Below, one piece after another: positions 1 to 64,000 of a stretch of DNA of 64,000 nucleotides. Within the stretch, counting starts at the first letter, position 1. Every line of letters starts with the position of its first letter. Below the pieces are notes generated by a model, which was not told the origin of the DNA, made no database searches, and was given only the letters and a program-made list of their open reading frames with translations. The translations under genes and the position numbers were made by a program. Source of the stretch: a virus; the IMG/VR virus record IMGVR_UViG_3300009183_000058, positions 1-64,000 of that record; one strand, given 5' to 3'.

Positions 1-3000
1 ATGCACCATTACCCAAGATGTAGTTACCAGTCACATTACCAGTTGCTGACACTAGTCCTGCAGTTAGCACATTACCACCAGTGATGTTGGCAGCACTAGT
101 GATTGTTGATGTAGCAGAGATCAACCCACCAGTTATCAAGTTACCACCAACAACGTTGGCAGTAGCACTAATTAATCCACCAGTCAGTACGTTACCGCCT
201 GTGATATTGGCAGTTGCCGAGACTGCACCGCCTGTGTTTACGTTACCACCAGTTACGTTGCCGTTTGCACTGATTAAACCAGTTACCAGTAGACCTGCAC
301 CAGTGAAAAGTCCCACATTACTTGCACCACCTATGGTGATACCAATATTACCGTTAGTGGCACCTGCAATGTTTGAAGTTCCTGCTGTGATTGGGAAGCC
401 TGCTGAGGTAGCAGTAACACCTGTTAGTTGCGAGCCGTTACCAATAAAGAATGAGCCTGTGTTAGCGGTAATATTACCAACTGCACTTATTTGACCAGCA
501 GTTAAAATGTTGCCACCAAGAATATTGGCTGTTGCAGATACTATGCCACCTGTCAACAAGTTTCCACCGGTAATATCAGAAGTAGCAGAGATCAAACCAC
601 CAGTTAAAACATTGCCACCAGTTACGTTACCACTCAATGATGCAATAGTACCGGTTAAACTTGGTGCGTTGACAATAGTAGTAGCAATTACATTGTTGCC
701 GTTGACGTTCGCCGCACTAGTGATTGTACCAGTTGAACTAATCAATCCACCTGTTAAGATGTTACCGCCAGTGATGTTGGCTGAACTTGTGATTGTTGAC
801 GTTGCAGATATTAATCCACCTGTCAACAAATTGCCACCAGTTACGTTACCACTTGCTGTGACAACTGAACCAATCAATGTAGAACCAGTGACAGTACCAG
901 TGGAACTAATCAATCCACCTGTGAGCAAGTTGCCACCGGCAATATTAGCACTACTTGTGATGTTACCAGTTGCTGTGATCACACCGCCTGTTGTGATGTT
1001 GCCACCTATTACATTGCCGGTAGAACTTACCAGGCCACCAGTGTTAAAATTACCTGCATCAACGTTGCCGGTTGTGCTTAGACTTGTACCGGTTGCCGCA
1101 CCAATGTTTGGTGTTGTAAGATTAGCACTTGCTTTGACAATAATATTGCCACCGCCATCAAATGCGGTTGTGATGCCATCTGTCTTGGCTGAAAATACTG
1201 TGCCAGTTAGACTTAGACCGGCTGCTGTGTTGGCTGAGTAAACTGGACTCTGGCTGAACACAGCAAATGAAATGTTACTAGTACCAAATGTAATGGTTCC
1301 TGGAGGGGCATTAACAATAAATGCAGTACCAGCATTAACATTACCATTTGTGGTAAAGAAATAGTCGTTGATACTGATTTCTTCTGCGCTGTTTGCACCA
1401 TATTGGTCAGTGTCTGTGGAACGAGTAATTACAGTGGCATTTGACCAAACATATACACCGTTTTGCACAGCGTTGGCTTGGTCCTTAACCAGGATACGTG
1501 TGCCTACTGTTTGAACGTTGGCTGTGTCAATCAAGTTGAACGACGTGGTAGTTGTCAGCGTTGCACCAATACCATTGGCAGCACCATTGGGTTGAGCATA
1601 CGTAATTGTACCACCTGTGGTTGTGGCCAATGTGGTTGTTGTGGCTGCATATACTGGTTCGTGGAAAGTGATACCAGTTGTGGCAATGTTATCAACATAA
1701 AGTTTGGTTGCCGCATCTTGATTTTGTACCGGCTGGGCCAAGTTGTTGATGTAGGTATTGCCTACTGCCAACACAATGTTACCAGCAGGATTTAAGTTTA
1801 TATCGCCTGTTGCGGTGCTAACTGTCAACGCACCGGTTGTTGGGCGAATAGCACTGGTATTAACGTTAGCGGCAATTACATTGCCTGCTGTGCTGAAAGA
1901 TGTTGTGGCAAAGATGTTGTTACCAAACACATTACCTGCGGCAGTTACCACGCCCGAGGTTGCAATGTTACCACCTGTTACGTTACCAGTTGCCGAAACT
2001 AATCCACCAGTGTTAACGTTGCCACCGGTTACATTACCAGTAGCACTTGCAAAACCGCCTGTGGCCAAGTTGCCACCTGTGACCGTGGCAGTTGCAGATA
2101 TCAAGCCACCTGTTAATAGGTTAGCGCCAGTGATATTGGCACCACTTGTAATAGTACTTGTAGCCGATATCAAGCCACCTGTTAATACATTACCACCAGT
2201 AATATTGGCTGAACTTGTGATGGTTGATGTTGCAGATATTAGTCCTGCTGTGAGCAAGTTGCCACCGGTTACATTACCTGTAGCACTTGCAAAACCACCT
2301 GTGGCCAAGTTGCCACCAGTGACAGTAGCAGTGGCACTTACTAATCCACCTGTTAAGACATTTCCACCAGTTACATTACCGTTAGCACTGATGTTTCCAA
2401 TTACGTCTAGACCCGATTGAGTAAAGACTCCTATGTTGGCGGAACCACCCACTGTGATAGCAATGTTACCATTGGCTACTGGGGCCGCAATGTTTGAAGT
2501 TCCGCTGGTAATTGGGAATCCAGCACTGGTAGCAGTAACACCTGTTAGTTGCGAACCATTGCCAATAAAGAACGAACCTGTGTTGGCAGTAATATTACCA
2601 AGAGCACTTATTTGACCTGCAGTCAAGATGTTGCCACCAGTGACATTACCTGTAGCAGTGATCAATCCACCAGTGGTCACGTTACCACTGATTACGTTGG
2701 CTGTGGCACTGAGTGTGGTGCTAGAAATTACATTGGCGCCAGAGATGTTGCCACCCGAACCCGAGGTGCTGATGTTACCAAAAGTACCGTTGCCAGTAGC
2801 ACTTACTGCTCCAGCGGTTAAGATATTACCGCCAGTTATGTTGGCTGTGGCAGATATCAAACCACCTGTTAATACGTTGCCACCCGTGATGTTGGCAGCA
2901 CTGGTAATTGTTGATGTGGCTGATATTAATCCGCCTGTTAATACATTTCCACCGGTTACGTTGGCAGTGGCACTTACTGAACCACCAGTCAACAAGTTGC

Positions 3001-4027
3001 CACCTGTGATGTTAGAAGTAGCAGATATCAAACCACCAGTCAAGACGTTACCACCAGTTACATTACCACTTGCTGTGACAACAGAGCCGATCAAAGTTGA
3101 ACCGGTAACAGTACCGGTTGCTGAAATCAAGCCACCTGTCAATAGGTTACCACCTGTAGTGTTCCCACTTACACTTAATACGCCGGTGATATATTCGCCT
3201 GTGGTGGCAAACAGTGCCACGTTTGATGTGCCATCAACACTGACTGCCACGTTGGCATTGGCTGCATAGATACTGACATTTGATGTGCCATTGTTGATGT
3301 TAGCAACGCTAGTAATGACTCCACTTAAGAAAGCACCATTACCTAAAATATAGTTACCGGTTACGTTACCGGTCGCTGATACTAGACCAGCAGTTAATAA
3401 GTTACCACCTGTTATATTGGCTGAACTTGTGATTGTGCTTGTGGCAGAGATCAATCCACCTGTGTTGATGTTACCGCCAGTTACATTGCCACTTGCTGTG
3501 ACAACTGAACCAATCAGGGTTGTACCAGTTACTGTACCGCCTGCACTTACTAATCCACCTGTCAACAAGTTAGCACCGGTTACGTTACCGCCTGCACTTG
3601 CTGTGCCACCTGTTGCTAAATTACCACCAGTAACAGTACCGTTTGCACTTAATACGCCGGTGATATATTCGCCTGTGGTGGCAAATACAGCCACGTTGGC
3701 AGTTCCACCCACTGTAATAGCAATGTTACTATTGGCAGCGGCTGCAATATTTGAAGTTCCAGCCGAGATCGGAAAACCAGCACTGGCAGCCGCAACACCG
3801 GTTAACTGTGAACCATTACCAAAGTAGTACCCGGTGGTGCTTATGTTCCCGGTTGCACTGATTGTGGTACCAACTGTGAGCGCACCATTTACAGCAATGG
3901 TGTTGGCTGTGATAACGTTGGCAGTGGATAAGATTCTAGTCCATGAATTGGTTGCACTAGAATACTGGTATGATACCTGGTTTACTACGGTTACTTGTCC
4001 ATTTGTGGGCGATACTGGGAATGACAT
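1..4027 (-). CDS. Giant repeat-rich tail fibre protein (partial, runs off left edge)
   Basis: The minus frame from ATG at 4027 stays open to base 1, giving at least 1342 residues; the C-terminus lies outside the window. An AGGAG ribosome site precedes the start. The N-terminus reads MSFPVSPTNGQVTVVNQ, a type common at the base of phage fibres. Most of the rest is a degenerate repeat of about 17 residues built on SATGNITGGNLLTGGLI, suggesting an elongated beta-structured shaft, interrupted by FIGNGSQLTG-type units. Around residues 760-930 there is a non-repeat module containing DAATKLYVDN and ILVKDQANAVQNGVY that recurs in the fibre gene at 6239-13381. The role as a virion fibre is inferred from repeats and neighbours. 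No receptor-binding tip can be judged because the end is missing. Confidence 0.8.
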   Translation of the reverse strand, partial: MSFPVSPTNGQVTVVNQVSYQYSSATNSWTRILSTANVITANTIAVNGALTVGTTISATGNISTTGYYFGNGSQLTGVAAASAGFPISAGTSNIAAAANSNIAITVGGTANVAVFATTGEYITGVLSANGTVTGGNLATGGTASAGGNVTGANLLTGGLVSAGGTVTGTTLIGSVVTASGNVTGGNINTGGLISATSTITSSANITGGNLLTAGLVSATGNVTGNYILGNGAFLSGVITSVANINNGTSNVSIYAANANVAVSVDGTSNVALFATTGEYITGVLSVSGNTTGGNLLTGGLISATGTVTGSTLIGSVVTASGNVTGGNVLTGGLISATSNITGGNLLTGGSVSATANVTGGNVLTGGLISATSTITSAANITGGNVLTGGLISATANITGGNILTAGAVSATGNGTFGNISTSGSGGNISGANVISSTTLSATANVISGNVTTGGLITATGNVTGGNILTAGQISALGNITANTGSFFIGNGSQLTGVTATSAGFPITSGTSNIAAPVANGNIAITVGGSANIGVFTQSGLDVIGNISANGNVTGGNVLTGGLVSATATVTGGNLATGGFASATGNVTGGNLLTAGLISATSTITSSANITGGNVLTGGLISATSTITSGANITGANLLTGGLISATATVTGGNLATGGFASATGNVTGGNVNTGGLVSATGNVTGGNIATSGVVTAAGNVFGNNIFATTSFSTAGNVIAANVNTSAIRPTTGALTVSTATGDINLNPAGNIVLAVGNTYINNLAQPVQNQDAATKLYVDNIATTGITFHEPVYAATTTTLATTTGGTITYAQPNGAANGIGATLTTTTSFNLIDTANVQTVGTRILVKDQANAVQNGVYVWSNATVITRSTDTDQYGANSAEEISINDYFFTTNGNVNAGTAFIVNAPPGTITFGTSNISFAVFSQSPVYSANTAAGLSLTGTVFSAKTDGITTAFDGGGNIIVKASANLTTPNIGAATGTSLSTTGNVDAGNFNTGGLVSSTGNVIGGNITTGGVITATGNITSSANIAGGNLLTGGLISSTGTVTGSTLIGSVVTASGNVTGGNLLTGGLISATSTITSSANITGGNILTGGLISSTGTITSAANVNGNNVIATTIVNAPSLTGTIASLSGNVTGGNVLTGGLISATSDITGGNLLTGGIVSATANILGGNILTAGQISAVGNITANTGSFFIGNGSQLTGVTATSAGFPITAGTSNIAGATNGNIGITIGGASNVGLFTGAGLLVTGLISANGNVTGGNVNTGGAVSATANITGGNVLTGGLISATANVVGGNLITGGLISATSTITSAANITGGNVLTAGLVSATGNVTGNYILGNGA

Positions 4028-4058
4028 ATAAAAATTTCTCCTGCTATACTGTTACTTA

Positions 4059-4085
4059 TGTCAAACTGAAAATTTTACTTTGACA
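4059..4085. repeat. Perfect 7-bp inverted repeat in the fibre gene leader
   Basis: TGTCAAA at 4059-4065 and TTTGACA at 4079-4085 form an inverted repeat with a 13-base spacer, between the end of the assembly-protein gene and the giant fibre start at 4027. It could be a weak hairpin at the end of the upstream message or an operator. There is no T-run after it, so it is not a standard terminator. Confidence 0.35.
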
Positions 4086-4095
4086 CATTTGTTAA

Positions 4096-4764
4096 TTATT
4101 TTATTTTTGTTTGCTCTGCTAACCACTGCTCTCGGGTCATTTGCGGCGGTTGTACTGCGGTTTTTTGCTGTTCTAACCACTGTTCTCTGGTCATCTTTTG
4201 AACACTTTCCAAAGATGCTTGCTCTCTCAACCACTCTTCTGCGGTCATGGTACGAGTGACCGTGACCATATTTGTTGGTGTTGCAATGGGCACAGTTTTG
4301 ACTTCAACTTGCGATGCTAACCATTCTTCTCGTGTCATTGGCGTTACTGACTGTTGTTGTGCTAACCACTGTTCTGCAGTCATCTTTGTTGTTGCTTCTT
4401 CTGCCAACCACTGCTCAACTGACATTGTTGGCGCCGACTGCTCTGCAGTTTGTGCATGGTTCGGAGAATATCGTGGGTATTTTTGCTTTACTGCCCGTAT
4501 TCTGGCGGCCATCTCTGCTGGAAATACCCCAGCATGGTATAGCGCATCCAATTGTTCCTGGATACTAGGATATTCTCTAGCACGATTTCTTTGATATTCA
4601 TTCCAGTCATAGGCCTGTTGCAAACGCTGTTGTTCTGCCTGTATTTGCTCTATGGTCACCGGAGCGACTTCAGGGTTGTGCCAAACTATTTCTTGATTGT
4701 ATATGCCCACGCTGACTTCTGCGCCGGGCACCAAACTTTGGATAGCATGAAATACAGTTATCAT
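4096..4764 (-). CDS. Tail-fibre assembly-like protein with six C-terminal WL repeats
   Basis: 222 residues, starting at ATG 4764, which overlaps the stop of the preceding fibre gene as ATGA. Residues about 35-100 contain the pattern YQRNRAREYPSIQEQLDALY followed by AEMAARIRAVKQKYP, which I recognise from small proteins encoded right after phage fibre genes (fibre assembly or chaperone type). Residues 114-220 hold six copies of a short unit MTxEQWLAEQ, starting at residues 114, 128, 143, 173, 191 and 209, each with an invariant WL. Overlap and position between two fibre genes suggest that it helps fold or join fibres. The repeat tail is unfamiliar to me; the chaperone role is inference. Confidence 0.7.
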   Translation of the reverse strand: MITVFHAIQSLVPGAEVSVGIYNQEIVWHNPEVAPVTIEQIQAEQQRLQQAYDWNEYQRNRAREYPSIQEQLDALYHAGVFPAEMAARIRAVKQKYPRYSPNHAQTAEQSAPTMSVEQWLAEEATTKMTAEQWLAQQQSVTPMTREEWLASQVEVKTVPIATPTNMVTVTRTMTAEEWLREQASLESVQKMTREQWLEQQKTAVQPPQMTREQWLAEQTKIK

Positions 4765-6239
4765 GATGCGGCAATCTCCTGCACTATCAACCAAATATTT
4801 GTGCTGGTCAGTGTACTGCTGGCGTTAGATACCTTTTGCTGTAGTTTGTAGGTCACAGGACTTGTGGTTCCTGGTGAATCCATATAACTGTAACTCACCG
4901 CCCCTGTTGCGCCAACCCCTGTTGCGCCAACTGTTTGTATCTGTAAACTGGTGCTAGGTGATCTAACTAACTGAGTGTCAGCACTAATGTCTTGTCCTAC
5001 TACCGAAGTGAAACCACTTGTGCCTGTGGCTATAACAAGAATTTTACTGGTTGCACTAGATGGTGTAATTATCACGTTGGCATAACTGATATCAGCATAA
5101 GATGTACTGTTAGTTGTACTACCACCCAGACTTGAACTCATTACCGTTTGCACCACAGCGCCCAAAGGCATGTTGTATGCAGGCAGTCTGTTGTTGGTGT
5201 AGAGATTTTGTGTGTAGGTGTTGCGGAAATATGCAGTGCTATTTCCCACATCATAACTGACATTGGCAACTGGCAACAATGTACCAGAAATTGCCACATT
5301 GGCGACCACTCCGCCGGCAAAGGCAGGACTGGTAGTATCGATCCAGTAATTACTTGTGCCATCATAAAGGTATTCGTATAGAACATCATTGGCGGTATCA
5401 TACCACTGATCAGTTACTTTGGGTGCTGGACTCACAGGAGGTGCGGTATTGGCTGTGTATACAATGCCCGGAGGAACTGGTGTGCCATTGGCGTAATAGT
5501 AATTGTTTGAAAGTATGTTGCCACCAGTGATGTTACCACTGGCACTCATCGCCCCGGTAATGTATGCACCTGTGTTGGCCACAACTATCACATTGCCTGT
5601 GCCGTTCACACCCATGGTAATATTGCCATTGGCGGTGGCGATGTTCACATTACTTGTGCCATTGCTGATGAATGTGGTGTCTACTCCAAACTCACCAACG
5701 TATCTGTAACCCACAATATAAATTACGTTGGCTGTTCCTGTACCAATAGCAGTTGGTATGGTTGCGCCATTAAAGTTTAGAACACCAGACTGGTAATCAA
5801 AGAACCAGGTGTCATCGCTGCCAGAACCGGCACCAAATAACTTGGTACCTGCTGTCTGAGGATTGCTTATGTTTGCGGCACCAGCATACACTTGTACCAG
5901 GTAGTTGTCGCCAAACTGTGTAGGAATCCAGTTGATTGAGTTTGTCTTCCAGGTTTGATTGTCAGGTGCTGTTAGGTCTTCGGTACATTGTACAGCAGGA
6001 CTGTATCCAGCGCCGCCACCATCTTTGTATACCTGTACCAATGATGTGGTATTAGCCGGAGGCGAAGCAGGTATGCTTCCACTCTGTGTCCAAATGAGAT
6101 CGCCACGATACAGCAGTGGACTGGGTATGGTTTCGTTGAAGGCTTGCTTGGATTCAGGCTCGGCTGTTTTGGTCACGCCATAGCCGACCTTTTTCCAAAG
6201 ATAATCAATCTTTTGTGATTCGTTAAACGAGGCGGCCAT
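4761..6239 (-). CDS. Tail fibre or fibre-connector structural protein
   Basis: 492 residues. The ATG at 6239 overlaps the stop of the 2380-residue fibre gene (TAATG). The N-terminal 60 residues (MAASFNESQKIDYLWKKVGY and following) resemble a conserved head domain seen on virion proteins of marine T4-like phages, from memory. Residues about 190-250 have the SNVNIATANGNITMGVNG and ASGNITGGN repeat style of the giant fibres. A segment near residue 270 (APKVTDQWYDTANDVLYEY) is a typical fibre linker. The last 130 residues, from about PLGAVVQTVMSSSLGG, look like a compact beta-rich tip. It is probably a shorter fibre or the distal piece of a fibre complex; the exact position on the virion is unknown. 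Confidence 0.75.
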   Translation of the reverse strand: MAASFNESQKIDYLWKKVGYGVTKTAEPESKQAFNETIPSPLLYRGDLIWTQSGSIPASPPANTTSLVQVYKDGGGAGYSPAVQCTEDLTAPDNQTWKTNSINWIPTQFGDNYLVQVYAGAANISNPQTAGTKLFGAGSGSDDTWFFDYQSGVLNFNGATIPTAIGTGTANVIYIVGYRYVGEFGVDTTFISNGTSNVNIATANGNITMGVNGTGNVIVVANTGAYITGAMSASGNITGGNILSNNYYYANGTPVPPGIVYTANTAPPVSPAPKVTDQWYDTANDVLYEYLYDGTSNYWIDTTSPAFAGGVVANVAISGTLLPVANVSYDVGNSTAYFRNTYTQNLYTNNRLPAYNMPLGAVVQTVMSSSLGGSTTNSTSYADISYANVIITPSSATSKILVIATGTSGFTSVVGQDISADTQLVRSPSTSLQIQTVGATGVGATGAVSYSYMDSPGTTSPVTYKLQQKVSNASSTLTSTNIWLIVQEIAAS

Positions 6240-9200
6240 TAAGTTGCTACTCCTATCGACAAGGCTGTAATGGACTGTCCAGAAGCCAATGCAATTCTAA
6301 TTAAAATGTTAGTCCCAGTACTATTGGCAGCGTTTTGTCCTCCCAAGGTCATTGTGTATCCTACGTTGGCTATTGCTGTATTTAACGGTATCACATCCGC
6401 ACCGGTTAATGCACATCCGTTTGAACCGTTGCCACCAGTACCGCTGGCAGCACCAGGAACCCCTGCTCCGGCATACTGTGTAGATGCTTCCAGCCATCCG
6501 TTAATGGTACTAGTAGGGCCTGGGAATCCCGGTGTGGGCGATGAGAATCCGCCGGAATCAATTGTGGTTCCTGGTGCTGCCACCCAAACACCTGCAACAC
6601 CTGTGGTTGTGGTCAGTCTGATGTCAAAGTTTGCTAAACTTGGTCTTGCAAACGCAAAAGTAAAGTACTGTGTGGTGGTGCGATTTCCACCAATTGACAA
6701 GTTTGGTCCTACTGGCAAATATCCTGTTGACAAATCAACTGCATATCGTTGGAGTACCCCATACCGCACAACTGCTTCAGGCGTGTTAGCAATGGTTTGT
6801 GCTCCAGACCAAGCATTAGATGTATAGTAGTTTATGCTGTTGGCAAACACAGGAGTATTGCCTGCGGTACTCATCACAATACGTATGGCTGCTTGTGTGT
6901 TGGCAGTGGGTGTGCAAGTGATTGACTGTTCGTTTATGCCAGAGTTTGCACCAGCATACATCTGTATGTTAGCAGGCAATTGCACTGTGGTACTGGTTCC
7001 TATCACGTTGAATATGTTGGCCTGCAACGTAGCCACTACGTTGTTGGCACCTGTTAAGTTGGCGGTCATGTTGCCAAGTGTGTAATTTGAACCAATGCCC
7101 ACATTGGCATTCAAGTTTGAACCTGTTAAAAAACTGTTGGCGGCATTGTTGATTGTGCTGAGTGCTTTGGTTTGTGTTGCAGATACCAATGCTCCTGATC
7201 CTTCTGACACTGTTCCACTGGCTAAAATAAAAGGATCAGCACTTCTAAATGTCTGTCCAGACAAGTTTGCCACTTCCAAATTGGCAATGGTAATTGTGGG
7301 CGATCCTGTGTTGTAGTAAGGAATACCCGAAATGTATCTGTAGGTTCCTGCAGTGGCTTCGACCATTGCGGTATTGGCGGTAACAATACTAGGTGCCGAA
7401 TTCAAATTGTCTTTGACAAATCCCACATAGTTAGTGTTGCCTGTTACTGAGTCTACCAATTTGTAGTTGTTGTAACCAGTGCCCAAACTACTCAAAGCAC
7501 AAGCAATGTTGGCATTGAATACTTTGTAGAAATAACTGGGCACCGCGGCATTGGCCACGTGCAAATCTCGATCTTGTGTTACAACCAATGCTCCTGATGT
7601 TCCAACTGTGTTACTCACATTGCTGAATGTCACATTACCGGCATTGGCATTGTTGACATAGGCAAACAAGTTGGCCGTCAACTGACTTGAACTTATTCCT
7701 GTATTGGCGTTTATAATATTGGCTGCGGTAGCAATAGTTGTTGTGGTTGCAAAGCGTGTGACACTTACACCGTTGGCCACAATGTTGCCACCTGATGCAT
7801 CTCTTGCGCCGGCTGCCAACAAAGGACTGGTTCCTTCACTAGTGTTAGCAATAGCCAAGTTAGAGAAGCCACTGAGGTTTGTGGGTGCTGTGGGGTTGCT
7901 GGCAATAAAAATATATCCAGTGGTAGTCAATGTATTGCTTTGTGCTGTGCTAGTTATACCGTTAGGTGTACCATTGGCTGTGAGCGCCACAGTAAACGCA
8001 CCAGTGCTGTTGTAGGTATGAAGGGTGTTGGCCACATTTGACACACCATTGCTAAATGTGCTGTCACCCCAGGACCAGTTGGCCAAATTGCTGTTTTGGC
8101 TGGTATTCTGGAATGTAAAGGTAGAACGATTGGAATTGTTATAGTCGGTATACAGATATCCAACTCGGGCATTGCCTGTGTTGGCTGTGGCATCTGTTAT
8201 GACGTTGGCTGTGGTTCCAATATAGTTGGCACGAGTCTGTGGTTCAACAGTGATGGTGATGTTACCACTCTTGGCCGGGCTGGTACTGTAGCCAGTGTAC
8301 AAGAACAAGTTGGCCGTGAACTGTTGATATGCATTAGCAGCCTGGTTGGCAGCACTCAGTGCAAATGTGTTGGTGACGTTGGCGGCACTTGGGTTACCTG
8401 CAATACCTGTTCCCACGTTAACGTTACCAACATTACCATCACCATAATTGAAGTTGTACAATTGTTGTGCGCCAAAACTGGCTGTGTTTCCAGGAGTACC
8501 ATTTGAATCATTACGGAAACTTATGCCACCAAGTCCATTGATCACGTTGGCTCGATTGGCAGTGACAAACACATTGCCTGTTTGTGGCGAGTAAACTTTG
8601 ACGTTGCTGGCTGATGATACAACAGTGACGTTGCTGGGTCCGGCTGTGTTACTAGTACCACTCAGGATCACGCTGTACAAACTGTCTGCGTTGGCTGAAA
8701 CAGAATTGTACTGATGAGTCACATTGGTAAACGATGTATTGCCTAACCCAGGTCCGGCAGTAAAGTTAGCAGTACCGTCGCCAAAACTCAAATCATACCA
8801 AGTCACATACTGACTGGTGTTGGTTATGGTTATAGTGTTGCCAGTATTGAAACTGTTGCTACTCAGAGTAAATGATGGTATTGGACTTGGAGTGTACAAC
8901 ACAATGTTCGAAATGTTGGCGGTACTGGTAGAACCTTTGGCACCATTGGCTGCATTGCCGTTATAGGTTCCATTGGTATTGAAGGCAGTGAAGGTTACTG
9001 TGTAAGTTCCGCCCGAAGCATTACTAAATGTGTGAGTGGCATTGGCTGTGGTAACATTGGCTGTACCATCACCAAATTGCCACAAGAAACTGTTAGGATT
9101 ACCAATATAATAACTGGTGAATGCCACCGTTAATGGACTGGGTCCAGAATAAACATTGGCAGTGATGTAAGCATTGCCCACGTATGTGCTGTTGGCAATG

Positions 9201-12200
9201 TTTAATGACACTTGATTTAGATCATCTAAGCCATCTGTAACAAAAGTTGCTGTGGTCCACCCAGGATATGCAACGTTGACTGTTAGGCTACCATCTGTGG
9301 GGGTTCCCAAAGTGATTGTGTTACCTTGACCGCCGGATGCAATAACTCCAGTGAGTTGACTACCGTTACCAATAAAGAAATTACCAGAAATGTTACCAGT
9401 TGCCGAGACTACACCAGCAGTTAGCACATTACCAAGTGTAGCATTGCCGGTTGCGCTGAGTAACCCTGACGTGAGTACGTTTCCGCCAGTGACATTACCA
9501 GTGGCACTTACCAGGCCGCTTGTGTTGACATTTCCACTGTTGATGTTGCCTATTAAACTTAAACTTGTACCTGTTGCGGCACCAATGTTGGGTGTGGTTA
9601 GATTAGCGCCTGCTTTGACAATGATGTTACCAGTGACATCAAATGCAGTGGTGTTGTTGTCTACCTTGGCATTAAACTGTGTACCTATTAGGCTTAGACC
9701 AGCATCCACATTGGCCGTGTAGGCTGTTGTTTGACTAAACAAGGCAAAAGTAATATTGCTTGTGCCAAACGTAATAGTACCTGTAGGTGCGTTAACTACA
9801 AATGCTGAACCAGCATTAACGTTACCGTTTGTGGTAAAGAAGTAATCGTTTAGACTCAGTTGATTAGCACTATCTGGGCCATATTCGTCTGCATCAGTTG
9901 AACGAACTATAACAGTGGCATTGCTCCAAGTATACACACCATTGTATACCGCATTACCTTCGTTCTTGACAAGAATACGTGTGCCTGCTGTTTGCACATT
10001 GGCTGTGTCAATTAGATTAAATGAACCAGTAGTACTCAAATATGCGCCAACACCATTGCTAACACCATTGGGTTGTGTGTAACTGATTGTACCACTTGTG
10101 GCCACTGCTAGTGTGGTTGTGGTGGCTGCATACACCGGTGAATGGAATGACAATGCTGACGACACCATGTTGTCAACATACAATTTTGTTGCGGCGTCAG
10201 TATCTTGTGCTGGATATGCTACACTATTAATAAACGTGTTGGCCAACACAATGTTGCCAGCAGGTTGTAAATTCAAATTACCTGAGGCTGTGGTGATTGT
10301 TAGTTCGCCGCTTGTGGGACGAATATTACTGGTGTTTACGTTTCCAGCAATTACATTACCTGTGACGCTTGCAAATCCCGTAGCAAAAACATTGTTGCCT
10401 GAAATATTACCAGCGGCGCTAATTAAGCCACCTGTTAGTAGATTGCCGCCAGTTGTATTTCCTGTTACTGTTAAGTTGGCCAGTGTTCCAACTTGGGTTA
10501 GACTTGAATATAAAACATTTGAACTCAGTGTGTTACCAGTTAATGCATTGGCGTTTACACTAGATGCTGTAACACCTGTTAACTGACTGCCATTACCAAT
10601 AAAGTAGTTGCCAGAAATGTTACCGGTTGCCGAAACAACTCCACCAGTTAAGACATTACCACCTGTGATATTGCCACTTAAAGATGCTACAGATCCTAAC
10701 AAACTGGAACCAGTGACTGTACCAGTTGAACTAATCAATCCACTAGTTAAGATGTTACTGCCTGTGATATTACCACTTGCACTTAACAACCCTGTGATGT
10801 ATTCCCCTGTGGTAGCAAACACTGCTACATTTGATGTTCCACCAACACCAACTGTGACATTGCCGCCCGAACTTACTACTGTAACATTACTTGTGCCATT
10901 GTTGATATTAGCCACACTTGTAATAACACCAGTTAGTAATGCACCATTACCAAGAATATAATTACCAGTTACATTGCCGGTTGCTGAGATTACACCACCT
11001 GTTAGTACATTGCCGCCGGTGGCATTACCGGTTACGCTCAAGTTGGCTAAATTACCAACCTGAGTCAGGCTTGAGTACAAGACATTTGAACTTAGTGTGT
11101 TACCAGTTAATGCATTAGCATTTACATCTGACGCAGAGACTCCAGTTAATAATGAGCCGTTACCAACAAAATAGTTGCCGGATATGTTAGCCGTTGTTAT
11201 TACAGGTCCGGTTAGGCTGACCAAGTTACCAGTATAAGTTGGCAAGTAATTGGCCACATCAGCATTGCTGTAGCCTGCTGGCAGTCCGGTAATGAATGCA
11301 CCATTACCCAACAAATAACTACCGGTAACGTTACCTGTTGCACTTACCTCGCCAATGATATAGGCGCCAGTATTGGCAAAAGATGCAATGTTGCTTACGC
11401 CTGCTGAACTTATTGTAACGTTGCCGTTAGCGGCCACAACAACATTGCTGTTTCCGTTTAAGATCGAAGTACCAGCACTGACTGTAATACCAGTTAATTG
11501 CGAGCCGTTACCAATAAAATAACTGCCTAAGACATTACCGGCTGTGAGTAGATTTCCACCTGTGATATTACCCGTAGCACTGAGAGACGCGGCGCCAAAT
11601 GTTCCCGAAATAGAAACATTGCCTGCAGATAGATTGCCAGTTACTGATATCGAAGAACCAATAAGATTATTGCCATAGACATTGCCTACAGCAGAAATAA
11701 TACTGTCAACGTTGATATTGGCCGCATGTATATTGCCAGTATCCACGTTACCGCCAGTAATATTACCAGTGGCCGTAATAAATCCGGTAGTAACAAAATT
11801 GCCGCCTTGTACCTTTCCAGTAGCACTGACAATGTTAGATGTTATTGTACCACCAGGTGCATTGACATTACCACCTTGTATATTGCCTGTTGCTGATACT
11901 TGACCACTGGTTGTGATATTACCCCCAACTATATTGGCAATGGCTGTGACAGTTGTGGCCGTGACAGTTGTTCCAATTAAATTGTTACCTGTTATATTAC
12001 CGGCTGCAGAAATAGTTGATGCAACTGTGACTGTGTTTGCATTGACTCTGCCAGTATCAACATTGCCACCTGTAATGTTACCTGTGGCTGATATTTGACC
12101 TGCGGTGCGTAAATTACCACCGGTGATGTTAGAAGTGGTTGTTACTGGGCCTGTCAGACTGACTAGGTTACCGGTGTATGTGGGCAAGAAAGCCGCCACG

Positions 12201-13381
12201 TTGGCATTGCTGTAATTACCGGCTGGCAAGTTTGTAAGTTGACTACCATCACCAATAAAGTATGCACTGGTAGTGATGTTGGCCACTGCTGATATCAATC
12301 CACTTGCAGTGATGTTGGCCGCATTGACTCTACCTGTGTCAAGGTTGGCCGCAGTGATATTACCTGAGGCCAGTATTGTGCCCGATGTTCTTAAATTACC
12401 ACCTGTTACGTTGGCAGTGGTTGTTACTGGTCCTGTCAGGCTGACTAGATTACCAGTGTATGTGGGCAAGAAAGCCGCCACGTTGGCGTTGCCATAATTG
12501 GCATTTATACCTGTGAGTAAACTACCATCACCAATAAAGTAACTACTGGTGGCAATATTGCCCACAGCACTTATGGTAGTACCTGTGGTGATGTAACCTG
12601 CGTTTAATCTACCGGTGTTAATGTTACCGCCAGTGATATTACCAGTGGCTGATATCTGTCCTGCTGTTCTTAAATTTCCACCGGTTACATTGGCTGTGGT
12701 TGTGACCGGACCGGTTAGGCTAACTAGGTTACCAGTATATGTAGGCAAAAAGTCTGCTACATTGCTGTTACCATAACCAATGTTGATACCAGTTAGTAAT
12801 GCACCATTACCTAAAATATAATTGCCAGCGATATTGCCGGTGGCACTAACTGTGCCGGCAACATATGCTCCGGTGTTGGCAAATGTTACAACATTGCTGG
12901 TACCGTTAACAGTGACAAAGATGTTTGATCCAGCGGCAGGTATATTAATATTGCTGTTACCATTTGTAACTTGACTACCAGTTGTGGCCACAATGCCAGT
13001 GAGTTGACTGCCGTTACCAATAAAATACCCAGCAGTAATATTGCCTGTGGTTGTTATACCTCCAGTGGTATTAATACCACCGGTGCCCAAATAGATGGAG
13101 TTAAAACGCAAACTAGGAGTACCAATGTCGTAAACATTGTCAAGCCTAGGAAATAAAGTATTGTTGAATTGTACACGTCCAATTCCTGATGGACTTAAGA
13201 TTAAATTGCTGTTGAGAACTGTGGTGGTAATAGTATTATTACCAATTTGAATGTTGCTGAGCACTGGCCCTGCGGCAAAAATCTGATTGAAGTTTTCATT
13301 GGTATAGTCAAATGCTGTACGTAACGGACTGCCCTGCCCATCATCTGGGTAAGCACCAATGTCAATGATATACTGTGTCAT
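6239..13381 (-). CDS. 2380-residue giant tail fibre with shaft repeats and four PKD-like domains
   Basis: The start MTQYIIDIGAYPDDGQGSPL with RTAFDYTNENFNQIF is a phage fibre N-terminal domain pattern. Residues about 100-1050 and 1240-1385 are long arrays of the SATGNITGGN shaft repeat with recurring FIGNGSQLTG and FLPTYTGNLVSLTGPV blocks. Residues about 1050-1215 hold the DAATKLYVDN module shared with the fibre at 1-4027. Residues about 1410-1820 contain four PKD/Ig-like domains, shown by FLWQFGDGTANVTT, YDLSFGDGTANFT, LYNFNYGDGNVGN and NWSWGDSTFSNG, each followed by a HTF- or HQY-type strand. The C-terminal 560 residues are beta-rich and unrecognised. PKD domains in surface proteins often mediate protein or sugar contact, so host adhesion is likely but inferred. 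Confidence 0.85.
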   Translation of the reverse strand: MTQYIIDIGAYPDDGQGSPLRTAFDYTNENFNQIFAAGPVLSNIQIGNNTITTTVLNSNLILSPSGIGRVQFNNTLFPRLDNVYDIGTPSLRFNSIYLGTGGINTTGGITTTGNITAGYFIGNGSQLTGIVATTGSQVTNGNSNINIPAAGSNIFVTVNGTSNVVTFANTGAYVAGTVSATGNIAGNYILGNGALLTGINIGYGNSNVADFLPTYTGNLVSLTGPVTTTANVTGGNLRTAGQISATGNITGGNINTGRLNAGYITTGTTISAVGNIATSSYFIGDGSLLTGINANYGNANVAAFLPTYTGNLVSLTGPVTTTANVTGGNLRTSGTILASGNITAANLDTGRVNAANITASGLISAVANITTSAYFIGDGSQLTNLPAGNYSNANVAAFLPTYTGNLVSLTGPVTTTSNITGGNLRTAGQISATGNITGGNVDTGRVNANTVTVASTISAAGNITGNNLIGTTVTATTVTAIANIVGGNITTSGQVSATGNIQGGNVNAPGGTITSNIVSATGKVQGGNFVTTGFITATGNITGGNVDTGNIHAANINVDSIISAVGNVYGNNLIGSSISVTGNLSAGNVSISGTFGAASLSATGNITGGNLLTAGNVLGSYFIGNGSQLTGITVSAGTSILNGNSNVVVAANGNVTISSAGVSNIASFANTGAYIIGEVSATGNVTGSYLLGNGAFITGLPAGYSNADVANYLPTYTGNLVSLTGPVITTANISGNYFVGNGSLLTGVSASDVNANALTGNTLSSNVLYSSLTQVGNLANLSVTGNATGGNVLTGGVISATGNVTGNYILGNGALLTGVITSVANINNGTSNVTVVSSGGNVTVGVGGTSNVAVFATTGEYITGLLSASGNITGSNILTSGLISSTGTVTGSSLLGSVASLSGNITGGNVLTGGVVSATGNISGNYFIGNGSQLTGVTASSVNANALTGNTLSSNVLYSSLTQVGTLANLTVTGNTTGGNLLTGGLISAAGNISGNNVFATGFASVTGNVIAGNVNTSNIRPTSGELTITTASGNLNLQPAGNIVLANTFINSVAYPAQDTDAATKLYVDNMVSSALSFHSPVYAATTTTLAVATSGTISYTQPNGVSNGVGAYLSTTGSFNLIDTANVQTAGTRILVKNEGNAVYNGVYTWSNATVIVRSTDADEYGPDSANQLSLNDYFFTTNGNVNAGSAFVVNAPTGTITFGTSNITFALFSQTTAYTANVDAGLSLIGTQFNAKVDNNTTAFDVTGNIIVKAGANLTTPNIGAATGTSLSLIGNINSGNVNTSGLVSATGNVTGGNVLTSGLLSATGNATLGNVLTAGVVSATGNISGNFFIGNGSQLTGVIASGGQGNTITLGTPTDGSLTVNVAYPGWTTATFVTDGLDDLNQVSLNIANSTYVGNAYITANVYSGPSPLTVAFTSYYIGNPNSFLWQFGDGTANVTTANATHTFSNASGGTYTVTFTAFNTNGTYNGNAANGAKGSTSTANISNIVLYTPSPIPSFTLSSNSFNTGNTITITNTSQYVTWYDLSFGDGTANFTAGPGLGNTSFTNVTHQYNSVSANADSLYSVILSGTSNTAGPSNVTVVSSASNVKVYSPQTGNVFVTANRANVINGLGGISFRNDSNGTPGNTASFGAQQLYNFNYGDGNVGNVNVGTGIAGNPSAANVTNTFALSAANQAANAYQQFTANLFLYTGYSTSPAKSGNITITVEPQTRANYIGTTANVITDATANTGNARVGYLYTDYNNSNRSTFTFQNTSQNSNLANWSWGDSTFSNGVSNVANTLHTYNSTGAFTVALTANGTPNGITSTAQSNTLTTTGYIFIASNPTAPTNLSGFSNLAIANTSEGTSPLLAAGARDASGGNIVANGVSVTRFATTTTIATAANIINANTGISSSQLTANLFAYVNNANAGNVTFSNVSNTVGTSGALVVTQDRDLHVANAAVPSYFYKVFNANIACALSSLGTGYNNYKLVDSVTGNTNYVGFVKDNLNSAPSIVTANTAMVEATAGTYRYISGIPYYNTGSPTITIANLEVANLSGQTFRSADPFILASGTVSEGSGALVSATQTKALSTINNAANSFLTGSNLNANVGIGSNYTLGNMTANLTGANNVVATLQANIFNVIGTSTTVQLPANIQMYAGANSGINEQSITCTPTANTQAAIRIVMSTAGNTPVFANSINYYTSNAWSGAQTIANTPEAVVRYGVLQRYAVDLSTGYLPVGPNLSIGGNRTTTQYFTFAFARPSLANFDIRLTTTTGVAGVWVAAPGTTIDSGGFSSPTPGFPGPTSTINGWLEASTQYAGAGVPGAASGTGGNGSNGCALTGADVIPLNTAIANVGYTMTLGGQNAANSTGTNILIRIALASGQSITALSIGVAT

Positions 13382-13400
13382 AAATTAGAGTCTCTGATTG

Positions 13401-13408
13401 TATTTACC
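13401..13408 (-). promoter_or_regulatory. Late promoter octamer GGTAAATA for the giant fibre operon
   Basis: GGTAAATA on the minus strand ends 19 bases before the ATG at 13381. The core TAAATA matches the T4 late promoter TATAAATA. The leader after it is long enough for a ribosome site, though only a weak AGAG is visible. Confidence 0.6.
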
Positions 13409-13440
13409 GCAATCAAATATACTCCGAGATTGAGCAGGTG

Positions 13441-14028
13441 CTAGAGATCTTGACCCGTTGACACACGATCTTGAAACATCTGCATGGGTATGTGTAGGAG
13501 ATTGTTAAAGACTTTTAGTTCTCGGATGTCTGCTGTGGTTGCTCCACACACTCGTACGAATGTTATATGAGGGAAATCCCGTACAATAGTACACAATTGT
13601 TTTACCCAATTGCCGGTGTATGTGGGCGCGGCATCTTGTTTTTTGTAAAAATCTGTGCCAGCATACACATTATTGAACTTTTGATTCACAGTAGGCCCCA
13701 TGTCAAAGCCCAACATATACACAGTTTGATGCTGGTCCAAGGCTGCAAGAGCAACAGCAATAGGCCCTGAACTGTTGCTGTGATACTTTTTGGGCACAGG
13801 TAAGGCACCTAATTTGTGTATGGGTTTGCGGGTATGAAATCTATGTGTGGCACTGTACCCAGACTTTTGTATACTTTCAGCAATGGGTTTGTCTGTGGCC
13901 ACGAGACAGTCGGGCTCAAAATCTCTGTAGAGTCCGTTACAGCCGTATATCTTGCCTAATGTTTTTAATTGAATTAAATCTACTGCTTGCCGGCTAATGC
14001 CATTGCCACACACAAATGCTCTAGTCAT
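13441..14028 (-). CDS. Conserved phage protein of unknown function, possibly nucleotide- or sugar-binding
   Basis: 195 residues. It begins MTRAFVCGNGISR, a GxGxS loop after a beta strand as in Rossmann-type enzymes. It also has LYRDFEPDCLVATDKPIAES and VYMLGFDMG. The pattern faintly recalls MptE-like (DUF115) and sialyltransferase-like proteins that sit near glycosyltransferases, but I cannot assign it. Its ATG follows directly on the T-run of the terminator of the upstream gene, and the 3' arm of that hairpin (AAGGGGGA) is the only ribosome-site-like sequence. It lies between a structural gene and the fibre operon. Confidence 0.6.
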   Translation of the reverse strand: MTRAFVCGNGISRQAVDLIQLKTLGKIYGCNGLYRDFEPDCLVATDKPIAESIQKSGYSATHRFHTRKPIHKLGALPVPKKYHSNSSGPIAVALAALDQHQTVYMLGFDMGPTVNQKFNNVYAGTDFYKKQDAAPTYTGNWVKQLCTIVRDFPHITFVRVCGATTADIRELKVFNNLLHIPMQMFQDRVSTGQDL

Positions 14029-14060
14029 AAAAAATCCCCCTTGTAGTTAGCAAGGGGGAT
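14029..14060 (-). terminator. Intrinsic terminator after the 275-residue structural gene
   Basis: On the minus strand ATCCCCCTTG (14060-14051), a 7-base loop and CAAGGGGGAT (14043-14034) form a 10-bp stem followed by a T-run to 14029. The next gene starts at the following base (ATG 14028), so the 3' arm AAGGGGGA may also act as its ribosome site when read through. Confidence 0.85.
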
Positions 14061-14076
14061 GTTAGGGTGTTACAAA

Positions 14077-14904
14077 TTAACTTGTAACGTTGACCACTTG
14101 AGCCAACTGTAATGAACCGTTGTTTGCGTCTACACCGTTGATGATCTCTGCACCGGACCATGTGACTGTGCCTTCGTCTGTGAAGAAGTTGGTTACATAG
14201 AAGTTTTCACTTGAGTAAATGTTTTCGCCATCATTGCTGTTGCTGTAGTTGCCATAAGTCATGCCGTTCCAGTCACGGATCCACTTGTTAGTGATGTAAC
14301 TGGCATACACAGCGGCCGAGTCGCCTACTGAATATTCAATACTCATGTTACCGGCTGTTGGTGAGCCTGTGTTTGACAACACACATTGACCAACTGGGTA
14401 CGCAGTACCTGTTCCTGATCCAACTGCTACAGCCGTAAATATATCACCAACTGCCGAATCAGCACCACCACCGCAAGCCTGCCAGTCAGTTGTGCCAAGT
14501 ACAGCAATTTGATATGCTTGACCAATAATTAAACTTTCGTCAGCAGTGGTACTGGCTGTGTAAGCAACCAAGAACTTGTGCGCACCTTTCTGGCGGATCA
14601 AACGTCCAGCGCCGGCAGTGGTGCTTGTGCCATCTGCTAAACTGATATTGACTGCTGCCAACACTTCAGGAAACGTAGCACTAGGAGTACTAGTAGCGGG
14701 TGAACCACCAACCACGCCCACAAACTGATCTGAATTGAGTGTGTCGGCTGAGTTATATGGAGTTGCCGGTGAGGTCAAACTACCAAAGTTTGGAAAACCA
14801 GCATCAGTTAAGATGGTTTGGTTGTATGTTGTTACTGGAGGTGTACCGGTTACAGTAGATCCAGAACCAACGTTGTTTTTTTGAATTTTAAGTGCTCTTC
14901 CCAT
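14077..14904 (-). CDS. Probable virion structural (decoration or head/tail surface) protein
   Basis: 275 residues with a strong AAGGAG site before ATG 14904, its own late promoter octamer at 14996-15003 and its own terminator at 14029-14060. It is therefore a monocistronic late unit built for high expression. A segment near residues 125-170 (LIIGQAYQIAVLGTTDW and then GDIFTAVAVGSGTGTAYPVG) is a small beta domain common in phage surface proteins. The C-terminus has an aromatic run around YGNYSNSNDGENIYSSENFY. No T4 gene matches by eye. Strong expression signals and position near the head genes suggest a virion component; decoration protein is a guess. Confidence 0.7.
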   Translation of the reverse strand: MGRALKIQKNNVGSGSTVTGTPPVTTYNQTILTDAGFPNFGSLTSPATPYNSADTLNSDQFVGVVGGSPATSTPSATFPEVLAAVNISLADGTSTTAGAGRLIRQKGAHKFLVAYTASTTADESLIIGQAYQIAVLGTTDWQACGGGADSAVGDIFTAVAVGSGTGTAYPVGQCVLSNTGSPTAGNMSIEYSVGDSAAVYASYITNKWIRDWNGMTYGNYSNSNDGENIYSSENFYVTNFFTDEGTVTWSGAEIINGVDANNGSLQLAQVVNVTS

Positions 14905-14990
14905 TTGATTTCTCCTTAAAGAAGCCCCATGCGGGTTCTAGCCGCTACGCGGTGGGTATTAATCGCCGCATAAAACGCAGAATTGCGTTG
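14905..14990 (-). promoter_or_regulatory. Structured 5' leader of the 275-residue gene
   Basis: Between the late octamer (14996-15003) and ATG 14904 the minus strand has three small hairpins in series: AACGCA-ATTC-TGCGTT, CCGC-GTA-GCGG and CCC-GCAT-GGG, then AAGGAG. The series may stabilise the message or tune translation. Confidence 0.5.
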
Positions 14991-14995
14991 ACTAG

Positions 14996-15003
14996 TATTT
15001 ATG
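14996..15003 (-). promoter_or_regulatory. Late promoter octamer CATAAATA
   Basis: CATAAATA followed by CTAGT on the minus strand, the same 3' flank as the gp25 promoter (TATAAATACTAGT). It drives the 14077-14904 gene with a leader of about 85 bases, and is back to back with the plus octamer at 15039-15046. Confidence 0.65.
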
Positions 15004-15038
15004 GACAATTGGTTTATTTTAGCCAACATGACGGTTTT

Positions 15039-15046
15039 CTTAAATA
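15039..15046 (+). promoter_or_regulatory. Late promoter octamer CTTAAATA, 5 bases from ATG
   Basis: CTTAAATA, then TCACT, then ATG at 15052. There is no ribosome site in the interval. With T4 late promoter geometry the transcript would begin at or next to the A of the ATG. Confidence 0.5.
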
Positions 15047-15051
15047 TCACT

Positions 15052-16209
15052 ATGAACACTGAAGACTTGATTGCCAGCGGTAACCTGGCCAGAGAAAAAC
15101 ACAACCCCGAACAGGCCATTGCATTTTATGCACAAGCATTTGTGCAAGATCCCAACAGTTCGGGTGCCTTTAACAACTATGGCAATGTACTGAGAGAGAT
15201 GGGTCATGCACAACGTGCTATTCCATTTTTAGAAACAGCACGCCTATTAGATCCCACTAGTGTCACAGCAGAATTTAATCTAGCGGTGGCGCATCTCATG
15301 CTAGGCAACTATGAACAGGGTTGGCGACTGTACGAAAGTCGCTGGCGTTATGAGCACCTAGATGGAACCAAGCCCCGACTACCTAGTCCTGAATGGTCAG
15401 GCGAGGATCTACGCGGAAAAACTATCCTGGTCATTGGCGAACAAGGACTTGGTGATCAGATTCAGTTCTTGAGATTCTGTGGTAATCTTCAAGACATGGG
15501 TGCAAAGATTAGACTCCACGTGAGTCCGGGCATTAAACCTTTGTTGATCAATACTCCTCCAGCAATTGTGGGCATAACCTGCAACACAGAAGATGTAATC
15601 GGCGAATTTGACTACTGGGTGGCCATGATGAGCCTGCCTAGACTGTTAAACATGAAGTTAGAAAATGTTCAACACTATTTGCAGTATGTGCAACCTGAAC
15701 CAGAACGTGTTAAAGTATGGGCCGAAAGACTAGGTATTCCTAAAAATCGCATGAGAATCGGTGTTGCTTGGTCAGGTCGCAAAGATTCCTGGATCAATCA
15801 ACACAAGAGCATGCCAGCAGAAACCATGGCTGCTCTTGTGCGGAAGTTTCCTGAACACCAATGGGTTAGTTTGCAAGTTGATGCATTGCCTGAAGATGAA
15901 GCAGTGATCAAGGCCGCAGGTGTAGAGTGTTATCCTGGCACTATCAATGACTTTGCTGACACAGCCGCATTAATGCACCATTTGGATCTTGTGATCTCTG
16001 TAGACACGGCGGCCGCACACCTAGCAGGTGCTATGGGCCGTCCACTTTGGATTCCACTCAATGCTTATGGTCCATGCTGGCGCTGGATGCAAAATCGTGA
16101 TGACTCACCTTGGTATACTACCGCTCGACTATTCCGTCAGGAAAAATATGGCGATTGGTTAGCACCAATGACCAAGATTGAAAAGTTCTTAGGCTGGTTT
16201 AAAATTTAA
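15052..16209 (+). CDS. TPR-containing glycosyltransferase (GT9/heptosyltransferase-like)
   Basis: 385 residues; ATG 15052 is preferred over 15001 because a late octamer lies just upstream and MNTEDLIASGNLAREK begins a TPR helix. Residues about 5-100 form tetratricopeptide repeats (NPEQAIAFYAQAFVQDP, SGAFNNYGNVLREMGHAQRA, TAEFNLAVAHLMLGNYEQGW). The C-terminal 250 residues resemble the TPR-linked GT9-like proteins of many bacteria, with ILVIGEQGLGDQIQFLRF, IGVAWSGRKDSWINQHKSM and LDLVISVDTAAAHLAGAMGRP as the donor-site signatures. It would transfer a sugar, perhaps to a virion or host surface polymer. It is an isolated plus gene between minus blocks, overlapping the next gene tail to tail by 21 bases, and looks like a transferred accessory gene. 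Confidence 0.85.
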   Translation: MNTEDLIASGNLAREKHNPEQAIAFYAQAFVQDPNSSGAFNNYGNVLREMGHAQRAIPFLETARLLDPTSVTAEFNLAVAHLMLGNYEQGWRLYESRWRYEHLDGTKPRLPSPEWSGEDLRGKTILVIGEQGLGDQIQFLRFCGNLQDMGAKIRLHVSPGIKPLLINTPPAIVGITCNTEDVIGEFDYWVAMMSLPRLLNMKLENVQHYLQYVQPEPERVKVWAERLGIPKNRMRIGVAWSGRKDSWINQHKSMPAETMAALVRKFPEHQWVSLQVDALPEDEAVIKAAGVECYPGTINDFADTAALMHHLDLVISVDTAAAHLAGAMGRPLWIPLNAYGPCWRWMQNRDDSPWYTTARLFRQEKYGDWLAPMTKIEKFLGWFKI

Positions 16210-17289
16210 GTGGTGTTTGATTGCATTGGCAATTGGACCAAACCCCCAACGCTGATCTTTTACCAACTTACGATTGTGTTCAATTACTGGTTGCATTTCT
16301 AAACAGGCCTGTTGACGTTGAGAATCATTTAACTGTGAAAATTGTTTAACGCTGTCAACAATAGCGTCTATACGTTTGTCAGTATCTGTCACAAGATCGT
16401 ATGTTTCGTCCAACCAAGGTGAGAATGTTTGAAAACCCAAATCACGCAAACATTGTAAGTATCCTGTACAACCAAATACCACAAACGGATGTCCTACCAA
16501 CAACGGCCTAGTGATCTTTTCGCTGATAAAAAAAGTATCCGGTGCTACCACAGTTTCAGTTTCAGCAACTATGCTGATATAGGCTGAATTGTAAATATTT
16601 CTAGGAATCAATTGACTAACCCAACCGTGCTGGTAAGGTCGCATGTTTGGGATTGGTCGACATGTGTTTATTGTTGTCGATTGTGATTTTCCTGAAGTTT
16701 CATCGTCAAACGCTATGCTTTGAAATTCAGGATTATCAATTTGATATAATATTGGTGTCCTCATATTAAAATATAGGTCAGGATGTTGGAGCCGTAGTTG
16801 ATTTCTACGATCCATTGATTCTTGAGATCGTTCGTAATAGTTTACTAAACACTGATCAATTAATCCTTGTTGTTTTAATCCTTTTAATAGTAGTCCTCGG
16901 TTATACATCCACCCTCCTAATAATGCTGTCGCCAGGCAAGGTTTATGTCCTAGATCCAATGCTGGTAATTCAGAATTGACTCTTACAGTACTTGTGAGAT
17001 TTGAAAAATATTCAAACCATTGGGATAATTTCCAATTATCTATTTTTCCGTGCCCACTTACTGCCCACACGGCATTAGTTTTACTTGCAATTTGTTTAAT
17101 ATAGATCTGATCAACACAATGTATAGTAGGTTCAGGTTGTATTAAAATAGTTAGTTTTTCTGACTGTTGAAAACTTTCTGGGCACAAAGTTGGTAGCACA
17201 TCAACATCAGACCTGATCGATTTAGTAAACTCAGAAAAGTTTTCAAACAGTTCTGGAATCAAATCATAAGGGTCATTAACTAATATCAT
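16189..17289 (-). CDS. Glycosyltransferase-like protein, family uncertain
   Basis: 366 residues from ATG 17289; the longer frame begins at TTG inside the terminator stem and is unlikely. No standard motif is certain. Near residues 255-300 the run FFISEKITRPLLVGHPFVVFG then CTGYLQCLRDLGF is like the C-terminal donor-binding region of fucosyltransferase-type and phage glycosyltransferase proteins (an SEK near the donor site, then a 'which became the target' aliphatic stretch). The C-terminal helices (DSQRQQACLEMQPVIEHNRK) also fit that group. It converges on the TPR glycosyltransferase and lies just past the capsid terminator, so the two probably act on related sugars. The assignment is by pattern and context. 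Confidence 0.55.
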   Translation of the reverse strand: MILVNDPYDLIPELFENFSEFTKSIRSDVDVLPTLCPESFQQSEKLTILIQPEPTIHCVDQIYIKQIASKTNAVWAVSGHGKIDNWKLSQWFEYFSNLTSTVRVNSELPALDLGHKPCLATALLGGWMYNRGLLLKGLKQQGLIDQCLVNYYERSQESMDRRNQLRLQHPDLYFNMRTPILYQIDNPEFQSIAFDDETSGKSQSTTINTCRPIPNMRPYQHGWVSQLIPRNIYNSAYISIVAETETVVAPDTFFISEKITRPLLVGHPFVVFGCTGYLQCLRDLGFQTFSPWLDETYDLVTDTDKRIDAIVDSVKQFSQLNDSQRQQACLEMQPVIEHNRKLVKDQRWGFGPIANAIKHHLNFKPA

Positions 17290-17304
17290 TGAATACTTAG
17301 CCAA

Positions 17305-17331
17305 CAAAAAAGGCTCCGAAGAGCCTTTTTG
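17305..17331 (-). terminator. Bidirectional terminator with UUCG loop after gp23
   Basis: On the minus strand AAAAAGGCTC-TTCG-GAGCCTTTTTT is a stem closed by a C(UUCG)G tetraloop with a T-run. It ends the capsid operon below the gp23 stop at 17370. The plus strand also gives a stem with GCCTTTTTGTTTTT. Confidence 0.92.
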
Positions 17332-17369
17332 TTTTTCCTTCCCATCCCTGAGAAAGTTGAGTTCTCTGA

Positions 17370-18581
17370 TTAGGAGAATGACAAGTTAGATACAGCGATC
17401 TCACCAACATAGTCACCAGCATTGCCGAATGAACTGGCAGTGTTGGTTAACTCGATGAAGCCATAACGTGTCATGAAAGACACGACTGGTTCAAAGGTTG
17501 TTGGATCCAACACAACACCACTTGACATCAAAGGAATGTATGGGCAGTAGAATGCTGGAGCGTCTGCTTCGCTAGAACCCTTGTAACCAACTAACACTGG
17601 TGTAGTGTCACTTGCATAAGAGTCAACGAACACACGCATAGCGCCGTTCAATGTACCAACAAACTTGGTGTTTGTGGGTGCTTCGAAAGTACCTTCTGTA
17701 GTACGTGCAAACGCAGAAGTAGTTGCAGATTGCAACACTGTCAAACTTGCAGAACTAACAACAGCGTAGTTACCTGCGCCACGACGTGTGCGTTGGGCGA
17801 TCAAGTTAGCAACACGATTGATCAAAACAGCCAAAGCGGCATGTTCGTCACCAACGAATGTAGCAGTACCTGAAACAGTTGCTTGGTTGTATGTGTACTC
17901 AGTTGCGGCCAAACTACGGAGACTCAAAAGAATCTCTTGGTCAATTTCAGCAGTAATCTCTTGAGCCAAAGCAGCCATGATTTCGGCTTCTACGTCGATA
18001 CCATGCATTGCTTGTGCGTCTTGGGCGGCTTCAAAAGTCCAACGTGCTTGCAACTTGCGAGTCTTGGCTTCAACAGCCTGCTTCAAGATTTGCACGGAAA
18101 TTTGACGACCACCAGAACCTTCTAGAACTGATGTATTAGCACCAGTGTAGATGTTTTGTGTTGGGTCAACTGTACCAGCAGTTACGCTAGATGCTGAAGA
18201 ATATGCTTGAGCGATCAAGAATGGGCTCAATGCTTCTTGACCAGCGGCAGTGCTTGTGGCGGCTGCTGAGTTGTCAGTCATGCTGTTGGCATAACGCACA
18301 CGCAAAGTGTGGATCTGACCAACTGGGCCTGTCATTGGCTGAACGCCGACCAACTCGTTAGCAATAACTGTTGGCATTACACGACGGATAACTGGCAAAA
18401 TCACACGGTTCAATGTGGCAATGTTACCAGAGCCTGTTGAACCAGAACTTGCGTTTTCCTTCAAGTACTTGCGAGTGTTTTCGAGGATAACACTCATGCT
18501 GTTGCGCTTGGAACCGTTCAAACCTTCAAGCAATGCTTCTTTGGTTTCGCCCCAGCGGCTTTCTAATAGTTGTTCTGACAT
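17370..18581 (-). CDS. gp23: Major capsid protein, gp23 family
   Basis: 403 residues, shorter than the 521 of T4 gp23. The N-terminal region (NTRKYLKE, then LNRVILPVIRRVMPTVIANE and GVQPMTGPVGQIHTLRVRYA) is the gp23 signature, and ARWTFEAAQDAQAMHGIDVE and AEIMAALAQEITAEIDQEIL match the A-domain helices. A strong AAGGAG precedes ATG 18581, 21 bases after the gp22 stop. The N-terminal 50 or so residues should be removed by the gp21 protease during head maturation. The gene ends in a strong UUCG terminator, consistent with the most abundant late product. Some insertions of T4 gp23 are absent, as in marine T4-like phages. Confidence 0.96.
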   Translation of the reverse strand: MSEQLLESRWGETKEALLEGLNGSKRNSMSVILENTRKYLKENASSGSTGSGNIATLNRVILPVIRRVMPTVIANELVGVQPMTGPVGQIHTLRVRYANSMTDNSAAATSTAAGQEALSPFLIAQAYSSASSVTAGTVDPTQNIYTGANTSVLEGSGGRQISVQILKQAVEAKTRKLQARWTFEAAQDAQAMHGIDVEAEIMAALAQEITAEIDQEILLSLRSLAATEYTYNQATVSGTATFVGDEHAALAVLINRVANLIAQRTRRGAGNYAVVSSASLTVLQSATTSAFARTTEGTFEAPTNTKFVGTLNGAMRVFVDSYASDTTPVLVGYKGSSEADAPAFYCPYIPLMSSGVVLDPTTFEPVVSFMTRYGFIELTNTASSFGNAGDYVGEIAVSNLSFS

Positions 18582-18602
18582 TTCTGTCTCCTTTTTCTTT
18601 GT

Positions 18603-19703
18603 TTAGAGGCCTGCCAGGCGCTTGATAGCGATAACGTTGCTGTTGTCATCAGCGTTATCTTCTACTTGGCTACGGGCAGTTTTATCACCAGTTACTTCCG
18701 ACACACTTTCAACAATCACTTTACGGCTACTTGTTGATTTGCCTTCGGCCAATACGGCTGGTAGATACTTTTCAAATGCGGCATTCAGACGGGCTGTTTG
18801 TACGCTTTCGAGTAAATTACGCATTGTTTCACGCTTCTCTTCATTTAGAGGTGCGAGCAATTCTTCCAGAGTGTTTTGACGCACATTGGATTCCTTGATA
18901 ATACGTATTTCACGTTCTTTGGACTCAACTAGAGTTTTTGCTCTCTGTGTGAGTTTGATGGCTTCACTCAATTGATGATCTTTGTTGGCAATCATGTTGT
19001 GCAGTTTACGAACTTCGGCTTTCTCATTGAGGTGAGTAGCACCAAATTCGGCTGCGTATGCTTCAAAGATACGACGACCAAAATTGTTCTCGCGAGCAAC
19101 TTGGATGTCTTCATGTAATTGTGTGAGTTCAGCCTTTAGGTGACGGCTAACAGCCTGGCTCATCTTCTCGGCACTTTCCTTAACGAAACGTGTCTTGAGA
19201 CCTTCCAGTTGGCTACGTGCTTCACGGACCAAACGAACCTTGGTTTCTACCACGTCACGTTTGTCTGTTGCAAATTCTTGAATTTCACGGGCCAATGCAT
19301 GTACCACAAATGACTCTAGTTTACCTAGGCCTTCTGTGTGCATCTTACGATCTTTACGCAATTCGCTAATTTCTTCTGCCAATTTTGTGACCATGAAGTT
19401 GTTAAATTTAGTAGCATCTTCTTTGATCTTGACTTGGAACTTAACGCGGTCTTCTGCCAACGCCTGCTTTTCAGCAGCCACGGCTTGAACTTCTGCGGCA
19501 AGACCTTCTGTTACCATTTTGTCTAAGGCTTCTACCATCACTGACTTGTCATGTTCATAGCGTTGCGCAAATTCCTCGCGGAGTTCTGCGCGAACTTGTT
19601 CACGTGCTTCAGTAAGTTTGGCATCCCAAGCCTCACTGATAGCACTGCGAGTTTCCTCGTTGATCAGTTCACTATCAAGCAATGGTTTAATAGCATCTAG
19701 CAT
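18603..19703 (-). CDS. gp22: Prohead core scaffold protein, gp22 family
   Basis: 366 residues, almost entirely charged helix with long coiled-coil stretches (for example EEFAQRYEHDKSVMVEALDK and KLESFVVHALAREIQEFATD). T4 gp22 is about 270 residues, so this is longer. It lies exactly between the gp21 protease and gp23 genes, as in T4. The C-terminal part (EELLAPLNEEKRETMRNLLE then TARLNAAFEKYLPAVL) is the most family-like piece. The protein forms the internal core around which gp23 assembles and is degraded by gp21. A strong AAGGAG precedes the ATG. Confidence 0.9.
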   Translation of the reverse strand: MLDAIKPLLDSELINEETRSAISEAWDAKLTEAREQVRAELREEFAQRYEHDKSVMVEALDKMVTEGLAAEVQAVAAEKQALAEDRVKFQVKIKEDATKFNNFMVTKLAEEISELRKDRKMHTEGLGKLESFVVHALAREIQEFATDKRDVVETKVRLVREARSQLEGLKTRFVKESAEKMSQAVSRHLKAELTQLHEDIQVARENNFGRRIFEAYAAEFGATHLNEKAEVRKLHNMIANKDHQLSEAIKLTQRAKTLVESKEREIRIIKESNVRQNTLEELLAPLNEEKRETMRNLLESVQTARLNAAFEKYLPAVLAEGKSTSSRKVIVESVSEVTGDKTARSQVEDNADDNSNVIAIKRLAGL

Positions 19704-19713
19704 GCTTTACTCC

Positions 19714-20361
19714 TTATATTTTGAGATCTTTGATCAAACGAGTTACCTCGTTCTGCAAATATCTCTGTACCTTGCTGTCCTTGCCTGCGTCTCTTGCCAC
19801 TTCCAAAACTCTATGACCGTACTTCATGTTGAGAAGTCCTTCATATATGGCTTTGGGATAAGCATGTGGGGCGCTGGGTTGAGCAACAACATCGACAGTG
19901 ACAATTTCAAAGTCACTGACATGTCCGTTGCCGTCGTTCACGTTACCGGAACCACGGCTCGAAACTCCGAGTTTGACGCCAGAATCCAACATGGTCTTGA
20001 CCAGTTGTCCCATTGGCGTTGGAATAATTCTCAACTTGCCGTAACCGCAAGGGCCATCCATCCACATTTTGTCAATGGTGTGACTCACGCGATCCAAGTT
20101 GATTTTGAGATCTTCTGGGTGATCAACTTCGCCCATCACGCTGTAGCCTTCCATAACTTGTTTGTTAATGGTGTCCACAGCCTTGGCAATTTCATTCACA
20201 GGGTACACACGTTCGTTGGCGTTTTTTACTCCGCCTTCAATACAAATACCTTCCATGTACAAGTTCTTGCCGTTGAATGGGCCTTTGCCGTCAGGAGCAT
20301 CCTCGACCAAGACGCGAATCTTGGCCTGATTAAAGTTCAAATGCTCTTGTAGGTATCTCAT
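19714..20361 (-). CDS. gp21: Prohead maturation protease, gp21 family
   Basis: 215 residues, close to T4 gp21 (212). Catalytic residues of the herpes-like/T4 prohead serine protease fold are visible: His81 in GEVDHPED and Ser134 or Ser135 in LGVSSRGSG. It also keeps VYPVNEIAKAVDTIN and FEIVTVDVVAQPSAP, the conserved strand after the active serine. It should cleave gp22, the core proteins and the gp23 N-terminus inside the prohead. The gene sits between the acidic core gene (6 bases upstream) and gp22 (10 bases downstream), a translationally packed cassette. Confidence 0.95.
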   Translation of the reverse strand: MRYLQEHLNFNQAKIRVLVEDAPDGKGPFNGKNLYMEGICIEGGVKNANERVYPVNEIAKAVDTINKQVMEGYSVMGEVDHPEDLKINLDRVSHTIDKMWMDGPCGYGKLRIIPTPMGQLVKTMLDSGVKLGVSSRGSGNVNDGNGHVSDFEIVTVDVVAQPSAPHAYPKAIYEGLLNMKYGHRVLEVARDAGKDSKVQRYLQNEVTRLIKDLKI

Positions 20362-20367
20362 GACCGA

Positions 20368-21195
20368 TTAAGCCTTTGGAAAAGGTGTACGTGTGTTCAC
20401 GCCTGCGGCTTGTGATGTCACTGGCTTGGGTGCTGCCTTGGGACTTTGTACGCCTTGAGCAGGTGAGTTACCTACTTTGCCGATCAAGTCTTTGGTAGTT
20501 GGAGCAGGACGACCTTGTGCAGTATCGCCGGTCATTTTGACTGGTTGTGCCATTGCACCACGTGCGCCTGAATTGGCAGCAACAGTCGACTTGGTGTCTG
20601 TACCAGGTGCTTCTTGTGTAGTAACTTTAGGGTGTACTTGCTTGAGGTTAATGGCTTCTTCCATTGGCATCAAAGCACCTTCAGTTTCAAACTCATCGTC
20701 TTGAACTTCGATGTCAGTCATGTCAGGTGTGTCGCCCATGTCACCAGCATCACCACCGTCCATCATGGCTTCAAATTCTGCCATGAGTTCGTCAAGTTTG
20801 TCTTCCAAATCAACCACGCGATTTTCGAGTTCGCCATCATCATGTTCGTCTTCAATATCGTGTGTCATGTCTTTGCCGGCTTTTTCAGCCTCGTCATCAA
20901 ACTCAACATCGCTGTCGTCTTCGCTCATGCCTTGTTCTTCCATTTCCACGTCGTCGATCATGTCTTGGGCTTGGCTTCCGCCCAATGTTTCACTTACGTT
21001 TGTGTCAATTTCAGTAGGCTCTTCGCCCATGGCATTGTCTTCTTCGAGTTCTTCTTCTACTGTGTCTTCATCCATGAGGTCTTCATAGATAGCACGACTT
21101 TTTTCCACAACGATTTGGTGGAAAAGTTCTTTTGCTTTGGCTTCTTCATCATTGATCACGTATTCGATCAATTGTTCAAAACGGTTTTTGCTCAT
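20368..21195 (-). CDS. Acidic prohead core protein (gp67/gp68 position)
   Basis: 275 residues. It begins MSKNRFEQLIEYVINDEEAK with AKELFHQIVVEKSRAIYEDL, a head domain I know from prohead core proteins of marine T4-like phages. Residues 40-180 are extremely rich in Asp and Glu (VEMEEQGMSEDDSDVEFDDE), and the C-terminal third is a P/T/A/G-rich flexible tail. In T4 this slot, between gp20 and gp21, holds the small core genes 67 and 68. It probably fills the core and is chopped by gp21. GGAG precedes ATG 21195, and a late octamer lies at 21252-21259 with a 6-bp hairpin in the leader. Confidence 0.8.
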   Translation of the reverse strand: MSKNRFEQLIEYVINDEEAKAKELFHQIVVEKSRAIYEDLMDEDTVEEELEEDNAMGEEPTEIDTNVSETLGGSQAQDMIDDVEMEEQGMSEDDSDVEFDDEAEKAGKDMTHDIEDEHDDGELENRVVDLEDKLDELMAEFEAMMDGGDAGDMGDTPDMTDIEVQDDEFETEGALMPMEEAINLKQVHPKVTTQEAPGTDTKSTVAANSGARGAMAQPVKMTGDTAQGRPAPTTKDLIGKVGNSPAQGVQSPKAAPKPVTSQAAGVNTRTPFPKA

Positions 21196-21224
21196 TTATA
21201 ACTCCTATAGGTGTGTTGGGTAGT

Positions 21225-21241
21225 TCTGCCCGCATGGCAGA
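21225..21241 (-). promoter_or_regulatory. Leader hairpin of the acidic core gene
   Basis: TCTGCC and GGCAGA form a 6-bp stem with a 5-base loop (21225-21241) between the late octamer and the ribosome site. Confidence 0.45.
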
Positions 21242-21251
21242 TCTATACCTA

Positions 21252-21259
21252 TATTTACT
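21252..21259 (-). promoter_or_regulatory. Late promoter octamer AGTAAATA for head core genes
   Basis: AGTAAATA on the minus strand, about 56 bases before ATG 21195, with an expected leader of about 50 bases that carries a hairpin and GGAG. It would add late transcription of the core protein, gp21, gp22 and gp23. Confidence 0.55.
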
Positions 21260-21316
21260 TTAAAGGCAAAAACTTAGCGGTTTATGGTGGATTTTTTGCA
21301 ATAAATGACAGTTTTT

Positions 21317-21535
21317 TTACATCGCAGGCTGTGCTGGCGGTGCATACTGTTTGCGGATCAGTTTGAGTTTTTCACCATATTCGTAAGTGCGAGTATCTTG
21401 CATTCTGCGCAGTTTGTTCAACTGCTTGAGAGTGAGTTTGGTTTTACGCAGTTGTCCCAGATGAGGCTGGGTGTTGTCGGCTGCAACATCTTGGTAGCCT
21501 GCTGGTGCTCGGTCGTAAATTTCATTCAGGATCAT
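21317..21535 (-). CDS. Small conserved head-cassette protein (T4 gp67 position)
   Basis: 72 residues from ATG 21535; the longer frame from 21595 overlaps the gp20 end and lacks a proper start signal. MILNEIYDRAPAGYQDVAAD, then RKTKLTLKQLNKLRRMQDTR and the tail KQYAPPAQPAM match a small basic protein found after the portal gene in many cyanophages and pelagic T4-like phages (from memory). Function is unknown; prohead core or portal partner is inferred from position. An exact TATAAATA lies 4 bases before the ATG and contains the gp20 stop codon, so the message would be leaderless. Confidence 0.8.
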   Translation of the reverse strand: MILNEIYDRAPAGYQDVAADNTQPHLGQLRKTKLTLKQLNKLRRMQDTRTYEYGEKLKLIRKQYAPPAQPAM

Positions 21536-21539
21536 ACTG

Positions 21540-21547
21540 TATTTATA
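21540..21547 (-). promoter_or_regulatory. Exact T4 late promoter TATAAATA overlapping the gp20 stop
   Basis: TATAAATA on the minus strand, then CAGT, then ATG 21535. The gp20 stop codon (21545-21543) is inside the octamer. Confidence 0.75.
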
Positions 21548-23321
21548 ATCCTGCTGGCGCTGCCGCTGGTGCCCCTGCACCTGGTAATGTACCACCTACG
21601 CCGCCAGCAGGGGCGGCCGGTAAGCCACCTTCTGCACCGGGTGCTTGTAGATTGGCCATTTCTTCGCCTGTGGCAATATCAGTTTCCATGCCTGCTGGAG
21701 TAATACCAATACTGCGTAGATCCTGTCCTTGTGTGGTTTGTAGTTCAGGTTTGTCACGTTCTTCACGCCACATTTTTTCGTTTTGTTCAATTTCGTCCTT
21801 GCTCAATCCCAAGAAACGCTCTAACATAAAACGCTTGCTCATGTAAGGCAACTGTTCTAGGCTAGTAAAACTACTGATACGTGACGTATCCATCTCGGCT
21901 TGACGATAACTTGCAAAGTTTTGTGGTGGATTAAACTTGAGTTGGAACAGGCCAGCATCAATATTAAAGCCTCTCCAACGCAGGAACATCTTGAATTCAT
22001 CATCCAGTTTCTGCATAATAAGTGCTTGCAAACGCTCACAATACTGGTTGAATCTATACTCTTGAATCAGTGCTGTGCCCACTTTACCATCCTGCATTGT
22101 GCGCTCCGAGTCATCAGGGGCAGTGGGCAGGTAACTGCTGGGTACACGTAAACCACGAGCCATTTTGTTGTTAAAATACTTTAAATCGTCAATTTCGCCC
22201 AGATTTTGACCGCCGGGCAACACGTCTACACTTGATCCACGTCCGTCTGCGCCTGTGGGAAAGAAGAAGTCTTCGTTGATTGATAGTGGATTATAACTTG
22301 AATCCATGATGTTGCCGCCACCACCGCCAAATGTGGGGATTCTACGCTGATGCATTTCGTTTTTTACACGCTCTACAAACTGCATGGCCAAGTGACTTGG
22401 CATGTTGCCCACGTCAATTTTAAATACTCTGCGCTCAGGCGCACGTTGCACACGATAGATTAATAGCGCATCTTCTAGTAATTCTTTTTGTTTGAATACT
22501 TTGAAAATGTTTTCCAAAATGCTTTTGCCAAATGGCCAAAATGTGTCTAAACCTTCGTTTAGACTCATATGCACCACGTGCTTGGCATCAATACAGGTTT
22601 CGTTTACAGCACGACTGAATCTACTGGTTCCTGTCATAGCAGTATTTGGCTGAGTATATCCGCCGCCTTGCTGGTAGCCACCACCTGTGGGCGGGTTGAC
22701 CATGAAGTCTGTTGTGGTCTTTGCAGCCACTGTTAGATTCTGGAAGTTGGGGTTGATGTCACGAATAATGTACTGCTCAGGTCTCTTGCCTTCTGACTCG
22801 TTTACAATAACTCTACTGAGTTTACTCATGTCTACCCAGTACATTTCAAATGTTTCTGGGTCACGAACAAAAATTTGATCTCCGTACTTGATGGTGTTGC
22901 GGAACAGTTTGAAGATACGCTGATCTAGTTTGTTGAGTTTGACCCACTGTTGCATTTGCTTACGGATAATTTCAATTTCATGATCAGTAGGTTCATCTGA
23001 ATACTTGATTTCAAATGGGGTGTTGTTGTCTTCATTGAGTTGTGTGGAAAACTCAGCAATGATGTCTAAACAGGCGTTGACTTCAGAGTCAGCATCCATG
23101 TTCTCATATTGATTGTAGCGTTCAATTCGGTTGGGGTGTCCAGAATACACTTCGGGCAAGCGCGACGCATAGTTACGAAACGCAAAATCTGTCTGCGCCG
23201 GGTTTGATCCGCGACCATCATTTTTGGGATATCCAGGCAGGCCACTATCTCTGCCGCCTGAAATAGGACTCATCTGACCTGAGAGATCAGCAACTTTAAA
23301 ATATTTTTTCCAAGAAGCCAT
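21543..23321 (-). CDS. gp20: Portal vertex protein, gp20 family
   Basis: 592 residues (T4 gp20 has 524). Recognisable parts are NRIERYNQYENMDADSEVNA with CLDIIAEFSTQ near residue 90, WVKLNKLDQRIFKLFRNTIK with YGDQIFVRDPETFEMYWVD, and the wing/stem run LLIYRVQRAPERRVFKIDVG with FVERVKNEMHQRR. It forms the dodecameric ring for DNA entry and the assembly start. The C-terminus is an extended P/A/G-rich tail (from about residue 560) not present in T4. A GATAAATA octamer lies 7 bases upstream of ATG 23321 and no ribosome site is visible. Confidence 0.95.
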   Translation of the reverse strand: MASWKKYFKVADLSGQMSPISGGRDSGLPGYPKNDGRGSNPAQTDFAFRNYASRLPEVYSGHPNRIERYNQYENMDADSEVNACLDIIAEFSTQLNEDNNTPFEIKYSDEPTDHEIEIIRKQMQQWVKLNKLDQRIFKLFRNTIKYGDQIFVRDPETFEMYWVDMSKLSRVIVNESEGKRPEQYIIRDINPNFQNLTVAAKTTTDFMVNPPTGGGYQQGGGYTQPNTAMTGTSRFSRAVNETCIDAKHVVHMSLNEGLDTFWPFGKSILENIFKVFKQKELLEDALLIYRVQRAPERRVFKIDVGNMPSHLAMQFVERVKNEMHQRRIPTFGGGGGNIMDSSYNPLSINEDFFFPTGADGRGSSVDVLPGGQNLGEIDDLKYFNNKMARGLRVPSSYLPTAPDDSERTMQDGKVGTALIQEYRFNQYCERLQALIMQKLDDEFKMFLRWRGFNIDAGLFQLKFNPPQNFASYRQAEMDTSRISSFTSLEQLPYMSKRFMLERFLGLSKDEIEQNEKMWREERDKPELQTTQGQDLRSIGITPAGMETDIATGEEMANLQAPGAEGGLPAAPAGGVGGTLPGAGAPAAAPAGL

Positions 23322-23328
23322 AGTGTAT

Positions 23329-23336
23329 TATTTATC
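23329..23336 (-). promoter_or_regulatory. Late promoter octamer GATAAATA for gp20
   Basis: GATAAATA, then ATACACT, then ATG 23321 on the minus strand. It differs from TATAAATA by one base. The expected start is 1-2 bases before the ATG, with no Shine-Dalgarno site. Confidence 0.65.
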
Positions 23337-23337
23337 G

Positions 23338-25491
23338 TTAGTTGCGAGCGACCTGAATCATCTTTTGATTTTGGCTATTGTTGGCTTTTAACAATGCAAT
23401 CATTTCGTCTTGTTTTGCTATGCTTATTTTTAACATGTCATCAGAATTTCTACGTTCTAAGTTACCTGCAAAAGTCGCCTCCGTACCCGGGGCCATAGAT
23501 TTTGGAATCTGAGACGCAATTGATGACAATGCAGATGAATAACGGTCGTTAGGGCCACTTTGTATAGCCGCCATTAAATCATTAGGATTAATATTGGCAC
23601 GATTAGTATTGTATCCATCGTAACGACCTTGACCTGACATGTTTTGCGGTAAACTGGCCCAGGTGCCAGCAAGATTTTTCATCACAGTTGCTGGATCTCT
23701 ACTGCCAAGTCCTGCTTGCTTGACCAATTGTGATGCCAACAAGTCCTGTGTTTTTTGATCAAATTTAGTAGTATTTGGATCTAGTCCGGCTTTTTTTGCT
23801 TGCTCTGCCAGGGTGGCAGCAATCATCTGATACTTGCCAACTGCTGTACTGGCACGACCTTGGGCTCGCATGGTACTTTGAAACTTTTGTACTTCAGCAA
23901 TGGTCATGTTAGTAAGATTGGCCTCGCCACCACCTACTAGTGCATTGTAGTTGCCACCACTTTCCCCTCGTCCAATAATGTCTAGCAACGATGAAGAGCC
24001 GCCGCCACTGCCACCTCGGCTAGGGGACGCCTTTCCGCCTGCCGCACTGGTACCAGGAACAATTGCTTCAGTAACCTTGTCAATAGCACTGCTGAGATTT
24101 TCCATTGCACTGGTCACTGGCTTGATGCCAAGATCTTTAAATGCTTCCATGCTTCGAGTTGTTGACTCTTGTGCTTGTCGCATGCGAACTTGTGCCAACA
24201 CACTGTCTTCTATATTGGTAGTTTGATCTTTTTGTTGGTTAATGGCGTCTTTGACTGCCTTTGCTCTCTCTGTACCTATCCCCAGTAACCCAGCGGCTTG
24301 GCCAAACATCTCATCGCCTCTGCCTTGGAACTGATATTGGCCAGTAAATCCTCTTACTGTAGATGTTCCCTCTTTCTTGAATCGATCCAGTAAAGGACCA
24401 ACTTCCTCTATTGTTAGTCCTCTATTTTTTACTCCCAGTAATTCTGTAGCGGCACCACTGGCAGCCCGAAACAATTGTTCGCTTTCTTTAGAGGATCCCA
24501 CAAATCCAGTCAATAGGCCTGTTATGCCAGATTTCAATTTATCAGGTGCTTGTGCCAGCAAGAGATCCATGGCCGCTATAGTATCGGTAAAACGTTTGGC
24601 TGTTTCTTTATCTCCAACCGCCTTGGCAGCATCTGCTTTGTCTTGTAGTTCAAGCCTGGTAACAGCATAGCGAGACTCTTGTAGTCTGGCTTCTTGTTCG
24701 GCCTGAATTGATTCAGCACTCTTGCCTGTGAGTTTGGCAATCAAGTCCAACTGCTTGATATATTCAGCAGATCCTTGCACTAATTCTGCAGTGGTTTTGC
24801 GTTGTGTTGAACCACTTAGTACTTGTATACGTTGATAGCCTGCTATGCCTTGATTGATATCTGCAATTGAAAGACCCATGAGGCGAAACTGTGTTTGTAG
24901 TCCGCTGTCTTTGAATCCTTGAGTGACTTGGGCAAACGCCTTGGTACCTTGATTCACCGTGCCATTGTACAAGGCTAGAGTTTCTGCATTGGCCTTGATG
25001 CTGTTGGCAAACTGATCCAGGTCCTTTAAGGTATAACCAAATTGATGTAGGTTATCAAATACTTCTTTTAGACCGCCAGCACCTGCGGCACCAACTTTAC
25101 TAAGTTGCTGATATGTACCAAACAACTTGTCACTCTGTTCATTGACTGCTGTTACATATTTGGCAATAGAGGTAGCCAATGTACCAACAACTGCGCCAAT
25201 TATTCCAAATTTGGCAGCGAAAGAATCAATTGCGTTTGCACCTGCTGTGAGACTCTGGTTATAAATCGATGCACCTTGCTCACCTTTACCAAAAGCAGTG
25301 ACTAGATTAAGTGATGCTTGCCCCAGCAGTTTTATACTCTTGTTCAGTTCAGTGGTATAATTTTTGATACCAAGTTGGGCTTCTCTAAATTTTTCGGCCG
25401 TTTCTTCAGTCACGTAACCAAGAGTGTTAAATTCTTTGTTGAACTGTCTAAAAATCGCGTCAATTTCTTCTGGGGTGATTTGTGTAGCCAT
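23338..25491 (-). CDS. Tape-measure-like tail protein with muramidase domain
   Basis: 717 residues from ATG 25491 (MATQITPEEIDAIFRQFNKE). Residues 1-480 are helical and coiled, with a small hydrophobic patch near residue 95 (AAKFGIIGAVVGTLATSIAK) as in tape measures. Residues about 500-600 form a phage lysozyme/muramidase domain of the lambda-R-like COG4678 type: LLDIIGRGESGGNYNALVGG with likely catalytic Glu510, LTNMTIAEVQKFQS, STAVGKYQMIAATLAEQAKK and FDQKTQDLLASQLV. The C-terminus is helical again. The gene lies upstream of the portal with its own late octamer. A role in tail length, or as an internal protein that opens peptidoglycan, is inferred; T4 gp29 similarity is not obvious. Confidence 0.75.
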   Translation of the reverse strand: MATQITPEEIDAIFRQFNKEFNTLGYVTEETAEKFREAQLGIKNYTTELNKSIKLLGQASLNLVTAFGKGEQGASIYNQSLTAGANAIDSFAAKFGIIGAVVGTLATSIAKYVTAVNEQSDKLFGTYQQLSKVGAAGAGGLKEVFDNLHQFGYTLKDLDQFANSIKANAETLALYNGTVNQGTKAFAQVTQGFKDSGLQTQFRLMGLSIADINQGIAGYQRIQVLSGSTQRKTTAELVQGSAEYIKQLDLIAKLTGKSAESIQAEQEARLQESRYAVTRLELQDKADAAKAVGDKETAKRFTDTIAAMDLLLAQAPDKLKSGITGLLTGFVGSSKESEQLFRAASGAATELLGVKNRGLTIEEVGPLLDRFKKEGTSTVRGFTGQYQFQGRGDEMFGQAAGLLGIGTERAKAVKDAINQQKDQTTNIEDSVLAQVRMRQAQESTTRSMEAFKDLGIKPVTSAMENLSSAIDKVTEAIVPGTSAAGGKASPSRGGSGGGSSSLLDIIGRGESGGNYNALVGGGEANLTNMTIAEVQKFQSTMRAQGRASTAVGKYQMIAATLAEQAKKAGLDPNTTKFDQKTQDLLASQLVKQAGLGSRDPATVMKNLAGTWASLPQNMSGQGRYDGYNTNRANINPNDLMAAIQSGPNDRYSSALSSIASQIPKSMAPGTEATFAGNLERRNSDDMLKISIAKQDEMIALLKANNSQNQKMIQVARN

Positions 25492-25496
25492 AACTA

Positions 25497-25504
25497 TATT
25501 TACC
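25497..25504 (-). promoter_or_regulatory. Late promoter octamer GGTAAATA, 5 bases from ATG
   Basis: GGTAAATA, then TAGTT, then ATG 25491 on the minus strand. The 24-base interval between divergent starts 25491 and 25516 holds this octamer and, on the plus strand, the GGAG site of gp26. Confidence 0.65.
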
Positions 25505-25515
25505 GGAGTAAAAAC

Positions 25516-26355
25516 ATGCAACAACCCAATCCCCTAAGTCAATTTTTTAGACAACCAGCAATTCACATCAAACTACCCAGCGGGGGTAAGTTCTATCCAA
25601 CAGGTAGTTTAAACATGCCACCCAATGGAGAATTGCCAGTATTGCCCATGACAGCCGTGGACGAAATAACCTATCGCACCCCCGATGCGCTGTTCAATGG
25701 ATCTGCCATAGTTTCGGTTATACAGAGTTGTGTGCCCGGCATTAGAGATCCCTGGGTCATGCCCAGTACAGACATCGACGCTGTGTTAGTGGCCATACGC
25801 ATTGCCAGTTTTGGACACGGAATGGATGTGAATACCACTTGTTCCAGTTGTAACCACCAGGACGAAATCACAGTGGATTTACGAATAATCAATGATCAAA
25901 TCTTGCCAGGAGAGTACGACAAGAGTCTGTCAGTGGGAAATCTTGAATTTTACTTCAAACCCATCAATTACAAAGATGTCAATCAAAACAATCAAGTGCA
26001 GTTTGAACAACAACAAGCACTGCGAATACTAGACAATGCCGAAGCAGAAGAAACTGCCAAACTAGCGCAACTGAATCAAAGCATGAAGGTCATGAATGAA
26101 CTCACATTAAAAACTGTTGCCCAAAGTATAGGTGCAATCAAGACCCCCGACGCACTGGTAACTGAAATCAATTACATTTTTGAATTTCTCAACAACTGTG
26201 ACAGTCGAGTGTTTGCCCAACTGAGAGATCATGTGATTGCACTCAAGCAGGCCAGTGAGATCAAACCAATTAATTTGATCTGTACCGAATGTGGACACAA
26301 GTATTCACAACCGTTTACCCTGGACATGGCAAGTTTTTTCGGGGACGCCTCCTGA
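25516..26355 (+). CDS. gp26: Baseplate hub protein, gp26 family
   Basis: 279 residues from ATG 25516, preceded by GGAG at 25505-25508; T4 gp26 is 208. HIKLPSGGKFYPTGSLNM, LPVLPMTAVDEITYRTPDAL and VIQSCVPGIRDPWVMPSTDI are signatures of the T4 gp26 baseplate family. Two CxxC pairs, C109/C112 (TTCSSCNHQDE) and C256/C259 (LICTECGHKYS), could bind one zinc. T4 gp26 is needed to build the central hub. The last codons AGT TTT TTC carry a -1 slippery heptamer at 26334-26340, after which the -1 frame continues for 76 residues. It heads a short plus operon with apt and the nucleosidase. Confidence 0.88.
   Translation: MQQPNPLSQFFRQPAIHIKLPSGGKFYPTGSLNMPPNGELPVLPMTAVDEITYRTPDALFNGSAIVSVIQSCVPGIRDPWVMPSTDIDAVLVAIRIASFGHGMDVNTTCSSCNHQDEITVDLRIINDQILPGEYDKSLSVGNLEFYFKPINYKDVNQNNQVQFEQQQALRILDNAEAEETAKLAQLNQSMKVMNELTLKTVAQSIGAIKTPDALVTEINYIFEFLNNCDSRVFAQLRDHVIALKQASEIKPINLICTECGHKYSQPFTLDMASFFGDAS
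26334..26340 (+). promoter_or_regulatory. Candidate programmed -1 frameshift site T TTT TTC in gp26
   Basis: In gp26 frame the bases read agT TTT TTC, the X XXY YYZ pattern needed for tandem tRNA slippage. The gp26 stop follows 12 bases later at 26353-26355. Slippage gives FF-RGRLLISSPEE and joins gp26 to the downstream frame ending at 26570, making about 351 residues. Weak stems lie just downstream (CTGAT 26352-26356 with ATCAG 26373-26377; CCTC 26348-26351 with GAGG 26367-26370). Confidence 0.55.
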
Positions 26356-26570
26356 TCTCTAGCCCTGAGGAAATCAGTCAGATGATAGAGGCCATGGACA
26401 AGGACTGTCAACTGATAAGAAACGAGGCGGTAAAACTCAGTTGGTACATGCGTGGAGGATTGGCGTACGATCAGGCCATGGCTCTAAGTGCCAATGATCG
26501 AGAAATGATTGGCGAACTAATCAAAGAGAACTTAGAAACAACCAAGAAGTCCGGATTACCATTCTTTTAA
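26340..26570 (+). CDS. Frame downstream of gp26: frameshift extension or small separate protein
   Basis: The -1 frame after the slippery site encodes 76 residues: RGRLLISSPEEISQMIEAMD, then KLSWYMRGGLAYDQAMALSA and the end ENLETTKKSGLPFF. Small proteins ending in TTKKSG-PFF follow gp26 in other marine T4-like phages as far as I recall, so it is probably real. Two expression routes are possible: the -1 frameshift from gp26, or separate initiation at ATG 26382 (62 residues) with GAGGA at 26367-26371, 10 bases before it. The sequence upstream of 26340 in this frame only shadows gp26. It probably acts with gp26 in hub assembly; the arrangement resembles the G/GT tail chaperones of lambda. Confidence 0.65.
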   Translation, partial: RGRLLISSPEEISQMIEAMDKDCQLIRNEAVKLSWYMRGGLAYDQAMALSANDREMIGELIKENLETTKKSGLPFF

Positions 26571-26577
26571 AAATATC

Positions 26578-27099
26578 ATGAATCTCAAACTGATTATTCC
26601 CACCATACCCAATTGGCCCAGAGCCGGAGTTGACTTCCTTGACATAACTCCTGTGCTGGAAAATCCCACAGCCTTTGCGTACTGTACCGAGTGGTTGAAC
26701 AAGTGTGTTCAAGCAACTGGTGCAACCAGTCTAGTGGCCATGGAAAGTCGAGGATTTCCTTTTGCGGCAGCGGCAGCACATGCAACGAGTCTGCCTTTGG
26801 TGCTGGCACGAAAATCTGGCAAATTGCCCGGTCCGGTATATCAAAAAACTTATGTCACAGAATACAGCACAGACAGCGTGGAAATTAAAATATCAGCACC
26901 AGTGGGTACTCGTCCTCTTGTGGTGGATGATCTCCTGGCCACTGGTGGTACTATACAGGCTGTGTCAGAACTATTAACCTGTAATTTTGCTGTTGATCAA
27001 GTTTCAGCCGCTGTGATTGTGAATCTAAAGTTCTTGCCTGGCGAGTCTGTTTTGAATCAAAACTCAATCCAATTATTTTCACTAGAAGATTATGTATGA
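26578..27099 (+). CDS. apt: Adenine phosphoribosyltransferase
   Basis: 173 residues, normal APT length. It joins adenine and PRPP to give AMP. The PRPP-binding motif is VVDDLLATGGT near residue 118, preceded by the flexible-loop region (KLPGPVYQKTYVTEYSTDSV), and the N-terminal part has FLDITPVLENPTAF and LVAMESRGFPFAAAAAH, the APT equivalents of the purine pocket and the ESRGF motif. It starts 8 bases after the stop of the preceding frame, and its 3' end overlaps the nucleosidase start by 8 bases, so the two are co-translated. The pairing with a nucleosidase that releases adenine makes a complete salvage step. Confidence 0.9.
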   Translation: MNLKLIIPTIPNWPRAGVDFLDITPVLENPTAFAYCTEWLNKCVQATGATSLVAMESRGFPFAAAAAHATSLPLVLARKSGKLPGPVYQKTYVTEYSTDSVEIKISAPVGTRPLVVDDLLATGGTIQAVSELLTCNFAVDQVSAAVIVNLKFLPGESVLNQNSIQLFSLEDYV

Positions 27100-27631
27100 C
27101 AGTATCATTTTAATAGCATTACCTGAAGAGGCACCTGATCTTGCTCACATGATGAATTTGTTTTATACAGGTGTAGGCAAGGTCAATGCTGCCATGGTTG
27201 CCAGCGAAGTTATTGCCAAGTATCGTCCTCAACGTATCATCAACTTTGGCACAGCCGGCGGTATAACAGTATCTCCAGGGTTCTATCAATGTACTCAATT
27301 TGTACAGCGAGACATGACTTGTGAAGCACTAGGATGTGTTCCGGGACAGACCCCATTTGAAACTGGTGTACATATCGGCAACGCAAACGGATTGACCTGT
27401 AGCACTGGGGATAACTTTGTGATGAATCCCAAATTAGAAATACCAGCAGATGTAGTGGACATGGAGGCGTATTCTATTGCCAAAGCCTGCGCAAAGTATG
27501 GCGTGGAGTTTGTGTGTTGGAAATACATCAGCGATCAAGCCAATCAAGATGCACATCATGTTTGGCAACAACAAGTTGCTCAAGGCCAACCATACTATAT
27601 CTCAAAGTTAAAAGATTTACAATTACTATAA
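27092..27631 (+). CDS. Methylthioadenosine/S-adenosylhomocysteine-type nucleosidase
   Basis: 179 residues, shorter than the usual ~230 of MTA/SAH nucleosidases but with the family elements: an acidic pair near residue 12 (LPEEAP), FYTGVGKVNAAMVASEV, IINFGTAGG, and the ribose/catalytic regions VVDMEAYSIAKACAKY and ISDQANQDA, the last carrying the conserved Ser-Asp. Enzymes of this family cleave adenine from MTA, SAH and 5'-deoxyadenosine. The start overlaps apt by 8 bases. With apt it would turn these adenosyl by-products into AMP. The substrate cannot be fixed by sequence; a phage-adapted purine nucleosidase is an alternative. Confidence 0.85.
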   Translation: MYDSIILIALPEEAPDLAHMMNLFYTGVGKVNAAMVASEVIAKYRPQRIINFGTAGGITVSPGFYQCTQFVQRDMTCEALGCVPGQTPFETGVHIGNANGLTCSTGDNFVMNPKLEIPADVVDMEAYSIAKACAKYGVEFVCWKYISDQANQDAHHVWQQQVAQGQPYYISKLKDLQLL

Positions 27632-28046
27632 AGACTTGCTACGCAAGTCTGTTAATTTCGCTCGCGCTCATTAACTGATTATTTCTCTAACTATTTGTTT
27701 TAAGTATCATCCAGATTATGTGGTCATAATTCACCGTATGCACGGTGAAAATGAGAGCGCATCATCCGAGTGACAGCAGTCATCTATACTAATGAGATTG
27801 TGTTTGCACACACGGAGGCGGTTGACCGGTACCCCCTACTCACGCTTCACATATCAACGGAACCCTAGTAACCCGATATAGATCCAAGTCCTATAAGCAT
27901 GGGGTGTATCTTCTTCACAGAGCCCAAACCATTTGTTGCCTTAAGTTAGCAATTTGCCTTTGACGCCCAAGTCTGAATATGGTATCTCGCATATCCTCAA
28001 TGGGGCTGAGCCATAGCACTCAGCACAGTGTCGTGATCGCTGCCTG
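27632..28046. other. 415-base noncoding region rich in hairpins
   Basis: No credible gene lies between the convergent ends of the nucleosidase and GIY-YIG genes. Inverted repeats are dense: AGACTTGC-TAC-GCAAGTCT at 27632-27650, GTTAAT/ATTAAC at 27651-27675, TTCACCGT-ATGC-ACGGTGAA at about 27730-27749, TGAC-AGCA-GTCA near 27771, TGTG/CACA near 27800, ATATG/CATAT near 27978-27995 and GCTGAG/CTCAGC near 28005-28024. I find no tRNA, tmRNA, RNase P or SRP signature. It could be a structured RNA, an intron remnant linked to the GIY-YIG gene, a replication origin, or a terminator cluster. Confidence 0.5.
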
Positions 28047-28475
28047 TTAAATTTTGTTTATAATGTGTGAGCCATGCACCCGAACCTGGATGTGGCCGTT
28101 GTAATAATCTCGTGATTCCAATACTCGTCTTGAAAATTGTTCTCTAGCCTCAATGTATGAGCATTCTGACTTGGAGTTGCAATAGTAAAGTATTTCTCTG
28201 GTGAAGTTTTCGGTGCCTAGTGTGATTACGTCTGCGGTTAATTCTGGGCTTGACCCATAGTACTCTCTCCAATCACTATCGATTTTGGAGCGTATCTTCT
28301 TCCGCTTCTTTGTGCCGTTTTTTTGTTTTACAGTCTTGTATGTTGTCTTGCTAAATTTTGCTAATTTTTTGCCTATGTACTTGCGTCCAGTGAGATTACA
28401 TGTGATCAAGTAAACAAATCCAACACACTCTTCGGGCAACGTCTCAACTGGGGTGTCTTGATATAGCCATGTCAT
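28047..28475 (-). CDS. GIY-YIG nuclease, putative free-standing homing endonuclease
   Basis: 142 residues. The GIY part is GFVYLI (residues 19-24) and the YIG part is KYIGKK (32-37), as VGFVYLITCNLTGRKYIG. A basic insert TVKQKNGTKKRKKIRSKIDS, then WREYYGSS, follows, and the end REQFSRRVLESRDYYNGHIQ matches T4 Seg-like phage nucleases of this small class. It would cut DNA, either for mobility or for exclusion of related phages. It is the last gene of the gp55-gp47-gp46 operon, 61 bases after the radical SAM gene, and adjoins the hairpin-rich region 27632-28046. It lacks visible C-terminal DNA-binding modules. Confidence 0.85.
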   Translation of the reverse strand: MTWLYQDTPVETLPEECVGFVYLITCNLTGRKYIGKKLAKFSKTTYKTVKQKNGTKKRKKIRSKIDSDWREYYGSSPELTADVITLGTENFTREILYYCNSKSECSYIEAREQFSRRVLESRDYYNGHIQVRVHGSHIINKI

Positions 28476-28536
28476 GTGTTGTATGCGATTTATCCTTGCG
28501 TTATAGTTATCTCCATTGTTGCTTATTTGTGATTTT

Positions 28537-29406
28537 TTAAGTTAACTCTGTTTCTCGCTGCCATTGATCGGTAAATCTAGTGGATCCTGTGGTGGTTCCG
28601 CATGTGTCCAAACACACAATATTGGGCTGTGTGCTGTTCCATGATGATTGAATTGACTCAAAATCAGTAACAAAATTCTTTTGAGTTGACCCTAACCAGC
28701 AACACGGACTTTCTCGCCCTTGTGCGTCGATATATGTACTTTGTTCTTTTAACGCATGACAGTCGATACTGGTGGATTGAATTTTGGGCACTTGCCAACC
28801 AATCGGAAATTGTAACTCGTTTGTAAATCCACGCTTGGAAATCTTGGCTCTAAACCATTTGAAACCCATGTCTCGCGCTAGTTGTTCACACTTATCAACT
28901 TCGTGTTGATTGTGTCGATAAACCAACATATCCCAGTGTGCTGAGCCACCCGCTTCAATAAACGATCGGGCATTGCTCATGAGTTTGTTCCAAACAACGT
29001 TTCGTCGATAAGTGGCATTTGTTGACTCTAGTCCGTCGATGCTGAAAACCACATAGTCTTGTGGCTGGTTCAAGATCTTGCCCAACTCATACCACCAGAA
29101 TGTGGTTTGTAAGCCTCCGTTTGTGTTCATACCCAACACAATATCGGGATTGACTTTTCTAAACTCTCTGTAAATGTCTAATGTGTGTTTACCTGCGGCA
29201 GGATCGCCGTAGTTACCACACATGAACATTTTGTCTAGTTGTCGAATTTTTCCTTCATCAAACACCTTTAGAATTTTATACAGATCTAGATGATGTTGAC
29301 GATCTTTTTTAAAATCTGGATCAGTTTCTCGGGCACACAATGCACATGCGGCCTGGCACACGTCTGTGGACTCTAAATGTAAAACTTTTATATCACGCAA
29401 GATCAA
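28537..29406 (-). CDS. Radical SAM protein (SPASM-like)
   Basis: 289 residues. The CX3CX2C iron-sulfur motif is C17-C21-C24 (TDVCQAACALCARE), followed by a GNYGDP segment near residue 65 and the SAM-binding strand VVFSIDGLESTNATYRR. The C-terminal region holds extra cysteines (ESPCCWLGS, CLDTCGT), like a reduced SPASM/twitch domain for a second cluster. The start is TTG at 29406 or 29400: no ATG occurs before the cysteine motif. It overlaps gp46 by 14 bases. The substrate is unknown; peptide or protein modification is usual for SPASM enzymes. Such genes occur in marine T4-like phages without a known role. Confidence 0.85.
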   Translation of the reverse strand: MILRDIKVLHLESTDVCQAACALCARETDPDFKKDRQHHLDLYKILKVFDEGKIRQLDKMFMCGNYGDPAAGKHTLDIYREFRKVNPDIVLGMNTNGGLQTTFWWYELGKILNQPQDYVVFSIDGLESTNATYRRNVVWNKLMSNARSFIEAGGSAHWDMLVYRHNQHEVDKCEQLARDMGFKWFRAKISKRGFTNELQFPIGWQVPKIQSTSIDCHALKEQSTYIDAQGRESPCCWLGSTQKNFVTDFESIQSSWNSTQPNIVCLDTCGTTTGSTRFTDQWQRETELT

Positions 29407-31156
29407 AATCCGTATTGTAACTGGTGAAACCGTTCTCTTTGATCACCTTGAGAATGTTCTCCACACGCCCGGCAAGTTCGTCTCGATGACTCACAAGCCA
29501 GATTGATTTGTGCCGTTCTCTACTCATTTTTTTGAGCAGGGCTAGTGCGTTCTCTACACCTTGTGTGTCTAACCCGTTGTCAATCAGTTCATCGATGAAC
29601 AACAAGTTAATGGGTGAGTATAAACTTTCCCATACATCACGGAACGCCCAACTCATGCTCAAGATCAATCGGTTACGTTCACCACGTGATAAGTTGTCAA
29701 AGTCCAGTTCACGACCCAGTTCTTCGATGCTTACAGTTAGATCATTCTGGAACTTCACAGTATGCGGCAAGCCAATGCGATCTAAATAGTGTGTGAGTCT
29801 TGCGTTCAAGTAACTCAAGTTTTGATCAATGATTTTCTTGCGCACAAAACTGTCTTTGGATGTCAATAGTTTGAGCAAGAAGTCTTGGTGATCTTGTACT
29901 CGAGTGAGTTCGTTTAAGGTGTCGTATGACACAACTTGTAAGGCTTGACCTTGCATGTCAGTGATTTGTTCTTCATAAGGATCTGCATCTGCTTGACGTG
30001 CAGTCAAATCTTTGCGCAGTGTCTCCACAGTATTGCGATGGTTCAGTGCTTGCTCGAGCGAATCATAAAACACAGTGGGTGCTGTGCCCAACGCACCAAT
30101 GTTAGCAATAGTATCTTCGTGCTCCTGGCGCTGTGTGTCATTAGCCAAGAGTTGTAGTGCTGTTTCTTGTACCAAGGCCTGTTTGGCCTGCTTCAACTCA
30201 TCTTGTTTGTCATCATGCAAGTCTTGGCCACATGAGTGACACCGGTGAGCATCTAAGGCCTCAATCTCTATTCGGAGTTTGTCTAAAAGTTTCTTGAGTT
30301 TAGCATCATCTGCGTCAATTTGACGAATGTATCGGATGGCATCGTCTAGGGACTTTTTCTTCACATGAAACGCTTCAAGATCTCTATGTGCTTGTACTTC
30401 GGCATCAATGTCTATGTGTTCAAGATCCGCAATGGCCTGTTCTAATTTTCCTACATCTTCATCACGCCGGGCAATCCACAGTCGTTGACGTTTACGCAGA
30501 CTTTCGATTTGTTCCTCAATACGCTTGTTGGCTTCTTGTACAGCACGTATACGAAACTCTTCGGCTTGGATAGCATCTTTGGTCTGCCGGTTGAGTTCTT
30601 TGATTGCATCAGCACGTTCCGATAACAAAGTAATACCCAACAACTGCTCAATAATAGTGCGTTGATCATTAGCCTTCAAACTCAAGAACGGCTCTGTATA
30701 AGTGTTCAGTGCCAGCACATGTTTGAACATGTCATGACTCATGTTCATCACACGCTCGATAGCATCTTGTGTTTCTCTTGAGTCACCTTGTGCTTCGTCT
30801 TCAGCAGCCTTGTGTTCATTGTTGATATAAAAACGCAACACATTAGGTTTACGTCCTCGTTCAATTCTGTACTCTTGTCCGTTAACACTAAAGTCCAAAC
30901 TGACCAACATGTTCTTGCCATTGGTTTTGTTTACTAGATTGTCTTTGCGGATGTTTGATAATGCCTGCCCATACAAGGCATAACTTAGTGCATTGATGAT
31001 TGTGGTCTTACCAGTACCGTTGCGACTACCATCCCCGCCTAGATCTAGATTTTCGCCAAGTACTAAAGTTAGGTCACTGCGGTCAAAGTCAATACCTTGA
31101 GTAGCGGCACCCACACTCATAAAATTCTTCACGGTTAAATTTTTAATTTGAATCAA
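29393..31156 (-). CDS. gp46: Recombination endonuclease subunit gp46 (Rad50/SbcC-like ATPase)
   Basis: 587 residues (T4 gp46 560). The N-terminal MIQIKNLTVKNFMSVG matches gp46, and Walker A is GSRNGTGKTT with Lys50, preceded by a loop LGENLDLGG. Long coiled coils flank a zinc hook CHSCGQ near residue 305. The signature SRGERNRL is near residue 488 and Walker B LLFIDELIDN near 517. With gp47 it resects DNA ends for recombination-dependent replication and host DNA breakdown. The start is TTG 31156, with GGAG 7 bases before; an in-frame stop two codons upstream excludes a longer form, and the next ATG would remove the conserved first strand. Confidence 0.95.
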   Translation of the reverse strand: MIQIKNLTVKNFMSVGAATQGIDFDRSDLTLVLGENLDLGGDGSRNGTGKTTIINALSYALYGQALSNIRKDNLVNKTNGKNMLVSLDFSVNGQEYRIERGRKPNVLRFYINNEHKAAEDEAQGDSRETQDAIERVMNMSHDMFKHVLALNTYTEPFLSLKANDQRTIIEQLLGITLLSERADAIKELNRQTKDAIQAEEFRIRAVQEANKRIEEQIESLRKRQRLWIARRDEDVGKLEQAIADLEHIDIDAEVQAHRDLEAFHVKKKSLDDAIRYIRQIDADDAKLKKLLDKLRIEIEALDAHRCHSCGQDLHDDKQDELKQAKQALVQETALQLLANDTQRQEHEDTIANIGALGTAPTVFYDSLEQALNHRNTVETLRKDLTARQADADPYEEQITDMQGQALQVVSYDTLNELTRVQDHQDFLLKLLTSKDSFVRKKIIDQNLSYLNARLTHYLDRIGLPHTVKFQNDLTVSIEELGRELDFDNLSRGERNRLILSMSWAFRDVWESLYSPINLLFIDELIDNGLDTQGVENALALLKKMSRERHKSIWLVSHRDELAGRVENILKVIKENGFTSYNTDFDLA

Positions 31157-31974
31157 ATGTCAACTCCGTTATCTCTAAGCATTATAGCAATTTCGTTGGT
31201 ATTTGTAAACCAGTTGGCATAGTCATTGTGGGGAACTTCGATACAATATTTTAACCAAATAACATAGTAAATCACTGCCTGAGACCAAACATCGGTTATG
31301 TGTGATAGATCGCAATGTTGACCGGTGATAATATTAGACAAAATATTTTTTGCGTTTGTTGCTGGACCAATATATTTTGCATTGGCTCTACGCCATTCAC
31401 GCCACAAGTCATGAAAATGATCGGTCTTTACAATTGAGTTCAATACACTGTAGAATTTATCATAATCTTCATATATTTCACCTACATCTAAGCATTGTTC
31501 GTTGGTGGCTTGCCAAGCATGCCTCAACGGGTGATCACGCAGAAATAAAAAATATTTTTCTCGTTGTGCCCAAGAATCTTGAGTGTTCCAGATGTCTATA
31601 GGTAATTGCTCTTCAAGAGTGCTATCCATGGCTTTTTCAATCATGGCCCTTGCCACAACTGGCCATGAAAATTTTGAATAGCAAATTTTTATCACAGTTG
31701 CATTGGGAAATGTAGACCGAAAAGCGTCAGATTTAGAATCGTTGTTGCCATTGTCTACAAGCACACAATAATTTTTATCAGGACAAAACTCAACACCATT
31801 TGGCCAATACCCGTGATAATATTTGGGAACAACCAAATCAAGATCATGACTGTTACCGTTCTCAGAAAATTTTAATTGTTTTTTTGGCCTTACAAAATTG
31901 TTGCCATGTAGAGTCAGCACAGCATTGATAAAATGTCCAAACCCTCCACCAGGATACCAAACGCAATAAATCAT
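31153..31974 (-). CDS. Protein of unknown function between gp47 and gp46
   Basis: 273 residues from ATG 31974, three bases after the preceding gene's stop. It begins MIYCVWYPGGGFGHFINAVL, a glycine-rich loop after a strand (GGGFGH) as in nucleotide- or PAPS-type binding folds, then has LVDNGNNDSKSD and VIKICYSKFSWPVVARAMIE. The C-terminus has a regular pattern of aromatic residues (HNDYANWFTNTNEI). The general shape recalls sulfotransferase-like or glycan-related phage proteins, but I cannot assign it. Its stop overlaps the TTG start of gp46 by 4 bases, so it is co-translated. Confidence 0.65.
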   Translation of the reverse strand: MIYCVWYPGGGFGHFINAVLTLHGNNFVRPKKQLKFSENGNSHDLDLVVPKYYHGYWPNGVEFCPDKNYCVLVDNGNNDSKSDAFRSTFPNATVIKICYSKFSWPVVARAMIEKAMDSTLEEQLPIDIWNTQDSWAQREKYFLFLRDHPLRHAWQATNEQCLDVGEIYEDYDKFYSVLNSIVKTDHFHDLWREWRRANAKYIGPATNAKNILSNIITGQHCDLSHITDVWSQAVIYYVIWLKYCIEVPHNDYANWFTNTNEIAIMLRDNGVDI

Positions 31975-31976
31975 TT

Positions 31977-32381
31977 TTAATTTGAATCGCTGAGTATAAT
32001 TTTGTTGCCGTAAAGCAAGTGATATTGTATCCAATCTGCGGCAAAAAAGTCGATGTTGACTTTGCCTTGTTGCCACGTTGTGGTAACAATAAATTTATCC
32101 AAGTTAGCAGGAGTGTAGTTACAAATTTGATCAAGTATGTTGGGAGCAAGATCAAGACCTCCTAGTGTAATTTTTTTGAGAGAAACAGAGGCTGCCTCCG
32201 AACCCAATTGTTTTATGTGAAACAAAAGTTGATTGGGAATGGAAAATTTAAAATTTAATTCCACAACTGAATTGTTGATTTTTGATATTTCTGCAATCAA
32301 CTGGTCACGGTCTTGTAGTGTCACACACATGTTATCTGACACATGACTAAATTCTAAAATAAGTCTAAGGTCAGTAGGCAT
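31977..32381 (-). CDS. Small unknown protein between gp47 and gp46
   Basis: 134 residues. MPTDLRLILEFSHVSDNMCV starts 11 bases inside the radical SAM gene end, and the stop is 3 bases before the next gene, the tight spacing of a real operon member. No domain is recognised. The segments SVSLKKITLGGLDLAPNILD and FIVTTTWQQGKVNIDFFAAD suggest an alpha/beta fold. It may be a partner of the radical SAM enzyme or its substrate, judged by position only. Confidence 0.6.
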   Translation of the reverse strand: MPTDLRLILEFSHVSDNMCVTLQDRDQLIAEISKINNSVVELNFKFSIPNQLLFHIKQLGSEAASVSLKKITLGGLDLAPNILDQICNYTPANLDKFIVTTTWQQGKVNIDFFAADWIQYHLLYGNKIILSDSN

Positions 32382-33765
32382 CTAAATTAAATTTCAGTTT
32401 ATTGCGACAAAGATCAACTAACTCTTTGTGATATTTTTGTCTTGTGTCTGCATCTACATGAGCGGTGCTCCATTCACGCAAATTATTATTTTTTATCATG
32501 ATACCATGCTTAGATATATTTCTTTCTAATCCAGTGCCAGGTAAAATTGTCAAAGGACTAAGAAATAATCTTACAATTGTATCATTGTATTGTACCCGAT
32601 CTTGAAACCATTGTTGCGTAAATTCAAAATCTGCAACGGTTTCTGTAGGATAGCCAGTGATGATCATCAGTATGATTTTGACATTGTATTTTTTGGCCAT
32701 TTCGAGATGATAGTCGATGTCTTCGTTGTCAAAATATTTTCCAAGATTTTTCCTCACATGAGGAACCACACTTTCGATTCCTAAACTCAATGTAGCATTT
32801 GTGCCACTCAATTGCTCCCACATGATTTCAGGATGTTGACTTTTTGGTCTTACTATAAATGAACCATTCCAACTGATTTGTTCTGGACGATATCTGCCTT
32901 GATTATAATCATACATGATTTTTAATAATCTTTTAAACTCTTTGAGATTACCATTGGACAAACTACTTCTAAAATCAAAATCTCTCATGTTATACTGTTT
33001 GATTTGGAATAACATTTCAGCAAATATTTTTTCAGCACTTCTTGATTGAAATTTTTCCCAATATTCGATGATGTCGCAAAATTCACAACTTCTCACACAA
33101 CCCTTTGCGTCAACTAATGGCATAAAACTTTGTGAGTACAAGTAAAAATTATAGTCTGACCAGTCTGGGTAAGGCAAAGAATCAAGATCTTTAACAGGTT
33201 GCCATATGTCGGAATTTATTCCAGGATAGTTAAAATTGCCTTTGACATATTCTATTAGAGCCTGATCGCCATCGCCGGCTATCCAATCATCAACAAGGCC
33301 TCTGTTTTTAATAACGTTACGAAAACGATCATTTATATTGGCCACTTGAAATTTAATTCCTGGACCCCCAATTACAATTTTTACGTTAGGGCACAGTTGT
33401 CTAAGTATCAAACATAACCATGCAGTAAAATTTTGACACTCATAGGTTAACAAACTTAGTGCAATAATAGTTGGTTTTTCTTTAACTATTCGATTGGCAC
33501 AATAAAACAATATTTTAGATATTTCTTGTACAACCCAATCGTCGGCACCTTGTGTTTTGAAAAATTTCTTAAGATTATCTTGTTCAGGATGTGATCTAAT
33601 TTTGACTAAAACTTCTATGTTGAGATCAATGGCTGTTGATTTGATGTTGGCCCGGGATAATGACGCTTTTAACACAGCCGGAGCAGCCATTGGGGCATGC
33701 ATACCTTCGACCAAAGGCACACTTGCAATAACTACGTGATGGTTGTTGATAGTTGGTTCACTCAT
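32371..33765 (-). CDS. Radical SAM enzyme with B12-binding-like N-terminus
   Basis: 464 residues. Residues 10-180 have the layout of a cobalamin-binding Rossmann domain seen in B12-dependent radical SAM proteins (VLKASLSRANIKSTAIDLNI; VKIVIGGPGIKF; WIAGDGDQALIEYVKG), although the classical DxHxxG cobalamin motif is missing. The radical SAM core follows, with C223-C227-C230 (GCVRSCEFCDI), then SLGIESVVPHVRKNLGK and MIITGYPTETVADFEFTQQW. The first base of ATG overlaps the gp47 stop (ATGA). Class and substrate are unclear. It lies between the two subunits of the Mre11/Rad50-like nuclease, a place where phages often keep accessory genes. Confidence 0.85.
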   Translation of the reverse strand: MSEPTINNHHVVIASVPLVEGMHAPMAAPAVLKASLSRANIKSTAIDLNIEVLVKIRSHPEQDNLKKFFKTQGADDWVVQEISKILFYCANRIVKEKPTIIALSLLTYECQNFTAWLCLILRQLCPNVKIVIGGPGIKFQVANINDRFRNVIKNRGLVDDWIAGDGDQALIEYVKGNFNYPGINSDIWQPVKDLDSLPYPDWSDYNFYLYSQSFMPLVDAKGCVRSCEFCDIIEYWEKFQSRSAEKIFAEMLFQIKQYNMRDFDFRSSLSNGNLKEFKRLLKIMYDYNQGRYRPEQISWNGSFIVRPKSQHPEIMWEQLSGTNATLSLGIESVVPHVRKNLGKYFDNEDIDYHLEMAKKYNVKIILMIITGYPTETVADFEFTQQWFQDRVQYNDTIVRLFLSPLTILPGTGLERNISKHGIMIKNNNLREWSTAHVDADTRQKYHKELVDLCRNKLKFNLDAY

Positions 33766-34778
33766 AGAGTCTGATAGATCTTCAACAATAACTTGTTGTC
33801 GTAGAATTCTGAATCAATATTGGTAATTTGATCAGTAACAATCTGATCCACTGATTCAAATTTGACTTCACCTGGCGCCATGTCAGTGTCCACAGATGAG
33901 TTCTTGTTGGGTATCAAAGCCATCTCTCTTAGCCCGTATTCTTTAATATAGGTTTCTTTGATAAAATTGGCTTCTTCATATGATATTTCAATATCTAGTT
34001 GCACACGCACATGCATGTCTTTTGCAAGTAAGGTGGGTGCATTATCAATGATGCTGGCCAGGCCTAGCACACGATATCTAGGTTGATCAGGCCAGGCATG
34101 ATACACAGGATCTTGTCCCCATTCAATAATGGTCAAGCCACGTTCGTCGTCTCCGGCGTCGGCATAGTTGTGTGGGAAACAATTGCCAATGTAGGTAATG
34201 TTCTTTTTGGTCTGACGCTTGTGAAAGTGTCCAGTGAACACATGCTCAAAGTTGTTGAAGTCTTCCCTGCGCACTTCGCCGTGATCCGGCATCTCTACCA
34301 TGGCGTTCATCATGTACCCAGGTAGTTCAAAGTGCCCAAACATGTACTTGCCCTTTAGTTTGGGTATGCGTTTGTGGTCATCGGCTACAAGCCAAGGAGC
34401 AATGACAACGTCGCCACTGCTAAACCAATCGTTGCATATCTGTACGCGAGGGAGATGCTTTGCCCATTCCACACTTTGTATGTCGCGCTTATCTCGATAA
34501 TACAAATCATGATTACCAGGAATGAAATACACGTTTTCAAAATTATCATTCATGTGCTCCAGTGCCCTGAGGCTGTAGTTTAGGGTAACAATATTTAGGC
34601 TGGCACGGTTGTTGTGCCAGTCGCCAAGAAACAAACAGGTTTCACAACCTTCTGATCGGGCCTTGGCAGTGGCCCATTTTACAAAGTTCAGGCAGTCCTC
34701 GTTGTGTTGAGTGCTGTTGCTTTTCAAGCCAAAGTGAATGTCTGTGAAGACCGCGGCTTTACGAAATAGGTTAGTCAT
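33762..34778 (-). CDS. gp47: Recombination endonuclease subunit gp47 (Mre11/SbcD-like)
   Basis: 338 residues (T4 gp47 339). All phosphoesterase motifs are present: TDIHFG (residues 12-17), GDWHNN, GNHDLYY, and the two late metal-binding motifs GHFELPG and GHFHKRQ. It forms the nuclease subunit with gp46 for end resection. It starts 12 bases after the gp55 stop, with a GCAGG site, and is followed by the radical SAM gene with an ATGA overlap. Unlike T4, gp46 is not next: three genes are inserted between the subunits. Confidence 0.95.
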   Translation of the reverse strand: MTNLFRKAAVFTDIHFGLKSNSTQHNEDCLNFVKWATAKARSEGCETCLFLGDWHNNRASLNIVTLNYSLRALEHMNDNFENVYFIPGNHDLYYRDKRDIQSVEWAKHLPRVQICNDWFSSGDVVIAPWLVADDHKRIPKLKGKYMFGHFELPGYMMNAMVEMPDHGEVRREDFNNFEHVFTGHFHKRQTKKNITYIGNCFPHNYADAGDDERGLTIIEWGQDPVYHAWPDQPRYRVLGLASIIDNAPTLLAKDMHVRVQLDIEISYEEANFIKETYIKEYGLREMALIPNKNSSVDTDMAPGEVKFESVDQIVTDQITNIDSEFYDNKLLLKIYQTL

Positions 34779-34790
34779 CCTGCTATTATA

Positions 34791-35684
34791 CTACTCATCA
34801 AGACTAGATACAACCGGTCCGGACATGGCAGCCATGCTGTGTTTGCCTGAGTTCTGGCGAGTCCATGAAGGATTGAGCCCGTTCATTTCCAAAATGTCGT
34901 CTCGAATGTTTTGATTTTTCTTTTCAATGTTTAGGATACGAGTGAAACTATTAGTGATAGCGGCAGTATAATACGCAAAAGGGTTCTGCGATTTTGACTC
35001 GTCAAACTGCAATCCGATTTGACTGAGTTGCAACAGGGCTTGTCCCCGCATTTCTTCGTTGTATGTGTACCCACGCCAGTTACTCCTTGTAGCATATCTT
35101 TCGCATAGTTTCATGAACATGTTGGCCAAAGTTCGAGTCATTTTGCCATGTTCTTTACAGAACTCGCCTGTGTCTAAGTCACCCCGCCAGTGGCTTTTAC
35201 CCACCACAAACGGCACCTTGTTGTCATCAATTCTGTAATGCCAGAACGGGGGAAAGTTAACTCGCATGTGAGTAGGATTCAAAATTGGCTCCTCCACAAG
35301 GTCCGCTAATGGATCTTCTACAACATCATCCAGTTCCAACAGGTCTTCTAACCGGCGCTTTTTGGCTTCAGCCTTGGTGATCTTCTTGGCGGCCATGGGA
35401 ATATGATCCCAACAAGTGATACGGAACACAATGTCTGTGTTGGGTATCTTTTTGGGATCCACTATAGTACCTTCGCGTTTGAGACGATCTGCTCGATTAC
35501 GTCTAGCCTCAGCCACAGTCTTTTGATTGATCTTACTGACACTGGGCAAGATGATGTCAAATTGATGATCCAGCGCAGGGTCTCGAAAAGTGCAGTAGGT
35601 GTTTTTACTTAGGTGAATCTCTTTGAGGATATCTCTATTGTTGAGATAGTTTGTTTTGGGTGTAGCACGTACAGTTACAGTCAT
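34791..35684 (-). CDS. gp55: Late-transcription sigma factor, gp55 family
   Basis: 297 residues, longer than T4 gp55 (185). The C-terminal half contains the sigma region-2-like core: YATRSNWRGYTYNEEMRGQA, LLQLSQIGLQFDESKSQNPF and AYYTAAITNSFTRILNIEKK. The N-terminal part has a charged stretch (AKKITKAEAKKRRLEDLLEL) and PPFWHYRIDDNKVPFVVGKSHW that is not in T4. It would replace host sigma-70 on RNA polymerase and direct it to TATAAATA promoters, of which many are present in this window. It is the first gene of its operon, with AAGGAA before ATG 35684 and a consensus sigma-70 promoter at 35712-35739. Confidence 0.88.
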   Translation of the reverse strand: MTVTVRATPKTNYLNNRDILKEIHLSKNTYCTFRDPALDHQFDIILPSVSKINQKTVAEARRNRADRLKREGTIVDPKKIPNTDIVFRITCWDHIPMAAKKITKAEAKKRRLEDLLELDDVVEDPLADLVEEPILNPTHMRVNFPPFWHYRIDDNKVPFVVGKSHWRGDLDTGEFCKEHGKMTRTLANMFMKLCERYATRSNWRGYTYNEEMRGQALLQLSQIGLQFDESKSQNPFAYYTAAITNSFTRILNIEKKNQNIRDDILEMNGLNPSWTRQNSGKHSMAAMSGPVVSSLDE

Positions 35685-35711
35685 TAACTGGATTCCTTTA
35701 AAATATTACTT

Positions 35712-35739
35712 ATTGTAACACATTCTTAGTACTTGTCAA
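35712..35739 (-). promoter_or_regulatory. Sigma-70 promoter for the gp55-gp47-gp46 operon
   Basis: On the minus strand TTGACA (35739-35734), 16 bases, TACAAT (35717-35712), then ATG 35684 about 28 bases on. This is a near-consensus host promoter, so the late sigma factor and recombination genes should be made early. Confidence 0.8.
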
Positions 35740-35769
35740 CCTTTTATAAACATAGCAGTTAATTTTTTG

Positions 35770-35777
35770 GGTAAATA
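35770..35777 (+). promoter_or_regulatory. Late promoter octamer GGTAAATA for the baseplate operon
   Basis: GGTAAATA ends 18 bases before ATG 35796, with AAGGAA between. It is divergent from the host-type promoter of gp55. Confidence 0.65.
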
Positions 35778-35795
35778 CAGGGTCAAGGAACAAAC

Positions 35796-37868
35796 ATGGA
35801 TGAAGAAAATTTTATCTGGACCGCACCCGAAGATGTGCCTGCAGAAATACAGCCGGACGGTGCTGTAACAGAAGACAACTCAGGTGAACAGGTGGCTGAT
35901 GAGGCCGGCAATCCCGCCTGGTGGGACGACACCTATCCAGGACAAATAACAGACACAGCCGCAAACCCTACTCAAGATGCATACGGTTTAAACATTCTCA
36001 ATGCTGAACAAACAGCACAAATAACAAGAAATATCAATCCAGCATTTATCAACAACTTTGTTGATCCCAACACACCAACTGCACAAACTGTCCAGAATGC
36101 AGTGAATAAAACTGCCACAGCAGTGAAACCGGGCCAAAGCAATCTTGCTGGCCCGCCAGATTCGTTTATTAAAGATGCAAATGGTGAATGGGTAGAAAAC
36201 CCAAAATACGCTGTCAACACATCTGCCGCACCAGTATCTGTGTATGTTGATTCAAACGGTGTTGCGTTCAATCCGGTAACAGGACTATCGTATCCTGTTA
36301 ATTCACAAGGACGACAACTACTGCCTGCAAATGTAGCAATTACTCAAGAACAACAACTTAGAATTAATCAGTTCAATCACACCCCAACAAATCTGGCACC
36401 CACTGCTGTTGCTGATCCAGAAGTAGGACCACGCACAGAATACCGCCAGACAGTGGCCGCGGCCGCCCGCCAAAATTCTTATTCAGAAACTCCTAATCCT
36501 TTCTTGACAAACATTGAGGAGGCTGGTGCCGCAATTGCCAGAGGTACTGCAGGCATTGCAACCGCAAATCAAACTATTCAGTCAGCACAACAAAAAATTG
36601 TGGATAGTGAAAGTATTATTGCACAGCAAAATGCTGAGTTGGCCGATCCTAACATCAGTGCAGAACGCCGAGCAGAACTTGAAGCCAACAACGCCGCTCA
36701 GGTACAAAATATTTTTAACCAAACACAAAGCGTAACTGAAAATCAAGCCTACATTACTACCACACAAGACACAATACAATTCAACGAAGCAAGCATCAAC
36801 GAGAACGCCGCAGTATATCGAGACAGTACTGGTCCTTCAAACACCACTGTGGTTCCGATCAACGTTGATCCCAACGTCACAGCAACCGCTGCCACTGGTG
36901 CGGCAGTGAATCCAACTACCACTGCCGCGGCAGTCAATGCTAACACAGCAGGTATAGCAACCACAACCGCCACAACTGCCACCGCACCATTCTTTGGTGC
37001 CAATCCTGATGCTGAACAAGAGGCGGCAGCGGCTGCGGAAGTGGGTCGCCAACTGGCACAACGCCAGCAGGTGGTGGCCACTCAAAGACGTATCCCCAAC
37101 AACAGTGACTGGCGAGTACGGTTGCAGTTGGCTCCCAGCGCTCAATACCTATACAATGCACCACAACCAGGTATATTGTGGCCACTAAGACAAACTGGTG
37201 GAGTGATATTTCCGTACACTCCCAAAATTGAAATAGGTTACAAGGCCGACTACGAAAGTTATGCATTAACCCATAGCAATTACAAAGGATATTTTTACAA
37301 GAGCAGTTATGCAGATGCTGTGAACATGACGGCTTCATTTACAGCACAAGACACAACTGAAGCGCAGTATTTGTTGGCGGTGATACATTTCTTCCGTTCA
37401 GTGACCAAGATGTTTTACGGCCAAGACACAACAGATTTTCGTGGAGCACCACCTCCCTTGGTTTACCTGACAGGTCTGGGCGAGTTTCAATTCAGTCAAC
37501 ACCCATGCGTGGTGTCCAGTTTTAATTATAACCTACCTAGTGATGTGGACTACATACGTGCAAGATCAATCAATGTAAATGGTACCGATTTATTGACTCG
37601 TCGAAGCAGACAAGACTTGCCAACCAATCCTATTTCGGGTGCAGTGGCCCGACTACAAAATCTTTTCAGCAGTCAAGGCATAAACAAAGGTGCATTGTTC
37701 TACCCACCTGGTCCACCCACACTGGGAGAAAATCAACCTACTTACGTACCAACTAAATTGGAGATTTCATTGACCCTGCTACCTGTACAAACACGCAATC
37801 AAGTTAGCAAACAGTTCAGCGTTAAAGAATATGCCAATGGCAATCTACTCAGAGGAGGATTCTGGTAA
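35796..37868 (+). CDS. gp48: Baseplate tail-tube cap/initiator, gp48 family, with long N-terminal extension
   Basis: 690 residues. The last 260 match the gp48 family: LYNAPQPGILWPLRQTGGVI, FPYTPKIEIGYKADYESYAL, TSYADAV-type strand KSSYADAVNMTASFTAQDTT, and AVIHFFRSVTKMFYGQDT. The first 430 are an A/T/N/Q-rich, low-complexity region with a coiled segment (about residues 265-320, SAQQKIVDSESIIAQQNAEL), not found in T4 gp48 (364 residues). It caps the tube on the baseplate and starts tube polymerisation. The gene has a late octamer and AAGGAA upstream, and its stop overlaps the gp53 start (TAATG). Confidence 0.85.
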   Translation: MDEENFIWTAPEDVPAEIQPDGAVTEDNSGEQVADEAGNPAWWDDTYPGQITDTAANPTQDAYGLNILNAEQTAQITRNINPAFINNFVDPNTPTAQTVQNAVNKTATAVKPGQSNLAGPPDSFIKDANGEWVENPKYAVNTSAAPVSVYVDSNGVAFNPVTGLSYPVNSQGRQLLPANVAITQEQQLRINQFNHTPTNLAPTAVADPEVGPRTEYRQTVAAAARQNSYSETPNPFLTNIEEAGAAIARGTAGIATANQTIQSAQQKIVDSESIIAQQNAELADPNISAERRAELEANNAAQVQNIFNQTQSVTENQAYITTTQDTIQFNEASINENAAVYRDSTGPSNTTVVPINVDPNVTATAATGAAVNPTTTAAAVNANTAGIATTTATTATAPFFGANPDAEQEAAAAAEVGRQLAQRQQVVATQRRIPNNSDWRVRLQLAPSAQYLYNAPQPGILWPLRQTGGVIFPYTPKIEIGYKADYESYALTHSNYKGYFYKSSYADAVNMTASFTAQDTTEAQYLLAVIHFFRSVTKMFYGQDTTDFRGAPPPLVYLTGLGEFQFSQHPCVVSSFNYNLPSDVDYIRARSINVNGTDLLTRRSRQDLPTNPISGAVARLQNLFSSQGINKGALFYPPGPPTLGENQPTYVPTKLEISLTLLPVQTRNQVSKQFSVKEYANGNLLRGGFW

Positions 37869-38167
37869 TGGCCACATACAATGCAACCAGTCCTTACTAT
37901 ACCACAGGATACAGTCAGTTCTTTTTGGACACAATGACCAACAGACCCATACCCAAAGAAACTGATGATCAAATCATGTTGATCAATCAAACCTATCAGT
38001 ACAGGCCAGACCTCCTGGCCTATGACTTGTACACTACACCGGCCTTGTGGTGGGTGTTTTATCAACGCAATCCCAACACACTCACTGCCCCTCCCTTGGA
38101 CTTCAAGGCTGGCGTACAAATCTATCTACCCAAAATCACTACACTAAGAAGTGTGTTAGGATTCTAA
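37868..38167 (+). CDS. gp53: Baseplate wedge protein, gp53 family (short)
   Basis: 99 residues, half of T4 gp53 (196). The central part YRPDLLAYDLYTTPALWWVF, then YQRNPN and the end FKAGVQIYLPKITTLRS, is the conserved gp53/LysM-like piece: the long form in T4 has an extra C-terminal domain. The start overlaps the gp48 stop and AGAGGAGG lies just before it. It bridges neighbouring baseplate wedges. Confidence 0.88.
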   Translation: MATYNATSPYYTTGYSQFFLDTMTNRPIPKETDDQIMLINQTYQYRPDLLAYDLYTTPALWWVFYQRNPNTLTAPPLDFKAGVQIYLPKITTLRSVLGF

Positions 38168-38169
38168 AC

Positions 38170-39702
38170 ATGGCAAGCAATCCTTGGGCCGCTGACGTAG
38201 CGAGAATTCAAGCCGCAATCAAACAAACCGTAGCAAACATTGCTAGAGACGAAGCCTCACTGGCACAAAATCCCGGCAACACAAGATTACAACAGCAAAT
38301 TGAAAGCGGCCGAACCTATCTAGCCGGCCTGCAACAGCAATTAAACACATTTTTAATTGAGTTCAATAATTTTGCCGCACAGCCAGTGGCCAGTTCAGGC
38401 GCCATTGTGGGCAATGCTAACCTGGCTCGAGATGAAGGGGCCAATGCTAACCGCCCACCTACTGGTCAAGAAGTAATCACTCCTACTGGTCGCATTGTGC
38501 CTGAAGGGGCGCCAGCAGGCACAAATGCTCAAGCAACTCCCACAAGCGAACGCAACCCCACAAACGGTACAGATGCCAACGTAAGGCCACTCTCTCAAAC
38601 ACAAGCCATCAACAACCTAAGTAATGCTGGTGCTGGGCCAGCACGGTCCACCGCTGGTTTTGCCGCAAATGACCCTCGCAGAACAGACACCGGTGGTCCA
38701 GGAGCAGGGGCAAGGGGAGATGACAACACCCCACAAACACCTTCAGTTGTGGTCAATCAACTGGATAATCTCTATGCGGCCAAAAATAATTTTATAACTT
38801 CAAAATCTAATGTGCTTGACGATTATTACAGTTATACCTACTCGCTCAGTTGGTATCTGGTAGACCCAGTGGCCTACAACGTCACTGTTGATCAAATTAA
38901 AAAAAATCTCAACGGATATTACTTGCTGGCACAAAGTGGCGGAGCCGGAAACAGCCCAGGCACCAGCGGTTATACCATGCCCATGGATATAAATTTTGTA
39001 CAAAGTGGAGTGACACAATCGGCCACTGGACCAACTGCTCCAGTTGGTGCTTCTCGAAGCCCTTTCTTCAATCTAGATTATTACATAGACAATCTAGTGA
39101 TTCACACAGCCTATCCTGGTACGTCTGCCAGTGGCGGCCCTATAAAAGTAATTAACTTGTCCTTTACAATTAGTGAACCCAACGGATTTACTTTGCCAAG
39201 AAATTTATACAACGCAGTTCAAGACATGTTTGCAAAATCTAATAAACCTGATCTGCGAGCAAATTATGCCGCTGGAATGTACTGCATGGTCATACGTTTC
39301 TATGGATACAACGACAGAGGTGAACTGGTTGTACCCATAACCAACAATGTTGGCAGCACAGATCCCAAGGCAGCCGTGGAAAAATTTATCTTTTTTCAAA
39401 TGAACAGATTTGATTATGCTATGGGCAGTAAACTGATGGAGTACAAAATAGAAGGAGCCACACCCGAAACTGGAATTGGATACAGTACCAATCGAGGTAG
39501 CATTCCTTTTAACGCACAATTTACAGGAAACACAGTTAAAGATATCTTGGTTGGACAAATCAAACAGCAGACAGCAAGCCAGGCAGCAGGTGATAACACA
39601 AGAAATGGTGTACCAATCGTCTCTGCGCCGCCAAACAACACAGGCAATGATCCCAACACCTTTAACCCCCAGGGTGTGGCATTTGGGGCAGGAGGACTAT
39701 AA
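38170..39702 (+). CDS. Baseplate hub or tube-junction structural protein
   Basis: 510 residues; ATG 38170 follows the gp53 stop by 2 bases, whereas the longer frame from 38047 only overlaps gp53. The N-terminal 200 residues are helical and then low-complexity (TPTSERNPTNGTDANVRPLS). The rest is folded: YSYTYSLSWYLVDPVAYNV, FFNLDYYIDNLVIHTAYPGT, VINLSFTISEPNGFTLPRNL and YCMVIRFYGYNDRGELV. The YYIDN and ISEPNG elements are typical of phage hub proteins of the gp27 type or tube-junction proteins. It ends overlapping the next gene. The exact T4 equivalent (gp54 or gp27) is not clear. Confidence 0.7.
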   Translation: MASNPWAADVARIQAAIKQTVANIARDEASLAQNPGNTRLQQQIESGRTYLAGLQQQLNTFLIEFNNFAAQPVASSGAIVGNANLARDEGANANRPPTGQEVITPTGRIVPEGAPAGTNAQATPTSERNPTNGTDANVRPLSQTQAINNLSNAGAGPARSTAGFAANDPRRTDTGGPGAGARGDDNTPQTPSVVVNQLDNLYAAKNNFITSKSNVLDDYYSYTYSLSWYLVDPVAYNVTVDQIKKNLNGYYLLAQSGGAGNSPGTSGYTMPMDINFVQSGVTQSATGPTAPVGASRSPFFNLDYYIDNLVIHTAYPGTSASGGPIKVINLSFTISEPNGFTLPRNLYNAVQDMFAKSNKPDLRANYAAGMYCMVIRFYGYNDRGELVVPITNNVGSTDPKAAVEKFIFFQMNRFDYAMGSKLMEYKIEGATPETGIGYSTNRGSIPFNAQFTGNTVKDILVGQIKQQTASQAAGDNTRNGVPIVSAPPNNTGNDPNTFNPQGVAFGAGGL

Positions 39703-41348
39703 TGGCAACTACACTTACACCTGGACAAAGATATTCTAGAGCACTGAACCCAAATTCAGAAGGAGTATACGGAAATCCTATTACTGCAAGCACAACCACC
39801 GCACCACCCAACGCCGCTGCCGCTCCCAAACCTTCTACAAACACAGTGGGCACAGGTCTTGTGGCAGCATTGAACAATGATCAACTGAATTTGTTAAAAA
39901 TTGGAAAAATTGAACAAGTTGACGTGTATGAAATAAAATTTGGCGACAGTATTATTGCTGATGCATCAATGGTGACCGGCGAAGGTCTTGACAAAGCACT
40001 AGCAGTTGGGGCCAACGGTGGCACCGCAGCCGACAGACTATTGCCCAGCAAGCAGAGCATGAATCCAAAATCTCGAGCAAGAGCAGCCACTGTTGGACAA
40101 CAAATTGTACAATTTATTGAACAGACCATAAGAGGCAGTACCTACATACAAAATCAATCCACACAGATTTGGAATCAATCAACCGGCAAATTTCAACCGC
40201 AAACACGCCAGCAACAGGCAGAACAGTTTGCCTGGTTTCAAATTCTATGTGATATAAAACAACTTGAGTATGACAACTTGCGAAATGACTATGCTTATCG
40301 CATGACATTTACAATTGTACCTTTTGAAACTCCCATGCTGAGTACATATTTTCCGTCAGGAAAATACAGAGGAGTACACAAATCTTATCAATATTGGTTC
40401 ACAGGCGAAAACAATTCAGTTTTGAGTTTTGAACAATCGTATAATGCTCAATGGACTCAGGCACTGACAGGCACAGGAGCACCAGATAATCGTGTGCTCA
40501 AGGTCAATGATCAAATCAATCCGGGGTATGTGCAGAGATGGAAAACCAATGCGTTTCCGGCCAGTAATCAAAGCAATCAAGGTGGAGACAAACTCACCAA
40601 TGAGCCCGGGGCCAACGCCGCTGATTTTCTTTACACTTCTGACTTACACGAAGCAAAAATATCCATAGTAGGAGACCCTGCTTGGTTGCCTGTACCAAAC
40701 ATTGTAACTGCCGACAGATTATTTTCAGCAAAACCTTTTTTAAACGATGGTGCTATCAATACCACTGCCAGCGGTGCATATTTTCAAATCACCTTTAACA
40801 CTCCCGCAGATTACAATCCACAAACTGGATTGATTGACCCATCAGACCCAGCGTCCTCAACTGTGGGCAGTGATGGACTCAACACAGTGTCAACTATATA
40901 CATGGCATTAGATGCAGTGTCCACATTTAAAAGTGGTAAATTCACACAAGAGTTACGCGGGACATGGGTCACATATGACAAAACTGAACAGGCACAGCCA
41001 ACAGTGCGTGAAACCACAACACCAGTTGACAACACGGCTCGGGTCGCTCAACAAAGACAGCAACAACAAGAAACACGAAACAAAGCAGTGGCATCTCAAC
41101 AGACTGGTTTGGCCAAAGGTGTGCAACAGATTTTGAATCCAGTTGATGTGCCGGCCACCGCGGCTGATGCTGAGTTACGTGGATCACCTGCCTATGTTGA
41201 AGCCCGTAAAGCAGGCAAAAATGATGTACAGGCATTGGCAGTTGCAAGAGCCGCTTCAGCAGCCGGTACAAATAATAATCAAGGCACTGCACTTCCTGGC
41301 ATACGTACAGGACCACAGCGCATAGTCAAAGACGGCAACCCAGGATAA
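39702..41348 (+). CDS. Baseplate hub-like protein
   Basis: 548 residues, with GGAGGA just before ATG 39702. Domain-like parts are KIGKIEQVDVYEIKFGDSII, FVPFETP-type strand FTIVPFETPMLSTYFPSGKY, and ADFLYTSDLHEAKISIVGDP; the AKISIVGDPAWL strand is a frequent element of phage hub proteins of the gp27/gpD fold. The N- and C-terminal ends are flexible and rich in A, T and Q. It sits right before the gp5-like spike gene, where a hub protein is expected. A hub role is inferred from this motif and position. Confidence 0.7.
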   Translation: MATTLTPGQRYSRALNPNSEGVYGNPITASTTTAPPNAAAAPKPSTNTVGTGLVAALNNDQLNLLKIGKIEQVDVYEIKFGDSIIADASMVTGEGLDKALAVGANGGTAADRLLPSKQSMNPKSRARAATVGQQIVQFIEQTIRGSTYIQNQSTQIWNQSTGKFQPQTRQQQAEQFAWFQILCDIKQLEYDNLRNDYAYRMTFTIVPFETPMLSTYFPSGKYRGVHKSYQYWFTGENNSVLSFEQSYNAQWTQALTGTGAPDNRVLKVNDQINPGYVQRWKTNAFPASNQSNQGGDKLTNEPGANAADFLYTSDLHEAKISIVGDPAWLPVPNIVTADRLFSAKPFLNDGAINTTASGAYFQITFNTPADYNPQTGLIDPSDPASSTVGSDGLNTVSTIYMALDAVSTFKSGKFTQELRGTWVTYDKTEQAQPTVRETTTPVDNTARVAQQRQQQQETRNKAVASQQTGLAKGVQQILNPVDVPATAADAELRGSPAYVEARKAGKNDVQALAVARAASAAGTNNNQGTALPGIRTGPQRIVKDGNPG

Positions 41349-41357
41349 GGAACAACA

Positions 41358-42866
41358 ATGGCAGAAAACCTAGAGCGAAGTTCAGGAAGATCAGAAAATT
41401 TTAAATTTGATCGCGGCGGTACCCCTGCTGAGATGGGACCGTTTGTGGGTGTGGTCAAAAACAATGTGGACAGCATTAGATCAGGGCGACTATGGGTTTA
41501 TATTGAACAGTTTAGTGGCAACAACCCTGAAGACAATCCCAGCGGGTGGCGTCTAGTAAATTACCTGTCCCCATTCTATGGTGTCACAGAAAAAACCAGT
41601 ACCAGTACAGGTCCAGGCACCTACCCAGGCAATCAACAAAGTTATGGCATGTGGTTCACAACCCCAGACATAGGCACACGAGTTTTGTGTTTCTTTGTCA
41701 ACGGTGATCCCAGCCTTGGCTACTACATAGGGTGCATACCTGATCCCGGTGTTAACCGTATGATTCCAGCAATTGGCGCGGTGCCCAAGAGTGAGTATGT
41801 CACCGGCAACCAAGCACAAGCGGCATATTTTGCAAATTCACCGCAATTGCCAGTTACTGAAATCAATAATGAAAACAAACAACTTGATGAAAATCCCAGG
41901 TTCTATGATCAACCCAAGCCTGTGCATTCAGTACAGGCCGCAATATATTTCCAACAGGGACTGAACAACGACCCCGAACGTGGACCCATTGGCTCAAGCG
42001 CACAGCGAGAAAGTCCCAGCACAGTTTATGGTATATCTACTCCGGGGATACCCATCTATGCTGGGGGTCAAGATCCCAACACAATTCGTAAACAACTCAG
42101 CGAAGGTTCCGTAAAGCCACAAGACGTACAAGTAACCGGTCGCTATGGCGGACATACCTTGGTCATGGACGATGGAGACCTTGACAGTAACAATGCCTTG
42201 TTCCGTTTAAGATCGGCCAAAGGTCATCAGATCATGATGAATGACTCCAACGACTTTATCTACATCGCTCATGCCAATGGACAAACCTGGATTGAACTGG
42301 GAGTGGAAGGCACAGTAGATGTGTATTCTACTAACAGTGTAAACGTGCGCACAGAAGGCACAATTAATCTTCATGCTGACAAAGATATCAACATGTATGC
42401 TGGTGGCAACATCAGCATGAAGAGTGGCGCAGCCACCAATATAGGTGCTGTGACCACAATGAACTTGGCGGCCGAAGCAGGTATGACTTTGTACAGCACA
42501 GCCGCATTGGGTGTGCGTAGTGATGGCAGTTTGAGTCTGCAAGGCGCCTCAAGTTCTTGGCAAGGTGGAACAAAACTAGCACTCAAAGCGGGACGTATTG
42601 ATCTCAATGGCGGATCGGCCAAAACAGTGACACCTCCCAAACTGTATCCCAAACGCACACTAGACGACACCAGTTTTAACAACAGCACTGGTTGGCAAGT
42701 TAAAACAGGTGCATTGGAAAGTATTGTGACACGAGCACCCACACATGAGCCCTATAAATATCATAACCAGGGTGTGAGTGTGGTGGTAGATTTTGTTGAT
42801 GGGCAACCCACACCACCTCCCACTGCTGAACCAGTGCCCGCAGGATGGGATTTTCAAGTTAAATGA
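41358..42866 (+). CDS. gp5: Baseplate central spike, gp5-like, without lysozyme domain
   Basis: 502 residues, preceded by AAGGA. Residues about 25-130 form the OB fold (GPFVGVVKNNVDSIRSGRLW, VYIEQFSG, PDIGTRVLCFFVNGDPSLGY, YIGCIPDPG), followed by a linker. After residue 270 comes HTLVMDDGDLDSNNALFRLR and KGHQIMMNDSNDFIYIAHAN, then the triple beta-helix spike with short repeats VDVYSTNSVNVRTEGTINLH. Unlike T4 gp5 there is no lysozyme domain between the OB fold and the spike. It forms the needle that pierces the outer membrane. The end overlaps the next gene (ATGA). Confidence 0.88.
   Translation: MAENLERSSGRSENFKFDRGGTPAEMGPFVGVVKNNVDSIRSGRLWVYIEQFSGNNPEDNPSGWRLVNYLSPFYGVTEKTSTSTGPGTYPGNQQSYGMWFTTPDIGTRVLCFFVNGDPSLGYYIGCIPDPGVNRMIPAIGAVPKSEYVTGNQAQAAYFANSPQLPVTEINNENKQLDENPRFYDQPKPVHSVQAAIYFQQGLNNDPERGPIGSSAQRESPSTVYGISTPGIPIYAGGQDPNTIRKQLSEGSVKPQDVQVTGRYGGHTLVMDDGDLDSNNALFRLRSAKGHQIMMNDSNDFIYIAHANGQTWIELGVEGTVDVYSTNSVNVRTEGTINLHADKDINMYAGGNISMKSGAATNIGAVTTMNLAAEAGMTLYSTAALGVRSDGSLSLQGASSSWQGGTKLALKAGRIDLNGGSAKTVTPPKLYPKRTLDDTSFNNSTGWQVKTGALESIVTRAPTHEPYKYHNQGVSVVVDFVDGQPTPPPTAEPVPAGWDFQVK
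42753..42760 (+). promoter_or_regulatory. Exact TATAAATA inside the gp5 3' end
   Basis: TATAAATA within the gp5-like coding region, 102 bases before ATG 42863. It could give extra late transcription of the next gene, but the coding sequence alone (codons P-Y-K-Y) also explains it. Confidence 0.35.
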
Positions 42867-44308
42867 ACGTTTTTAAGTTTATCACACCCACAGGCCAACC
42901 AATTGAATTAACAGGGCCAGCAGGATCCACCTACGATCAAGCCTTGGCTGTTTTTAATCAACAATCCTCAACTGGTAGTCTAACAGGATTACGTGCTGGT
43001 GATGTACTAAACAGTTTGGTACAGGCCAAAGGAGGACTTGCTACGGCTCTGAGTCAAGTGACATCATCAATCACACCCAGCACAATATCTCAAATTGGTG
43101 CGGCCATAACCAAGATACCAAATCTTCCGGTACTGAACCCCACCACAATATCAACGTTTGTTAACACACCGGTCTTGGCAGGTAGTGTAGTGGGACCACT
43201 ATCAACTACACAGGTACAAGGCCTGTTGTCAAGCACAGCGGCGGCAGTAAATCAACCAGCCACAGAAGTTACAAATGAAAAGGGACTGGGCACTTACGGA
43301 CTCACACCAGATCAATTGCAACAGGCCGGCCTAATCAAACCCGGCACAGCAGACTTGATCAATCAAGATCCTGCAAACACAGTCAGCATACTCAGTAGTC
43401 CCACTGTATGGACCGGTGAGGGCGGCGCAGAAAATCTTGATTCGGTATTGACCAACTCCACATTACAGAGCGCGGCACAACAAAGTTGTCTGGCCAGCAG
43501 TTACGATAACTTATCTGAATTAGGTGTGGTATCGGATACTAAAAATAATGTGTTCGGTTCCGACACAGATTTAGGTGCAGTGGTCAATAATGCGGCCAAT
43601 TATGGTACTGGCGCAACCACAGCATGGTTGAATAACACAGTAGGTGGCAGTGATATCGGTCAGTTGACCACTTCTGCAGTGCAATCCATATTTGGTATGA
43701 ATTTTGGCTCAGTAAATCAGTCAGTTAGTGGCGGCGGGAATCCATTGCAAACAGGTGTTCAAACTCCCCGAGGTTATTCTAACACAGTGAATCGTTCAGT
43801 AATAGATACTGCTTTCAATAGCATAATAGGTAATAACAAAATACCCAGTAACATATTTGCCAATCCAGTGTTGGGAGTTGATGCAAGGGCGCAAAGTTCA
43901 CAAGTGGCTGCAGTCAATCAGTCATCTTCAATTTTACTTACTAAACTGGCACAGTCATCTGCAGGATTAGCAGTACTATCTCAGGTGCCTGGCGCCAACC
44001 AGATTTTATCATTGATAAAATCAGGACAAGGACTTGTGAATCAAATACAAGGTGCTTCGCAATTGCTGAGCAAGATCAGTAATCTTCCAGGAGCAGCCGA
44101 CCTGTTGAGTAACATACCCGGAGCATCGGATATATTGTCAAATATTGAATTTTCGTCAGCCGCACTTGACATACCACTTGATTTAGCCGAACTTGATATT
44201 TCAGCATTTGAATTACCTGCAGATCTATTAGGCGGCGCTGACTCAGTTCTAGCCGACGCCGCACCATTGGCCGAAGAGGCCTTTGAGTTTATTGCTAGTT
44301 TCTGGTAA
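42863..44308 (+). CDS. Tail-associated structural protein of unknown function
   Basis: 481 residues. It begins MNVFKFITPTGQPIELTGPA and has residues 150-210 with LGTYGLTPDQLQQAGLIKPG and LSSPTVWTGEGG, a segment I have seen in virion proteins of marine phages without known function. The C-terminal third is hydrophobic/helical with near-repeats (LPGAADLLSNIPGASDILSN). No enzyme motif is visible. It lies between the spike and gp25, so it is probably a baseplate or spike-associated component. The start overlaps the gp5 stop. A possible promoter sits 100 bases upstream. Confidence 0.65.
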   Translation: MNVFKFITPTGQPIELTGPAGSTYDQALAVFNQQSSTGSLTGLRAGDVLNSLVQAKGGLATALSQVTSSITPSTISQIGAAITKIPNLPVLNPTTISTFVNTPVLAGSVVGPLSTTQVQGLLSSTAAAVNQPATEVTNEKGLGTYGLTPDQLQQAGLIKPGTADLINQDPANTVSILSSPTVWTGEGGAENLDSVLTNSTLQSAAQQSCLASSYDNLSELGVVSDTKNNVFGSDTDLGAVVNNAANYGTGATTAWLNNTVGGSDIGQLTTSAVQSIFGMNFGSVNQSVSGGGNPLQTGVQTPRGYSNTVNRSVIDTAFNSIIGNNKIPSNIFANPVLGVDARAQSSQVAAVNQSSSILLTKLAQSSAGLAVLSQVPGANQILSLIKSGQGLVNQIQGASQLLSKISNLPGAADLLSNIPGASDILSNIEFSSAALDIPLDLAELDISAFELPADLLGGADSVLADAAPLAEEAFEFIASFW

Positions 44309-44316
44309 TGTTAGGA

Positions 44317-44324
44317 TATAAATA
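44317..44324 (+). promoter_or_regulatory. Exact T4 late promoter TATAAATA, 5 bases from gp25 ATG
   Basis: TATAAATA, then CTAGT, then ATG 44330, with no ribosome site between. T4 geometry would place the transcription start on the A of the start codon. Confidence 0.8.
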
Positions 44325-44329
44325 CTAGT

Positions 44330-44704
44330 ATGGCCACATTTATCGGGTATAGCACTATTAATCAGTACAAAAAATTCACGCTTACAGACGGGGAATTAGT
44401 CAAACGTGATTTACTAAATGCTTTTAATATTCGTCAAGGATCCCTACCAGGACGTCCTGATTATGGTTCCACATTGTTAGATTATGTTTTTGAAAATCAA
44501 GATACCACTACACAGACCGCTATCTTGGCAGAGATACAACGAATTGCCGGCGGCGATCCAAGAATCTATCTCAGTGATGTAAATTATTATCCTCAACTGA
44601 ACGGAGTATTAATAGAATTGCAAGTACAAATAGTTCCTAGCACCACAGCAGAAAGATTAAGCATATTTTTTGATCAACAAGCAAGACGAGCCAGTTTTGT
44701 TTAA
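44330..44704 (+). CDS. gp25: Baseplate wedge protein, gp25 family
   Basis: 124 residues (T4 gp25 132). YGSTLLDYVFENQDTTTQTA, EIQRIAGGDPRIYLSDVNYY and VLIELQVQIVPSTTAERLSI are the GPW/gp25 signature. It is the sheath initiator and a core wedge subunit shared by all contractile tails. It has its own exact late octamer directly before the ATG and no Shine-Dalgarno site. It precedes gp6, as in T4. Confidence 0.95.
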   Translation: MATFIGYSTINQYKKFTLTDGELVKRDLLNAFNIRQGSLPGRPDYGSTLLDYVFENQDTTTQTAILAEIQRIAGGDPRIYLSDVNYYPQLNGVLIELQVQIVPSTTAERLSIFFDQQARRASFV

Positions 44705-44723
44705 CTACGCCGTTTATTTTTGC

Positions 44724-44731
44724 AATAAATA
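44724..44731 (+). promoter_or_regulatory. Late promoter octamer AATAAATA for gp6
   Basis: AATAAATA, 16 bases before ATG 44748, with a weak CGGA between. Confidence 0.5.
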
Positions 44732-44747
44732 AAAGAAACGGAATATT

Positions 44748-47700
44748 ATGGCACGTACCACAAGACAAACAGTTGTATTTGGTGTTGAGGATTGGAAAAG
44801 AATCTATCAAACCTATCGCGAAGCAGACTTTCAAAGTTATGACTTTGAAACCCTACGCAAGAGTTTTGTAGACTACATACGTCAATACTATCCTGAAAGT
44901 TTCAATGACTATATTGAAAGTTCAGAATTTATTGCCATGCTAGACGTCATTGCATTCATGGGGCAGGCCATGAGTTTCCGCAATGATTTAAACACAAGAG
45001 AAAATTACCTAGGCACAGCCGAACGCAGAGACAGCGTGGTCAAATTGGCTGAATTGGTCAGTTACACACCCAAGCGTAATCAAGCCGCACAAGGTTATCT
45101 CAAAGTATTCAGCGTACAGACTACAGAAAATGTCACAGACTTTAATGGTGTAAATTTAGCCAATGTTACTATAAACTGGAACGATCCTACCAACTTCAAC
45201 TGGGTCGAACAATTTACTGCTATCCTTAATGCTGCCTTGGTCAACACACAACGTGTGGGTCGTCCAGGTGCCAAACAAACTATTGTAGGAGTTGACACAT
45301 CAGAATACAGTATCAATTTAGTTCCTGGATTCTTGCCAGTAATTCCTTATACTGCCGCTGTGGACGGCATTGCTATGCCGTTTGAAGCAGTGAGTTCAAC
45401 TTCTGTAGGCCGAGACTATGTGTATGAGCCTAGTCCTCTACCTAACGGTATTTTCAATGTGTTGTTCCGTAACGACCAACTGGGTTTTGCCAGCGCCAAT
45501 ACAGGTTACTTCTTTTACTTCAAACAAGGTGTGTTGCAAAATCAAGACTTCAATCTCGGAGAACGTATTGCCAATCGTACAGTTCCTATCAATATTGAAG
45601 GGGTCAACAACCAAGATCGTTGGTTGTATCAATTGGACACAGTGGGCAATGTTCAATTTGAATGGCAGTATGTGCAAAGTGTGTATGCCGCCGCTACAGA
45701 ACAACTGGCACCAGATCAACGAAAATTATTTTCTGTGGTCAGCAGAACCAATGATCAGATCACACTCACATTTGGTGATGGTGTGTTTAGTACCATACCA
45801 GTGGGAACATTCCGTGCTTATGTTCGCGCATCAAACGGATTGGGATACATTATCAATCCTGAAGAAATGCAGAGTGTGGTCATACCCATCAGTTATGTAA
45901 GCCGTACGGGACAAATTGAAACTATCACATTCACTTGCGGCATCACACAACCTGTGAGCAATGCACAACCTCGTGAGACACTGGATGAAATCAAGCAACG
46001 TGCGCCTGCTAGATATTACACACAGAATCGCATGGTCAATGGTGAAGACTACAGCAACTTCCCGTTTACTCTTTACAACTCAATTATCAAAAGTAACGCA
46101 CTGAATCGTGCCAGCATTGGTACCAGTCGTTATCTTGACCTAGTAGACAATACCGGCAAGTACTCAAGTACCAATACCTTTGGCAGTGATGGTGCTTTGT
46201 GGGAAGAAAATCAACTGCCCACTTTTAACTTCACCTGGCTCACACGTAATGACATAGCCACAGTGGTCACAAACAACATTCAGCCTTTGTTGGTTTCTAC
46301 TGGATTAGATCAATTCTATTACGCAAATTTCCCCAGGCCCAATCTTGAAGTATTGAACTTCACCTGGAATCAAAGCACCACACTGGCAAATGAGACCACT
46401 GGTTACTTTGTAAACGCATTGGGTTTTCCTGCTGCCATCGGAACTTACAGTAGTACTGTGGGCAAATACATACAAGTGGGTTCTCTGGTACAATTTGTAC
46501 CCCCTACCGGCTACTACTTTGACAGCAACAACAGACTCAAACTAGGAACACCTAGCCAGGACAACGACAAGTTGATTATCTGGGCCAGTCCCACTGCAAT
46601 TGTGCTAGACGGGACCAATCAAGGTCAGGGCAATTTTTCAAATGGCACAGGGCCAGTTACACTCAATAACTTTGTACCCACAGGTGCTATCCCTGTTGAG
46701 GTTATCCCGCTGTTTGTGACAGATTTACCCAGCACCACAATAACTGACATTACCAATCAAATCGTATTATATCGTAATTTTGGACTGGGTTACGATAACA
46801 CCACAGCCACTTGGTACGTGATCACCAGCACAAATTTAGCAGTTGATGCACCATTCAGTTTGGCCAATGCACAAAGTACATCGGGAACCAACCAAGATGC
46901 TAGTTGGTTGATACAGTTTGTTACTAACGGCACCACATATACTGTGACCAGTCGTGCGCTGTTTTACTTGTTTGGGTCCGTGCTACAAACTAGATTTTTC
47001 TTTGAAACTGCTCAACGCATTTATGACAGCCGTACAGGCACAGTGATTGCTGACTTTGTGAATGTATTAAAAACCAATTCAAGACCCGATACAAATGTTC
47101 CGTTACCTGGCGACATTCGAATGGCCATTGTTGGACAGCCAGTAGAAAGTGATGGCTTTGTTGATGACTATCAGGTGTTTGTGAGTTATCAAGATTCAGA
47201 CAGCGATGGTGTGCCCGATGATCCGGACTTTTTTGATGAGATTGTGGCGCCCACAGTGAACCCCACTACCAAATTGGTATTCTTTGAAAAGACCGTGGAC
47301 TTTGACAATCTGCAACGCTACCTGTTAGTAGAACCCGGACGTGTAGTCTCTGAATATGCCACCAAAGACGACATCGAAGTAGTATTATCGCAGTTCGTGC
47401 CCGGTCAAGTATTTTATGCTTACAATCAAACCATCACAGTTGGTCCATTGGCCGGTCAACTGGGTGCGTTCTATGAACTAGTTATTAGTGGCACCGGTGT
47501 TCGTAGTCTTGTGGAAGTGTCAGGTGATTGGTTGGCTAGAGTTGGTCGCCAAAGCCTGTACTATCAATACAGACACAACGCCGCATTGACCAGTAGAATT
47601 GATCCAGGCACAACCAATATTATTGATCTCTATGTGGTCAACCAAGCCTACTACACTGCTTATCAAAATTGGTTGCGTGATGTTACTGACACAGTTCCTA

Positions 47701-48188
47701 AACCCGATGTCCCTACTATAGATGAACTTAATACAGCCTATCAAGGACTTAATGACTACAAGATGATCAGTGACAATGTGATTGTAAACAGCGTGGTATT
47801 CAAACCATTGTTTGGTCCCAAGGCCGCTAAAGAATTACAGGCCACAATCAAAGTTATTCGTGCAGCCGATAGTACAGCCAGCGAAAGTGAAATAAAAAAT
47901 CTAGTGGTAGCAAATTTGAACAATTATTTTAGTATTGACAAGTGGGACTTTGGGCAAACATTCTATTTCTCAGAATTGGCCGCTTACATCCATTCCAACA
48001 TGGGCGGAGTAGTAAGTTCGGTTGTGCTGGTACCGCTGGACCCATTAAAGAGTTTTGGTGACCTATATGAGATACGCAGTGGCCCTAGCGAGATATTTGC
48101 AAATGGCGCCGGAGTCAGTAGCGTGGAAGTGATTACTGCATTGACCAGTACCAATATTAGAACTGCACCTGGCAGTGGAGTAATCTAA
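44748..48188 (+). CDS. gp6: Baseplate wedge protein, gp6 family (J-like)
   Basis: 1146 residues, against 660 in T4 gp6. The N-terminus FDFETLRKSFVDYIRQYYPE-type segment (DFETLRKSFVDYIRQYYPES), FIAMLDVIAFMGQAMSFRND and SVVKLAELVSYTPKRNQAAQ are gp6 hallmarks, and PRETLDEIKQRAPARYYTQN with RMVNGEDYSNFP is the J-like motif. The middle 500 residues (about 480-950) are an insertion rich in beta strands. The C-terminal part FGPKAAKELQATIKVIRAAD resembles the end of gp6. It dimerises to make the wedge ring. The stop overlaps the next start (TAATG), with GGAG before it. Confidence 0.9.
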   Translation: MARTTRQTVVFGVEDWKRIYQTYREADFQSYDFETLRKSFVDYIRQYYPESFNDYIESSEFIAMLDVIAFMGQAMSFRNDLNTRENYLGTAERRDSVVKLAELVSYTPKRNQAAQGYLKVFSVQTTENVTDFNGVNLANVTINWNDPTNFNWVEQFTAILNAALVNTQRVGRPGAKQTIVGVDTSEYSINLVPGFLPVIPYTAAVDGIAMPFEAVSSTSVGRDYVYEPSPLPNGIFNVLFRNDQLGFASANTGYFFYFKQGVLQNQDFNLGERIANRTVPINIEGVNNQDRWLYQLDTVGNVQFEWQYVQSVYAAATEQLAPDQRKLFSVVSRTNDQITLTFGDGVFSTIPVGTFRAYVRASNGLGYIINPEEMQSVVIPISYVSRTGQIETITFTCGITQPVSNAQPRETLDEIKQRAPARYYTQNRMVNGEDYSNFPFTLYNSIIKSNALNRASIGTSRYLDLVDNTGKYSSTNTFGSDGALWEENQLPTFNFTWLTRNDIATVVTNNIQPLLVSTGLDQFYYANFPRPNLEVLNFTWNQSTTLANETTGYFVNALGFPAAIGTYSSTVGKYIQVGSLVQFVPPTGYYFDSNNRLKLGTPSQDNDKLIIWASPTAIVLDGTNQGQGNFSNGTGPVTLNNFVPTGAIPVEVIPLFVTDLPSTTITDITNQIVLYRNFGLGYDNTTATWYVITSTNLAVDAPFSLANAQSTSGTNQDASWLIQFVTNGTTYTVTSRALFYLFGSVLQTRFFFETAQRIYDSRTGTVIADFVNVLKTNSRPDTNVPLPGDIRMAIVGQPVESDGFVDDYQVFVSYQDSDSDGVPDDPDFFDEIVAPTVNPTTKLVFFEKTVDFDNLQRYLLVEPGRVVSEYATKDDIEVVLSQFVPGQVFYAYNQTITVGPLAGQLGAFYELVISGTGVRSLVEVSGDWLARVGRQSLYYQYRHNAALTSRIDPGTTNIIDLYVVNQAYYTAYQNWLRDVTDTVPKPDVPTIDELNTAYQGLNDYKMISDNVIVNSVVFKPLFGPKAAKELQATIKVIRAADSTASESEIKNLVVANLNNYFSIDKWDFGQTFYFSELAAYIHSNMGGVVSSVVLVPLDPLKSFGDLYEIRSGPSEIFANGAGVSSVEVITALTSTNIRTAPGSGVI

Positions 48189-51100
48189 TGGCCATACGCA
48201 CTGTTGATTTTTTACCTGATATATTTCAGACTGTTCCCAACAAACAATTTTTAAATGCCACCCTGGATCAACTGGTCCAAGAGCCTTCATTTAAGAAAAC
48301 ACAAGGTTATGTAGGTCGTAGGGTTGGCCCCGGTGTCAATCCCAACGACTACTATGTACTAGAACCTGATGCCACTAGAGCCAACTATCAGTTGGAACCA
48401 GGTGTTATCAGTCTCAAACCTGACACCACTGACATACAAGATGCCATCACATATCCAGGCATCACAGATGCACTGGCAGTTCAAGGTGCCAACACTACCA
48501 AGAGCGATAGACTTTATACCAGTGAGTACTACACTTGGGATCCGTTTGTTAGTTTTGACAAATTTGTAAACTACAGTCAGTACTATTGGTTACCAGCAGG
48601 CCCCGATTCAGTAGATGTTTATGCAACCGAGATACCATTAACAGATAACTTCACAGTCACCCGCTCTACCAATGCTTACACCTTTAGTGGTGTGATTGGT
48701 AACAACCCTGTGATTACCCTGGTACGTGGCGGCAACTATACATTTGATGTGAGTCAAACTGGAAACGCATTCTGGATTCAAACCGATCCGGGCATCAACG
48801 GACAATTACCTTACGCTCCTAACATCAGTAGTAGAACTGTTGCAGGAGTATCCAACAATGGTGAAGACTTGGGTACAGTTAGTTTCTATGTACCATTTAA
48901 AAATGCACAGCAATTCTACTATGATTTAACCAACCTTGGCAACGTGGACTTGTTGTGTGAATTGAGTTATGAGCAATTAAATGGCATGTATCTTAGTGAC
49001 ATTATTGCTGATTATGGTGGTATAGATGGAATCACCAATCTCAACAACAAGACTCTGGTATTCACAATCTCCCCCACTTTCCCAACCAACAACGTTTGGC
49101 AAATACAATACACTTATGATATTGATGGTCTGCCTATTGTGAATTTGGCTCCTATTGCCACAGTAAACACGTTGACCAAATTCAGTATTTTGTTTGGTAC
49201 CAAATGGGCCAGCACAACCTGGTACAGTGACGCCAGTAGCGCAATCACTGAAGTTCCGTTACTGACTGCAATCAAAGACGTATTATGGTACCAAGATGGT
49301 ACCAACCCAGACATATTTGGTCAAATTAGATTGGTTGATCAAGTCGACAGTTCAACTATCAATGTTGTTACAGATATTTTAGGCAAAAAGAATTATACCA
49401 GTCCCAATGGCGTGGTGTTTACCAACAACCTTAAAGTGCAATTTCTTGCACCAGTTGTGCCTACCAGTTACGCCAATCAGGAATACTATGTGGCCGGAGT
49501 TGGCACAGCCATTCAACTGTTGCCAGTTGTTAACTATGTCACACCAGAAACTTCTACACAAAGTGCCACAGTACCTTTTGATTCAACTCCTTATGATGTG
49601 GGTAACTTTGATGCCAGTTTGAATCAGCCTTTGGTCCCTGACTACCTGACCATAGCATTGGATTCCCCCGACCTCAACGCCTGGACACGTAGCAATCGCT
49701 GGTTCCATATTGATGTTATCACAGCCTCGGCCACGTATAATAACACTGTACCTCTTGTAGACAATGCATTTAGGGCCAAGCGGCCTATTTTAGAATTTCG
49801 CGGCGGCACAAGATTGTATCAAATGGGCACACAAGGCAAACAGCCCGTGGACATTATTGACTTTACCACAACCGATGCTCTCAGTACCATTAACGGAACT
49901 GTGGGTTATGGTGTTGATGGGTACACATTCATCGCTGGATCCAGAGTTATCTTTGCCCGGGATACTGACCCTGATGTCAGGGATAAAATTTATGTTGTTG
50001 AATTTGTCACATTCAGTGATGATGGCAGTTCATTTTCAGAGCCAGTTATTAATCTAGTGCCCGCAAGTGATGCTGACGTGCTTGTTGATCAAACAGTAGT
50101 CTGCCTCAGCGGAGATACTTTGCAAGGTATAAGTTTTTACTATGACGGTGTGCAATGGATTAGAGCACAACAAAAGACCAGCGTAAATCAAGCGCCGTTG
50201 TTTGATGTCTATGACAGTAATGGTTACAGTCTTAGTAATCGTGTGGTATACCCTAGTAGCACCTTTGCAGGATCCAAATTGTTTAGTTATGCCCTTGGTC
50301 CCGGACTAGATGACACTGTGTTGGGATTTCCGTTGCGCTATCTCAGTATCAACAACATTGGTGATATTGTGTTTGACAATAATCTTTACGCAGATACTTT
50401 TCTCTATGTCAAAGATAACGTAAGTTATACAAAAAATGTCAGCATAGGTTTTGTAAGACAATATGCCGACCGACTAGTTTATCAACGAGAACTTGGATGG
50501 CAAACAGCCGCGGTCAAGAGCAAGATTTACCAACAGTTTAGTTTTGTGTATGCGGTCAATACACCTTTGTTATTGGACGTGGCAGCCTTGCCAGTGGACA
50601 CAGTTCCGTCTGTTAAAGTGTATATTGATAGCACCTTTCAAGATCCAGGAACATACACCTATGTCACAACTGACAACACCACAACAATAACATTCCCTAG
50701 TACTACAGTAATTGTTCCCGGTCAAGTGATTGAAGTATTGGTCCTAAGCGATCAAGCCAGTGCAGTGGGATTTTATCAAGTACCGATCAATCTTGAAAAT
50801 AATCCTCTCAATCAAAATGCAGACAATCTCACACTGGGTACTATTAGAACGCATTATGATAGTATTGGCCAAAATCTTATTGGACTCACGGGCAAAATTA
50901 ATGGTGCCAACAACTCACGAGATCTAGGCAACATTGTACCTTTTGGATTGAGCATACTGCAACAGAGTTCTCCAATGACCCTGGCCGGTTATTTCTTGCG
51001 CAGTCCTGAATACAATATTTTTGCCAGCCTTGAATACAACTCAAGAGAATACGAAAAGTACAAAGCACAGTTACTGAATGCCGCTGTATCTGGCGACTAT

Positions 51101-54100
51101 GTGAATATGACTGTGCCCGAAATATTGACAGCAGTCATAACAGATCTCATCGCTGGCCGCACAAGTTCGAATCCTTTCTACTGGAGTGACATGTTGCCTG
51201 GTGGTAATGTGTACACTGAATCTGTCACAGTGATCACACCAATCTCCACACAAATATTTGATACAACACAGGTGTATAATTACACTTCGGCCAATTATCT
51301 GGGACTGCTGGTATATGTGAACGATCGATTGCTCACGAGAGATATTGAGTACGTGGTCTCCACTGATGCTCCTACATTGACCATTATAATTCCATTGGCA
51401 GTAGGCGACACAGTTGCCATTCAAGAATATGCAGAAACATATGGCACATTTGTTCCTAACACTCCTACCAAGTTAGGATTGTATCCTGCATTCGTACCTG
51501 AAATATATCTAGACACAACCTATGTTACGCCCAGGCGTGTCATACGCGGTCATGATGGATCAATCACTGTGGCATTTGGTGATTTTAGAGATCAATTGTT
51601 GTTGGAATTTGAAACTAGAATCTACAGTAACTTAAAACTGGATGGTAATCCTGTGCCCCTTACTGCCACAGAAGTTGTGCCCGGTCAGTTCCGTACAACA
51701 GATTATACGCTGGGAGAGATCACTGACATAGAGAGTCAAGATTTCTTGACCTGGGTTGGTTGGAACAAACTGGATTACAAATCACAAGATTACTTACCTA
51801 ACAATGGATTTACTTGGAACTACAGCACAGCCAGTAACAAACTAACTAACAATCAACCTTTGGCAGTTGGAGCCTGGCGCGGCATTTACAATTACTTCTA
51901 TGATACCATAAGCCCCAACACAAGACCTTGGGAAATGTTGGGCTTCAGCGTGATGCCCGTATGGTGGATCAACGAATATGGTCCTGCTCCTTATACCTCA
52001 GGTAACTTGGTTCTCTGGGATGACTTGGCTGCAGGCCTAGTACGAGACCCAGTGGCACCTTATGTGTTGCCGCAATATGCAAGACCCCAATTGACACAGG
52101 TGATCCCTTCTGGAAGTGAAGGCGCATTGTTACCTCCTATTGAAACAGTGGTTGGCAACTTTAACAGCAACAACTTCCAAAGAAACTGGGCAGTGGGTGA
52201 TGATGCTCCTGTGGAGAATGCCTGGAGAACCAGCAGTGCATATCCATTTGCCATCATGCGAATGTTGGTACTAACACGTCCTGCAGAATTTTTCAGCCTG
52301 TTTGCTGATCGAGACTTGTACAAATACGACGCAGAACTTGGGCAATATCTCTATAATGGTCGTTATAGACTAGATGCCAACGGCGTTGAAGTATATGGCA
52401 ATGGGGTCAGCAAGGCCAGTTACATTGATTGGATTGTGGACTATAATCGTGTGAGCGGAATTAATTCTACTGATGCACTCACAGCAGATTTGAAAAATCT
52501 TGATGTGCGCTTGTGCTACAGAATGGCAGCCTTTACAGGTAAAAATCTAATAGAAATTTATACTGAAAAGTCAAGTCCCAACAGTCTTAACTCAAGTTTG
52601 TTGTTGCCCGATGAAAGTTACAACTTGTTGTTTTACAAGAATGTGCCTTTTGATCAGTTGACCTACAGCAGTATAATTGTGCAATCAACTGCCAGCGGTT
52701 GGGCAGTCTACGGTTACAGTACCACACAACCGTATTTTAATATTTCGGTCAGTCGAGTCAATGGCACACTAGGAACAATCAGCGCCGGCGGATTTGAAGT
52801 TCGCGTGCCTGTGACTTACAGCAATCAAGTGGTACAGGTTCCTTACGGTTATGTGTTCACCAATAGAACACTATTGGCAGACTTCTTGTTGAGTTATGGC
52901 GCATTGTTGCAACAACAAGGTCTGGTATTCAGCCAAATGGAAAATGGTTATGTGCTTGACTGGAATCAAATGGTCAGCGAATTTCTGTACTGGAGCGGTC
53001 AAGGCTGGGCCGAGGGTAGTATTATCAACTTGAATCCTGGGGCCACACAGGTCATTGTGGAAAGGCCTGGCGCCATAGTTGACAGCATTGCACTACAAAC
53101 CACAGAGAACATGGTGCTAAATGCTGATCGTACACCATTTGCCACTAGAGATCTTGTGGTCGAACGTCTAGACAATACATTTACTCTTCGCAGTCTCACT
53201 GCTGATACTATAAATTATTTCCACATCAAGTTTACGTCATATGAAAACATGGTTGTGCTGGACAATGCAAGTATTTTTGCTGACTTGATTTACTATCCTG
53301 CAACCGGTGCTAGACAAAGCCGAGTGCGCCTGATAGGTTCAACTACCACAGATTGGAACGGTCAACTGAATGCACCCGGCTTTATATTAAATCAAAACAA
53401 CATAAAAGAATGGCAACCTCTGCGCAAGTATGCTCGCGGCGAAATTGTGTTGTACAAAAACTTCTATTATAGTGCAGTTGATATTGTGCAACCCAAAGCA
53501 AAGTTTGATTTCAATGAGTGGACTCGTAGTGACTACACCAAGATTCAACAAGGCTTGTTGCCTAACTTGCCCAACAAGAGTGATCAGTTGGCCAACACAT
53601 ACAATGTGTATCAAGCCAACCTGGAACTAAATCAGGATCTATTTGCCTACAATTTGATTGGCTTTACTCCCAGAGAATACATGGTTGCCCTCAACTTGGA
53701 CAGCACCAGTCAGATCAACTTGTATCGACAGTTCCTTGGAACAAAAGGCACAGTGCGTGCCGCAGAAATCTTTACATTTGCTGACCTTGGTCGTGGCGTC
53801 AATGAATATCAAATCTATGAAAACTGGGCAGTACAACGTGGTGTATATGGTGCCAACGCCAATAGAAGTTTCTATGAGATGCGATTAAACGAAGCGTTGT
53901 TAACTTCAAACCCCAGTCTGATTCAAGTGGTCATTCCTGGTGAATCAAGTCTAGCCGAACAGACAGTGCTACTCAGCAACTTGTGGAATCAAAGTTACAA
54001 GATAACCAGCCCTGACATACTGACCACTACATTGGTCAAAGTAACAGATACTGTATTGCCCAGTGCTGGATATGTCAACATTGATGACGTTGATATCACA

Positions 54101-57100
54101 GTATTCAACATTGACAACACTGCTTCGTTAGCAGGAAATTTAAACAACGTCAATGTAGGAACCATAGTATGGGTAGCCAAGATCAACGACTACGATTGGG
54201 GCATTTACAGAACAGCACAGATACCCGGCAAGATTACTCAAATCAATAGCAATCTCAACGGCACAGCAGTTGTTACATTTAGTCAAGCACATGGACTAGT
54301 TGCAGACAATATTTTGCTGATCAAAAATTTTGGATCTGGTTTAGATGGCGTGTATCGAATATTAAACGTGCCAAACATCAATCAAGTCACTGTTGTTTTT
54401 TCTTTCTTGCAAACAGATCAGATTGTGGCCACAGGAATAGGAACACCTTTTACACTACAAACTCAACGAGTTGCACAAGGTAGTGATATTATCACACTAC
54501 CATATGTCAATAATTTGATAGCGGGTAGTTATGCCTGGATCGACAGTAACGAAAACGGACTATGGCAAGTGGTGCAGAAGCAAGAAGTATTCCACACCAG
54601 CGGCCAACTTGAAGTAACTTCACCAGTTGCTGATAGCCAATTTGGTGCCAGCGTTGCGCAGGCTCGAGACAATGCATTTGCGTTTGTAGGCGCTCCTGGG
54701 TATGGAGACACACAATCAGGCGCACTTTACACCTATGTAAGAACATCGGGTAATCCGTTTACTCAGAACAGTATTATTCAATGCAACAATCCTGGCGCAT
54801 ATGGATTTGGATCTTCGGTCAGCATTGGCGATCAAACCTGGGGAGCAGTGGGTGCTCCAACCAGTATTGGTTCAGACTCTAGTGCAAACTCTGGATACGT
54901 GGCTACAATTTACAGATTCCCCAACAGTCCTACTTTCTTGCTGTCAACACTGTTGACTGTGCCGGATGCTACCTACATAGATTCAGGAAGCGAGTTTGGC
55001 ACCAGCGTTGTTGTTAGTCCAGATGAACAATGGTTGTATGTTGGTGCGCCGGGCGTTAATCAGGTTCTCGCATATGGACTAGTAGAGGTGGCAACACAAC
55101 TGGTGGAATATGTTACTGATGGAGTACAAAGCGTCTATCAATACAACCTTGATGTCATAATTGATTCTGGCGAGTATCAACAGTTGTTTGTAGTACTCAA
55201 TGATCAGTTATTGACTTACACAACTGATTACACAGTAAATGCCACCACAGTTTCTTTAAATTCAACCCCAGTTAAAGATCTTGTGTTACGCATTGGTCGC
55301 CGTGTTGCTAAAACTTTTACTGGTAATGGAGTCACACAAACTTTCTCGTTAAACGAATACTTGTACAGCGCCACCAACATTTACAGTTTCAAAGTGGAAG
55401 TGAATGGCATAATCCAAAGACCCAATATTGATTATACATTCAGCAACAGCACTAGAAATATAACATTTGATTCTGGACACATACCAACTGGTACAATTGA
55501 TGTATCAGCACAAAGTTATTATGACTACGTCGAAACATTAACTCCAGCCGGACTCTCTGGCGGCGAAAGATTTGGTCAATCAATCAGTTGCTCTACTGAT
55601 GGCAGACAGATCATGATTGGTTGTCCCAACGACACATACGACTCAGTCGCTGATGCAGGCGCAGTCTACATATACGATCGTTCTGTGCAGAGATTTATTG
55701 TGACAGATGCCACTCAAACAGTATATCAAGTTGATACCTCTTTGGTATCTCCAACTTCGGTAATGTTAAAAAATCAATTCTTGACCAATACCGCTGGTAA
55801 TGCTTCGGGAGATTACACAGTGACCGGCACCAATGAAATTACTTTAACTGTTCCTGCCGCAGTAGGAGACATATTAGAGATTGACGTAAACACCTTTAGT
55901 CTGATTCAAGTGGTTGGATCTAACGTGCCATTCCAGAGTGCAAACTTTGGTCAAGCAGTTGATCTCTGTATCAACAATTGCAGTTTGTACACAGGAGCAC
56001 CTCAAGATGGCAGCGTGTTGCCCGAAGCAGGCTCAGTGGAGCGTCAAGTAAATCAAAGTCGCGTGTACGGAATAACAACATCAACTGTGAATGCCAGACT
56101 GAATCCTGGCAATACAATTAGAATCAACAACATGGAAGTGGCGTTAAGTACACCAACTGCGTGGAACAGTGCGCTGACCTATACAATCGGTACTATAGTT
56201 GAATACAATCAAGGTCTCTGGATTGCTATTAAATCTGTTCCTGTTGGCACAGCATTAAGCGACACCACGTACTGGCAGCCTAGCAGTTGGGCCGCAGTAT
56301 TGGCTCAAGACATTGACAACAGCACAGTTCCTAATGTGATTGCTCGTGCAGGTGATGTCCCCGGCACACAAACGTTTGGACTACTCACTGTCAGCGTCAA
56401 GAATACAGACGCCGCGGCGCCAGGCAACAAGTTGACTGTGCTTCCTGGCCTAATTGGCAACATCTTTGACAGCCTGGGGTTTGAAACTTTTGTATATACT
56501 CAGACTATTTCTAGTCCTTATTCGGTGGCCTATGCAGGGTTTGGTAGCGCGGTCAACATTGACACCAGTGCGCTCACACTCACAGTAGGTGCACCGCGTG
56601 GTAACTTATATCGCCCCACAACATTTGATGGTGGACTCACATATTTTGACAGCAAAACCACAATATTTAATGGACCATTGATACAGAGTGGTGCAGTATA
56701 CACATACAACTACTTTGCCAGTACAGATAGTTCTGTAACAAATCCTGGCAAGTTTGCATTTGGCCAACAAGTTTATGATCAAACAGTGACTGAACTAGAT
56801 CAATACGGCACAGCAGTTGACTATACCAATGGTATATTATTGGCTGGTAGCCCAGGCGATGATCTTGGAGATAGTACATTGATTGCCCGCAACTACGGCG
56901 CAGTGTCTATTTTCAACAACCCCGATCTTTCCCCATCATGGAAAGTGACCAATCTACAGCAGCCAGTGGTAGATGTTGGATTAATCAATGGTGTATTTGC
57001 ATACGATCGAATCACCAGTGCCAAGACCACTTTCTTTGATTTCATTGATCCATTGCAGGGCAAGATCTTGGGCGCGGCTCGACAAAACATTGACTATATT

Positions 57101-60100
57101 GGTGCAGTTGATCCTGCTGCCTACAACGTGGGCGCAAAAAACAACAACGGTCGAATCTGGGCCGCAACGCATGAAGGACAAATTTGGTGGGATACTAATT
57201 CAGTAAGATTTATTGATCCCAATCAAGACGACATTGTGTATGCCGCACGTAGATGGGGACAAATATTCCCGGGCAGTAGCATTGATGTATACCAGTGGAT
57301 TGCTAGTTCAGTGCCGCCAGCCAACTACACAGGCCCTGGAATACCTAGAAACACAATCAATTACTGTGTGACCACTGGACTAAATGTCACAGGCGTATTT
57401 GGAACTACCTATTATTTCTGGGTAAAAAACATTACCACAATCAATACTGCAATAGGTAAAACTCTCAGCCCATCTGGCATTGCAAGATATATTGCTGATC
57501 CCCGTAGCAGTGGTATTCCTTATGTGGCATTTGTAAGTCCCAGTGCTACCGCAATCTATAATGCTGTGGATCAAATCAGTGCCCAAGATACTGTGCTCAG
57601 TATTGAATTTGATCGACAACTGACTGATGACAATGTTCACGTACAGTATGATTTATTGCCACAAGATCGTGCTGATGGCTTTTTACCTGATAACTTGTAT
57701 CAAAAATTACAAGACAGTTTCTGTGGGGTAAATGTACAAGGTGCTCTTGTGCCGGATCCTAATCTGAGCCCGGCACAACGGTACGGCGTGCTATTCCGCC
57801 CACGGCAAAGCATGTTTGCCGACAGATTCACGGCTTTGCAAAATTATTTAGAATATGTCAACGCAGTGTTGTTGCAGTACCCTATATCTGAAACCAGAAA
57901 CTTCAGTTTATTGAACAGCAGTGAAGCAGAACCGCAAGCAGGCACAGGTGCTTGGAATAAACGTGTGGCCAACATCGAAGAACTAAGTTATCAAAATCTT
58001 GCCCAGGTACCAGTAGGATACAAATATCTTGTGGTAAGTGACAGTACTCAAAACGGTGCATGGACCATTTATACAGTTACCGCAGCCAAGACTTTTGCCA
58101 CATTGTTCTTGAGCCGTGTGCAAAACTATGATACTAGAAACTATTGGAACTATGTTACTTGGTACTTGCCAGGATATAACTCCAGTGTCAAGATCATTGC
58201 CGAAGTGGCCAATGTGGCCACATTAGACACACTGAGTTTGGCAGCGGCACCTGTGGGCAGTAGTGTAAAAGTCACTGCCAACAGCCAAGGCAAATTTGAA
58301 ATTTATCTTAGAACAGATACTGGCTGGGATCGTGTGGGACTGCAAGACGGAACTATCCAGTTCCGGGCAGAACTTTGGGACTATGCACTGGGACGATTTG
58401 GATTTGACGTTGAAGTGTTTGACGCACAATACTTTGATCAAGAGCCTGTGATTGAAACACGCAAGATCATACAAGCAATCAACGAGCAATTGCTGATTGG
58501 CGACTTGTTGATTGAACGCAATCGTGCATTGATCTTGATGTTTAACTTTATATTAAGCGAGTTTGAAGCACCTGAATGGTTGACCAAGACCAGTTTGATT
58601 GATGTTGATCATAAAATTAGACAGTTGGTGCCGTATCAAACATATCAGCGAGACAATCAAGACTTTGTGTTGAATTATATCCAGGAAGTCAAACCATATC
58701 ACGTGCAGATACGTGAATTCAATTTGATCTATAACGGCCTTGATGTATATCAAGGCAGTGTAGCCGACTTTGATTTACCTGCGTTTTATAACACCACACA
58801 AGTGCCCAATCAGTACATGAGTCCAATTTTGACTCCTTACACTTTGAGTACTGCAACAGGCACTGGACATCCTAGTACCTATAGCGACGTTGCCCCTGAC
58901 AGTTCGTTGTGGCAAACACAGCCCTATAGTTTTTGGTTCGACAACTACGCTCTCAGCATACAAGATGTGGTCATTGCTGACGGCGGTTCGGGATATACTG
59001 TGGCACCGCAACTGATAGTAACAGGTGATTGTGTCACTCAAGCCACAATGACAGCAGTGGTCAATAGTGCAGGAAATATCAGCCAAGTAGTTGTTACAGA
59101 TCCTGGATCAGGCTATATCACCACAGCCATAATCACAGTTTCTGGTGGCAACGGAACAGGTGGCAGAATTGTTGCTGTAATGGGCAACAACTTGGTTCGT
59201 AGCATCAACACCACCATCAAGTACGATCGATATCAGTATGCAACTACTATTGTGCCTTGGACAGCCAATGTCAGTTACCCTACCGGTACACTGGTGCGTT
59301 ATGATAATCGTGTGTGGTCAGCAGATGCAACAGTATCAAGTGCTACATTTGATCCTGACAATTGGACTCTGGTACCAGCCAGTTCCCTGAGCGGGGTTGA
59401 TCGTACCATGGGGTATTATGTGCCTGGACCAAATGAACCTGGACTAGACTTACCATTGCTGATCGATGGAGTCGACTATCCGGGCGTACAAGTTACTGCA
59501 CCCACATTCTCACAAAACACAGGATTTGATGTGGGCAACTTTGACATCAATCCGTTTGACAACATCAGTTATGGCCCAGAAGGTGAACCCACATACGATC
59601 CTGCCATACTTGATGCCGCTTACGAAAGTTCGTTCCTTGATATCTATTTGGGAACCAGAGCAACCGATATCAATGTTGTGGGTGGTGAGTTTGTGGGCCC
59701 TTACGAAAGTCATGCACCTGAAGAACTGGTACCAGCATCGGTATTTGATACCATGGACTTCCGTGTGTACACTCGTCAAATTAATATCTCTTACGGAGAT
59801 GGTAGCACTACCGGACCGTACTATGCGCCCACAGCATCGTTAGACGTTGAAGTGGCAGTCAACAATGTTGTAATTTCTCCTAACGAATACACAGTTGATC
59901 CAGGTGACAGTACCGTTGCAGAAGTCACATTCAACACTGCACCAGCCGCAGGTGCTGTGATTGTAATACTTGAAGTTGATCCAGTCACTGGGCTGGAATT
60001 GCGTATTTTCCAAGACATGCGCGGGGTACAAGCCACTTACAGAATGACTCCAGCAACTACCACCACATTGATTCAAACATTGTATCCTGACAATGACATT

Positions 60101-60649
60101 GCATATGTGGATGATGCTGGCGCACTTGCAGAACCTGATCTAGCCAACAACATCTGGGGTGTGTTAACAGTGAATGGTGAGCGTATCATGTATCGTGAAC
60201 GCAATCTTTTGACAAATACAGTGAGCAGTCTCCTGCGAGGCACAGCCGGCACAGCAGTTGCGTTACACAGCGTGGGTGCGACTGTTTATAATCTAAATCG
60301 AGATAATTTAGCGCCTGTGATATATCAAGATCACTACTTGGGTTCTAATACTCTAGCAGATGGAACAACCACAATCTTCACAGCAGATGTTAACCTAAGT
60401 CTAGAAGACTCAACTTTTGATGAACAGGCTATTTTGGTGTATGTGGGCGGAATCAAACAAACCAGCGGATACTCAGTAACCGGCGACAATCCTGTAACTG
60501 TAGAATTTGACACAGCACCCACAGCAGGCTATCAAGTAACAATTCAAGTTCGTCAAGGATTGGGTTGGTACGGCCCCGGTGTGTACGAAACCACTGGTAC
60601 ACCTTTACAAGATAGTACCACTTTGGCGGCACAGTTTTTTAGAGGCTAA
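48188..60649 (+). CDS. Giant 4153-residue baseplate protein with FG-GAP beta-propeller
   Basis: The largest gene in the window. Its N-terminus (FLPDIFQTVPNKQFLNATLD, YVGRRVGPGVNPNDYYVLEP, NYQLEPGVISL) is conserved in large virion proteins of T4-like marine phages, in the gp7/gp8 slot after gp6. Residues about 2148-2900 contain seven FG-GAP-like blades, shown by SQFGASVAQ, YGFGSSVSI, SEFGTSVVV, ERFGQSISC, ANFGQAVDL, AGFGSAVNI and DQYGTAVDY, each with a following VGAP, GCP or GSPG turn. The C-terminal 800 residues keep FNFILSEFEAPEWLTKTSLI and NYIQEVKPYHVQIREFNLIY. A wedge or peripheral role is inferred; fusion of several baseplate parts is possible. Confidence 0.8.
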   Translation: MAIRTVDFLPDIFQTVPNKQFLNATLDQLVQEPSFKKTQGYVGRRVGPGVNPNDYYVLEPDATRANYQLEPGVISLKPDTTDIQDAITYPGITDALAVQGANTTKSDRLYTSEYYTWDPFVSFDKFVNYSQYYWLPAGPDSVDVYATEIPLTDNFTVTRSTNAYTFSGVIGNNPVITLVRGGNYTFDVSQTGNAFWIQTDPGINGQLPYAPNISSRTVAGVSNNGEDLGTVSFYVPFKNAQQFYYDLTNLGNVDLLCELSYEQLNGMYLSDIIADYGGIDGITNLNNKTLVFTISPTFPTNNVWQIQYTYDIDGLPIVNLAPIATVNTLTKFSILFGTKWASTTWYSDASSAITEVPLLTAIKDVLWYQDGTNPDIFGQIRLVDQVDSSTINVVTDILGKKNYTSPNGVVFTNNLKVQFLAPVVPTSYANQEYYVAGVGTAIQLLPVVNYVTPETSTQSATVPFDSTPYDVGNFDASLNQPLVPDYLTIALDSPDLNAWTRSNRWFHIDVITASATYNNTVPLVDNAFRAKRPILEFRGGTRLYQMGTQGKQPVDIIDFTTTDALSTINGTVGYGVDGYTFIAGSRVIFARDTDPDVRDKIYVVEFVTFSDDGSSFSEPVINLVPASDADVLVDQTVVCLSGDTLQGISFYYDGVQWIRAQQKTSVNQAPLFDVYDSNGYSLSNRVVYPSSTFAGSKLFSYALGPGLDDTVLGFPLRYLSINNIGDIVFDNNLYADTFLYVKDNVSYTKNVSIGFVRQYADRLVYQRELGWQTAAVKSKIYQQFSFVYAVNTPLLLDVAALPVDTVPSVKVYIDSTFQDPGTYTYVTTDNTTTITFPSTTVIVPGQVIEVLVLSDQASAVGFYQVPINLENNPLNQNADNLTLGTIRTHYDSIGQNLIGLTGKINGANNSRDLGNIVPFGLSILQQSSPMTLAGYFLRSPEYNIFASLEYNSREYEKYKAQLLNAAVSGDYVNMTVPEILTAVITDLIAGRTSSNPFYWSDMLPGGNVYTESVTVITPISTQIFDTTQVYNYTSANYLGLLVYVNDRLLTRDIEYVVSTDAPTLTIIIPLAVGDTVAIQEYAETYGTFVPNTPTKLGLYPAFVPEIYLDTTYVTPRRVIRGHDGSITVAFGDFRDQLLLEFETRIYSNLKLDGNPVPLTATEVVPGQFRTTDYTLGEITDIESQDFLTWVGWNKLDYKSQDYLPNNGFTWNYSTASNKLTNNQPLAVGAWRGIYNYFYDTISPNTRPWEMLGFSVMPVWWINEYGPAPYTSGNLVLWDDLAAGLVRDPVAPYVLPQYARPQLTQVIPSGSEGALLPPIETVVGNFNSNNFQRNWAVGDDAPVENAWRTSSAYPFAIMRMLVLTRPAEFFSLFADRDLYKYDAELGQYLYNGRYRLDANGVEVYGNGVSKASYIDWIVDYNRVSGINSTDALTADLKNLDVRLCYRMAAFTGKNLIEIYTEKSSPNSLNSSLLLPDESYNLLFYKNVPFDQLTYSSIIVQSTASGWAVYGYSTTQPYFNISVSRVNGTLGTISAGGFEVRVPVTYSNQVVQVPYGYVFTNRTLLADFLLSYGALLQQQGLVFSQMENGYVLDWNQMVSEFLYWSGQGWAEGSIINLNPGATQVIVERPGAIVDSIALQTTENMVLNADRTPFATRDLVVERLDNTFTLRSLTADTINYFHIKFTSYENMVVLDNASIFADLIYYPATGARQSRVRLIGSTTTDWNGQLNAPGFILNQNNIKEWQPLRKYARGEIVLYKNFYYSAVDIVQPKAKFDFNEWTRSDYTKIQQGLLPNLPNKSDQLANTYNVYQANLELNQDLFAYNLIGFTPREYMVALNLDSTSQINLYRQFLGTKGTVRAAEIFTFADLGRGVNEYQIYENWAVQRGVYGANANRSFYEMRLNEALLTSNPSLIQVVIPGESSLAEQTVLLSNLWNQSYKITSPDILTTTLVKVTDTVLPSAGYVNIDDVDITVFNIDNTASLAGNLNNVNVGTIVWVAKINDYDWGIYRTAQIPGKITQINSNLNGTAVVTFSQAHGLVADNILLIKNFGSGLDGVYRILNVPNINQVTVVFSFLQTDQIVATGIGTPFTLQTQRVAQGSDIITLPYVNNLIAGSYAWIDSNENGLWQVVQKQEVFHTSGQLEVTSPVADSQFGASVAQARDNAFAFVGAPGYGDTQSGALYTYVRTSGNPFTQNSIIQCNNPGAYGFGSSVSIGDQTWGAVGAPTSIGSDSSANSGYVATIYRFPNSPTFLLSTLLTVPDATYIDSGSEFGTSVVVSPDEQWLYVGAPGVNQVLAYGLVEVATQLVEYVTDGVQSVYQYNLDVIIDSGEYQQLFVVLNDQLLTYTTDYTVNATTVSLNSTPVKDLVLRIGRRVAKTFTGNGVTQTFSLNEYLYSATNIYSFKVEVNGIIQRPNIDYTFSNSTRNITFDSGHIPTGTIDVSAQSYYDYVETLTPAGLSGGERFGQSISCSTDGRQIMIGCPNDTYDSVADAGAVYIYDRSVQRFIVTDATQTVYQVDTSLVSPTSVMLKNQFLTNTAGNASGDYTVTGTNEITLTVPAAVGDILEIDVNTFSLIQVVGSNVPFQSANFGQAVDLCINNCSLYTGAPQDGSVLPEAGSVERQVNQSRVYGITTSTVNARLNPGNTIRINNMEVALSTPTAWNSALTYTIGTIVEYNQGLWIAIKSVPVGTALSDTTYWQPSSWAAVLAQDIDNSTVPNVIARAGDVPGTQTFGLLTVSVKNTDAAAPGNKLTVLPGLIGNIFDSLGFETFVYTQTISSPYSVAYAGFGSAVNIDTSALTLTVGAPRGNLYRPTTFDGGLTYFDSKTTIFNGPLIQSGAVYTYNYFASTDSSVTNPGKFAFGQQVYDQTVTELDQYGTAVDYTNGILLAGSPGDDLGDSTLIARNYGAVSIFNNPDLSPSWKVTNLQQPVVDVGLINGVFAYDRITSAKTTFFDFIDPLQGKILGAARQNIDYIGAVDPAAYNVGAKNNNGRIWAATHEGQIWWDTNSVRFIDPNQDDIVYAARRWGQIFPGSSIDVYQWIASSVPPANYTGPGIPRNTINYCVTTGLNVTGVFGTTYYFWVKNITTINTAIGKTLSPSGIARYIADPRSSGIPYVAFVSPSATAIYNAVDQISAQDTVLSIEFDRQLTDDNVHVQYDLLPQDRADGFLPDNLYQKLQDSFCGVNVQGALVPDPNLSPAQRYGVLFRPRQSMFADRFTALQNYLEYVNAVLLQYPISETRNFSLLNSSEAEPQAGTGAWNKRVANIEELSYQNLAQVPVGYKYLVVSDSTQNGAWTIYTVTAAKTFATLFLSRVQNYDTRNYWNYVTWYLPGYNSSVKIIAEVANVATLDTLSLAAAPVGSSVKVTANSQGKFEIYLRTDTGWDRVGLQDGTIQFRAELWDYALGRFGFDVEVFDAQYFDQEPVIETRKIIQAINEQLLIGDLLIERNRALILMFNFILSEFEAPEWLTKTSLIDVDHKIRQLVPYQTYQRDNQDFVLNYIQEVKPYHVQIREFNLIYNGLDVYQGSVADFDLPAFYNTTQVPNQYMSPILTPYTLSTATGTGHPSTYSDVAPDSSLWQTQPYSFWFDNYALSIQDVVIADGGSGYTVAPQLIVTGDCVTQATMTAVVNSAGNISQVVVTDPGSGYITTAIITVSGGNGTGGRIVAVMGNNLVRSINTTIKYDRYQYATTIVPWTANVSYPTGTLVRYDNRVWSADATVSSATFDPDNWTLVPASSLSGVDRTMGYYVPGPNEPGLDLPLLIDGVDYPGVQVTAPTFSQNTGFDVGNFDINPFDNISYGPEGEPTYDPAILDAAYESSFLDIYLGTRATDINVVGGEFVGPYESHAPEELVPASVFDTMDFRVYTRQINISYGDGSTTGPYYAPTASLDVEVAVNNVVISPNEYTVDPGDSTVAEVTFNTAPAAGAVIVILEVDPVTGLELRIFQDMRGVQATYRMTPATTTTLIQTLYPDNDIAYVDDAGALAEPDLANNIWGVLTVNGERIMYRERNLLTNTVSSLLRGTAGTAVALHSVGATVYNLNRDNLAPVIYQDHYLGSNTLADGTTTIFTADVNLSLEDSTFDEQAILVYVGGIKQTSGYSVTGDNPVTVEFDTAPTAGYQVTIQVRQGLGWYGPGVYETTGTPLQDSTTLAAQFFRG

Positions 60650-60656
60650 AGAACAA

Positions 60657-60664
60657 GGTAAATA
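60657..60664 (+). promoter_or_regulatory. Late promoter octamer GGTAAATA
   Basis: GGTAAATA, then AAAC, then ATG 60669 (second ATG at 60672). Confidence 0.6.
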
Positions 60665-60668
60665 AAAC

Positions 60669-60815
60669 ATGATGCAAAATAATCAACAACCTGTCAAACA
60701 AGAGACAAACTCACAGCCAAAACGCCCTAACGAACAGGGATCAATTTCGGTTACAGGTTTTGTAAAGATTTTTGATCCAAAAACTAAAGAAACTTTTGTG
60801 GAGACTAGAGCATGA
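60669..60815 (+). CDS. 48-residue protein carrying the N-terminal module of its neighbour
   Basis: MMQNNQQPVKQETNSQPKRP, then SISVTGFVKIFDPKTKETFV. The second half repeats the start of the next protein (GFVKIFDPNNGEIFVD). The late octamer is 4 bases upstream, and TGA overlaps the next ATG (ATGA at 60812-60815), so it is probably translated. The GFVKIFDP module is probably a docking peptide for the baseplate or fibre; a second copy could occupy a second site. It is too short to be sure it makes a stable protein. Confidence 0.6.
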   Translation: MMQNNQQPVKQETNSQPKRPNEQGSISVTGFVKIFDPKTKETFVETRA

Positions 60816-61426
60816 TTTCTCCGGGCATGGTAAAAATTGAAGGATTTGTCAAAATATTTGACCCCAACAACGGCGAAATTTTTGTGGACAAAAAGAACGC
60901 TATTCATTACGAAAATATGAGCATCAGCCTTGCTGAAACTCTCAGCAATAGAACCAGCGCACAAGGCGGCGGATGGATTTACACCATGGCATTTGGCAAC
61001 GGTGGATCCAGTGTGGATCCCACAGGTATTATCACATACTTGCCCCCAAATACCACAGGTATCAATGCCGATCTCTACAATGAAACCTACGCCAAAGTGG
61101 TTGATGACAACTCAGCAGCCGATACAGACCCCACTAACAACTATATGTCAGTATTGCATACGTCAGGCAAGGTTTATACTGATATTTTGGTCAGTTGTTT
61201 GCTGGATTACGGTGAACCACCTGGGCAACAAGCATTTGACAATAGTACCAATTTTAACGGTGAATATGTGTTTGATGAACTGGGCTTAAAAGCCTGGACA
61301 GGCACAACTGCTGACAGACTGCTGACCCACGTGATTTTTCACCCTGTACAAAAATCATTAAATCGTCAGATACAGATTGATTATACTGTGCGTATACAGA
61401 CCCTGACCAACCTAAGCACAGCATAA
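60812..61426 (+). CDS. Tail-associated structural protein of unknown function
   Basis: 204 residues. The N-terminus MVKIEGFVKIFDPNNGEIFV with DKKNAIHYENMSISLAETLS is a conserved type in marine T4-like phages, usually next to fibre genes. It continues GGGWIYTMAFGNGGSSVDPT and ends in a beta-rich part (LNRQIQIDYTVRIQTLTNLS). ATG 60812 overlaps the small gene's stop; ATG 60827 is an alternative. Position between the giant baseplate gene and fibre genes suggests a connector between baseplate and fibre (the T4 gp9/gp10 role), by inference only. Confidence 0.7.
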   Translation: MISPGMVKIEGFVKIFDPNNGEIFVDKKNAIHYENMSISLAETLSNRTSAQGGGWIYTMAFGNGGSSVDPTGIITYLPPNTTGINADLYNETYAKVVDDNSAADTDPTNNYMSVLHTSGKVYTDILVSCLLDYGEPPGQQAFDNSTNFNGEYVFDELGLKAWTGTTADRLLTHVIFHPVQKSLNRQIQIDYTVRIQTLTNLSTA

Positions 61427-61429
61427 ATA
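61422..61429 (+). promoter_or_regulatory. Late promoter octamer CATAAATA
   Basis: CATAAATA overlaps the preceding stop codon (TAA 61424-61426). ATG 61454 follows after 24 bases with CGGAG. Confidence 0.65.
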
Positions 61430-61453
61430 GAGATAGAGCATTCGGAGTAACAC

Positions 61454-62656
61454 ATGTCATATACAATTACACTAACTGATGGCGCGATTTTTGCTACCAT
61501 AGCAGATGGCACCATCAACACTGATTCCAGCATGACCCTGGTGGGTAAAAACTGGGCCGGTTACGGACAATTCCTAGACGACAACTTTATTCGTCTATTG
61601 GAGAATGGTTCTAATACCACAGCACCTGGCGCACCGCTAACTGGGCAACTTTGGTGGAACCAAACTTCGGGCACAATGCAGGTGTACAACGGTAGCACAT
61701 TCAAGACCATTGGCGGCGCCGCAGCCAGTTCTTCTGCTCCAACATCAAACGTTGCTGGCGATTTGTGGTATGACACAGTCAATCAACAGTTGAATGTTTA
61801 CACGGGCACAGCCTTTATCGTAGTAGGTCCTGCGTATACTCCGGGCACAGGCACAACAGGTGCTATTGTTGCCACAATTGTAGACAACACAGCAACATCA
61901 CATTTTGTAATTGAATTATATGCCAACAACAGCATTGTTGGCATCATCAGCAAGGACCAAACATTTACTCCTGGTTCGGCTGTTGCTGGTGGGTGGGGTG
62001 TACAAGCAGTCAACCCTGGTCTCACCTTGGGCACTAGTATTGCTAATAACGCTGTTTGGGGCAACTCAACAAATTCATTGGCTTTGAATAGTTTAACCAG
62101 TAGTCAATTCATGCGTAGTGATGCCAATACCGCTTGCTCAGGCACAATCACAGTGAACACCAGTGGTGCCGCTACTGGTATCATCAACGGTGCAGGTAAT
62201 GCAATTGGTAATATTGGATCATCGGGCAGTTACTTCAACACAATTTTTGCCACGGCAACCACAGCACTTTACGCCGACGTTGCAGAACGCTTTGCCGCAG
62301 ACGAAATCTACACACCAGGTACAGTAGTTGAACTAGGTGGCTCAGCCGAAATCACCATGGTCCGGACAGACGCCAGCAACAATGTGTTTGGTGTAATTTC
62401 TACTAGACCTGCATTTACCATGAACGGTGGTGCGGGTGAAAACGACACACACCCTCCAGTGGCCATGACAGGTCGTGTGCCTGTTCGTGTAACAGGTGCA
62501 GTACGCAAAGGCGATAGATTGATTTCGGCAGGCGACGGCATTGCCCGATCTGCTCAACCCGAAGAAGCAAATGCGTTTAATGTTATCGGTCGTGCATTGA
62601 CAGATAAATTAGACACAGGACTTGGCACAGTAGAAGCCATTGTCACAATTAAATAA
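61454..62656 (+). CDS. Tail fibre protein with C-terminal chaperone-like domain
   Basis: 400 residues. The first 90 residues include NTDSSMTLVGKNWAGYGQFL, then DDNFIRLLENG and PGAPLTGQLWWNQTSGTMQV, a fibre head domain found in many marine phages. After a linker (SAPTSNVAGDLWYDTVNQQL) there is a shaft to about residue 270. The end, from YADVAERFAADEIYTPGTVV and then GVISTRPAF and PVRVTGAVRKGDRLISAGDG, resembles the C-terminal trimerisation/chaperone domain of phage tail proteins (the Peptidase_G2-like and fibre C-terminal class). Self-cleavage cannot be judged. CGGAG precedes the ATG. Confidence 0.8.
   Translation: MSYTITLTDGAIFATIADGTINTDSSMTLVGKNWAGYGQFLDDNFIRLLENGSNTTAPGAPLTGQLWWNQTSGTMQVYNGSTFKTIGGAAASSSAPTSNVAGDLWYDTVNQQLNVYTGTAFIVVGPAYTPGTGTTGAIVATIVDNTATSHFVIELYANNSIVGIISKDQTFTPGSAVAGGWGVQAVNPGLTLGTSIANNAVWGNSTNSLALNSLTSSQFMRSDANTACSGTITVNTSGAATGIINGAGNAIGNIGSSGSYFNTIFATATTALYADVAERFAADEIYTPGTVVELGGSAEITMVRTDASNNVFGVISTRPAFTMNGGAGENDTHPPVAMTGRVPVRVTGAVRKGDRLISAGDGIARSAQPEEANAFNVIGRALTDKLDTGLGTVEAIVTIK
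62648..62655 (+). promoter_or_regulatory. Late promoter octamer ATTAAATA
   Basis: ATTAAATA overlaps the previous stop codon; ATG 62669 follows after 13 bases with CAGGAA. Confidence 0.5.
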
Positions 62657-62668
62657 CAGGAAACAGCA

Positions 62669-63661
62669 ATGACTTATACCGTAGGATCACAAATATTAGC
62701 CGCAGACTACAACACGTTTGCAGGTAACACCACAGCAGGATTAAATCGTGTTTGGAGTACAGGATCGGGTGATGCAGGGTGGGGACAAACCGACATTGCC
62801 ACAGTGGCTGCAAGCGGAATTGTTACAGCCACAAACTGGGCTACTTTGGTCAATAACTTGGCCACATCTGGTACTCAAACTGGCACAACTCTCACTTCAA
62901 GAACAGCACCTGTCACAGGAAACATTGTTGCCATCTTGGCCAATGTACAAACAGATATTACTAGTGTAACAACCAATCGCGGCAATGCGGCTGCCTCTGG
63001 TACTGAGTACGGAACATTTACAGGCACCACAAGCAAAACCACTGCCACTGGGTCAGGACAAGCCGCTTGGTCTATCACATTCACACACACTGTGACATTC
63101 CCGTCAGCCAACCAAGCACGTTATTTCTGGAACGCGGGCGGTATTGTACGTTTAAAATACGGCAAGAGTTCCACAGGCACTGACAATGATCCTGAATGGA
63201 ACACATTTGCTGGACAGTGCGGCACAATCAACCTTACTGGTCGTATTAACAACACTACCAACACAATTGCCGCCCAAGCCTACACCGGAACCACCAGACT
63301 CAGTGGCACAGGTGGTACACAAACCACTCTCGCTACCACAACAGGTTGGTACAATCTAACAGCATCACCCGCTACCATATTCCAATTGAACAATGCCACT
63401 AGTCCATATTCAGGCGAATACATTCGTACCACTGCCACAGCCACAAGTTCCACAGTGTTGACCTTGGTCACAACCTGGGTCAGCGATGGATCATCAGGTG
63501 CAGGTACTACTGCTGATATTTCGGGAGGTACAGCAACTGCCAGTCCATCAACCACAATCTCAGGCACAGCACCCACAACTTTGGTCACATATCTTCCACC
63601 AAGTTCGGCCACTTTGAGTAATTCGTGGGGAACACCCACAATTGCTGCCAGCGTAGCCTAA
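62669..63661 (+). CDS. Tail structural protein, fibre-like, function unknown
   Basis: 330 residues. It begins MTYTVGSQILAADYNTFAGN and has SANQARYFWNAGGIVRLKYG and DPEWNTFAGQCGTINLTGRI, a phage virion pattern where NAGG-xR follows a beta strand, found in fibre-associated proteins. It is rich in Thr, Ser, Gly and Ala. The late octamer lies 13 bases upstream with CAGGAA, and a strong terminator follows at 63678-63706, so it closes the transcription unit. Confidence 0.75.
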   Translation: MTYTVGSQILAADYNTFAGNTTAGLNRVWSTGSGDAGWGQTDIATVAASGIVTATNWATLVNNLATSGTQTGTTLTSRTAPVTGNIVAILANVQTDITSVTTNRGNAAASGTEYGTFTGTTSKTTATGSGQAAWSITFTHTVTFPSANQARYFWNAGGIVRLKYGKSSTGTDNDPEWNTFAGQCGTINLTGRINNTTNTIAAQAYTGTTRLSGTGGTQTTLATTTGWYNLTASPATIFQLNNATSPYSGEYIRTTATATSSTVLTLVTTWVSDGSSGAGTTADISGGTATASPSTTISGTAPTTLVTYLPPSSATLSNSWGTPTIAASVA

Positions 63662-63677
63662 TTGGCAAACCCAAACA

Positions 63678-63706
63678 GGGCAAAAGGTAGACTTTTGCCC
63701 TTTTTT
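63678..63706 (+). terminator. Intrinsic terminator at the end of the tail operon
   Basis: GGGCAAAAG (63678-63686), loop GTAGA, CTTTTGCCC (63692-63700) and a T-run 63701-63706. Confidence 0.93.
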
Positions 63707-63722
63707 CTTTTATAATACTACA

Positions 63723-64000
63723 ATGAATACCGACACATTAATTGCTCATGCACGAGCACGTTTTGATCATGTGGCCGCACGACGTGTGTTGAAAGAAAAG
63801 TATGAGGCTCGAATGTTGTTTGCTCATGCTGGAGGCATGTGGCGAGCCGGACCTGAATTACAATGTACCTTGCTCAGTTGTGCTCAAGATAAGGATGTTG
63901 TGCTACTAGATCTATACGAAACCCCTGTACGTGTAAATGTTCCCGAACTGTTTGCAAAATCACATGGCCATTGGCAAGAACAAATGAATGCCTGGCTGGT
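63723..64000 (+). CDS. Conserved phage protein of unknown function (partial at right edge)
   Basis: The frame from ATG 63723 is open to the end, 92 complete codons. It reads MNTDTLIAHARARFDHVAAR, RVLKEKYEARMLFAHAGGMW and LELYETPVRVN-like DLYETPVRVNVPELFAKSHG, then WQEQMNAWLV. I recall similar proteins beginning MNTEQLIADARARFDH in uncultured tailed phages, with no known function. A TATAAT box at 63711-63716, 6 bases before the ATG, may be a promoter giving a very short leader. Confidence 0.75.
   Translation, partial: MNTDTLIAHARARFDHVAARRVLKEKYEARMLFAHAGGMWRAGPELQCTLLSCAQDKDVVLLDLYETPVRVNVPELFAKSHGHWQEQMNAWL

Follow-up and report, generated by a model that had tools for sequence, protein, structure and literature searches.

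The window analysed here is a 64,000-nucleotide stretch (positions 1 to 64,000) of IMG/VR record IMGVR_UViG_3300009183_000058, a 94.6-kb fragment of an uncultivated virus. A gene of family PF12322, called gp26 here, lies on its plus strand at 25516–26355 and encodes 279 amino acids in the zero frame. The gene ends with GCA AGT TTT TTC GGG GAC GCC TCC TGA, where a slippery heptamer T TTT TTC (26334–26340, codons AGT TTT TTC) is in frame with the gene and the stop codon TGA (26353–26355) comes four codons past the slip site. After a −1 slip, the letters are read as TTT TTT CGG GGA CGC CTC CTG and onward, and this extension (26340–26570, plus strand) provides 76 amino acids before its TAA at 26568–26570. 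Joined to the first 275 residues, it makes a fusion of 351 amino acids. An earlier note on this DNA was thus right about the in-frame heptamer, the −1 frame running to 26570 and the fusion of about 351 residues. The 26289 start that it gave is indeed an ATG of the −1 open reading frame, but a mechanical one without a Shine–Dalgarno (SD) sequence. Among the 42 open reading frames of at least 100 amino acids in the window, it is only in the PF12322 gene that the last 20 codons hold a canonical heptamer leading into an open −1 frame; extensions of at least 70 codons in the −1 frame are not rare by themselves, occurring in 11 of the 42.

On the minus strand, a divergent neighbour at 23338–25524 encodes 728 amino acids. 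It has no Pfam match and falls in phrog_37890, a group of unknown function. A corresponding gene occupies the equivalent divergent position of Phosso, Paride, 121Q, Munch, RaK2 and CBB, and the RaK2 record notes its similarity to tape measure protein. From its position in relatives, the neighbour is a candidate tape measure protein, which would be the expected client of a chaperone. On the other side, two plus-strand genes follow gp26, a phosphoribosyltransferase (PF00156, 26578–27099) and a member of the phosphorylase superfamily (PF01048, 27092–27631), possibly a purine salvage pair. Farther along on the minus strand are a SegE-type GIY-YIG endonuclease (PF19835, 28047–28475) and a radical SAM protein (PF04055, 28537–29406), the latter adjoining an SbcC-like gene (29393–31156).

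The short form encoded by gp26 matches PF12322 over residues 57–275 (E 9.6e-15) and phrog_150 (E 3e-14). It contains two CxxC pairs, C109/C112 and C256/C259, whose cysteines are invariant in 38 relatives. An AlphaFold2 model of it has pLDDT 87.6, and the fold matches, with E down to 1e-24, proteins for baseplate hub assembly from many other phages; a Foldseek comparison of the model with the PDB had no hit with E below 1.5. Searching PDB sequences with either the gp26 profile or the divergent neighbour returned nothing useful. In T4, gp26 and gp51 are listed as hub assembly chaperones, and gp51 is absent from the final particle (PMC3004832). Because of the family, the paired forms, the adjoining tape-measure-like gene and T4 genetics, the short and long products are most likely a tail assembly chaperone pair. 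The 279-residue protein would be TAC-N, the counterpart of lambda gpG, and the extension joined to the first 275 residues would most likely be TAC-NC, the counterpart of lambda gpGT and T4 gp51. For the window gene, the chaperone function is thus predicted from homology and position.

The reading that we favour, with a probability of about 0.94, is that the locus is a tail assembly chaperone gene of a T4-like phage whose two forms would be generated by a ribosomal −1 slip. The majority of ribosomes would read through to TGA 26353 and make the 279-residue short form. A minority would slip back by one base on T TTT TTC, as the tRNA-Phe on UUU in the P site and on UUC in the A site re-pair on UUU UUU, and make the 351-residue long form with the C-terminal extension. 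By analogy with lambda gpG and gpGT, the tape measure protein would be covered by chaperones, most of them short and a few long, the C-terminal domain of the long form would recruit tail-tube subunits, and both forms would then depart. The sequences show the shift site, the selection on it, a selected −1 frame and homology to T4 gp26/gp51, and from these the efficiency of the shift, the ratio of the two forms and the binding by the chaperones are inferred. The earlier note had likened the layout to lambda G/GT, and the likeness holds as an analogy of layout that includes the frameshift: a −1 slip close to the end of the gene, a short and a long product, and a tape measure gene (in the window a candidate one) alongside. 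The lambda heptamer is G GGA AAG, and lambda differs from the window in that the window neighbour is divergent.

Conservation was examined in IMG/VR relatives gathered with the window protein (P0001) and a profile (A1); the collection has at least 587 of them. The window-type set consists of 92 loci in which the gene end is present, including four isolates: Sinorhizobium phage Phosso, Agrobacterium phage Atu_ph07, Pseudomonas phage Paride and Escherichia phage 121Q. All 92 have N NNT TTT TTC in frame at the gene end. In the complete loci of this type, the −1 frame is open for 69–75 codons beyond the zero-frame stop, and in complete contigs of the window lineage for 71 codons in every case except one (L028, 73). 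The slip site is followed by the stop after four codons in all window-type contigs, after three in Paride and after one each in Phosso, Atu_ph07 and 121Q.

The second set is of cyanophage type, with 81 loci reaching the gene end (80 IMG/VR relatives and Syn9). In a Pfam search, Syn9 has a single PF12322 gene, its site is T TTT TTC, and phrog_634, the group named ‘baseplate hub assembly catalyst’ (gp51), overlaps the gene end in the −1 frame. An in-frame T TTT TTC with a −1 extension is present in 81/81 of these loci, the extension being 58–67 codons long in the complete ones. Among 14 further isolates, 13 have T TTT TT[CTG] with a −1 extension, including the jumbo phages RaK2, Munch and CBB, where 6, 11 and 4 codons, respectively, separate the slip site from the stop. 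The site is T TTT TTC in S-RIM8, P-SSM2, Milchi, phiAS5, Yut3, PG216 and MIJ3, T TTT TTT in phiN3 and XacN1, and T TTT TTG in RL38J1. In XacN1 (locus L207, 2275–2325), the T TTT TTT lies 10 codons before the gp26 stop, while nearly all relatives have T TTT TTC.

Conservation of the heptamer and of the −1 continuation, which the earlier note had named as its check, was found in 186 of the 187 loci, and in these the pattern it had named as contrary, a broken heptamer with a good downstream start or genes lying apart, does not occur. The odd one is Vibrio phage D503 (locus L205, 2040–2100), which has one PF12322 gene ending with CTT TTC AAG TAA, lacks the canonical heptamer there and still keeps a TAC-C-like −1 frame. 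In this phage, reinitiation close to the gp26 stop or slippage at a different site may produce the C-terminal part.

Sequencing indels do occur in T6 runs, so the overlap could in principle be a homopolymer artefact, or a chance arrangement without function. The same arrangement recurs in about 170 cases, counting separately assembled contigs together with finished genomes of isolates, and both frames are under selection as described below, contrary to either possibility. We regard this explanation as refuted by conservation, with a negligible chance of being correct.

Selection is seen in the codons of the slip site. The codon preceding TTT TTC ends with T in 148/148 distinct complete loci, although seven different codons (AGT, TCT, AAT, CGT, GCT, ACT and GGT) for six amino acids are used. 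The two phenylalanines are coded as TTT TTC in all 148, while codon use predicts TTT, TTC for FF with a probability of 0.20–0.23. Selection is also seen in the extension. Along successive stretches of the window-type −1 frame, pN/pS is 0.46, 0.32 and 0.25, compared with 1.05–1.83 in the other frames, all values being averages over pairs without correction for phylogeny. In extension codons 6–13, which lie upstream of ATG 26382, the −1 frame has a pN/pS, averaged in the same way, of 0.53, and the other two frames have 0.96 and 1.63. Purifying selection acts on the −1 frame from directly behind the gp26 stop onward, before any start codon that is conserved.

This last result bears on whether the extension is a separate downstream gene, which would start at ATG 26382 (or ATG 26394), either from an SD of its own or through reinitiation by ribosomes that have terminated at TGA 26353. 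The earlier note had raised this rival, and its ATG 26382 with GAGGA 9 nt before it is present in the window; an ATG is also common at extension codon 18 (85/92 window-type loci), and public records usually show the extension as a separate small gene. Among 70 distinct window-type relatives, however, only one combines an SD with an ATG at codon 14. A start codon with an SD-like 4-mer is absent from the first 40 codons in 30/70 window-type and 63/76 cyanophage-type loci. A separate start would also leave the invariant in-frame heptamer unexplained. Mainly because the −1 protein is conserved upstream of any conserved start codon and of both ATGs, frameshifting is favoured over a separate gene. 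An internal start for the extension was rejected on the scarcity of starts and SDs and on this upstream selection, and we consider it very unlikely.

The long form could instead arise from slippage of RNA polymerase on the T6 run, which is present in nearly every locus and from which the polymerase and the ribosome would yield an identical fusion. Known sites of transcriptional slippage usually have about 9 or more A/T. Here a C almost always comes after exactly six T, with no lengthening of the run, and the ribosomal X XXY YYZ phase is kept, even as T TTT TTG in RL38J1. The cyanophage types moreover bear SD-like motifs 8–10 nt upstream, as expected for a ribosomal stimulator. We consider transcriptional slippage very unlikely too. 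From the sequences compared, programmed −1 frameshifting at T TTT TTC appears almost certain.

In the cyanophage-type loci, GAGG, GGAGG, AAGG or AGGA is always present 8–10 nt upstream of the heptamer, a distance close to that of the stimulatory SD in dnaX, with the motif being partly imposed by Glu-Gly codons. No such SD-like stimulator was found upstream of the heptamer in the window-type lineage. Downstream structure in the window is weak (z of about +0.6 to +1.0 over 50–70 nt), as the earlier note had said of the hairpins; the mean z is about −0.8 (weak) for the window type and −1.5 (moderate) for the cyanophages. In Atu_ph07 (locus L020, 3822–3890), a strong hairpin with z of −3.2 lies just 3′ of the slippery site and is likely to stimulate the slip in that phage; it has no counterpart in the window. 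A consensus fold of the gap-free window-type alignment was empty. A long-range stem is possible between CGCCTC (26346–26351, plus strand) and GAGGCG (26424–26429, plus strand), for which a mean of 4.5 of 6 pairs form in register compared with 0.7–3.1 when the arms are slid, these being pair counts for one named stem without covariation. A variant of the 5′ arm, CAACTC, is mostly not compensated in the 3′ arm.

Vladimirov, Gautam and Davidson, writing in Virology in 2022, reportedly identified the tail assembly chaperones of T4-like phages and described frameshifting as apparently conserved in several T4-like groups, with T4 using genes 26 and 51. In a passage of the Adele paper (PMC12846349), Vladimirov et al. 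2022 is the source cited for poly-T −1 signals in the TAC-N genes that T4-like phages carry. A passage of the PRFect paper (PMC10885494), citing the same work, states that in place of frameshifting some T4-like phages encode the short and the long chaperone by a gene each. The earlier note's view that T4-like phages are not known to frameshift at gp26 is outdated in light of what these passages relay. As far as they describe it, the TAC-N/TAC-NC system of Vladimirov et al. 2022 shares with the window the gene family 26/51, the short and long forms and the poly-T −1 signal. In a 2016 review (PMC5009743), T4 still counted as the one long-tailed phage that departs from G/GT-type frameshifting, and a 2010 comparison described gp51 of cyanophages and vibriophages as being without the first ~200 residues and did not mention frameshifting (PMC3037559).

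In T4, gp26 (baseplate hub subunit) and gp51 (hub assembly catalyst) both match PF12322 and are paralogues, gp26 being short and gp51 long with a C-terminal tail. Unlike the window phage, T4 has two separate genes and no slippery site in gp26, where the FF at the end is kept but coded GAG TTC TTT. An alignment of the T4 gp51 tail with the cyanophage −1 extension has almost no gaps, and phrog_634 matches both. The window-type extension has a weak profile match to the T4 and cyanophage extensions (29 columns, probability 15%), with the position and an ER motif shared. Cyanophages (Syn9, P-SSM2 and S-RIM8) share T TTT TTC, there one codon before the stop, and a −1 extension of about 60 amino acids. 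They differ from the window type in the upstream SD-like motif, in the shorter extension and in the large tape-measure-like gene that follows on the same strand, whereas the window neighbour is divergent.

Two PF12322 genes are present in T4, Acinetobacter phage PhT2, Krischvirus SFHK24, Aeromonas phage 31 and Citrobacter phage Xman, all of T4 type. The other 22 isolate genomes or long contigs scanned have one PF12322 gene above the cut-off each, and the 94.6-kb window record also has one, with the shift site. One-gene genomes carry the −1 extension, and two-gene genomes are of T4 type. Because PG216 and phiAS5 are classed in Straboviridae and still keep one gene with the heptamer, the switch to two genes seems to have taken place inside Straboviridae. 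We lean towards the view that the shift is ancestral to the T4-like superfamily, covering jumbo phages, cyanophages, rhizobial phages and even Schizotequatrovirus and Chrysonvirus within Straboviridae, and that genes 26 and 51 arose by a later duplication in Straboviridae, which gave each form a gene of its own and after which the slippery codons were lost. To this picture would be added that the window-type lineage uses a bare heptamer without the SD element of cyanophages.

Public records of the isolates at loci L197–L204, L206, L209 and L019–L022 list the −1 extension as a small gene of its own, whose start varies from record to record, and it is unannotated in those of Paride, MIJ3 and RaK2. 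Since the extension is annotated separately or missed in the public records examined, many records of T4-like phages probably need a joined CDS. The frameshifted tail chaperone of T4-like phages was already published in 2022, and the window phage is a further, uncultured case. In line with the 2022 paper, the data account for the T4 ‘exception’ and for the truncated gp51 of cyanophages and vibriophages; in cyanophages gp51 would lack the first ~200 amino acids because it is the −1 extension of gp26, a product of the shift.

Follow-up and report, generated by a model that had tools for sequence, protein, structure and literature searches.

The locus lies in a window of 64,000 nucleotides, the whole stretch of DNA that was analysed, which covers positions 1 to 64,000 of a 94.6-kb parent record and represents part of the genome of a jumbo phage of the T4 superfamily from fresh water. 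Two predicted salvage genes, apt and nuc, occupy the plus strand, and a structured RNA element and a series of genes follow on the minus strand:

26289..26570, plus strand: ORF of unknown function, 93 aa, directly upstream of apt
26578..27099, plus strand: apt, predicted adenine phosphoribosyltransferase, 173 aa (NF002636, APRT structures, motifs)
27092..27631, plus strand: nuc, putative MTA/SAH-type nucleosidase, 179 aa (PF01048, MTAN fold, catalytic residues)
27092..27099, plus strand: 8-base overlap of apt and nuc (sequence)
27632..27650, plus strand: hairpin 3' of nuc, possible terminator (pattern match only)
27691..28046, minus strand: structured RNA element, candidate new family (conservation and covariation; no Rfam match)
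28047..28475, minus strand: SegE-like GIY-YIG endonuclease, 142 aa (PF19835, 113.6 bits)
28537..29406, minus strand: radical SAM protein 1 (rSAM1), 289 aa (PF04055, 35.2 bits; phrog_21308)
29393..31156, minus strand: gp46-like (SbcC-like) subunit (phrog_77)
31153..32076, minus strand: unknown ORF, 307 aa (no Pfam, PHROG or NCBIfam family)
31977..32381, minus strand: unknown ORF, 134 aa (no Pfam, PHROG or NCBIfam family)
32371..33765, minus strand: radical SAM protein 2 (rSAM2), 464 aa (PF04055, 36.4 bits)
33762..34778, minus strand: gp47-like (SbcD-like) subunit (phrog_100)

Gene layout and a structured RNA element

The start codon of nuc (ATG at 27092) precedes the stop codon of apt (TGA, 27097-27099), which gives an overlap of exactly 8 bases, as had been originally predicted. 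The position of the 93-aa ORF ahead of apt is conserved among jumbo relatives. In the region of the hairpin behind nuc, the fold of 27600-27720 was ordinary compared with shuffled sequences (z -0.68). The T4-type late promoter TATAAATA gave three matches against two expected by chance, none of them near apt-nuc, and sigma-70-like sites were not enriched. Both radical SAM proteins exceed the PF04055 cut-off and contain CxxxCxxC; the N-terminus of rSAM2 has in addition a weak match to the B12-binding domain (PF02310, 24.8 bits), which does not reach the cut-off of 32.1. Since rSAM1 and rSAM2 lie opposite to apt-nuc and on the same strand as the gp46- and gp47-like genes, the earlier statement that they belong to operons separate from the salvage genes was right. 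The count of two radical SAM proteins was correct for this region but incomplete, because PF04055 matches the 94.6-kb record at eight places, and six of these lie beyond the window at 68-78 kb.

Directly behind the SegE-like gene, and on its strand, we found an RNA element of about 350 nt (27691-28046, minus strand) that is conserved and shows strong covariation; it had been overlooked in the original prediction. The element was found in over 100 freshwater viral contigs and is absent from known phages. The region gave no match in Rfam 15, either at gathering thresholds or at E values up to 5, neither to a group I intron nor to any other family. An RNA on the plus strand was rejected, as its consensus fold reaches -37 kcal/mol against -62 on the minus strand. 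The element usually stands directly behind a SegE-like GIY-YIG gene, and it also occurs without one: in one case (L266) it directly follows a nucleosidase gene, and in another (L240) it is located in a contig stretch without a homologue of any window protein. GOLLD, ROOL and OLE, from environmental bacteria or phages, are likewise large RNAs with several helices and high conservation (PMC12286853); the resemblance is one of kind only, as none of the Rfam covariance models matches the element. The minus-strand element very probably represents a novel family of large, structured non-coding RNAs in jumbo phages from fresh water.

Identity of Apt and Nuc

The original assignment of apt to an adenine phosphoribosyltransferase (APRT) was confirmed, and Apt is, as judged from its sequence, a motif-complete APRT. 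It scored 46.2 bits against Pribosyltran (cut-off 26.3) and 150.1 bits against the APRT model NF002636 (cut-off 125), and the solved structures closest to it are APRTs (5b6h, 4mb6). The PRPP loop DD..ATGGT and the RGF, RK..LP and Y..EY motifs are invariant in 11 relatives. Apt resembles known APRTs in its full length, in all motifs and in its NF002636 score; it differs from them in being phage-borne and does not reach the thresholds of TIGR01090 and further APRT models.

Membership of the nuc product in the PNP_UDP_1 superfamily (PF01048) is clear, with 65.7 bits for a cut-off of 25.1. Its best NCBIfam model, NF004168 (PRK05634, 'nucleosidase'), matches residues 3-165, nearly the full length, but at 100.8 bits the score stays under the cut-off of 129. 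Nuc also misses the cut-offs of all MTAN equivalog models (70 vs 169 for NF004079, 51.2 vs 73.8 for TIGR01704), and it is therefore filed as MTAN-like and not as an MTAN equivalog. An AlphaFold model built from 61 sequences reached a pLDDT of 92.5 and superseded a poor first model from 14 sequences (pLDDT 69). Of its 179 residues, 177 aligned with H. pylori MTAN 5cce (Z 22.9, rmsd 2.2), and its top 50 PDB matches were all MTAN or futalosine-type nucleosidases. E13, M124-E125 and D148 are invariant in 61 relatives and align to the MTANs, whose catalytic residues are Glu12, Met173-Glu174 and Asp197 in E. coli numbering. Lys144 occupies the position of Arg193 in E. coli MTAN, and the nearly invariant W158 replaces Phe207 at the one position of the 5' pocket that was compared. 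Bacterial MTANs (Pfs, MtnN; H. pylori 5cce, E. coli 1nc1, Brucella 4pr3) have the fold and the catalytic Glu, Met-Glu and Asp in common with Nuc. In contrast to these enzymes of about 230 aa, Nuc has 179 aa, carries Lys in place of Arg193, scores under the curated equivalog cut-offs and is phage-carried, often overlapping apt. The modelled fold and the catalytic residues support the predicted assignment to the MTA/SAH-type nucleosidases, and the substrate would be that of this type.

Coupling of apt and nuc and a proposed role in adenine salvage

Of 84 phage contigs with nuc, 45 have apt immediately upstream of it, and the figure is 38 of 77 when one near-identical group is collapsed. The identical 8-base overlap was present in L007, L008, L033, L037, the Verrucomicrobia contig L122 and others. 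The pair with this overlap also occurs in Verrucomicrobia MAGs, and Polynucleobacter isolates carry nuc and apt in divergent order; the recurrent coupling is therefore not confined to one gene order. In marine phages, the order nrdA-nrdB-apt-nuc was found in 16 contigs, likewise in C48C1, and apt-nuc stands ahead of thyX in L033, L035, L036 and L037. The nuc-apt linkage exceeds chance, and the coupling recurs in phages and bacteria. Matches of nuc in Acinetobacter 'phage' records (H2, H3) lay amid the host genes ileS, lspA and ssu and were dropped as phage evidence. In roughly half of the carrier phages nuc is not accompanied by apt, and no apt was found anywhere in the nuc-only, near-full-length genomes G025, G041 and G105; the formation of AMP by the phage is thus not essential for the role of Nuc.

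We consider it probable that apt-nuc is a translationally coupled adenine-salvage pair leading from SAM by-products through adenine to AMP, where we infer the co-translation, the substrate range and the direction of the benefit. Nuc would hydrolyse MTA, SAH and 5'-deoxyadenosine, the leftovers of SAM chemistry, to adenine and a modified ribose, and Apt would join adenine and PRPP to form AMP. The AMP would then enter the (d)ATP pool, in the marine relatives directly beside the phage's own ribonucleotide reductase. In E. coli Pfs, this nucleosidase chemistry serves both adenine salvage and detoxification (PMC10986504), and it is for this enzyme that cleavage of 5'-deoxyadenosine, as claimed earlier, and relief of inhibition are established (PMC10986504, PMC6079011). 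The phage enzyme would likewise free adenine from MTA and 5'-deoxyadenosine, as in the Pfs step and the DHAP shunt of E. coli; the difference lies in the partner gene, which in the phage is apt (PMC10986504). The Nuc step would also remove compounds that inhibit SAM-using enzymes of every kind, in host and phage alike, which would make radical SAM turnover at most one source among several. On the other side, DNA synthesis may demand far more than the flux from SAM by-products supplies, and the scores under the MTAN equivalog cut-offs, Lys144 in place of Arg193 and the carriers without apt would count against salvage. A phage SAM decarboxylase (PF02675) that might supply MTA was absent in 23 records. 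Our search of the open literature turned up neither a phage nucleosidase-apt pair nor a phage 5'-deoxyadenosine nucleosidase.

Radical SAM enzymes and other explanations

The original prediction suggested, as one possibility, that the pair is a disposal route for 5'-deoxyadenosine from the phage's own radical SAM enzymes, and proposed their co-occurrence as a check. 5'-Deoxyadenosine inhibits radical SAM enzymes and is removed by bacterial nucleosidases (PMC6079011), and these phages are indeed rich in such genes: the 94.6-kb record has eight, and contigs of 330-365 kb have 13-19. Similar richness is known from a TARA T4-like genome with 12 radical SAM genes (PMC5332604) and from Aeromonas phage 332-Vera with 8 (PMC12390700); neither paper mentions a nucleosidase, unlike the phage studied here. 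Several radical SAM-rich genomes have nuc without apt, which fits removal more than salvage. In a comparison of 32 contigs, each 50 kb or longer, however, nuc made no difference to the density of radical SAM domains within the jumbo phages, which was 4.96 per 100 kb in carriers and 4.86 in non-carriers (Mann-Whitney p = 0.35). Moreover, G046, G047 and G048 (342-353 kb, 13-16 domains) lack nuc and have no other PNP_UDP_1 (PF01048) protein that might replace it, and the marine apt-nuc carriers have a single radical SAM gene per contig of 62-156 kb. A host enzyme may also suffice. The lack of co-occurrence that the original prediction had named as a refutation is what we observed. A specific tie of nuc-apt to radical SAM is not supported, and disposal of the phage's own by-product appears doubtful.

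Removal of SAH (and MTA), sparing phage or host methyltransferases with adenine salvage as a secondary effect, would account for the carriers without apt, and SAH both inhibits methyltransferases and belongs to the standard substrates of MTANs (PMC10986504); the frequent coupling with apt and nrdAB favours nucleotide supply, and we regard this explanation as unlikely. The nrdAB and thyX neighbours in marine phages and the scores under all MTAN equivalog cut-offs would also suit a Nuc acting on ordinary or deoxy nucleosides, such as deoxyadenosine from degraded host DNA, so that the pair recycles host purines. Such a function is quite improbable given the MTAN-like fold and catalytic residues and the aromatic W158 at the Phe207 position in the 5' pocket. 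Apt would recycle adenine released by nucleosidase effectors, and the pair could in principle restore adenine nucleotides after host defence enzymes free adenine, or remove an adenosine-based signal. Nuc has a short PADLOC match to a 'PN-superfamily' effector (E 3.7e-6, 34 residues), which reflects the shared superfamily; no defence or anti-defence gene was found neighbouring apt-nuc here, and the pair is also present in bacterial genomes, making counter-defence very improbable.

The negative result for radical SAM is useful, as it separates two features that seemed linked in a single genome. If the RNA element is what it appears to be, uncultured jumbo phages carry a new, testable structured RNA. 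If the adenine-salvage reading of apt-nuc is true, several large T4-like phage lineages would be equipped to convert SAM waste into AMP in two steps; this route would join the known nucleotide-metabolism genes of phages and, in marine phages, adjoin the phage ribonucleotide reductase.

Enzyme identities and the proposed salvage step

The record is 94,559 bp long, the window being its first 64 kb, and its sequence identifies it as a freshwater jumbo phage fragment, because, of the known phages, those nearest in portal protein are jumbo T4-superfamily phages (Atu_ph07, 50%; PA5oct/Callisto, 49%). The relevant features are as follows.

14902-14990, minus strand: Rfam 'freshwater-2' cis-regulatory RNA (69.4 bits)
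26289-26570, plus strand: 93-aa ORF, first of three consecutive ORFs
26578-27099, plus strand: apt, adenine phosphoribosyltransferase (APRT)
27092-27631, plus strand: nuc, nucleosidase
27691-28046, minus strand: predicted structured RNA element
Minus strand, in this order: SegE-like GIY-YIG gene, first radical SAM gene, gp46, two unknown ORFs, second radical SAM gene, gp47, late sigma factor

The original prediction had located apt and nuc and their 8-base overlap correctly, and the enzyme identities it proposed are also supported by profile scores, motifs, fold and catalytic residues. Apt scores 150.1 bits against the APRT cut-off of 125 (NF002636) and retains the PRPP and adenine-site motifs. 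Nuc exceeds the PF01048 cut-off; it is not formally assigned to the MTA/SAH nucleosidases (MTAN) because it falls below the equivalog cut-offs of every MTAN model, its best NCBIfam match being the generic 'nucleosidase' NF004168 (100.8 vs a cut-off of 129). In an alignment of 61 phage and bacterial relatives, E13, D107, M124, E125 and D148 show no variation, and K144 and W158 almost none. The alignment pairs E13, M124-E125 and D148 with E. coli MTAN Glu12, Met173-Glu174 and Asp197, while K144 and W158 replace Arg193 and Phe207. The AlphaFold model (pLDDT 92.5, pTM 0.90) superposes on MTANs over 177 of 179 residues (Z 22.9, rmsd 2.2), and the top 50 Foldseek chains all come from MTANs or from nucleosidases of the futalosine type. 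Judged from these residues and the model, Nuc is MTAN-like in its predicted mode of action.

Nuc would thus release free adenine from 5'-modified adenosines (MTA, SAH, 5'-deoxyadenosine), which Apt would convert with PRPP to AMP. The purine-recycling part of the original prediction stands as adenine salvage, a reading we regard as fairly probable, with substrate preference and flux inferred. In E. coli, the MTAN Pfs is the chief handler of MTA, SAH and 5'-deoxyadenosine and also serves purine salvage (PMC10986504), and accumulation of 5'-deoxyadenosine is damaging to radical SAM enzymes (PMC6079011). None of 23 records searched contained a SAM decarboxylase, an enzyme that could supply MTA.

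The gene pair in phages and bacteria

The pair is real: of 84 phage contigs with nuc, 45 have apt immediately upstream of it, and the count becomes 38 of 77 when one near-identical group is collapsed. It recurs in freshwater jumbo phages at the same spot as in the window, in 16 contigs of marine T4-like phages, the named phage C48C1 among them, in the order nrdA-nrdB-apt-nuc-SegE, and in marine T4-like contigs where two conserved ORFs and a thyX-like gene come after apt-nuc. Among bacteria, Verrucomicrobia MAGs share the gene order and overlap of the phages, and in Polynucleobacter isolates the two genes are adjacent but divergent. The nuc tree places the marine phages in a single group and the Verrucomicrobia in another; most of the branches that link these two with the copies from jumbo phages are weak. 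Since nrdAB and thyX adjoin the pair in marine phages, its benefit is suggested to be nucleotide supply.

The remaining half of the phage nuc carriers have nuc without apt, and apt is absent throughout the near-full-length nuc-only genomes G025, G041 and G105. Nuc can therefore work together with the host's own Apt, and such genomes suggest that by-product removal by Nuc alone can suffice.

In many jumbo relatives (L012:8726-9995 and its relatives) nuc is preceded by three conserved small ORFs of 166, 144 and 111 aa, which the window lacks. Two records with nuc matches, CAKLQH020000009 and CAKLQF020000013, are named 'Acinetobacter phage MD-2021a'; the one inspected looks like a host contig, the chromosomal genes ileS, lspA and ssu flanking the match. 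The SegE-like protein of the window matches Pfam SegE_GIY-YIG (9e-33) and phrog_447 (8.6e-38), which bears the name 'NAD synthetase'; that name on C48C1 protein WJE87983.1 (OQ984149.1) looks like a transferred misannotation.

Radical SAM genes and nuc

The original prediction raised, as a hypothesis, that the pair disposes of 5'-deoxyadenosine from two radical SAM enzymes. Both genes are present in the window, and the record as a whole has eight PF04055 matches, of which six lie at 68-78 kb. The link itself failed its own co-occurrence test. Among contigs no shorter than 50 kb, near-identical ones being counted once, the 17 with nuc had a radical SAM density of 4.96 per 100 kb and the 11 without it 4.86 (Mann-Whitney p = 0.35, uncorrected for phylogeny), in a sample where many contigs are fragmentary, near-full-length genomes number four with nuc and three without, and a few nuc-positive contigs are of uncertain jumbo-phage status. 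Contig G032, whose portal protein is 98% identical to that of the window, has 11 radical SAM genes and no nuc in 200 kb; the 342-353-kb genomes G046, G047 and G048, with 14, 13 and 16 respectively, lack PF01048 proteins altogether. Relatives of 330-365 kb carry 13-19 radical SAM domains, and marine apt-nuc carriers have one radical SAM gene in 62-156 kb, a density of 1.07 per 100 kb. Among 50 contigs related by portal protein, all searched, nuc occurs in three, a count to be read knowing that nuc may sit far from the portal gene, as in G041. The strong tie that was predicted is thus absent, and a weak one could exist; an abundance of radical SAM genes characterises this phage group as a whole and does not set nuc carriers apart.

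The six downstream radical SAM proteins form a run (L038:4943-14905, record ~68.4-78.4 kb) with ORFs of unknown family between them. Judged from the translations alone, genes for a NodU-type carbamoyltransferase, DegT-type aminotransferase, nucleotide-sugar epimerase and ThyX-like protein lie 3' of this run (L039:530-9974) and together suggest a putative glycan-modification cluster.

A conserved, predicted structured RNA beside nuc

The original prediction missed a feature of the 415-base interval that separates nuc from the SegE-like gene. Its DNA sequence is conserved in jumbo relatives whether or not they carry nuc, identity being mostly 80-93% across ~350 nt, and every interval sequence has stops in all six frames. 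The minus-strand consensus of 36 sequences folds into 74 pairs at -61.7 kcal/mol, vs -37.2 kcal/mol for the plus strand; 97.2% of all pair cells are standard pairs, and 28 pairs are changed on both sides. The covariation score is 0.226 vs 0.107 (sd 0.004) for shuffles and at most 0.054 for slid controls, the latter favouring the structure because it was derived from the same sequences. The firmest support comes from the compensatory changes in helices 1, 3, 6 and 13. Window 27691-28046 (minus strand) is read as a conserved element of ~350 nt, a predicted structured RNA whose covariation is strong.

The element matches no Rfam 15 model up to E 5 and is absent from all phages of the annotated collection, its novelty being judged against Rfam 15 and these sequence searches only. 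At least 120 viral contig stretches contain a 19-base core word, and the element is present in well over 100 contigs of freshwater viruses. A same-strand SegE-like gene accompanies 167 of 201 RNA loci, usually 1-20 nt upstream (overlapping loci of one contig counted separately). The RNA is also found without SegE, directly 3' of a same-strand nuc homologue with 38% identity (L266:7003-7916) and on L240, a contig with no protein in common with the window. Weak matches at a fitting position in G044 and G046 suggest possible diverged copies. The pair consists of phage-borne nucleotide-salvage genes, an already known kind; within the interval, it is the RNA that is more surprising.
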